From a virus: DNA of 28,651 bases. The DNA lies in the IMG/VR virus record IMGVR_UViG_3300021142_000141, positions 1-28,651 of that record, one strand, 5' to 3'. Positions 1-28,651 of this stretch are shown one piece after another; position 1 is the stretch's first letter; each line of letters opens with the position of its first letter. A program made the position numbers and the translations under genes. Below the pieces are notes generated by a model. It worked only from the letters and a program-made list of their open reading frames with translations. It made no database searches and was not told the DNA's origin.

Positions 1-2
1 AA

Positions 3-1769
3 CAAAGCATATTTAAAAATGGTGGAGATGTGCATATTAAAAATGCAAAAGATACGGCTGATAAAAAGGCTGAGATTGCTAAAAAAGCTGCTGATGCTGC
101 TAAAGCTGCTGCTAAGAAATTAGCAGATGATAAAAAAGCATTGGATGCTAAAATAGCGACTATTGCTGATGAGAATAAGAAAACAGAAATAGCAAATATA
201 AAGGATGATTATGATAGATCTATAGCATATGCAAAATATGATTTTGATAAAAAGAAAGAACTAAATGAAAAGGATTTAGCAGAAGCAAAAAGATTAAATG
301 CAAGTAAGCAACAATTAAAAGTATTAGAAGTTAAAAATCAAAATGACTTAGATGCTAAAGCAAAGGCATATGCTAAAGCATTAAGTGATGCTAAAATAGC
401 GGAAGCTCAAAAAGATCTTGATCAATCAAAACGAGTATTACAAGATAAAAAAGTAAATTTTGAAAAGCATATAACAGAAGAAATTTCTCTTAGAAAAAAA
501 TCTGAAAAGGATGAGGATGATTATACATCATATAGAAGATTAGGTTTATCAGAATATAATAAATATAGAGCTGTTATAAATAAAGATTATCTAAATCAGT
601 CCAAAGATATTTTAAATAAAGAAAAGGATTTAGAAGTAACTAAATTTCAAGAAAGTGCTGAATATGAAAAGATGACTGAAAGCGAAAAAACAAAAGCGCT
701 ATTGGATATCAATACTAAATATGCTAAAGCTCATGCTGAATTACAACAACAGTTAGATGCTGATGTTGAAAAAGAATTTAATGATAGAGTAGCAGTTGAG
801 ACAAAATACTTGGATGAACGTTTAGAAGTAAATAAACTTAGTGGTAAAAAATGGTTAGAAATATCAACAGAGCAAATAAACACAGATTTTGATAGACGAG
901 TATCTAAAGCCAAAGATCTATATGATCAAGGACTTATATCTAAAGAACAATATGATGCTAAACTAAAATATCTTGAAGAAAAAAGAGTTGCCCAAACAAA
1001 AGATGCTACAAATACATCTGTTAGATATGAAAAAGATGCTGATGATAGAGAATATAAATATAAACTTTCTAAATTAAAATTAGAAAGAGATGCTGAATTA
1101 GAACACTATGAATTAATTATTGATAATGTTGATTCCACTCAATCCGAAAAAGAAAAAGCAGAGGATAATATGTTCAGAATTAAAAAGAAATATGCTAAAC
1201 TTGAAGAGGATTTGATGACAGAAACTGCTAAGAAAACAAAAGAGCAAATATTAAACTCTATGTCAGCAGGACTATCAGCAGTAAATGGACTTGTTGGAGA
1301 AGCCGCAGCTCTAAATCAACAACAAGAAGCAACTACATTAGCAAATACTAAATTAACTGGTAAGGCACTTGATAAGTTAAAGCACGATCAATTTAAAAAA
1401 GATCAAGCATATGCTAAAGCACAAGTAATAATGAACACAGCGATCGGTATTACAACTGCGATGACACAAGATCCACCACTGGACATCATTCTTGCTGGTG
1501 TTGCTGTTGCTACAGGTGCTGCTCAATTAGCTACAATTGCAAATACTAATTATGTAAGTGATACATCATCTACTCCAACAGCTCCAAGTGCACCAAGCAG
1601 TGGATCAACAACAACATCATTATCAACTCCACAGTTCTATTCTTTGGGAACTAATAACCCACAAGCACCTGTCCAAAAGGTAGTGGTTGTTGAAACAGAT
1701 ATAACTAAAACACAACAAACAGTGAGTAATATACAAGCTGTGGCTACACAAACTTTAGGAAAGCCATAA
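3..1769 (+). CDS. Tail tape measure protein, C-terminal part (5' truncated by window)
   Basis: The frame is open to the left edge, so the gene very probably starts before the window; the first start-like codon inside is a GTG at 30, which need not be the real start. The visible part is a long Lys/Glu/Ala/Asp-rich coiled coil (about residues 1-410 counting from the GTG), then a hydrophobic Ala/Gly-rich stretch (about 410-510, containing AQVIMNTAIGITTAM and a run rich in AGVAVATGAAQ), a Ser/Thr/Pro linker and a short tail with VVVVETDITKTQQ. A coiled coil followed by a hydrophobic segment and a VVVETDI-like tail is typical of the ends of tape measure proteins in Bacteroidota siphoviruses, which set tail length and occupy the tail lumen. 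The protease gene follows after 18 bases. Another coiled-coil virion protein is possible. The odd point is position: it lies upstream of the head genes, not after the chaperone genes at 17650-18476. Confidence 0.72.
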   Translation, partial: QSIFKNGGDVHIKNAKDTADKKAEIAKKAADAAKAAAKKLADDKKALDAKIATIADENKKTEIANIKDDYDRSIAYAKYDFDKKKELNEKDLAEAKRLNASKQQLKVLEVKNQNDLDAKAKAYAKALSDAKIAEAQKDLDQSKRVLQDKKVNFEKHITEEISLRKKSEKDEDDYTSYRRLGLSEYNKYRAVINKDYLNQSKDILNKEKDLEVTKFQESAEYEKMTESEKTKALLDINTKYAKAHAELQQQLDADVEKEFNDRVAVETKYLDERLEVNKLSGKKWLEISTEQINTDFDRRVSKAKDLYDQGLISKEQYDAKLKYLEEKRVAQTKDATNTSVRYEKDADDREYKYKLSKLKLERDAELEHYELIIDNVDSTQSEKEKAEDNMFRIKKKYAKLEEDLMTETAKKTKEQILNSMSAGLSAVNGLVGEAAALNQQQEATTLANTKLTGKALDKLKHDQFKKDQAYAKAQVIMNTAIGITTAMTQDPPLDIILAGVAVATGAAQLATIANTNYVSDTSSTPTAPSAPSSGSTTTSLSTPQFYSLGTNNPQAPVQKVVVVETDITKTQQTVSNIQAVATQTLGKP

Positions 1770-1787
1770 AAAATAATATAAAATAAA

Positions 1788-2699
1788 ATGAAAAAGAAAT
1801 TTACAGATGCTGAATATCCAATGTTTGAGATAGTAGTTGATGATTCAGATACAACAGGTATTAGATTATTATCTATTGTAGATCAACCAGCAATTGAGAT
1901 GAAAGGTGTAGCTTTTAGTGCGGAAGGTGCTACAAAAGGTTATGAATTCCAAGCGCAAGCAGATAAACAAATAATAGTTGGACCAGCTATGATCCCTAAT
2001 ATGAAAATATTAAGAAAAGATAGTGAGGGCAATAAATATTTCGTAGTATTTAAACCTGATACTATTGAAAAAATGGTTCAAAAGTTTAATGCTTCGGGCA
2101 ATAATAGAAGAATAAATGTTGATCACTCTACTAAAATGGTTCAAGCATATATCATGGAGAACTGGATAGTGGCTGATACTTATTATGATAAATCAAGAAT
2201 GTATAATTTTGATGTTCCCATTGGAACTTGGATGGTTAGTGTTAAGATAGAAGATCAAGACTTTTGGAAGAATGAAGTTAAAGATTTAGGTAAGTTCGGA
2301 TTTAGCATAGAAGGTGTAATGGCTGAAAAACCAATGCAATATAAATCAGTTGAAGATTATATTGATTTATTAACCGATGATGAATTACTTGAATTAGTTG
2401 ATTCAGAATTTAAGGTTTGGAGAAGTAAATCTAAATCATCAAATGTTAACAGAATGAGTTATAATGATCAATCAAAAGAATTAGTTGTTAAATTTAATTC
2501 AGGCGATATATATACATACTTTGATGTTGATTTTGGAATATTCAAAGATGTATATCAAGGCATTGCATCTTGTACTACTACGGGATCTAATCAATATGGT
2601 TCTTGGTATTTTGGCAAGACACCAAGTGTTGGTGCAGCTGTATATCATATATTAGTAAAACATGGTTATTCTTATAAAAAAGGAGGAACTTTAAAATAA
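1788..2699 (+). CDS. Prohead protease (XkdF-like) with C-terminal KTSC domain
   Basis: This 303-residue protein looks like an XkdF-type phage serine protease, which matures the capsid by cleaving scaffold and capsid protein inside the prohead. Residues about 60-180 hold the protease-like core: IIVGPAMIPN (62-71), YFVVFKPDTI (84-93), the probable catalytic His113 in NVDHS, WIVAD (126-130), VPIGTWMVSVK (143-153) and the probable catalytic Ser173 in GFSIEG. Residues about 219-281 look like a separate KTSC domain (NRMSYNDQSKELVVKFNSG, then YTYFDV), a small fold often found alone or on phage proteins. The start ATG follows an A-rich leader. The gene sits just before the scaffold and capsid genes, as expected for a maturation protease. 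The protease call is fairly safe; the role of the KTSC domain is unknown. Confidence 0.85.
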   Translation: MKKKFTDAEYPMFEIVVDDSDTTGIRLLSIVDQPAIEMKGVAFSAEGATKGYEFQAQADKQIIVGPAMIPNMKILRKDSEGNKYFVVFKPDTIEKMVQKFNASGNNRRINVDHSTKMVQAYIMENWIVADTYYDKSRMYNFDVPIGTWMVSVKIEDQDFWKNEVKDLGKFGFSIEGVMAEKPMQYKSVEDYIDLLTDDELLELVDSEFKVWRSKSKSSNVNRMSYNDQSKELVVKFNSGDIYTYFDVDFGIFKDVYQGIASCTTTGSNQYGSWYFGKTPSVGAAVYHILVKHGYSYKKGGTLK

Positions 2700-2775
2700 T
2701 TTTCTCACCAAATTGAGAAAAAAAATATTTCTTATATCTTATGGTGTAAAGAAACAACAAAAACAAATAAAAACT

Positions 2776-3480
2776 ATGGACAAAAATGAAGCAATGGATA
2801 AAATCCGCGAATCATTAAAGAAATTAATTTCTTTTAGTGAAGTTGCTACTGATGCTGGTTCTGGTGCTACTGCTTCTGATGCTAAATCATCAGATGATAA
2901 GAAAAAGAAGTTTGAAAGCGTTACTGCTAACGATGGAACTGTAATTAATTATCCAGATGGCTCTGAATTAGAAGTTGGGACTGAACTTGTTACGGTTGAT
3001 GCTGATGGTAATGAAACTCCACTTGAAGATGGAACGTATGAATTACAAGACGGTAGAACATTAACAGTATCAGGTGGTGTTGTTGAATCAATTTCAGGTG
3101 TTGGAGCCAGTAATGGTGAAGAAACTCCGATTGATGATGCAAAAATGGATGCAACACAAGAAGCAGAAGGACAAGATGGATCAGCAGAAGATGATTCAAA
3201 TGATGATGGATCTCTACAAGATAGAGTATCAGCACTTGAAAACACTATGGCAGAAATATTGGAACTATTACAAGGTATGTCATCAGCACAAGAGATGGCG
3301 ATGAGTAAAATTCAAGAAATCGCATCAGCACCAGCGGCTGAATCAATTAAAATTGGTAAAACAGTTGATAATAACTTTTCTTCAACTAAAAATACATTAG
3401 ATCATTTGAAAGAAGTTAGAAAAAAATACAACATTGGATCAACTAAGAATGTTTTTAAAGCATCTTTAAGTTCCAAATAA
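2776..3480 (+). CDS. Capsid scaffold-like acidic protein
   Basis: I place the start at the ATG at 2776 (234 residues), because the in-frame TTG at 2713 would add a basic stretch unlike the rest and the ATG has the usual A-rich leader. The protein is strongly acidic and has three parts: an N-terminal helix (MDKNEAMDKIRESLKKLISF), a central domain with repeated short beta motifs such as YPDGSELEVGTELVTVDADG and DGRTLTVSGG, an Asp/Glu/Ser linker, and a predicted coiled coil (DRVSALENTMAEILELLQGM). Its place between protease and major capsid gene, its acidity and its coiled coil fit a scaffold or a capsid assembly factor; no specific family match is claimed. A weak 7-bp hairpin lies at 2701-2720 between it and the protease gene. 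Confidence 0.6.
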   Translation: MDKNEAMDKIRESLKKLISFSEVATDAGSGATASDAKSSDDKKKKFESVTANDGTVINYPDGSELEVGTELVTVDADGNETPLEDGTYELQDGRTLTVSGGVVESISGVGASNGEETPIDDAKMDATQEAEGQDGSAEDDSNDDGSLQDRVSALENTMAEILELLQGMSSAQEMAMSKIQEIASAPAAESIKIGKTVDNNFSSTKNTLDHLKEVRKKYNIGSTKNVFKASLSSK

Positions 3481-3499
3481 AAATAAAAATAAATAAATT

Positions 3500-4477
3500 A
3501 TGGCAAGTTCAATAGATGTAACTCAAATTGGTAAATATGTTGATCAAATTTCTGGGGCCTTAAAGCATGAAAGTGTTTTATTGGGGAATACCCAAGAATT
3601 AATAACAGTATTACCTAATATAAAATATGCACAAACTTTGAATAAGATAAGTTCAAATTTAGTAGCACAAAACGGAGGATGTTCGTTAATAAATGCAACC
3701 GGCAGTGTAATACTTCAACAAAATACTATCCAAGTACAAAACATAAAGATAGAAGAAATTATATGCTTGGAGGATATTGAGGCTATATACCTGGGAATGA
3801 GTATGAAAAGTGGTGCTAATCAAGAAGAATTTGGTCCAGCTGAGTTCAGCACTGTGTATGCGGCAGACAAGAGTCTTAAGATCGCAGCAATGATAGAAGA
3901 TATGCTGTGGAGGGGATCAAGTGCGAATCATTATTCAACAGATCCAAATATGACATTGGCAACAGGATTTTTAGAATTGTTTGAATACACTTCTGCGACA
4001 AACTCAATCGTATCTGGAAATGGAACATTCTCAACTAACGTTACTATGACACCAACGAATGCTTTATCTATCATGGATTCATTGATTTCAGCAATGAATA
4101 ATAATGCATCTCAAATCTTAACAGAAAATGATTTAACTATATTCATTTCTTTTGCTGATTTTAACACATTAGTGACAGCTTTGAGACAAGCAAATTATTT
4201 CCACTTTACAGTTGGACAAGAAGAAACAGGTGCTCAAAGATGGAGTTTTAATTATCCAGGAACTAACATTTTAGTTCAGGCCACAAGAGGTTTAAATAAT
4301 ACTAACAAAAGATTATTAACAAATGCTTCAAATTTGGTAATGGGAACTGACTTAGTATCAGACTATTCCACTTTCCGTATTTGGTGGGAACCACTTTATG
4401 ATTCTATAATGTTCAGAAACAAATTGAGATTAGGGACAGCTTGTTACTATTTTCAAAATGTAGTATTATTTAAATAA
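3500..4477 (+). CDS. Major capsid protein (HK97-fold type)
   Basis: This 325-residue protein sits directly after the protease and scaffold-like genes, where the major capsid gene is expected. The opening (SIDVTQIGKYVDQISGAL), the central QNGGCSLINATGSV followed by QVQNIKIEEIICLEDIEAIY, and the EEFGPAEFSTVYAADKSLK stretch resemble major capsid proteins of Bacteroidota tailed phages, which are about this long. The N-terminus has no long acidic delta domain, consistent with a separate scaffold. The C-terminal part (YDSIMFRNKLRLGTACYYFQ) resembles the closing A-domain strands of such proteins. The leader is A-rich (AAATAAAAATAAATAAATT) with no Shine-Dalgarno. I infer the HK97 fold from genome context, not from structure. 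Confidence 0.8.
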   Translation: MASSIDVTQIGKYVDQISGALKHESVLLGNTQELITVLPNIKYAQTLNKISSNLVAQNGGCSLINATGSVILQQNTIQVQNIKIEEIICLEDIEAIYLGMSMKSGANQEEFGPAEFSTVYAADKSLKIAAMIEDMLWRGSSANHYSTDPNMTLATGFLELFEYTSATNSIVSGNGTFSTNVTMTPTNALSIMDSLISAMNNNASQILTENDLTIFISFADFNTLVTALRQANYFHFTVGQEETGAQRWSFNYPGTNILVQATRGLNNTNKRLLTNASNLVMGTDLVSDYSTFRIWWEPLYDSIMFRNKLRLGTACYYFQNVVLFK

Positions 4478-4495
4478 TATTAAAAATATAAATAT

Positions 4496-4532
4496 CAATT
4501 GTATAGGGGTTGAAATATACCCCGACCAATTG
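4496..4532 (+). promoter_or_regulatory. Two-part hairpin in the capsid-tail tube spacer
   Basis: CAATTG at 4496-4501 pairs with CAATTG at 4527-4532, and GGGGT at 4506-4510 pairs with ACCCC at 4519-4523 around an 8-base loop. An A-run follows, not a T-run, so it is not a classical intrinsic terminator on this strand. It may be an RNA processing or stability element that sets capsid and tail tube messages apart. Confidence 0.45.
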
Positions 4533-4554
4533 AATAAAAAAAAATTTTACAAAT

Positions 4555-5067
4555 ATGTCATGTATTTTAACATCAGGATTTACAATTGGTTGTAAACAAA
4601 CTGCGGGTGTATCTAAAGTTTTCATCGGTGAATATACAGATGCTATGGGTTTTACTATTGATGGTACTACTGGTCAAATCACTGCTATCACTGGAGCAAC
4701 TACATCTTTCTATACGTTCCAACAAACTATAGAGACTGCTTCATTCACAGCACCAGCTGAGGTATCAACTGAGAACAACGCTATATCTTATTCACAAACA
4801 TTAATGATTACCTTACAAGGTATGTCTCCAGCACTTATAAATCAGATAAAAACATTAGGAGCTGGCACTTTCAGGGTCATTATGTTGGATAAAAATGGTA
4901 ATTACTATTTAATGGGTTTAACTTCTGTAGTTCAAGTTTCTGCAATTGATAACTCACTTGGAAAAGTGGGAAGTGATTTAAACGGTAGCACTCTTACATT
5001 TTTATGTAAAGAAAGCACCCCATTAACTTCTATCACATCAGGAGCTGCTTTATCAGTAATCCAATAA
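4555..5067 (+). CDS. Major tail (tube) protein
   Basis: This 170-residue protein is rich in Thr, Ser, Gly and beta strands. The pattern FYTFQQTIETASFTAPAEVS, then SYSQTLMITLQGMSPALINQ, then RVIMLDKNGNYYLMGLTSVV and a final NGSTLTFLCKE strand fits tail tube proteins of Bacteroidota siphoviruses, where similar LDKNGKYWLMG and GYTLTFTGxE stretches recur. Such proteins stack as hexamer rings around the tape measure. It follows the major capsid gene and is followed by a terminator, so it probably ends a strongly expressed structural unit. The start ATG follows an A/T-rich leader. A head decoration protein is the main alternative. Confidence 0.68.
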   Translation: MSCILTSGFTIGCKQTAGVSKVFIGEYTDAMGFTIDGTTGQITAITGATTSFYTFQQTIETASFTAPAEVSTENNAISYSQTLMITLQGMSPALINQIKTLGAGTFRVIMLDKNGNYYLMGLTSVVQVSAIDNSLGKVGSDLNGSTLTFLCKESTPLTSITSGAALSVIQ

Positions 5068-5084
5068 TTAGAATTAAATTAATT

Positions 5085-5111
5085 AAACCCTTTCATTCGG
5101 AAGGGTTTTTT
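5085..5111 (+). terminator. Intrinsic terminator after tail tube gene
   Basis: AAACCCTT (5085-5092) pairs with AAGGGTTT (5101-5108) around the loop TCATTCGG, followed by a T-run to 5111. An A-run on the other side may let it also work on the minus strand. The stop codon of the minus-strand gene lies in the loop, so convergent transcripts probably share it. Confidence 0.75.
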
Positions 5112-5554
5112 ATTATATGATATTTTTTCTTAGCTTCTAAATATGCTTCTCTTGCTTCCTCCTCAGTATCAAATGTTCCAAGATGTAAACCTTTACCGTT
5201 TAAATGAATACAAGATTTCCATTTTTTATGTTTTTTAGACCAATAAGCACCTTTTGCATTTGTATTGAAATGATTTTCTTGATTATTAATTGATCTTAAA
5301 TTTGAAATACGATTATCTAATCTATTAATATTTATATGATCAATCTGATCACATACCATTTTATTAACCCAATAATAAATAAATTGGTGATGATATATTC
5401 TATATACAATTTTATCAAAATTAAAAGTAAATCTTTTATAACCATTAGCAATATTACCTATTTTATTACCTCTTTTACCAAATACCTCACCTGTATCAGG
5501 ATCACAAGTATATCCCATTTCAATTGCCTTTAGTATCTTTTTCTCTCTTGTCAT
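5093..5554 (-). CDS. HNH homing endonuclease with AP2 DNA-binding domain
   Basis: This 153-residue protein has the two-part build of free-standing phage homing endonucleases. Residues about 50-96 form an HNH domain: YRIYHHQFIYYW, then CDQIDHININRLDNRISNLR with the metal-binding and catalytic His/Asn residues, then NNQEN. Residues about 102-146 form an AP2-type DNA-binding domain (GAYWSKKHKKWKSCI, then LHLGTFDTEEEAREAY). The N-terminus (CDPDTGEVFGKRG) matches the usual lead-in strand of these enzymes. Such enzymes cut an unoccupied allele and spread by repair. It is encoded against the direction of all neighbours and sits between the tail tube gene and a new transcription unit, as expected of an inserted mobile gene. 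No intron boundaries are visible, so it seems to be free-standing. Confidence 0.88.
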   Translation of the reverse strand: MTREKKILKAIEMGYTCDPDTGEVFGKRGNKIGNIANGYKRFTFNFDKIVYRIYHHQFIYYWVNKMVCDQIDHININRLDNRISNLRSINNQENHFNTNAKGAYWSKKHKKWKSCIHLNGKGLHLGTFDTEEEAREAYLEAKKKYHIIKNPSE

Positions 5555-5574
5555 AATAAAATATATGTTAAACA

Positions 5575-5600
5575 GAGAGAAAAGTTTAATTTAATATATA
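5575..5600 (+). promoter_or_regulatory. Candidate phage promoter (purine box + TAATATATA)
   Basis: A GAGAGAAAAG purine box is followed by TAATATATA at 5592-5600, 29 bases before the ATG at 5629. Similar arrangements occur at 9634, 11113 and 12304. The promoter role is inferred from recurrence and position only. Confidence 0.35.
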
Positions 5601-5628
5601 TATAAATGAAGAAAAATAATAATGTATT

Positions 5629-5805
5629 ATGTTAAAAATAAAAGAAGATAAATTAGATACTTATATAACAGCACCAATAAGTAATGCTATAATATATGTT
5701 AGGGAAATAGATCCAATATTATACCCACGTCTTAAACAACAATATCCTGATCTATTTGAACCAGAAGTTGTTATTAAACCTAAAAAAGAAGATGATGTAA
5801 TATGA
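5629..5805 (+). CDS. Small hypothetical protein (58 aa)
   Basis: The ORF reads MLKIKEDKLDTYITAPISNA, continues with IIYVREIDPILYPRLKQQYP and ends in an acidic and basic tail. I do not recognise the family. It is supported by an A-rich leader, a candidate phage promoter 29 bases upstream, and a 4-base ATGA overlap with the next small gene that suggests translational coupling. It lies between the tail tube and portal regions, so a small virion or assembly role is possible but unproven. Confidence 0.55.
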   Translation: MLKIKEDKLDTYITAPISNAIIYVREIDPILYPRLKQQYPDLFEPEVVIKPKKEDDVI

Positions 5806-5933
5806 TTACGTTTTGTAAATGGTGCTTTAATACAGCTGAGGTTGGTTATTGGGATAATAAAGATACTTGGAAAAGACCTTTAACTTGTCCCGATTGCAAC
5901 GAGATGGAGTGTGATTGCGAATGCTTTGATTAA
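5802..5933 (+). CDS. Small Cys-rich (zinc-ribbon-like) protein (43 aa)
   Basis: The ORF starts at the ATG that overlaps the previous stop (ATGA). The 43-residue protein carries FCKWC near the N-terminus and CPDCNEMECDCECFD at the end, so two Cys pairs spaced like a zinc ribbon, plus three extra Cys residues. Such tiny zinc ribbons are common in phages and may bind nucleic acid or protein. No specific function can be given. Overlap with the upstream gene and an A-rich gap before the next gene support it as real. Confidence 0.5.
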   Translation: MITFCKWCFNTAEVGYWDNKDTWKRPLTCPDCNEMECDCECFD

Positions 5934-5947
5934 AAATAAAAGAAATT

Positions 5948-6352
5948 ATGTTATATATAGATTACTTAAATAATAATAGATGGACTACATTGAGTTTGAG
6001 ACCTCAGTGTCAATATGATAATTCATATTTTCTATTTAGGGCTATTGATAAAAATACAAAAAAAGAATATCTATTTATATCAAATGATGATAGTCCTAAT
6101 CCTGAGTATTATTCTTTATTTTTTATTATTTCTGCAACTTATTCAGATCCAATGAACGGAATTATTGATGCTACACCAGGTCAATATACATTAGAAGTAT
6201 ATGAAAAAACAATAACTGATTTAGATTACACTACAGCAGTAGGTAAAATAAATGTAAATATATTAAACATAGTTGGAACTCATTCAGATATCACAACTTG
6301 GAGCAATACAGGACAACCAACAGTAGTGTACAAAAACTTAGATAGAATATAA
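5948..6352 (+). CDS. Hypothetical virion-associated protein
   Basis: This 134-residue protein looks all-beta: short strands broken by Asn/Asp turns, such as FRAIDKNTKKEYLFISND, DATPGQYTLEVYEKTI and VGKINVNILNIVG. Similar proteins with a GQYxLEVYE strand lie beside portal genes in Bacteroidota phages and are probably structural, but I cannot name the role. Its stop overlaps the portal start by one base (TAATG), so the two are likely translated together. The leader AAAATAAAAGAAATT has no Shine-Dalgarno. Head fibre, head decoration or neck protein are all possible. Confidence 0.55.
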   Translation: MLYIDYLNNNRWTTLSLRPQCQYDNSYFLFRAIDKNTKKEYLFISNDDSPNPEYYSLFFIISATYSDPMNGIIDATPGQYTLEVYEKTITDLDYTTAVGKINVNILNIVGTHSDITTWSNTGQPTVVYKNLDRI

Positions 6353-7668
6353 TGGAAAATAATGAAGAAGAAAAAGAATTAGGATTTACATCAGTATCCT
6401 TCTCAGCATTTGAAGAAGGTAAGTCGATTCCTCAATATAAAGAAAGTGTAAATAGTGGTGGTAAATGGGTTAATTTTGGTGAAGATAATCTAATGCCTAA
6501 CTATTATGTTAGTTTGTTGGATAGATCTCCTAAACACAACGCTATAATTAATCAGAAGGCTAATATGGTTGGAGGTAATGGTATTGTTAAAACACATTTA
6601 ACTAATGAAGCTTTAGCATTTATTGCTAATTCAGCGAACGGAATGGACTTAGAAGAGATTTTAGCAAGAATAGCGTATGATTTAGAAGTTTTTGGTGCAT
6701 TTTCTTTAAATATTATATGGTCCAAAGATAGGACTAAGATCGCAGAAATAAATTATATGAATCCACAAACAATAAGAATAGCAGCACCTGATGAAGATTA
6801 CCCACAAGTAGAAAATTATTATATATCCAGAAATTGGAAGAATGTTCAAAAGAATAAACCTGTTTTGTATCCTGGATTTTCAGTAATAGATCGTGCAGAA
6901 GCATCTCAAATTCTTTATGTGAAAAAATACCAAGCGGGTAAGAACTTTTATGGAACTCCAGAGTATCTATCCGGAGCGAGATGGGTGGAGATGGAGTATG
7001 AAATATCTGATTTCCACTTAAATAACATTAAAAATGGATTTGCACCTTCTATGTTTATTAACTTCCCTACAGGTATACCAACAGACGAGCAGATGCGATA
7101 TAACGATCGTAAATTAACTAAACAATTATCAGGACCAAAGGGTGGTGGTAAAGCATTCATAACATACTCAGAAGATAAAGATTCGGCACCTACAATAACA
7201 CCAATAGATAGTAATACAAATGATACAAAGTATGTAGATTTAAATGAAATTATCACAGAAGGAATTTTAGGAGCACACCGTGTTAATGATGCGGCATTAT
7301 TTGGCCTTAATACAGGTTTAGATGGTGGGTTACAATCAAGCCAAACAGCAATGTTAAACTCATTAGAGTTATTTAGATCACAATATATTATACCTCAACA
7401 AAGATTTATTGAAAAATGTTTAAACAGATTAGCAAGAATTAATGGTATAACAGATTACATTGAAATTGCAGAATACGAATTAAATTTCGCCAAAATGGAC
7501 ATTGCTACATCAGATATATTATCCATTTTAGAATCAACTATTAGTGATCCAGCAAAAAGAAATCTATTAATATTATCAGGTTATACAGAGGATGATGCCT
7601 TTAAACTTGTTCCTAAAACAACTAATGCACCAGTTGCACCAAAAAATAATGATACAACAAATGGCTAA
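6352..7668 (+). CDS. Portal protein
   Basis: This 438-residue protein has the length and motif order of tailed-phage portals, the 12-subunit ring through which DNA enters and leaves the head. Visible marks are WVNFGEDNLMPNYYVSLLDR near residue 38, the NAIINQKANMVGGNG stretch that opens the wing, the long helical stem region around WVEMEYEISDFHLNNIKNGF, and QSSQTAMLNSLELFRSQYI followed by QQRFIEKCLNRLARI near the C-terminus. These are hallmarks of portals in Bacteroidota phages. It is followed at once, with an 8-base overlap, by the head-tail connector gene. The portal lies downstream of the capsid gene and far from the terminase (8.7 kb), which is not the usual terminase-portal-protease-capsid order. 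Confidence 0.85.
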   Translation: MENNEEEKELGFTSVSFSAFEEGKSIPQYKESVNSGGKWVNFGEDNLMPNYYVSLLDRSPKHNAIINQKANMVGGNGIVKTHLTNEALAFIANSANGMDLEEILARIAYDLEVFGAFSLNIIWSKDRTKIAEINYMNPQTIRIAAPDEDYPQVENYYISRNWKNVQKNKPVLYPGFSVIDRAEASQILYVKKYQAGKNFYGTPEYLSGARWVEMEYEISDFHLNNIKNGFAPSMFINFPTGIPTDEQMRYNDRKLTKQLSGPKGGGKAFITYSEDKDSAPTITPIDSNTNDTKYVDLNEIITEGILGAHRVNDAALFGLNTGLDGGLQSSQTAMLNSLELFRSQYIIPQQRFIEKCLNRLARINGITDYIEIAEYELNFAKMDIATSDILSILESTISDPAKRNLLILSGYTEDDAFKLVPKTTNAPVAPKNNDTTNG

Positions 7669-8269
7669 TTACGCACAACTAATAGATGTTGAATATGTAT
7701 TTCTAAATACTGCTGTGGATAAAAATGTTGATCCAGATATTATAACTCCATCTATAAAAATAGCTCAAGATACTGCTATACAAGAGATTTTAGGATATAC
7801 TTTACTACAAAACATTATGGGTATGGTTGTTGATGGTAGTATTGAAAATCCAGGTAATATACAATATAAAACATTATTAAATAATTTTGTTCAACCTGCT
7901 TTGGCTCATCACGCACTTTACTTTGCTCTACCAGAAATCCAATATAGATTAACTAATAAAGCAATTTTAGCTAAAACAAGTGAAAATTCACAGGCTACAG
8001 GACTACCTGAGTTAAAGTATTTAAGACAAAATGCGAAGGATATAGCAGATTTCTATTCTCAACGTATAAGAGAAGAGATCGTCAATAACCCTAACCTTTA
8101 TCCTGATTACTTTCAAACTTTAGGTATAGAAAGAATTCAACCTAAAAGAACTACTTACTATTCTGGATGGAATGCATCAGGATCACAAACAAAAAAGAAA
8201 GGTGGAAGCCAATATGGGGATCCTGATTGCCAGGATTGTTTCCCTGGGGCTCAAATGTTAAATTGGTAA
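7661..8269 (+). CDS. Head-tail connector (gp6-like adaptor) protein
   Basis: I choose the ATG at 7661 (202 residues, MANYAQLIDVEYVFLNTAVD) instead of an in-frame ATG at 7592, because it overlaps the portal stop by only 8 bases and removes an N-terminus that is a shadow of the portal gene. The protein is mostly helical in its first two thirds (AQDTAIQEILGYTLLQNIMG, NNFVQPALAHHALYFALPEI) as in gp6-type adaptors that sit under the portal ring. The last part is a Gly/Ser/Lys-rich tail with YSGWNASGS and a Cys pair (CQDC). Location next to the portal supports a head completion role. No exact family is claimed. Confidence 0.65.
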   Translation: MANYAQLIDVEYVFLNTAVDKNVDPDIITPSIKIAQDTAIQEILGYTLLQNIMGMVVDGSIENPGNIQYKTLLNNFVQPALAHHALYFALPEIQYRLTNKAILAKTSENSQATGLPELKYLRQNAKDIADFYSQRIREEIVNNPNLYPDYFQTLGIERIQPKRTTYYSGWNASGSQTKKKGGSQYGDPDCQDCFPGAQMLNW

Positions 8270-8433
8270 TGAGAAATATATATAAAAAGAATTTAGATAA
8301 GTTTAAAAACTTTCTAAATAAAGAAGAACAAGAAAAACTTGATGATATTAAATCAGAAAACAATTATAATGATGAAGATTATTATATGGATGAAATAAAA
8401 ACACGAGTTGTTATAAAAGGAAAATTAAAATAA
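8269..8433 (+). CDS. Small hypothetical protein (54 aa)
   Basis: The ATG at 8269 overlaps the connector stop by one base (TAATG), so it is preferred to an earlier in-frame start. The 54-residue product (MRNIYKKNLDKFKNFLNKEE) is highly charged and probably helical, with an acidic middle (NNYNDEDYYMDE) and basic ends. It is not recognised. It lies between the connector and holin-like genes and is probably co-transcribed with both. Confidence 0.55.
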   Translation: MRNIYKKNLDKFKNFLNKEEQEKLDDIKSENNYNDEDYYMDEIKTRVVIKGKLK

Positions 8434-8435
8434 TT

Positions 8436-8861
8436 ATGAAGCACTTTCTATACTCAATGCTACTAACAATTTTAGCATTTTTAGCACCAATTAAGGGAAT
8501 TTTAATACTTCTGGTAATGTTTATAGTATTAGATACAATATTCGCTATCTACGCGTCAGTAAAACTAAAAGGATGGAAAAGTTTTACAAGTTCAAAACTA
8601 TTCAATATAGTTACTAAATCATTTTTCTATTTACTCACAGTAATAATGGCATTCATGGCTGATGAATATATCTGTGGTGGCTCTTTATTTGGTATAGCAC
8701 ATGTTTTAAGTAAAGCTATGGGAGTTTTCTGGGTGATGATAGAGGTAAAATCACTTGATGAAACTTCTATGAAGTTGGGAAATAAATCATTTTGGTCTTT
8801 AATGCGACAAATGATTGGAAGATATAAAAATATCAAAAAAGATATTAATGATGCTGAATAA
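8436..8861 (+). CDS. Holin-like membrane protein
   Basis: This 141-residue protein has a hydrophobic N-terminal half with predicted membrane spans at about residues 5-15, 20-38 and 62-76, and a weaker fourth near 90-103. The order LDTIFAIYASVKLKGW, then SSKLFNIVTKSFFYLL, resembles the DxxxGxxxAxKxxxxxSSKxxxGxxxK pattern of a widespread phage holin family. The C-terminus is charged (KNIKKDINDAE), as holins often have. Holins form membrane lesions that time lysis and release the endolysin; no endolysin is recognisable in this window. A strong terminator follows, so the gene ends the portal transcription unit. Confidence 0.7.
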   Translation: MKHFLYSMLLTILAFLAPIKGILILLVMFIVLDTIFAIYASVKLKGWKSFTSSKLFNIVTKSFFYLLTVIMAFMADEYICGGSLFGIAHVLSKAMGVFWVMIEVKSLDETSMKLGNKSFWSLMRQMIGRYKNIKKDINDAE

Positions 8862-8891
8862 ACTTTATATTGAATATTGTCTTTTTTTATT

Positions 8892-8917
8892 AAACCACCT
8901 TTTATAGGTGGTTTTTT
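8892..8917 (+). terminator. Intrinsic terminator after holin-like gene
   Basis: AAACCACCT (8892-8900) pairs perfectly with AGGTGGTTT (8906-8914) around the loop TTTAT, and the stem runs into a T-run (8912-8917). This is a textbook Rho-independent terminator. Confidence 0.85.
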
Positions 8918-8951
8918 ATTGTATGTAAAATCAATTTTAAATATATAGGTA

Positions 8952-9557
8952 ATGAGAAAGAGTAAATATACCGATGAGATGGTAATACAATTCATTGAGG
9001 ACAATAAACATTTAAGCCGAAAACAATTGAGAATGCTAAATGAAGCAATATATCAGCAAATATATAATCGTAAATTAGAACATCATTTACCACCAAAAAC
9101 CACTCGGTATGGTACATTGGTTGGTGAGGGTCCTAATGCTGGAAGATATAAAGGAAAAAATGAAAGAAAAAAAGATAAACCTATTAAAATTGTAAAACCA
9201 ACTGAAGACCGTGAGAGACCTCAAACTCCAAAATTAATGTATAAAAGTTATAAGATAGATGATAATACATATTTTTGTGGTAGATGTCAACAGGAAAGAA
9301 CTTTAGATAAGTTTAACATTCATACTAAAACAATTTGTAGTAAATGTTATAATAAAATAGTCCATTATATGGGAAAAGATCAAGATACTAACCCTTGGAA
9401 TGTTAAAGATTACTATTGTAATTCTGTAGTTAATGTTAGTGAAAGCCAAAAGTTTGAGATAGGAATTAAAGTTGAACCAAGATTACAAGAGTGGCTAACA
9501 AAAATCGGGTATCAATTTATATTTAAAAGATTCTATAACGAGAAGCATATTAAATAA
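8952..9557 (+). CDS. Zinc-ribbon protein of unknown function
   Basis: The 201-residue protein has three visible parts. Residues about 5-42 are helical and basic (TDEMVIQFIEDNKHLSRKQL) and may form a helix-turn-helix. Residues about 55-95 are a Lys/Arg-rich linker. Residues about 109-132 hold a zinc-binding pattern CxxC-x(18)-CxxC (FCGRCQQERTLDKF, then TICSKCYNK). The C-terminal 60 residues are unrecognised. Zinc ribbons of this type occur in phage HNH nucleases and DNA-binding proteins, but no HNH motif follows, so I do not call it a nuclease. It stands alone between the holin terminator and the structured RNA. Confidence 0.6.
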   Translation: MRKSKYTDEMVIQFIEDNKHLSRKQLRMLNEAIYQQIYNRKLEHHLPPKTTRYGTLVGEGPNAGRYKGKNERKKDKPIKIVKPTEDRERPQTPKLMYKSYKIDDNTYFCGRCQQERTLDKFNIHTKTICSKCYNKIVHYMGKDQDTNPWNVKDYYCNSVVNVSESQKFEIGIKVEPRLQEWLTKIGYQFIFKRFYNEKHIK

Positions 9558-9566
9558 GTGTAACCC

Positions 9567-9587
9567 ACACCCCACCCAAGGGGGTGT
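9567..9587 (+). other. GC-rich hairpin downstream of the zinc-ribbon gene
   Basis: ACACCCC (9567-9573) pairs with GGGGTGT (9581-9587) around ACCCAAG. No T-run follows, so it is either a 3' end stabilising hairpin of the upstream message or part of the RNA region that follows. Between it and the candidate promoter at 9634 the DNA is A/T-rich with a duplicated AAAAATAATTT. Confidence 0.45.
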
Positions 9588-9633
9588 TCAGCGACTTAAA
9601 AATAATTTAAAAATAATTTAAAAAACAACCTAA

Positions 9634-9665
9634 GGGGGAAGATGGAATATAATATATACATTATA
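9634..9665 (+). promoter_or_regulatory. Candidate phage promoter of the structured RNA
   Basis: A GGGGGAAGATGG purine box is followed by TAATATATACATTATA (9650-9665). This 16-mer is identical to the one at 11125-11140 in front of the gene at 11159. It lies directly before the first hairpin of the structured region. Confidence 0.45.
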
Positions 9666-10166
9666 GAGGTTCCTCAACAGGCACAAGCACCTCAACCTAC
9701 CAAGGGTTAAAAATTATGCCTTCTATGAGAAAGTTTGGGATCACAAACATCATAGTAAATCAAGGCCACAGGTTGAAATAACTTCTTATAAGGGCTGCAA
9801 TCCTTATAAGAAGTGTGGTTGAGAAAAGTCATTAGAATGTATTTACACTAATGTCCCGCAATGTTTAGACCTAACAACGGGCCCTTCATACCAGAAATGG
9901 AAATAGTAAATACTTACCAAGTGATCCTTTAATGATAAAAGTTAAAGGGTGAAGGATGCCTTTGAGACGTAACGAGGTCCGGGCGGGTGCTAATGGCTTG
10001 ACGAATTAGTAATGGTTCGTAAGTCCAAATATTCTAATTTAACTCTATTTAGTTGAGTTCTAATATGAAGGATAGAGGTCTCGTTATATCCAATAATTAA
10101 GTACTTTTAAATGTGAATTGCTGTCGTTAGACCAGCAAGAGTGCAAATGTTAATGCAATTAATACT
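9666..10166 (+). ncRNA. Large structured non-coding RNA (candidate, ~500 nt)
   Basis: No plausible protein gene covers this region, it is richer in G and C than its surroundings, and it is full of local stems. Clear ones are: GCCTT+CTATGA (9718-9728) with TCATAG (9750-9755) and AAGGC (9762-9766), capped by GTTTG (9733-9737)/CAAAC (9744-9748); a perfect 13-bp stem 9781-9793/9802-9814 with an 8-base loop; CCACA (9766-9770)/TGTGG (9814-9818) around it; CATTAG (9830-9835) plus TGT (9838-9840) with ACACTAATG (9845-9853); CCCG (9855-9858)/CGGG (9878-9881); CCTTTAA (9926-9932)/TTAAAGG (9942-9948); an 11-bp long-range stem 9969-9979/10077-10087 with three G-U pairs, enclosing 9995-10005/10016-10026 and AACTC/GAGTT (10041-10059); TTGCTG (10118-10123)/CAGCAA (10133-10138). 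Size, phage setting and multi-stem form recall GOLLD and ROOL RNAs; I cannot tell whether it belongs to either. Strand is inferred from the candidate promoter. The 3' end is uncertain. Confidence 0.72.
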
Positions 10167-10171
10167 TTCAT
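10127..10171 (-). CDS. Possible leader-like micro-ORF (14 aa)
   Basis: On the minus strand an ATG overlaps the stop of the 10168-10464 gene (ATGA) and encodes MKVLIALTFALLLV, a short hydrophobic peptide like a membrane or signal segment. It lies inside the 3' end of the structured RNA on the other strand. The ATGA coupling resembles that after the genes at 11624 and 11914. It may equally be chance. Confidence 0.2.
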   Translation of the reverse strand: MKVLIALTFALLLV

Positions 10172-10190
10172 AATCCTAATTTTTCTAATT
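10168..10190 (-). repeat. 23-bp repeat, diverged minus-strand copy
   Basis: Read on the minus strand this is AATTAGAAAAATTAGGATTA plus TGA, matching the plus-strand copies at 20 of 23 bases. It codes for the LEKLGL end of the 10168-10464 protein and overlaps an ATG in the same ATGA arrangement. Confidence 0.55.
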
Positions 10191-10464
10191 GATCATTTCG
10201 GTATTCTATTATATATACCGGTATAAAATCTTCAATTTCCCAGGCATATGATTTCTTAAATAAATCTAAATCAAAATCATCTTTAAATTTCCATTTCCAT
10301 TTAGAATGTTTATATTTTGATGTATGTAAAAGTGCATACCATGTTTTATCATGATATACATAATACAAACCCCAGAGATAATAATATTCATCTGAACGAT
10401 AATCTTCTGATATAAAATAACCTTTATCTATTTTTTCTATTAATATCTCCATCAATGCTTTCAT
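10168..10464 (-). CDS. Small hypothetical protein with LGL-type C-terminus
   Basis: This 98-residue protein is rich in Tyr, Trp, Lys and Asp (SDEYYYLWGLYYVYHDKTW, then KYKHSKWKWKFKDDFDLD). No domain is recognised. It ends in NDQLEKLGL, close to the LKELGL ends of the two plus-strand proteins at 11624 and 11914, and the DNA coding for this end (10168-10190) matches theirs at 20 of 23 bases. It has its own host-type promoter at 10495-10526, inside the 3' end of the next minus-strand gene. Own promoter, opposite direction and accessory position suggest an early or constitutively expressed host-interaction gene, which is an inference. Confidence 0.6.
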   Translation of the reverse strand: MKALMEILIEKIDKGYFISEDYRSDEYYYLWGLYYVYHDKTWYALLHTSKYKHSKWKWKFKDDFDLDLFKKSYAWEIEDFIPVYIIEYRNDQLEKLGL

Positions 10465-10494
10465 AATCTTATATATTAAATTAATTTCTTTCTA

Positions 10495-10526
10495 CAAATA
10501 TACTAATTATTTTTTAATCCACCAAA
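10495..10526 (-). promoter_or_regulatory. Bacteroidota-type promoter (TTTG-N20-TATATTTG)
   Basis: On the minus strand TTTG (10526-10523) is followed after 20 bases by TATATTTG (10502-10495), matching the -33 TTTG and -7 TAnnTTTG elements of Bacteroidota housekeeping promoters. It lies 31 bases before the ATG at 10464 and overlaps the end of the neighbouring coding region. Confidence 0.6.
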
Positions 10527-11017
10527 CATTCCATCTCTAAATGTTCATCATTCATATAATCATAATATAGTTCAACAATATCATATATAAACCAATCATG
10601 ACCAAAACCAGACCAAGGATCATCATATAACTCATCAAATAGATCATGATAATCATTTGCTTCATCATCTTCTAACTCAATTAAACCCATATAAAATTTA
10701 ATACCTTTGAAATCATAAACAACATCTTTACTATCATCAAGATGATCAACACCATTTAACCATTTAAATGTTCCATGAACACCCATACTATTAAAAAACT
10801 CTCTATACTTTTCACTAATAGTGTCCCACATATAATATTCCTCCATAAATTCAAGACCAACATTTTCAATTGGGGGTCTTTTAAGATAATGATTTTTAAA
10901 GCTATCTTGGTGTAATATTACAAACTTTTTAGGATCCATATTTTCTATGAAGTTGAATATCTTATCACCTTCTGTTAGTAATGTTAATTTTAACTCTCTA
11001 ATCTCTTGCTTATTCAT
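10514..11017 (-). CDS. Highly acidic hypothetical protein
   Basis: The 167-residue protein begins MNKQEIRELKLTLLTEGDKI and becomes strongly acidic toward the end: LIELEDDEANDYHDLFDELY, then DDPWSGFGHDWFIYDIVELY and MNDEHLEMECLVD. The charge and the Tyr/Trp content are striking, and no family is recognised. Very acidic small phage proteins are sometimes DNA mimics that block host nucleases or regulators, but this is a speculation from composition alone. It has a good host-type promoter 30 bases upstream and a short A-rich leader, and it is divergent from the gene at 11159. Confidence 0.65.
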   Translation of the reverse strand: MNKQEIRELKLTLLTEGDKIFNFIENMDPKKFVILHQDSFKNHYLKRPPIENVGLEFMEEYYMWDTISEKYREFFNSMGVHGTFKWLNGVDHLDDSKDVVYDFKGIKFYMGLIELEDDEANDYHDLFDELYDDPWSGFGHDWFIYDIVELYYDYMNDEHLEMECLVD

Positions 11018-11046
11018 AACTTTTATTTTTTAATTGATTTATAATA

Positions 11047-11077
11047 CAAAGATACAACAATAATTTTAATATCCAAA
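11047..11077 (-). promoter_or_regulatory. Bacteroidota-type promoter (TTTG-N19-TATCTTTG)
   Basis: On the minus strand TTTG (11077-11074) and TATCTTTG (11054-11047) are 19 bases apart, which is the standard spacing for Bacteroidota sigma-A promoters. The predicted start of transcription lies about 20 bases before the ATG at 11017. This also supports the host assignment. Confidence 0.7.
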
Positions 11078-11112
11078 CTTTTTACTATAAAAAATCCACA
11101 TTTCCAAAAAAA

Positions 11113-11140
11113 GAGAAAAAAACTTAATATATACATTATA
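11113..11140 (+). promoter_or_regulatory. Candidate phage promoter (purine box + TAATATATACATTATA)
   Basis: GAGAAAAAAA is followed by TAATATATACATTATA (11125-11140), identical over 16 bases to the site at 9650. The ATG of the next gene is at 11159. With the minus-strand host promoter at 11047-11077 it makes a divergent control region of 141 bases. Confidence 0.45.
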
Positions 11141-11158
11141 AAAAAAAAGAAATATATT

Positions 11159-11605
11159 ATGAAAAAAACCACATCAACACAAGATCAAGAGATTTTAGCT
11201 ACGTTCTTAGCTAAGAAGTTCTTCCCAAAGCAATCAAGAACAGTTAGTGCTAAACAACTATGTAATTATTTAAATAATAAATTAGAAGTAATTAATGCAA
11301 TGCTACAAACTAACTTTAAAACTATTACAGATGCATCGCTCAGGAATATGATTAACTTCATCAGGACGAACGATCTAATAAAAGATGGAAAACTTATAGC
11401 AAACTCAAAAGGATACTTTGTAAGCAACGATAAACAGCAAATACTTGAGTTCGTTGCCTCAATGGAAGGAAGAGTAAAAGCAATATACCAAGCAACAAAT
11501 GGATTAAGAAAGAATATAAATAACTATAGCTCTCCTCAAAGATCATCCATTGAAAAAACTTTAAAACTAATAATCAAAGATGATCTGTTTGACAGTCTAT
11601 CTTAA
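11159..11605 (+). CDS. Winged-helix-like DNA-binding protein (putative)
   Basis: This 148-residue basic protein has helices typical of a winged helix: VSAKQLCNYLNNKLEVINAM, then SLRNMINFIRTNDLI as a likely recognition region, then a beta wing GKLIANSKGYFVSNDKQQIL, then a helix EFVASMEGRVKAIYQATNGL. The sequence RNMINFIRTNxLIxxGxLIANSKGYFVSxDxxEI is like small phage proteins thought to regulate transcription or replication. It is first in its unit, behind a candidate phage promoter, and divergent from two host-promoter genes, so a regulator role fits. I am sure of the gene and less sure of the function. Confidence 0.65.
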   Translation: MKKTTSTQDQEILATFLAKKFFPKQSRTVSAKQLCNYLNNKLEVINAMLQTNFKTITDASLRNMINFIRTNDLIKDGKLIANSKGYFVSNDKQQILEFVASMEGRVKAIYQATNGLRKNINNYSSPQRSSIEKTLKLIIKDDLFDSLS

Positions 11606-11623
11606 AAAAATAATTAAAACGAA

Positions 11624-11917
11624 ATGAATTTTACAGAAGAAGAATTAAAATTATACAACGAATACTCCACAGTATTAAAAGGTATGATTCAAGATGATAT
11701 AAAAGATAAATATGATCTAAAAATTTCTATATTCAATATAGAAATATTAAATATAAATAGTAAACCAGATGTTAATTATGCTTTTCCTAACGAAGATGGT
11801 TTGACTATAGGTGAAACTATAAAGGATGTTTTAAAAGCAGCACCAACATTTAATCAGTTCTTAAACATGAAGAAGCGAGAACATAGAAGAAAACAATTAA
11901 AAGAATTAGGACTATGA
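11624..11917 (+). CDS. Small hypothetical protein, LKELGL family, copy 1
   Basis: This 97-residue protein opens with MNFTEEELKLYNEYSTVLKG and closes with REHRRKQLKELGL. The next gene begins in a similar way (YTDEEIILYKSYSLYV), has the same middle layout and ends with the same six residues, so the two appear to be tandem paralogues. The stop overlaps the next ATG (ATGA), which suggests coupled translation. No function is known to me; the mix of acidic N-terminus and basic C-terminus suggests a protein or nucleic-acid contact. Confidence 0.6.
   Translation: MNFTEEELKLYNEYSTVLKGMIQDDIKDKYDLKISIFNIEILNINSKPDVNYAFPNEDGLTIGETIKDVLKAAPTFNQFLNMKKREHRRKQLKELGL
11895..11917 (+). repeat. 23-bp repeat coding for LKELGL end, copy 1
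   Basis: AATTAAAAGAATTAGGACTA plus TGA is identical to 12212-12234 and has a 20/23 match on the minus strand at 10168-10190. Each copy encodes the last residues and stop of a small gene and creates an ATGA overlap with a following start. Confidence 0.75.
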
Positions 11918-12234
11918 ACCCAGATTATACTGATGAAGAAATTATATTATATAAATCATATTCTTTATATGTTAATAAACAAATAGAAAAAGAATTAAAA
12001 AAAAAATATGGTTTTAATGCCAAATCCCATGATATTATATATAGTATATACAATTCATTTGAATTAGAACAAAGAATTGATAGAGATTATGTTATATATG
12101 AATATTATATTGATTACGGAATGGATATTAATGAAATATTAAAAGATGGTATTGTAGTATTTTCAATTGTAGGTTGGAAAAATGATAAAACAAGAAAGCA
12201 AAGAAATAAAAAATTAAAAGAATTAGGACTATGA
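11914..12234 (+). CDS. Small hypothetical protein, LKELGL family, copy 2
   Basis: This 106-residue protein looks paralogous to the one before it: DEEIILYKSYSLYVNKQIEK aligns with EEELKLYNEYSTVLKGMIQD, a KYG/KYD step follows, then a Tyr-rich central part (YVIYEYYIDYGMDINEIL) aligns with YAFPNEDGLTIGETI, and both end RKQxxKxLKELGL. The DNA for the end (12212-12234) is identical over 23 bases to the end of copy 1. The start overlaps the previous stop by four bases, and the stop overlaps a further small ORF in the same way. Confidence 0.6.
   Translation: MNPDYTDEEIILYKSYSLYVNKQIEKELKKKYGFNAKSHDIIYSIYNSFELEQRIDRDYVIYEYYIDYGMDINEILKDGIVVFSIVGWKNDKTRKQRNKKLKELGL
12212..12234 (+). repeat. 23-bp repeat coding for LKELGL end, copy 2
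   Basis: Identical to 11895-11917. It ends at the stop of the 11914 gene and overlaps the start of the 28-residue ORF at 12231. Confidence 0.75.
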
Positions 12235-12317
12235 TACAAGCAATACTACTACATCCTGCCACAATTCCCACAATTATTTATTTTATTATACAAATATTTA
12301 AAAGGGAGAAGGAATAA
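12231..12317 (+). CDS. Possible small membrane peptide (28 aa)
   Basis: The ATG overlaps the previous stop (ATGA) and the ORF encodes a hydrophobic peptide, MIQAILLHPATIPTIIYFII, ending in a basic and acidic tail (KREKE). It looks like a single membrane span with a charged end. The coupling is its main support; at 28 residues it could be chance. Confidence 0.35.
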   Translation: MIQAILLHPATIPTIIYFIIQIFKREKE

Positions 12318-12327
12318 TTAATATATA
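12304..12327 (+). promoter_or_regulatory. Candidate phage promoter (purine box + TAATATATA)
   Basis: GGGAGAAGGA precedes TAATATATA (12319-12327), the same arrangement as at 5575, 9634 and 11113. No ORF begins before the terminator at 12378, so it would either make a short RNA of about 70 bases or read through to the gene at 12436. Confidence 0.3.
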
Positions 12328-12377
12328 ATACTGTTAGATGTTTGACACATTTAATAAGTTCATTTAATATATTTTTT

Positions 12378-12406
12378 AAAAGCAATCCGAAAGGGTTGCT
12401 TTTTTT
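12378..12406 (+). terminator. Intrinsic terminator
   Basis: AAAAGCAATCC (12378-12388) pairs with GGGTTGCTTTT (12393-12403) around a GAAA tetraloop, running into a T-run to 12406. It closes the small-gene unit and separates it from the unit beginning at 12436. Confidence 0.82.
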
Positions 12407-12435
12407 ATATATATACATGAAAAATTAACAATATT

Positions 12436-12807
12436 ATGACAAAAGCGATTAATATATTGAAAAAACAAGTCCTGCATGATGCCCAACATATCCCTGACTT
12501 CATAGACAACAAGTCCGAAACAATGAAAATTATATGGGATCACATCAAATTCATTTTCCAAAACATCCAACGACTTATAACAGATGATTTTCTATCCAAA
12601 CAAAAACTAACAAACATAGCAAGAAAAGTATTAGAATCTATAATGAGCCTATTAAACTATTCTGGGACTACATTATACCAAGTCGTTATACTACCTTACC
12701 TATTACAAAGATTAGATACTTATAAGATGCTTGCCGAGCAAGAAGAACTATATGAAAGTCTAAGTAATTTAATTGAATTTGAAAAATTATTTACTATAGA
12801 TGAATAA
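12436..12807 (+). CDS. Hypothetical helical protein
   Basis: This 123-residue protein is almost wholly helical by eye (KAINILKKQVLHDAQHIPDF, SLLNYSGTTLYQVVILPYLL, LEEL-like end) with no recognised motif. Its stop overlaps the start of the sigma-like gene by eight bases (ATGAATAA), so the two are probably translated as a pair. A partner or regulator of the sigma-like protein is one possibility. The ATG follows a TATATATATACATG tract and an A-rich leader. Confidence 0.6.
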   Translation: MTKAINILKKQVLHDAQHIPDFIDNKSETMKIIWDHIKFIFQNIQRLITDDFLSKQKLTNIARKVLESIMSLLNYSGTTLYQVVILPYLLQRLDTYKMLAEQEELYESLSNLIEFEKLFTIDE

Positions 12808-13360
12808 AAATAAATTACTTGAATACATATTCACCGATAATGAAATACATAAAGCAATCAAATCTATAGTTGATACTATGTACCACGAAGATATGAAAAC
12901 CCACCTAATTGAACAACTGATAAAAATAGATGAAGATAAACTATTAAAACTATATAACGATAAAGAATTAATATACTTCTGTATAAAGATAATAAAAAAC
13001 CAATACGAATCATCAACATCAACATTCTATAAAATATACAGAAATAAAGGACAAACAAAATTATTTAGAACATATAATTTTACTACATCTGAAAACTTAT
13101 TAGATGAAACAGAAGAATACATAGATAGTCCAACACCTAAAGAAACATTAAATAAATTAAAACTATTACTATTAAATCAATACGAAGACTTCCTAACAAA
13201 CCAATACCATAAAACTCTATTTGAACTATACTATTTCAAAAAATTAAAACTAAGAGAAATACAAGATAAAACAGGAATAGACTACAGGACAATTAGTAGA
13301 TCAATCCGAAAAACAAAGGCTTGGTTAAAAAATGAACTAAAAGATTATGGGTATTTTTGA
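12800..13360 (+). CDS. Sigma-70-like transcription factor (putative)
   Basis: This 186-residue protein has the layout of a small sigma factor. Residues about 46-82 (DKLLKLYNDKELIYFCIKII, then KNQYESSTSTFYKIY) resemble region 2, which binds core polymerase and the -10 element. A flexible acidic linker follows (LLDETEEYIDSPTP). Residues about 134-180 resemble region 4: LFELYYFKKLKLREIQDKTG, then IDYRTISRSIRKTKAWLKNE, a helix-turn-helix that would read the -35 element. Such phage proteins are thought to redirect host polymerase to late genes. The candidate TAATATATA motif sites might be its targets, which is inference. A transposase-like or replication HTH protein is the alternative. Neighbours overlap on both sides. 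Confidence 0.6.
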   Translation: MNKNKLLEYIFTDNEIHKAIKSIVDTMYHEDMKTHLIEQLIKIDEDKLLKLYNDKELIYFCIKIIKNQYESSTSTFYKIYRNKGQTKLFRTYNFTTSENLLDETEEYIDSPTPKETLNKLKLLLLNQYEDFLTNQYHKTLFELYYFKKLKLREIQDKTGIDYRTISRSIRKTKAWLKNELKDYGYF

Positions 13361-13508
13361 AGAAGTATATGTATCAGAACTTGGATTCATAATGGTTAAG
13401 ATTTATTATCCCAAGGAGAAGCGCTATGTTAAATATATAGTAGGTAAGGTAAGTGATATACACGAAAATATTATTATACCTAATGATAAAATAAATATTA
13501 AAAAATGA
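13347..13508 (+). CDS. Small hypothetical protein (53 aa)
   Basis: The ATG lies 14 bases inside the 3' end of the sigma-like gene, and the stop overlaps the next ATG (ATGA). The product (MGIFEEVYVSELGFIMVKIY, then YPKEKRYVKYIVGKVSDIHE) is beta-rich and basic, like a small SH3-type barrel, but not recognised. Tight overlap on both sides supports it as a real gene in a coupled chain. Confidence 0.5.
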   Translation: MGIFEEVYVSELGFIMVKIYYPKEKRYVKYIVGKVSDIHENIIIPNDKINIKK

Positions 13509-13786
13509 TATTAACAATTACATTATTAAAATGCCTACTACTGGCTAATGTTATAGCCAATTTCAGCCCCTTACAATGGCTTTTAGAAGCACTACCAGAC
13601 AATCTATTCAAATGGACTTTAATAGTGCTTACATCGTGCTCTAAATGTGTAAGTTTCTGGACTACATTAATCTATACACACGATATATTCATCGCATCAG
13701 GAGCATATTTTGCTATGAGTATGTTAAGCACAGCATGGAATAATATAACTACAACTTATATAAGAAGATTAAATAAAAACAATTAA
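13505..13786 (+). CDS. Membrane protein with CxxC motif
   Basis: This 93-residue protein has two or three predicted membrane spans (ILTITLLKCLLLANVIANF, then LFKWTLIVLTSCSKCVSFWT, then IFIASGAYFAMSMLSTAW). The SCSKCVSFW stretch is like the conserved Cys pair and aromatic segment seen in small phage membrane proteins of unknown function. It ends in a basic tail (IRRLNKNN) that would face the cytoplasm. No function is known; a role in host envelope change is only a guess. Confidence 0.6.
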   Translation: MILTITLLKCLLLANVIANFSPLQWLLEALPDNLFKWTLIVLTSCSKCVSFWTTLIYTHDIFIASGAYFAMSMLSTAWNNITTTYIRRLNKNN

Positions 13787-13791
13787 TAATT

Positions 13792-14037
13792 ATGGCTAAG
13801 AAAACAGAAACAACTAAACCATACGCCGCAGAAGAAAGAGAAAAACTATCTAAATTATTTCGTCACGTTGGTCCATTTTACCAAGAGCAACAAGACTATA
13901 TTTATTGGGCATTGAAAAGATATATAGATCCAAACCATTGGAAACCAATTCCAAACTGTAGTTGCCACATGTCTTATGGGACAGCCTTTAATGAGCTGAG
14001 AGACTGGTATAGTGCTAACGGAGATAAATTTGAATAA
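13792..14037 (+). CDS. Small hypothetical protein (81 aa)
   Basis: The product (MAKKTETTKPYAAEEREKLS, then LFRHVGPFYQEQQDYIYWAL) is soluble and carries a CSCHMSYGTAFNELRDWY stretch with two Cys and one His that could bind zinc together with His24. No family is recognised. It follows the membrane protein after five bases, with a typical A-rich start (AATAATT before ATG). Confidence 0.55.
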   Translation: MAKKTETTKPYAAEEREKLSKLFRHVGPFYQEQQDYIYWALKRYIDPNHWKPIPNCSCHMSYGTAFNELRDWYSANGDKFE

Positions 14038-14053
14038 AAATAAAATAAAGATT

Positions 14054-14296
14054 ATGACATTAGAAGACATGGATACAAAAGAATTTAGTAAGTATATTAA
14101 ATTCATTAAAAAAAAATTAAAAAAGATTATTAAAGAAGAACGTAATATAGATGTTAAATTAGCAGATATATTATACCAAGGGATTAAAATGGATCAATCA
14201 TCCATAAGATATTCATTCAAGTATAATGGAACTTTTACAGATGGTACATTATTAAACCCAACTACATTTGATGAATTTGTAAAAAATAATAAATAA
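14054..14296 (+). CDS. Small hypothetical protein (80 aa)
   Basis: I choose the ATG at 14054 over an earlier in-frame start at 14012, which would overlap the preceding gene by 26 bases. The product (MTLEDMDTKEFSKYIKFIKK, then KLKKIIKEERNIDVKLADIL) is Lys/Glu-rich with a long helix followed by a short beta part (RYSFKYNGTFTDGTLLNPT). It is not recognised. It is separated from the methyltransferase start by one base. Confidence 0.5.
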   Translation: MTLEDMDTKEFSKYIKFIKKKLKKIIKEERNIDVKLADILYQGIKMDQSSIRYSFKYNGTFTDGTLLNPTTFDEFVKNNK

Positions 14297-14297
14297 A

Positions 14298-15578
14298 ATG
14301 AATAAGATAAAATTAATGTTAGGTGATAATATAGAATCACTTAAAAAACTACCAGATAATAGTATAGATAGTATAGTAAGTGATCCACCATATGCTTTAA
14401 CTTCTATCAGAAAACGATATGGTAAAGAAGGTTCAGCCCCACCAAAGTTTGGAACAGATGGTGCTTTTCAACGTGCAGCAAAAGGATTTATGGGTAAAGA
14501 ATGGGATTCAGAAGTTCCAACAGTAGAGTTCTGGCGAGAAGTATATCGTGTATTAAAACCAGGAGGACACGTTCTTTCATTCGGAGGAACAAGAACTTAT
14601 CACAGAATGGCTGTGAATATAGAAGATGCTGGGTTTGAAATTAGAGATCAAATAATGTGGTTATATGGTTCAGGATTTCCGAAGTCACATAATATAGGTA
14701 AAGCAATTGATGCCACTATTAAAACAGGAAAGTCAAATCCTAAAGCTATAAATAAAAGTGAGATGAGTAAATCAGATGGTGAAGTTGTAAATGTTATGCA
14801 ACCTAATAATGGTATTCTTGGTGATAAAAAACTTATTACTAAAAATGTTGGTGCATCACTTCAAACAGAACAAGCACAACAATGGGAAGGGTGGGGAACA
14901 TCGCTCAAACCGGCTAATGAACCAATCTGTGTAGCAAGAAAACCTTTAAGTGAGAAGTCAGTTGCTGCTAATGTTCTTAAATGGGGAACAGGTGGAATAA
15001 ACATAGATGGGTGTAGAATCGGGACAGAAACAATATCTTCTGGTAAAAGTAAGGTTGTTGCAGGAGGTCAATTGAACAGAAAAAACACCAGAATAGATAT
15101 AGAAGAAACATTTAGTGAAGGTAGATTTCCTGCCAACATTATATTAGATGAAGAAGCAGGTAGAGTATTAGATCAACAATTAAATGCCTCCCGTTTCTTC
15201 TATCAAGCAAAAGTTAGTAAGAAAGAAAGAAATATGGGACTTGATGCATTTGATGATAAGACATCTCAATTAAATTCTGGTGGTATAGGTAGAAAAACAT
15301 CTGTTGAAAAGCGACTTGATAGTAATGGTGAGAATGCACCAACAACAAAGAATTCACATCCAACGGTTAAGCCTGTTAATTTAATGGCTTACTTATGTAG
15401 ATTAGTAACACCTCCAGGTGGTATAGTTCTTGATCCGTTCATGGGTAGTGGTTCAACAGGTATAGCAGCAAGGTTAGAAGGTTTTAAATTCTGTGGAATG
15501 GAAATGGATCCCGAATATTTTAAAATAGCAGAAACAAGAATAAATAACTTTGAAGAATATAGACAATTTATTAAATAG
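14298..15578 (+). CDS. Orphan DNA adenine methyltransferase (beta-class type)
   Basis: This 426-residue enzyme has catalytic motif IV DPPY (residues 29-32) near the N-terminus and the cofactor-binding motif I DPFMGSGSTGIAARLEG near residue 379, the order of beta-class N6-adenine or N4-cytosine DNA methyltransferases. DPPY favours adenine. Further marks are the target region around RVLKPGGHVLSFGGTRTYH (about 87-105), WLYGSGFPKSHNIGKAIDA (about 121-139), and NSHPTVKPVNLMAYLCRLVT before motif I. It uses S-adenosylmethionine. No restriction endonuclease gene is beside it, so it is an orphan that probably protects phage DNA from host restriction or times gene expression. Recognition sequence cannot be read from the gene. 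Confidence 0.88.
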   Translation: MNKIKLMLGDNIESLKKLPDNSIDSIVSDPPYALTSIRKRYGKEGSAPPKFGTDGAFQRAAKGFMGKEWDSEVPTVEFWREVYRVLKPGGHVLSFGGTRTYHRMAVNIEDAGFEIRDQIMWLYGSGFPKSHNIGKAIDATIKTGKSNPKAINKSEMSKSDGEVVNVMQPNNGILGDKKLITKNVGASLQTEQAQQWEGWGTSLKPANEPICVARKPLSEKSVAANVLKWGTGGINIDGCRIGTETISSGKSKVVAGGQLNRKNTRIDIEETFSEGRFPANIILDEEAGRVLDQQLNASRFFYQAKVSKKERNMGLDAFDDKTSQLNSGGIGRKTSVEKRLDSNGENAPTTKNSHPTVKPVNLMAYLCRLVTPPGGIVLDPFMGSGSTGIAARLEGFKFCGMEMDPEYFKIAETRINNFEEYRQFIK

Positions 15579-15580
15579 AT

Positions 15581-15949
15581 ATGAAAGATATAAATGAATA
15601 TAAAGATATAATAGCTCGTGTCCATGCACGCAACCGAGATATTAAATTAGAAGAACTATTCAGTAAAGAAAGTAAAGTGGTTAGACCTGCAAATGAAAAG
15701 TTCATTGAAGAAATAATTGAACACCTTTCAACCTGTTCAAATCATATGGATATACTAAAAAACCCCTATTTTTTGATACAACTTGAAGTACCAGACTATA
15801 AGGATCAGCACGAAGAAAGCACACACAACTTTATTTCCTTTTTAAGAATGTTATATTCGGAGTATAAGCACCAAGATGGTTTTACACCAGAAACAATTTT
15901 AAATGAAATACTTATAGATGATTTCAATACACCGAGAAAATCATTTTAA
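15581..15949 (+). CDS. Hypothetical protein
   Basis: This 122-residue soluble protein (MKDINEYKDIIARVHARNRD, then EELFSKESKVVRPANEKFIE) is charged and helical, with FIEEIIEHLSTCSNHMDILK in the middle. No domain is recognised. It lies two bases after the methyltransferase stop and 39 bases before the small terminase gene. Partnership with the methyltransferase or the terminase is possible from position alone. Confidence 0.55.
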   Translation: MKDINEYKDIIARVHARNRDIKLEELFSKESKVVRPANEKFIEEIIEHLSTCSNHMDILKNPYFLIQLEVPDYKDQHEESTHNFISFLRMLYSEYKHQDGFTPETILNEILIDDFNTPRKSF

Positions 15950-15988
15950 TTTATATTTCACATAAGAAAAACATGACTAACTAAGATT

Positions 15989-16378
15989 ATGAGTGAAAAA
16001 AAGAAAACAAGAGGACCAAGTTATGATAGAGAAGCGATGGTTCAAAAAATAGTAGAATTAAGAATTAAAGGTATGAGCACCAAATCATTATTAGACTATA
16101 TAATGAACGGGCTTGGTATATGTAAACAGATCGCATATGTTGTATTAAAAGAAGCACAAGAACAAATTATTGAGATGCATAAAGATAATGCTAAGAGTGC
16201 TTATGAAGATGCTATAGCCAATCTTGAACAACAATATGAAGATGCTGCCTTTGATAAAAAACTAAAATTAGAAATAAGAAAGGAACTTAATAAACTACAA
16301 GGTTTATATGCTGCTGAAAAGATAGATTTAAGTGTTGAATTCAAAGCAAAATTTCCTGGACTTGATGATGAGATATGA
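15989..16378 (+). CDS. terS: Terminase small subunit
   Basis: This 129-residue protein has a basic N-terminus, a helix-turn-helix-like segment (AMVQKIVELRIKGMSTKSLL, then DYIMNGLGICKQIAYVVLKE) and a long central coiled coil (EDAIANLEQQYEDAAFDKKL), with a final LQGLYAAEKIDL. These match the DNA-binding and oligomerisation parts of small terminase subunits, which recognise the packaging site and hand DNA to the large subunit. The stop overlaps the large terminase start by four bases (ATGATA). The pairing with a clear large terminase makes the call likely. Confidence 0.8.
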   Translation: MSEKKKTRGPSYDREAMVQKIVELRIKGMSTKSLLDYIMNGLGICKQIAYVVLKEAQEQIIEMHKDNAKSAYEDAIANLEQQYEDAAFDKKLKLEIRKELNKLQGLYAAEKIDLSVEFKAKFPGLDDEI

Positions 16379-17622
16379 TACTTAAACTAATTGAACCACA
16401 TATTAAACAAAAAGAAATAGTAAAGGCTTGCTTGGATCCTGATATATTCTTTATCGTAAGTATCATAGGAAGACAATTTGGAAAAACGACAATAGCAGAG
16501 AACATGGCAATCTATTGGGCTCTGAATAAAAAGAACTCAATAGTATATTGGGTAAGTCCAACTGATAGTCAATCACATAAGTGCTTTAAAGATATAAAGA
16601 ATGCAATCATTGAAAGTGGTTGTGTTAAATCATCTAAACAAGGTAAAGGTGATACAGAGATAGTATTCGTAAATGGATCCAAAATACTATTCCGTTCAGC
16701 ACTATCAGAAGATTCATTAAGGGGTCAATCAGTTGATTATATGATAATGGATGAGGCTGCTTTCATTAAAAGAGACACCGTTGAAACTATCTTATTACCA
16801 ATGCTTAACGTTCGCGGTAAGAAATGTTTATTCATATCAACTCCAAAAGGAAAGAACTATCTATATGATTACTTCTTACGTGGTGAATCAACTCCCAAAT
16901 GGAAATCATTACGATATTCAACCTATGATAGTCCATTAGCAAACAAAGAGTTAATTGATATGTTTAAAGAAACACTACCAACTAAACTATTCCAACAAGA
17001 AGTTGAGGCAGAGTTTGTTGATAGTGCTTCTATCTTTAATAATGTAAGAGAGTTAATGTGCCTACAAGAGACAGTTGTTCCAGCCCACGGAAAGAAATAC
17101 TACGCAGGTATTGATATAGGTTTTATTAATGATGCTTCGGTATTAGCAATTGTAGATGAAGATGGTAATATGGTTAAGTATTATAGATGGGAACAAACAG
17201 AAGCACCCGAACTAATAGCACATATAGTTGATATAAATAGAGTATGGCAGTTTAAACATATTACTATTGAAAACAATAACCAGGGTCTAACAATCTATCA
17301 GGATCTAAAAAGAAAGTTAAAGAACATATCGGACTTCAATACCAATACTAAATCAAAGCCTGAAATAATAAACAGATTAGTCCATCTATTCAACATGAAA
17401 CAGATCAAACTAATAGATGATGATTATCTGCGAATAGAACTTGAGGCATTTATCTTTAAACAAAACAACAATGGGAATATTAAGTTTCAAGCAGATAGTG
17501 GTTTTCACGATGACGTTGTGATGGCTCTTGCCATTGCTATTTGGTGCAAAGAGAACAAGACAGGATATAATCCGGCATATACTGGAATATATTCTCCAAA
17601 TGATTTTAATGATGATTGGTGA
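16375..17622 (+). CDS. terL: Terminase large subunit
   Basis: This 415-residue protein is the DNA packaging motor. The ATPase domain has Walker A GRQFGKTT (32-39), Walker B YMIMDEAAF (122-130 region, catalytic Glu127) and a coupling motif FISTPKGK (153-160). The C-terminal RNase H-like nuclease has Asp247 in GIDIGF, Glu299 in TIENNNQG and the Asp pair in FHDDVVMALAIA (about 379-380). All key residues are present, so it is probably functional. It docks on the portal and cuts genome-length DNA from concatemers. The start overlaps the small subunit stop. It is followed after 27 bases by the tail assembly chaperone genes. Confidence 0.95.
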   Translation: MILKLIEPHIKQKEIVKACLDPDIFFIVSIIGRQFGKTTIAENMAIYWALNKKNSIVYWVSPTDSQSHKCFKDIKNAIIESGCVKSSKQGKGDTEIVFVNGSKILFRSALSEDSLRGQSVDYMIMDEAAFIKRDTVETILLPMLNVRGKKCLFISTPKGKNYLYDYFLRGESTPKWKSLRYSTYDSPLANKELIDMFKETLPTKLFQQEVEAEFVDSASIFNNVRELMCLQETVVPAHGKKYYAGIDIGFINDASVLAIVDEDGNMVKYYRWEQTEAPELIAHIVDINRVWQFKHITIENNNQGLTIYQDLKRKLKNISDFNTNTKSKPEIINRLVHLFNMKQIKLIDDDYLRIELEAFIFKQNNNGNIKFQADSGFHDDVVMALAIAIWCKENKTGYNPAYTGIYSPNDFNDDW

Positions 17623-17649
17623 GAGCCAACAAAATATAATATATAATAT

Positions 17650-18240
17650 ATGGAAATTAAATATACAAACACGACGATCACGATCCCAGATAGTTGGGAC
17701 GAAATAACTCTGGATAAATACTTGGAGTTTAACAAAGTATCTGAAACTATTAATGATGATGAGGACTTTGAGAACATATTGAAAACAATTAAAGTTGTTG
17801 AGATAATAACTGGTGCTACTGAAGATGAATTAGATGAACTATTTGTTGAAGAGATGAATGAACTATCAACAAAAGTAATTGAATTAGTTGCTACATTCAA
17901 AGCTCCAACAGAGAATATAGATCATTTCAATATCAATGGTATTGATTATGTTGCTTCGGATCCAAGTAAATTAACTAATGGTGAATACATATCAATCAAT
18001 CTATTGCGAGATCAATATAAAGATAACTATCAACTATTCCCAAGACTATTAGCAGTTCTAATCAGACCAGGTAAAAAGGAATATGATTTTGAAACCAAAG
18101 AAGAGAAATGGGTTGTTGAAAAGTTTAATAAAAAAGATATAGAAAACTTAGAGTTTAGAGCTAAACTATTCTTAGCAAAGGCAAAGGCAAAGGATCTTTT
18201 ACCTGTTCTAACTTTTTTTTTGAGTATGAGCAACGAATAG
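17650..18240 (+). CDS. Tail assembly chaperone, gpG-like
   Basis: This 196-residue acidic protein (MEIKYTNTTITIPDSWDEIT, LDKYLEFNKVSETINDDEDF, IKVVEIITGATEDELDELFV) resembles chaperones that coat the tape measure protein during tail building. Its C-terminal part is charged and ends in LAKAKAKDLLPVL followed by TFFLSMSNE. The last codons run over nine T residues, where a -1 slip would lead into the reading frame of the next ORF. Such pairs, gpG and gpG-T, occur in nearly all siphophages. It follows the large terminase directly, which is unusual, since the tape measure gene lies elsewhere. Confidence 0.78.
   Translation: MEIKYTNTTITIPDSWDEITLDKYLEFNKVSETINDDEDFENILKTIKVVEIITGATEDELDELFVEEMNELSTKVIELVATFKAPTENIDHFNINGIDYVASDPSKLTNGEYISINLLRDQYKDNYQLFPRLLAVLIRPGKKEYDFETKEEKWVVEKFNKKDIENLEFRAKLFLAKAKAKDLLPVLTFFLSMSNE
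18213..18221 (+). promoter_or_regulatory. Programmed -1 frameshift site (nine-T slippery run)
   Basis: Nine T residues contain the slippery heptamer T TTT TTT in the zero frame. A one-base backward slip reads on as FEYEQRIASDFEWLFTMSSQ into the ORF ending at 18476. No strong downstream stem is obvious. Slippage by RNA polymerase on the T-run is also possible. Confidence 0.72.
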
Positions 18241-18476
18241 CCTCTGATTTTGAATGGTTATTCACAATGAGTAGTCAAGAAGATAATATGATGGCAGCAC
18301 TAAATGATAATGGAGGCGATAGATATAAATGGATAGCAATGATTGATAGATTATCGGGCGGTGATATGAGCAAACATGATGAAGTATATGAAAGAAACTA
18401 TATTGAAACCCTCAATCTACTTGCCTATTGGAAGTTTAGGGATCAACAACAAGCCATGGCTAATAAAACAAGATAG
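18219..18476 (+). CDS. gpT-like extension of tail chaperone (by -1 frameshift)
   Basis: Read from the slip site, this frame has no stop until 18476 and encodes FEYEQRIASDFEWLFTMSSQ and then EDNMMAALNDNGGDRYKWIA. An ATG at 18267 opens a 69-residue ORF by itself, but the in-frame stretch upstream of it (FEYEQRIASDFEWLFT) is protein-like and fits continuation from the gpG-like gene. The fusion would have 275 residues. The acidic gpT domain in such proteins binds tail tube subunits while the gpG part binds the tape measure. It is followed 4 bases later by a small ORF. Confidence 0.72.
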   Translation, partial: FEYEQRIASDFEWLFTMSSQEDNMMAALNDNGGDRYKWIAMIDRLSGGDMSKHDEVYERNYIETLNLLAYWKFRDQQQAMANKTR

Positions 18477-18480
18477 TATT

Positions 18481-18660
18481 ATGAAGAAATTTAAAGATGA
18501 TGCTTGGTGGGACAGCTTTGATGTCTATAAGCAAGTGAGAAAAGAAAGAAGAAAACAAAAAATAAATAAAGTATATGGCAACGACACCAACGACACCAAC
18601 ATTGAACTTGTTCAATCTCCTATTCCAGGACATAGCAACACATCACAAAATGATAAATGA
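18481..18660 (+). CDS. Small hypothetical protein (59 aa)
   Basis: The ATG at 18481 follows the previous stop by four bases. The first 33 residues (MKKFKDDAWWDSFDVYKQVR, then basic KERRKQKINKVYG) look protein-like, but the last 28 codons overlap the next gene in another frame and are less convincing. It could be a short genuine gene in the tail module or partly a shadow. The overlap with 18575-19045 is 86 bases. Confidence 0.4.
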   Translation: MKKFKDDAWWDSFDVYKQVRKERRKQKINKVYGNDTNDTNIELVQSPIPGHSNTSQNDK

Positions 18661-19045
18661 TTATGGATTTGGTCCATTCTACAACATAACAAGAGAAATT
18701 AAATACCCTTTTATGTGGGTTGATGTGGATAATTCAACACTATCAGGTTCAAATACGAATGGATTTCTATTAGAAAAATATCAGTTCGTTATTCAAGTGA
18801 TGGACAAGATCAATAAAGGTGATGATAACTTTATACAAACATCAAGTGATACTGATTATATTCTTAAAACTGTTCTTTCGGTATTAGATACTAATGAACT
18901 ATATGTTGAAATGGGATTAGGAATTGATGGTGATGTAATATGTGAACCAATTTTTGAAGGAACAGAAGATAATAGTAATGGATGGCAGGCTACGATAACT
19001 TTAAAAGTTCCGATGAGATTTAATCCTTGCAATTCTCCTGTGTGA
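18575..19045 (+). CDS. Tail completion / tail terminator-like protein
   Basis: This 156-residue protein has the layout of small tail completion proteins that cap the tail tube: helix at the N-terminus (LNLFNLLFQDIATHHKMIND), the beta strand EIKYPFMWVDVD, LLEKYQFVIQVMDKIN, a helical SSDTDYILKTVLSVLDTNEL, and a closing strand WQATITLKVPMRFNPC. IKYPFMWVDV is common in such Bacteroidota phage proteins. It sits between chaperone and tail completion genes, which supports the call. The name is by pattern and context only. Confidence 0.55.
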   Translation: MATTPTTPTLNLFNLLFQDIATHHKMINDYGFGPFYNITREIKYPFMWVDVDNSTLSGSNTNGFLLEKYQFVIQVMDKINKGDDNFIQTSSDTDYILKTVLSVLDTNELYVEMGLGIDGDVICEPIFEGTEDNSNGWQATITLKVPMRFNPCNSPV

Positions 19046-19097
19046 GAATATATATAGATCTTATATTTAAGATTGAAAACAAAAATAATAACATAAT

Positions 19098-20402
19098 ATG
19101 AAATTAACATTTCAAAAGTTTGATAATGAGAATAGTGGAGCAAATCTAACAGTGTGTATAGTAGATAATGTTGGGGCTACATTTCTCCCAGTAGCAAAAA
19201 GATTGAGTAAGTTCTTTGGTAAGACATATTTCTATTCAGTAAATCAATCACCATATCCACGTCAAGCAGTTGATATGGCTGGTTCTGGCTTTGATGAATT
19301 TACACACATATCTGAGTTCTGGTATATGGTAGATCAGTTTGATGTAATCGTATTTCCTGATATTTACTTCAATGATTGGGGTGCTAAACTAAGATCAATG
19401 GGTAAATTAGTTTGGGGTGGAACTGAGGCGGAACAATTAGAAACAAATAGACACTTATTCAAGGATGAGTTAGCATCGGTGGGTATGCCAGTTGCTCCAA
19501 CTAAATATATCATTGGTATTACTAATCTATCTAACTATTTACAAAATGTAGAAGATAAATGGATCAAAATAAGTTATTATAGAGGTGAATTAGAAACATT
19601 TCATCACGTTGATTGGGCTGGATCCGAGCAATGGTGTAATGAAATTAGGTTTGCAATGGGTCCATTAGGTGATACTATTGAATTCCAGGTTGAAGATAGT
19701 ATTACTGCAGTGGCTGAACTTGGTTCAGATGGTTGGGCTATCAATGGAAAGTCCCCAAATTACTTAACATATGGGGTTGAAATAAAAGATAGTGGGTATT
19801 TAGGTAAAGCTACAGCTTATAACGACTTACCAGGACCACTTAAATATACAAACGATACATTTGGTCCAGTATTACAGAAGTATAATCATACTGGTTTCTA
19901 TTCTAATGAGGTTAGATATACAGAAGATGGTAAATCATATTACACGGACCCTTGTATGAGAGCTGGTTCGCCCCCAAGTAATGTTTATTTAGAAATGATA
20001 GAGAATTGGGACGAGATTATAATTGCTGGTTGTAAGGGACTGATAGTAGATCCTAAGTTTAACTCTAAATATGGTGTTGAATTGATTTTAAAATCTGTTT
20101 ATTGTAATAGTGGTTATTTATCATTGACTTATCCAGAACAATATGCTGATAATATAAAGATTAAAGGTTCTTTTATTCAAAATGATAAAGAATATGTTAT
20201 ACCATTTACACAATGTGCATATGAATTGGAATGTTTTGGTTCTGTTGTAGTTGTAGGTGATGATTTAGAAACAATAATAAAACAAGCATTAGAGATTGCT
20301 GGATCAGTTGAAGGCTATCGTGTGGAATATAATGCAGCAGCACTGATAAAAGCAGTTGAAACGATTGCTGATTTGGAGAAAACACTTAATATAGAATTCT
20401 AA
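19098..20402 (+). CDS. ATP-grasp enzyme (PurD-like), in tail module
   Basis: The 434-residue protein has the layout of ATP-grasp ligases. An N-terminal Rossmann-like part (NLTVCIVDNVGATFLPVAKR, then DVIVFPDIYFND) leads to VWGGTEAEQLETNRHLFKDE (105-124) and LASVGMPVAPTKYIIG, which resembles the lid and linker region of glycinamide ribonucleotide synthetase (PurD). Lys157 (KWIKISY), Glu197-Glu207 in EFQVEDSITAVAELG, and the metal-binding-like stretch GFYSNEVRYTEDGKSYYTDP and CMRAGSPPS (266-294) fit the ATP-grasp core. Such enzymes join a carboxylate to an amine using ATP. Purine synthesis is unlikely here, since no purine genes are near and the flanks are tail genes; modification of a virion or host component is an inference. 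It overlaps the next gene by one base. Confidence 0.7.
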   Translation: MKLTFQKFDNENSGANLTVCIVDNVGATFLPVAKRLSKFFGKTYFYSVNQSPYPRQAVDMAGSGFDEFTHISEFWYMVDQFDVIVFPDIYFNDWGAKLRSMGKLVWGGTEAEQLETNRHLFKDELASVGMPVAPTKYIIGITNLSNYLQNVEDKWIKISYYRGELETFHHVDWAGSEQWCNEIRFAMGPLGDTIEFQVEDSITAVAELGSDGWAINGKSPNYLTYGVEIKDSGYLGKATAYNDLPGPLKYTNDTFGPVLQKYNHTGFYSNEVRYTEDGKSYYTDPCMRAGSPPSNVYLEMIENWDEIIIAGCKGLIVDPKFNSKYGVELILKSVYCNSGYLSLTYPEQYADNIKIKGSFIQNDKEYVIPFTQCAYELECFGSVVVVGDDLETIIKQALEIAGSVEGYRVEYNAAALIKAVETIADLEKTLNIEF

Positions 20403-20917
20403 TGGCAGTGCAATCATGGACAGTATTAAAGAAAATAGCCCAAGAGTATGGTGCTAAATTGATTTCTGCTTTATCAAATGAGATAAAGAGTGCTAAGAAG
20501 GTTGCTACAGGTGATCTATTAAAAAGTTTAAAGTATAAAGTAGTGCCAACAGGGAGTAATTTCACTGCTTTGATATTTGCTAATGATTATATAAAGATAT
20601 TGGATCAAGGTAGAAGACGTGGTGCTAAACCACCTCCAATGAGAGTTATATTGAAATGGATGGACGTTAGAAAGATTAAAGTTAGAAGTTCTAATGGTAG
20701 GTTTGCAAAGAATAGTAAATCAGCACGTGAAGGAATGGCATTTGCTATAGCTAATAAGATCGGTAGAGATGGTTTTGATAAACAACCACATCATGTTATA
20801 CAGAAAGCTTTAACAAAAGTATTTAAATCTAAAAGCCAAGTTGAAGCAAATGCAAGAGAATACTTAGTAAAAGATATTAAAGAGCAATTAATATTAACAT
20901 TAAAAAAGAAAAAGTAA
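20402..20917 (+). CDS. HK97 gp10-like tail completion protein
   Basis: This 171-residue basic protein has the recognisable run ALIFANDYIKILDQGRRRGA, then KPPPMRVILKWM, typical of the HK97 gp10 family and its relatives that join head and tail or complete the tail. An N-terminal helix (LKKIAQEYGAKLISALSNEI) and a later AFAIANKIGRDGF, then HHVIQKALTKVF, complete the usual layout. It overlaps the ATP-grasp stop by one base and is followed after one base by the large structural gene, so this is a tight operon. Confidence 0.75.
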   Translation: MAVQSWTVLKKIAQEYGAKLISALSNEIKSAKKVATGDLLKSLKYKVVPTGSNFTALIFANDYIKILDQGRRRGAKPPPMRVILKWMDVRKIKVRSSNGRFAKNSKSAREGMAFAIANKIGRDGFDKQPHHVIQKALTKVFKSKSQVEANAREYLVKDIKEQLILTLKKKK

Positions 20918-20918
20918 A

Positions 20919-22502
20919 ATGGGAACATATAACATATTAAACAATCCAGAGAAATATTCACCAATAAATGCACCAACATGGATTGAGAGTAATTATTCGG
21001 ACAACTCATCGGTTGATTTTAAATACTTATACCAAGTGTATAAGGTTGATATACCAACAGGTATTACATATTCACTTGGTAATTTCCGTGTGCCACCAAG
21101 ACCTAATTCAGGTAATGGTTTATTCACACCTAATAAACTATTGAGATCAGAAGTTAGTTATGATATAAGTCCATATGCTACTCAATCTGTTGCTGCAACA
21201 CATTCATTGGTTCGTTATGGCTATTCATATGGGTTTGAATATAATCCAGGTGTTACATTTTCGGGCTTAACAGCTTCAGCATCACCATATGCTGGTAAAA
21301 CATTATTGGGTTATACAAATGGCTACCCACAAGTGACAGGAGTTTTCCAAACAGGTGATACAATTCGTTTAGTTTTCAATTCAACAAGTGAAATACAAGG
21401 TTATTATGGTGGTGATTGGACTATATTAGATGCTTTTGAATACTTTGGTTATACATTTATAGCTATAGATTTAGATTATAACCCTGATTTAGACCCAACA
21501 GCACAAGGTGGGATTGAACCAAATGGTTTAATTAGCAATTTAGTTAGAGCAGTTGGTGATTCAACAGCACAATTCTTTGGATTTAATGGGACAAGACAGT
21601 ATAATGAGATAAATACTACATTTAGTACTCAAAGAGTATTTTCATCCACATCAACATTACCTGTCAATGGGACTAAAGATACATCAACTACTTGTTATCC
21701 ATTAACAAACTATCCATACTTCACACCAAAGAACATTAAAGTGACAGATTATGAAACATTATCTGTAATGATAGATGATGTTCATCCTTATATAAATGGT
21801 TCATCATACTTAGTTAGTGAGTGGTATGCGAGATATACACTATATACAGCAACTAATTCAACAGTTAAACAATTTGGATTTTATATAGGACAAGATGAGT
21901 ATATAGACCCATTAAGACAATCACATCAATATAATATACCAGCTGGATTACAAAATCTATTAGATGGATCTTATATAAATAGTGGTGATGTAGCCAATAC
22001 AGATCATTACACAGTTGAATTGGTTTATATTAATCACTCAACACTTACATTAGTTAATAAAATGACACAAACATATCAGGTTTATACTGAATGTAGTCCT
22101 AATCCGGAGGTTAGATTAGCATTCCAAAATAGACAAGGTGGTTTTGATTACTTTAATTTTGATTGGAAATCAATTAACACATTAACGGTTGCTAAAACAG
22201 AGTTTAGAAAAGTATTAGATTGGAATTATAATGTGGGTGATCGTCAAGATACAGTATTGGCAACATCAGCACAAGATAGTTTTACTATTTCATCTAAATT
22301 TATTTCTGATAAAGAATCTGTTTGGTTAAAAGAATTGATTACATCACCAGAGGTTTATCTATTGGATGAAGAAAACTTAATATATATACCAATCATAATC
22401 ACAACAACTGATTACACAGTTAAAAATAATTTGAATGATAAATTATATTGTATATCTGTTCAGTTTAAATTTAGTTATGATATAAATCTACAGAACTCAT
22501 AA
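20919..22502 (+). CDS. Tail structural protein (upper tail tip region)
   Basis: The 527-residue protein is beta-rich, with Tyr, Asn, Ser, Gly and Thr common, and no signal peptide. The C-terminal part holds LDWNYNVGDRQDTVLATSAQ, DSFTISSKFISDKESVWLKE and LITSPEVYLLDEENLIYIPI; such a WLKELITSPEVxLxDEE run occurs in Bacteroidota phage tail proteins next to a larger tail-tip protein. It is probably part of the tail tip or distal tail. Exact assignment (distal tail, baseplate hub) is not possible from sequence. One base separates it from the next gene. Confidence 0.6.
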   Translation: MGTYNILNNPEKYSPINAPTWIESNYSDNSSVDFKYLYQVYKVDIPTGITYSLGNFRVPPRPNSGNGLFTPNKLLRSEVSYDISPYATQSVAATHSLVRYGYSYGFEYNPGVTFSGLTASASPYAGKTLLGYTNGYPQVTGVFQTGDTIRLVFNSTSEIQGYYGGDWTILDAFEYFGYTFIAIDLDYNPDLDPTAQGGIEPNGLISNLVRAVGDSTAQFFGFNGTRQYNEINTTFSTQRVFSSTSTLPVNGTKDTSTTCYPLTNYPYFTPKNIKVTDYETLSVMIDDVHPYINGSSYLVSEWYARYTLYTATNSTVKQFGFYIGQDEYIDPLRQSHQYNIPAGLQNLLDGSYINSGDVANTDHYTVELVYINHSTLTLVNKMTQTYQVYTECSPNPEVRLAFQNRQGGFDYFNFDWKSINTLTVAKTEFRKVLDWNYNVGDRQDTVLATSAQDSFTISSKFISDKESVWLKELITSPEVYLLDEENLIYIPIIITTTDYTVKNNLNDKLYCISVQFKFSYDINLQNS

Positions 22503-22503
22503 T

Positions 22504-25500
22504 ATGGCAAACGCAAGGTTAGAAATAATTCTAAATATACAAGGAACAAGGTTCTCACTGGATACGTCTGGTGTAGATACTATCCCAATTACCTATAATG
22601 TTCAAAACATTAAAGATATTACAAGCACACAAGGTTCTTACACCAAGTCTATAGTAGTCCCTGAAACTCCGAACAATAGAAAGGTATTTGATAATATCAC
22701 CGATCTTAATAGTAATGCCAATTTTGATCCAAATTTAAGGAACAGAGCATACATTATGGTTGATAGTCAATTGGTAATGGAAGGTTATTTCCAATTATCG
22801 GAGTTTTCTATTGATAAAAACTTACATAAAAACAGTTATACATTGGTTGTTTATTCGGACAATAATGATTTCTATACATTACTTAATGAAGATTTCTTGG
22901 TTGGTAATGATAATCCTGCGCTGGATATAGATTTGAGTAATTTAAATCATAAATGGGACTATGATAATATAACAACATCATGGGGGCAAAAGATAGGTGA
23001 TAATTATTTAGATAGAGATTATACTTGGGGTTATTATTATCCATTAATTGACTATGGATATGATTGGGGTATAAATGATATAAATGGTAAAAATACAACT
23101 TATAAGAAATTATCAGATGGATTAGTAGTAATAGATTCTGTTTCACAAGTTCAATTAGATCAAATGTTTCCCGCAATTTACGCAAGAACTATTTGGGATG
23201 CTATATTCAAACAAGTCGGCTATAGATATAATTCAGTATCACTTCCATTAATTGGATTTAATGATTTGATTATACCATTTAATAATACTACATTAACAAG
23301 ATCTACTAAACAAATAAAATCTGGTATATTCAGAGCAGGTATGACAACCATTAAAACTATTAATCTAACATCGGATTATTGGTTTAACCAGTCAAATGAA
23401 AACTATAATAACGGAAACGAAATACCAGTAGATAGTATTCAAGGAACTAATCAACTTTGCTATGTAGATAAACTACCATTCAATGATACAATAACTGATC
23501 CAAATGGTGATCCAAATGATTTATGGGACACTACTAATTTTGAATTCACTAATAATACGGGACTTCCAATGGTTGTTAGTTTTGGTTATAATTTAAGAGT
23601 GAAGAATATATTATTTTATACATCAACATTTCCTCCTAAATTTCAGATATTTAGATCAATGGATCCAGGAGATGGCACTAAATATGATAATGTTGCAGGT
23701 GGATGGCCATTTAGAACAGATACAGATTGTTCTAATTTATATACTACAACTACAACTGATGATAATTGGAACCATTTAGGAACTGCAAGTTTGTTTGGTC
23801 TTAAAGATGATGTTGTTATAGGTGGTGTTCATAACTATGCTTGGGAAATATGGCAAAAGAAATTTACATCAGATGAAGTTGTATTAAAACCAGGTGAAAA
23901 AGTTTGGCTATCATATAGATATAGAGTTCAGGCAACAGGTGCTTATACAACTCATTATTTTATAGTGCCGGGAGAATCGGGACCAGGATGGGATTATGTT
24001 TATTATCCTCCTAAACCAAAATGGTCATATAAACAATTACCACCAATGTTTAAATTAAATTCTGGTAGAAAAGTTGCTGAAATAGAAACAGATAGTTTTA
24101 TATTTACAACACCTTCAAGTACAGTAATACCAGGTCAAACTATAGATATGAACACTGTAATACCTCAACAGATAAAGAAAAGAGATTTTATATTATCTAT
24201 TATAAAAATGTTTAACCTTATAGTTGAACCAGATAAAAATGAACGAAATACATTAAATATTGAGACCAGAGATTACTATTATTCAGTTGGTAAGATTAAA
24301 GATTGGAGTAAGAAAATAGATTTAAATGATCCAATTGATAGTGTTGTAATTGGTGATACACAGAATAAGCGTATTATATTAAAGTATAACGATGACAAAG
24401 ATTATTACAATGATTATTATACAAAGAGTTATAACCAATCATTTGGTCAATATATATTTAATAACCCAAATCAGTTTGTTGTTGGTGATAATACAATGGA
24501 AATTCAATTTAGTCCAACACCTATTACAACACTTAGTAAAACCTTTGTTGATACATCAGTAGCAGGATCAACACAAAGTGGAATTATTTTACCTAAAATA
24601 GAATTCTTGGACAATAATAATGTTATATCAGGCTCATCCAATATGAGAATTCTTTATAAGAAATGGGTACCATTGACAACAAAAGATATGTGGTATCTTA
24701 ATTATATAGGAGCAACACAAAGTGGTTATGGATCTCAACAATTCGGTTATCCATATTCTGGTTATTTAGATGATCCATATACACCAACAAAGGATTTGAA
24801 CTTTGGTCAAGTTTATCCAGCCTTTGAAGAGACTAATACTACATTAAATACGTTGTATTATGCTTATTGGAAGCAACAGTTAGAGGAGATGGTAGATAAA
24901 GATAGCAGAATTATCACTGGTTCGTTCTATTTAACACCAGAAGACATCGTAGATTTCAAATTCAACGATACAATCTTCTTAGATTTTGGTGATGGTGGTC
25001 AATATTATAGAGTGAATAGTATTCAGGACTATGATCCATCTGTAATCAATACTTGTAAGGTAGAATTGTTTAGAACAAAGAACATTACAGTTCCTAAACC
25101 AATACCATTACCAGTTGTTCCATCTGCTAAGCCAAGTAAAATAAAATTACAACCTTGGAAACCATCACCTGCATGGAAAAATGGTAATAATATTTACGAT
25201 TCACAAGTAGAAGTAATAGGTTCTAACAATGATGCTAATTTTGGACCGTCATTTATCATTGGTAATAATAATTCAATTTCAGGTAAGAACACTATTACTA
25301 ATGGTGGATACAATGTTATAAAATCTAACAACTCATTTACACATGGTGATTTCAATACTATATATAGTGGTGATGATTCTTTTATTGCTGGTGATTTCAA
25401 TACAATACAAAGTACAAATAGTGCTAAAATAATTGGTAATAATAATACAGTTAAACCGATTGCTGGTGCAACTCAACAATCATCTGTAGTTATTATTGGT

Positions 25501-25767
25501 GATAATCATACAGCAACAGAACCGAATAGAATTTACTTGGGACAACCAACTGTTTTTGTTAATAATTATATTGCAGCAGGTAAAGATGAAATACTATATA
25601 GATTCAGTGAGAATAGCAATATAAATTATATTTCAGCAGGAAGGGATCAAATTAGAGATTGGGGAGAACAGAACAATATAAACATTGTTAGTGCTGGGAG
25701 AGATGATTTATTGTATGATAATAATACATTACCAATTGCTAAATCTCCATATATAACATATCCTTAG
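22504..25767 (+). CDS. Large tail-tip protein with fibre-like C-terminus
   Basis: This 1087-residue protein has a conserved head (MANARLEIILNIQGTRFSLD, then VDTIPITYNVQNIKDITSTQ and GSYTKSIVVPETPNNRKVFD) that is characteristic of large tail-tip proteins in Bacteroidota phages. A long beta-rich middle follows. Residues about 890-1000 carry short Asn/Gly-rich repeats such as IIGNNNSISGKNTITNGGYN and HGDFNTIYSGDDSFIAGDFN, like the heads of trimeric adhesins. Near the C-terminus AGKDEI, AGRDQI and AGRDDL recur about every 20 residues. It probably attaches to or carries the fibres. No lytic enzyme motif is seen. Confidence 0.65.
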   Translation: MANARLEIILNIQGTRFSLDTSGVDTIPITYNVQNIKDITSTQGSYTKSIVVPETPNNRKVFDNITDLNSNANFDPNLRNRAYIMVDSQLVMEGYFQLSEFSIDKNLHKNSYTLVVYSDNNDFYTLLNEDFLVGNDNPALDIDLSNLNHKWDYDNITTSWGQKIGDNYLDRDYTWGYYYPLIDYGYDWGINDINGKNTTYKKLSDGLVVIDSVSQVQLDQMFPAIYARTIWDAIFKQVGYRYNSVSLPLIGFNDLIIPFNNTTLTRSTKQIKSGIFRAGMTTIKTINLTSDYWFNQSNENYNNGNEIPVDSIQGTNQLCYVDKLPFNDTITDPNGDPNDLWDTTNFEFTNNTGLPMVVSFGYNLRVKNILFYTSTFPPKFQIFRSMDPGDGTKYDNVAGGWPFRTDTDCSNLYTTTTTDDNWNHLGTASLFGLKDDVVIGGVHNYAWEIWQKKFTSDEVVLKPGEKVWLSYRYRVQATGAYTTHYFIVPGESGPGWDYVYYPPKPKWSYKQLPPMFKLNSGRKVAEIETDSFIFTTPSSTVIPGQTIDMNTVIPQQIKKRDFILSIIKMFNLIVEPDKNERNTLNIETRDYYYSVGKIKDWSKKIDLNDPIDSVVIGDTQNKRIILKYNDDKDYYNDYYTKSYNQSFGQYIFNNPNQFVVGDNTMEIQFSPTPITTLSKTFVDTSVAGSTQSGIILPKIEFLDNNNVISGSSNMRILYKKWVPLTTKDMWYLNYIGATQSGYGSQQFGYPYSGYLDDPYTPTKDLNFGQVYPAFEETNTTLNTLYYAYWKQQLEEMVDKDSRIITGSFYLTPEDIVDFKFNDTIFLDFGDGGQYYRVNSIQDYDPSVINTCKVELFRTKNITVPKPIPLPVVPSAKPSKIKLQPWKPSPAWKNGNNIYDSQVEVIGSNNDANFGPSFIIGNNNSISGKNTITNGGYNVIKSNNSFTHGDFNTIYSGDDSFIAGDFNTIQSTNSAKIIGNNNTVKPIAGATQQSSVVIIGDNHTATEPNRIYLGQPTVFVNNYIAAGKDEILYRFSENSNINYISAGRDQIRDWGEQNNINIVSAGRDDLLYDNNTLPIAKSPYITYP

Positions 25768-25797
25768 AGGAAGAAAGAAAAAATAAATATATAACAT

Positions 25798-28179
25798 ATG
25801 AGTATTATTAGACAGAACTCTCGTATTAGCCACCATACTTTAACAGCTACTGGAATAACATTTAGTGTTCCAAGTCAAGAAGATTTTACAATATCAGGTT
25901 CAGGGTCTTGGACATTAACAGACTTAGCATACTCCGAGATTGGTGTAGCCGAGACGGATGGAAGAGCATTCATTAGAATTGGTGATGATATTAAAGAATT
26001 CCAATTCACAACTGAATCACACATTCCACAAGTTGAATTAGTAGATACATTCGGAACAAGACAAGATGCAATTGAGGTAGATATTCAAGGAGTTAATTTC
26101 GGAACAGGAATTAGATCCATTGATGGTCCAACAAGTTCATCTATCTTATTTGATCCATACAATATTGTGGTTCATTCTGGTAATGGAACTGGTATAACTT
26201 ATGATGCTGATTACTCATTAACATTTGTTACACAAAGTTTAGTTACAAAAGGGTATGTAGATAGCCACGTTCCAGTTGTTAATTTAATCATTGATACAAC
26301 AATAACAGCTTTAATAGCAGCAAGAGATGCAGGAACATTAACAAGAGGAACTATTTATCATATTACTGATAGTTCTAATGGTCCTGTTTGGTTAACAGCT
26401 TTAGATGTTAATAGATTATCAATAACAGGATGGAGACAATTACAGATTGTTAATAATGATGCTTATATTTCTGCTTCTGGTTATTTGGGTGTGTATGATT
26501 TTACAGGTGGAACAACGTATGTGGCTGAAAATAAAGTAGTATGGGGTGGTAAGATTTGGGAAGCAGTGACACCTGGAACACCAGGAACTGATATAGTAGA
26601 TGAATATAATTTAAGTGAGAATTGGAATCTATTAACTACAGATGCTGAATACTATACTAAAATATTTGCTGTTGAATACCAGATTGAGAATGATAGAATA
26701 TTCAGACAAGAAGATGATAGAGGAAATGTTGTTAGTTATGATGATTTTACAGGATCTTCTTGGATTGACATTACTGATTGGGGTTATTTACAAATGTCAA
26801 ATAATAATACTTTAGGTATATTTAATAATTTAACAGTTTCAAGTGGATCAGCAAGACCTATTCAGTTCAATAATGTTGGTGGTAATATACAATTAAATAC
26901 AGCAACTGGCGATGGTATAATGAGAAATACTATGGGTGAAAGTATAAAAGGAAATAGATCTACTAATATTATTAATAATGTTGGATTAGGAATAACAAGT
27001 AATAATGTTGATCAAATTGAAAATAACCATGTAGATTATATTTATAACAATGGTCTATCATATGCTTTTGGTCAAATTAGATTTAATATTGGTAAAAATA
27101 TTTATAACAATGATGTAAGTGGTAGCATTAACAACAACAGAACTGATCAGATCTATGGAAATGGAACTAACATAAGCACAATTTATGATAATCAAGGACT
27201 TCTTGTTAGGGGAAATAACAATACTGGTCAAATATCTGGCAACTCATCAGATACTATTCAAGATAATAGTAATGTCGGTGATATATTACAGAACATTTGT
27301 AATATAATTGATAGTAATACTAACAATGGTAATATAAATAATAACTCTGGTGGTGGTAATATCTTAACCAACACTAATAATGGTGCTATTATACATAATA
27401 TTATTTCAGTAGAGATTACATCTAACACTAATAATGGAGCTATACAATGGAATACCGGTGATTGGATTACAAGTAATACTTCTACATCATCATCTCCAAT
27501 TATTCAAAACAAGGTTAGTAATATAAACGCTAATTCAAACGCTGGAGCTATTACAAATAACACAGGAACAGAGATTAGTTCAAACACTAATACAGGTGAG
27601 ATTACTTTTAACACGATGAGTGGTTTTATAACTGGAAATTCAAACACTGGTAATATAGATCAGAATGTTGGAACTAATATTTATGACAATTCAAATGGTA
27701 ATAATATATCTTATAATTATTGTGGTGATAGTATAGGTGGTAATTCAAACAAGGTTGATATATCCAACAACACAACAACAGAAGGTATATTAAATAATAT
27801 TTCACCAGTTTCTTCAATTTCATCAAATATTTGTTATATGATTAATAATAATTCAAATGCTGGTAATATTGAGAGTAATAATGTATCTGGTGATATAAAT
27901 AACAATAGTAATACTGGAGATATCGTAAAAAATAGTTTAGGTGGATGGATTTCAGGGAACAGCAATGTTGGTAATATATATGGTAATAGTGGTGGATGTT
28001 ATATTCAAAATAATAGCAATGGAAATCATATAGATTTTAATGTTGTTGGTTATTCAATTGAAAATAATTCAAATACCGGTAATATAAATGGTAATAGAGC
28101 TGATATTTCAGTTGCTCATAATACATCAGCAACAGATTCTATATCATATAATATAGCATACACTATAGAAAATAATTAA
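25798..28179 (+). CDS. Tail fibre protein with Asn-rich nonapeptide solenoid
   Basis: This 793-residue protein has a tail-attachment-like N-terminus (SIIRQNSRISHHTLTATGIT), a middle domain with an aromatic-rich part (TYVAENKVVWGGKIWEAV, like chitin-binding modules) and, from about residue 330, a long Asn-rich repeat. Between about 470 and 793 a nine-residue period is clear: NNNSNTGDI, VKNSLGGWI, SGNSNVGNI, YGNSGGCYI, QNNSNGNHI, DFNVVGYSI, ENNSNTGNI, each closing with Ile, with NSN-type units alternating to give an 18-residue double repeat. This points to a beta-solenoid stalk with Asn ladders. It probably binds the host surface or forms a shaft. The gene follows a short A-rich gap with a TATATA tract. 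Confidence 0.7.
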   Translation: MSIIRQNSRISHHTLTATGITFSVPSQEDFTISGSGSWTLTDLAYSEIGVAETDGRAFIRIGDDIKEFQFTTESHIPQVELVDTFGTRQDAIEVDIQGVNFGTGIRSIDGPTSSSILFDPYNIVVHSGNGTGITYDADYSLTFVTQSLVTKGYVDSHVPVVNLIIDTTITALIAARDAGTLTRGTIYHITDSSNGPVWLTALDVNRLSITGWRQLQIVNNDAYISASGYLGVYDFTGGTTYVAENKVVWGGKIWEAVTPGTPGTDIVDEYNLSENWNLLTTDAEYYTKIFAVEYQIENDRIFRQEDDRGNVVSYDDFTGSSWIDITDWGYLQMSNNNTLGIFNNLTVSSGSARPIQFNNVGGNIQLNTATGDGIMRNTMGESIKGNRSTNIINNVGLGITSNNVDQIENNHVDYIYNNGLSYAFGQIRFNIGKNIYNNDVSGSINNNRTDQIYGNGTNISTIYDNQGLLVRGNNNTGQISGNSSDTIQDNSNVGDILQNICNIIDSNTNNGNINNNSGGGNILTNTNNGAIIHNIISVEITSNTNNGAIQWNTGDWITSNTSTSSSPIIQNKVSNINANSNAGAITNNTGTEISSNTNTGEITFNTMSGFITGNSNTGNIDQNVGTNIYDNSNGNNISYNYCGDSIGGNSNKVDISNNTTTEGILNNISPVSSISSNICYMINNNSNAGNIESNNVSGDINNNSNTGDIVKNSLGGWISGNSNVGNIYGNSGGCYIQNNSNGNHIDFNVVGYSIENNSNTGNINGNRADISVAHNTSATDSISYNIAYTIENN
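27200..28179 (+). repeat. Coding repeat: ~36 nonapeptide (27-nt) units
   Basis: The region codes for units of the type xxNSNxGxI or xxNxxxxxI, in register every 27 bases. DNA copies are diverged, so the pattern is kept at the protein level by selection on Asn, Gly and Ile positions rather than by recent duplication. Confidence 0.7.
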
Positions 28180-28184
28180 TTAAA

Positions 28185-28651
28185 ATGGGAGCAATAAGTA
28201 ATAATAATTTAGGTTCAGGTTCAATTACCAATAATGCAGGAGCATATATAGAAAATGTAAATGCTATAGGTAATTCTATTAGCGGAACAACCAGTATTAT
28301 AACTGGTTATAAATTACCTATTGAGACACCAGTAAGTGGATCATATACATTTATTACGAATGGAACTGATACATTAGGATGGACATCATCAGTTAGTGGC
28401 ACATCAGGAACATCAGGGGTGTCAGGAACGAGTGGAACTTCAGGGGTGTCAGGGACATCTGGGACATCTGGAAGTTCGGGGACATCTGGGACATCTGGAA
28501 GTTCGGGGACATCTGGGACATCTGTAATTAATGGGACATCTGGGACATCGGGGACATCGGGAAGTTCGGGGACATCAGGAACATCTGGAATTAATGGGAC
28601 ATCAGGAACATCTGGAATTAATGGGACATCTGGGACATCTGGAAGTTCGGG
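28185..28651 (+). CDS. Collagen-like Gly-Thr-Ser repeat fibre protein (3' truncated by window)
   Basis: The ATG at 28185 lies five bases after the previous stop. The first 70 residues (MGAISNNNLGSGSITNNAGA, then YIENVNAIGNSISG, then a tail-like TGYKLPIETPVSGSYTFITN) continue the Asn-rich repeat style of the fibre before it. From 28398 the protein is a Gly-x-y repeat of GTS GTS GSS and GTS GTS GIN triplets, like collagen without proline, running past the window edge. Collagen-like triplets form stiff trimeric shafts in phage fibres. It is probably a second fibre or the distal part of the fibre complex. The total length is unknown. Confidence 0.72.
   Translation, partial: MGAISNNNLGSGSITNNAGAYIENVNAIGNSISGTTSIITGYKLPIETPVSGSYTFITNGTDTLGWTSSVSGTSGTSGVSGTSGTSGVSGTSGTSGSSGTSGTSGSSGTSGTSVINGTSGTSGTSGSSGTSGTSGINGTSGTSGINGTSGTSGSS
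28398..28651 (+). repeat. 27-nt (9-residue) GTSGTSGSS/GTSGTSGIN repeat tract
   Basis: Copies of a GGGACATCT-GGGACATCT-GGAAGTTCG type unit, with variants ending in GGAATTAAT, lie head to tail up to the window edge. Here the DNA copies are nearly identical, unlike the upstream Asn-rich repeat, so slippage or recombination is probably active. It is not a CRISPR because spacers are absent and the frame stays open. Confidence 0.88.

Follow-up and report, generated by a model that had tools for sequence, protein, structure and literature searches.

What is encoded, if anything, in the 610 bases without a gene that lie between positions 9557 and 10168 of a tailed-phage genome? The record in question (IMGVR_UViG_3300021142_000141), which at its full length of 28,651 bases is called the window hereafter, is linear and viral and carries genes for TerL, portal, prohead protease, holin, a sigma-like factor and a DNA methylase. 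The named phages matched by its portal protein include P12024S/L, flavobacterial phages of Nonlabens (27% identity), and Shine-Dalgarno sequences are not obvious at its gene starts; on this basis the Bacteroidota host proposed by the initial annotation is plausible, short of proof. To the left of the stretch, the holin gene (8436-8861, +; PF05105, Pfam Phage_holin_4_1, E=1.9e-8) is followed by a hairpin resembling an intrinsic terminator (8892-8914, +) and by the gene of a 201-aa zinc-ribbon protein with two CxxC pairs (8952-9557, +). To the right, a convergent gene on the minus strand (10168-10464) encodes a 98-aa protein of unknown function. The interval 9558-10167 proved to be free of genes, as first annotated, its longest internal ORF being 41 aa. 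Indeed, the mean log-odds score per codon lies between -0.36 and -0.60 in the six frames of 9665-10160, whereas the correct frames of five genes nearby reach +0.24 to +0.47, and read-through translations of the region matched no PHROGs family. We suggest that the most probable content of this interval is a promoter-driven, free-standing, folded non-coding RNA read from the plus strand and carried as accessory cargo by one phage lineage; that a real free-standing structured transcript exists is predicted with fairly good confidence.

The folding statistics carry much of this proposal. When all 500-nt segments of the window were ranked, on both strands, the plus strand of 9640-10139 came first in folding energy (-134 kcal/mol, the lowest) as well as in z-score (-4.9, likewise the lowest; mean of all segments -0.7, sd 1.2); the 500-nt segment with another start gave z = -3.5, and 9620-10130 gave z -2.96 with 0/100 shuffles as stable, all of these being z-scores from single sequences and as such only moderately diagnostic. 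The GC content amounts to 37% in the region vs 30.6% in the whole window and peaks at 56% in 9950-9999; such enrichment commonly marks structured RNAs where the genome is AT-rich. Folding is better on the plus strand than on the minus strand, which also folds well, and the predicted pairing includes 17 G-U pairs that are possible on the plus strand only. The initial annotation had described a large structured non-coding RNA with its own promoter, and this description is backed by the folding statistics, the GC enrichment, the lack of coding signal and a repeated promoter motif (see below).

The candidate RNA (9666-10160, +, both ends predicted) would fold into at least three stem-rich domains, all given here on the plus strand; the z-scores quoted for single stems concern stems picked after the fact, the whole-region z-score and the segment rank being less biased. 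Domain 1 (9692-9777) is closed by the helix UCAACCU (9692-9698)/AGGUUGA (9770-9776) and encloses a three-tier stem (9718-9766; GCCUU/AAGGC, CUAUGA/UCAUAG and GUUUG/CAAAC; z -2.6). It is followed by a perfect 13-bp hairpin (9781-9814, arms 9781-9793/9802-9814; z -5.2), which is well beyond chance (expectation ~6e-4, a rough estimate), and by a weak CCCG/CGGG hairpin (9855-9881; z -1.5). Domain 2 (9882-9956; z -2.6) is a CCUUCA/UGAAGG stem around two hairpins, CCA/UGG and CCUUUAAU/GUUAAAGG. Domain 3 (9969-10087, 119 nt), the GC-richest part of the region, has a z-score of -3.7 with 0/200 shuffles as stable. Its multi-way junction is closed by an 11-bp long-range stem (9969-9979/10077-10087) which contains three G-U pairs and of which several would by itself be expected by chance in 600 nt (rough estimate), although the domain taken together does exceed chance. 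This stem encloses a 13-bp hairpin with a GUAA (GNRA) loop (9995-10025; z -4.3) and a 14-bp hairpin with a symmetric CU/CU internal loop (10029-10066; z -2.4). UGCUAA at 9988-9993 could alternatively join 10006-10011. A pseudoknot between hairpin and loop was also considered for domain 3, but was not preferred to the 13-bp GNRA hairpin. The last strong stem is a 3'-terminal hairpin (UUGCUGUCGUUAGACCAGCAA; 10118-10138; z -3.7). The three-tier stem, the perfect 13-bp hairpin and the 11-bp long-range stem had already been pointed out at exactly these positions. Because homologues were not found, the predicted structure rests on one sequence.

The candidate promoter also mentioned in the initial annotation is supported by a repeated motif. 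The promoter-like sequence AATATAATATATACATTATA (9645-9665, +) includes the 15-mer TAATATATACATTAT (9650-9664), of which 11125-11139 is an exact second copy, ahead of the gene at 11159; with two mismatches allowed, this AT-rich 15-mer is not rare in shuffles, and sigma-70-like promoter matches were no commoner than in shuffles. In several relatives the TTAATATATAnnnTA motif immediately precedes start codons, and AATATAATATATA is also present in the related phage L125, 3' of a zinc-ribbon homologue and 5' of a gene for a 471-aa protein. From the position of the motif, the RNA would therefore start near 9666. A phage-type promoter at about 9645-9665 would thus drive a plus-strand RNA of about 480-500 nt, with predicted limits most likely at ~9666 and ~10140-10160; no U-tract terminator was found at this 3' end. 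The interval 9560-10166 first assigned to the RNA is indeed gene-free but most likely exceeds the extent of the RNA, 9560-9640 lying upstream of the promoter. This upstream part contains a GC hairpin without U tract (ACACCCC/GGGGGUGU; 9566-9587, +), located 3' of the zinc-ribbon gene, and an AT-rich tandem repeat (TTAAAAATAAT x2.6; 9596-9624, +).

The convergent genes on both sides exclude that the RNA serves a gene beside it as leader or riboswitch: such elements stand 5' of a co-directional gene, and here a minus-strand gene comes next. Another arrangement in cis, either a structured 3' UTR of the zinc-ribbon mRNA or a short-peptide/attenuator system, would account for two ORFs of 21-22 codons (9642-9710 and 9716-9781) that follow purine runs (AAGGGGGAAG and AAGGG), the second of which stops exactly at the 13-bp hairpin. 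However, chance would suffice to produce ORFs of such small size, the codon scores of the region are non-coding, the next plus-strand gene begins only at 11159 behind its own promoter motif, and the zinc-ribbon mRNA may already end at the GC hairpin 9566-9587, which is a possible 3' end for it. We therefore regard an element in cis as improbable. If the transcript is neither leader nor riboswitch, it must consequently function in trans or in the form of an RNA particle, a step of the mechanism that we infer.

The genomic context is informative on the status of the block. In relatives, what follows the holin gene varies up to the next conserved gene, so that this part of the genome forms a variable slot. 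The phage L126, whose portal is 71% identical, has neither the zinc-ribbon gene nor the RNA; window position 8903 corresponds to 10246 of L126 and window positions 10157-10184 to 10235-10262, this junction being approximate because the 28-nt match is the "-KLGL stop" 3' end common to small genes. In L125 (portal 77% identical), a zinc-ribbon homologue (35% identical) is followed by the 471-aa gene where the RNA would stand. The RNA was absent from the relatives found by TerL, portal and zinc-ribbon searches. Since the content of the slot is exchanged between related phages, the RNA is probably non-essential cargo. The 471-aa gene of L125 (13590-15005, +) lies behind a hairpin leader, and its product has a C-terminal helix-turn-helix and, in our own reading of the sequence, family-A-polymerase-like motifs.

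This variability also bears on a function of the stems in DNA, as an origin of replication or as a site of packaging or recombination, in which the 11-bp repeats at 9596-9624 would serve for unwinding. Such a site would fit an AT-rich tandem repeat beside a stem-rich, non-coding block between convergent genes, as well as the good folding of the minus strand. Nevertheless, the block is missing in the close relative L126 and replaced by a gene in L125, the stem region is devoid of iterons, there is no GC-skew reversal beyond that expected from minus-strand genes, and a multi-domain pairing with G-U pairs favours RNA. A DNA-level role is thus no better than a long shot, and the free-standing RNA remains our preferred reading.

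Does this RNA belong to a known family? A search with 4227 Rfam families gave zero matches at gathering thresholds and also, on the 661-base stretch, at E<=10. Models searched alone at E<=10 were equally silent: GOLLD (RF02032), its conserved 3' domain included; the group I intron; and ROOL (RF03087), whose search also matched no control genome. Of the group II models, only RF01998 was run singly, and it gave no match. The first statement that no group I or II intron core is recognisable thus holds for these models, the region moreover being located between two complete genes. HEARO/omega RNA is likewise without an Rfam match, and the neighbouring proteins have no nuclease-domain match. ROOL is associated with phages and often found near tRNA islands; the window contains no tRNA, hence no tRNA island. 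The kinship with GOLLD or ROOL initially put forward is not supported, in view of the zero Rfam matches and the missing tRNA island. ROOL has been described as a large, stem-rich, free-standing RNA of phages and prophages with unknown function, and GOLLD as an RNA often >800 nt with a conserved 3' domain (PMC12286853). The candidate shares with ROOL its large size, stem richness, free-standing state and phage-borne location, but differs from it in length (about 500 nt vs about 660 nt), in its lack of match to the model and in the absence of a tRNA island. Like GOLLD it is phage-borne, large and free-standing, whereas it does not match the GOLLD model, has no tRNA nearby and is shorter than the >800 nt often reached by GOLLD. 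The likeness to both is at most that of a free-standing, large, phage-borne and folded RNA, and we did not file the candidate as a member of either.

A very divergent member of GOLLD, ROOL, OLE, HEARO/omega RNA or the group I/II introns might still have been missed by the Rfam models, given a size, stem density and phage context that resemble GOLLD and ROOL. Against this stand the unmatched models, whether searched together or alone, and the lack of an interrupted gene, of any recognised RT, TnpB or IscB gene and of a tRNA island, so that we give this explanation very little weight. Equally little is given to decayed protein genes with chance stems, which a variable slot with high gene turnover would allow, but read-through frames match no PHROGs family, a remnant of the L125 gene is not seen, no other part of the window folds so extremely, and the GC content is raised rather than eroded.

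The region is new in sequence, as judged from the databases searched, in which no relative was found. A blastn search of phages and plasmids returned one 27-nt chance match only. Exact 14-16-mers of the GC-rich core, looked for in viral contigs and GTDB genomes, gave only chance seeds in unrelated sequence; such scans are insensitive below about 85-90% identity (estimate) and exclude close relatives only in the sequences searched. Neither blastn and nhmmer of the fetched loci nor a portal search of GTDB genomes revealed, respectively, a homologue of the RNA or a relative of the phage. Two covariance models, R1 for domain 3 and R2 for domain 1, each run on ~400 Bacteroidota genomes, recovered the window itself only, and an unfiltered covariance search of relatives gave no match. 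Two apparent matches were discarded: a 31-nt one in one genome, from a DNA search of sampled Bacteroidota genomes and due to AT-rich chance, and a double one in L137, rejected because it falls in two coding stretches in opposite order. When the gene-free stretches of L125, L133 and L139 were compared directly, the promoter alone was in common.

To our knowledge, few large structured RNAs are recognised in phages (GOLLD and ROOL); their particles are remarkable, and no function is known for them. Traits of ROOL and GOLLD include, respectively, a homo-oligomeric RNA cage and an expression that rises at lysis. We tentatively propose, without considering it the likelier outcome, that the candidate represents a new class of large and ornate RNAs in phages, being its first member seen, unrelated to GOLLD and ROOL and carried as cargo in the variable slot behind the holin gene, together with a zinc-ribbon protein that possibly binds it. 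As the most likely mechanism, though with low confidence, and by analogy with the similar role suspected for GOLLD and ROOL, an abundant folded RNA might bind host or phage macromolecules during infection, such as the RNA-processing or translation machinery, or bind itself. With its promoter and limits predicted, one more independent candidate, carried in an accessory slot, gives RNA-seq and structural studies something definite to aim at. It also suggests that the catalogued families understate both the diversity and the lineage specificity of such RNAs.

Several minor observations were made in the window and its relatives. The TTAATATATAnnnTA motif appears to be a phage-wide promoter or leader motif, often abutting the ATG, in the window and in L124, L125, L130, L132 and L133. 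In L133, an about 480-nt gene-free stretch (12990-13519, -) lies downstream of the portal genes with this promoter motif at its start; the same sequence is found in L130 and L131 and part of it in L129. It shows no convincing sequence similarity to the window RNA, and its folding is unexceptional (z -0.6). In L139, whose portal is 42% identical, a gene-free stretch (14629-14931, +) directly 3' of a zinc-ribbon ORF (14176-14628) is GC-rich (42% vs 34%), Rfam-negative and folds with z -2.2. At about 270 nt, without sequence similarity or detected structural similarity to the window RNA, it is a second candidate structured RNA, predicted in a distant relative. The same -K(L)KELGL/I tail ends unrelated-looking small proteins encoded in the window (10168-10464 on the minus strand, 11624-11917 and 11914-12234) and in L125 (15977-16730). 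An HNH + AP2 homing-endonuclease-like gene (5093-5554, -) occupies a gap between structural genes of the window. Finally, the end of the contig (28452-28651) is made of tandem 9/27/63-bp repeats encoding a collagen-like GTSGTS tract.
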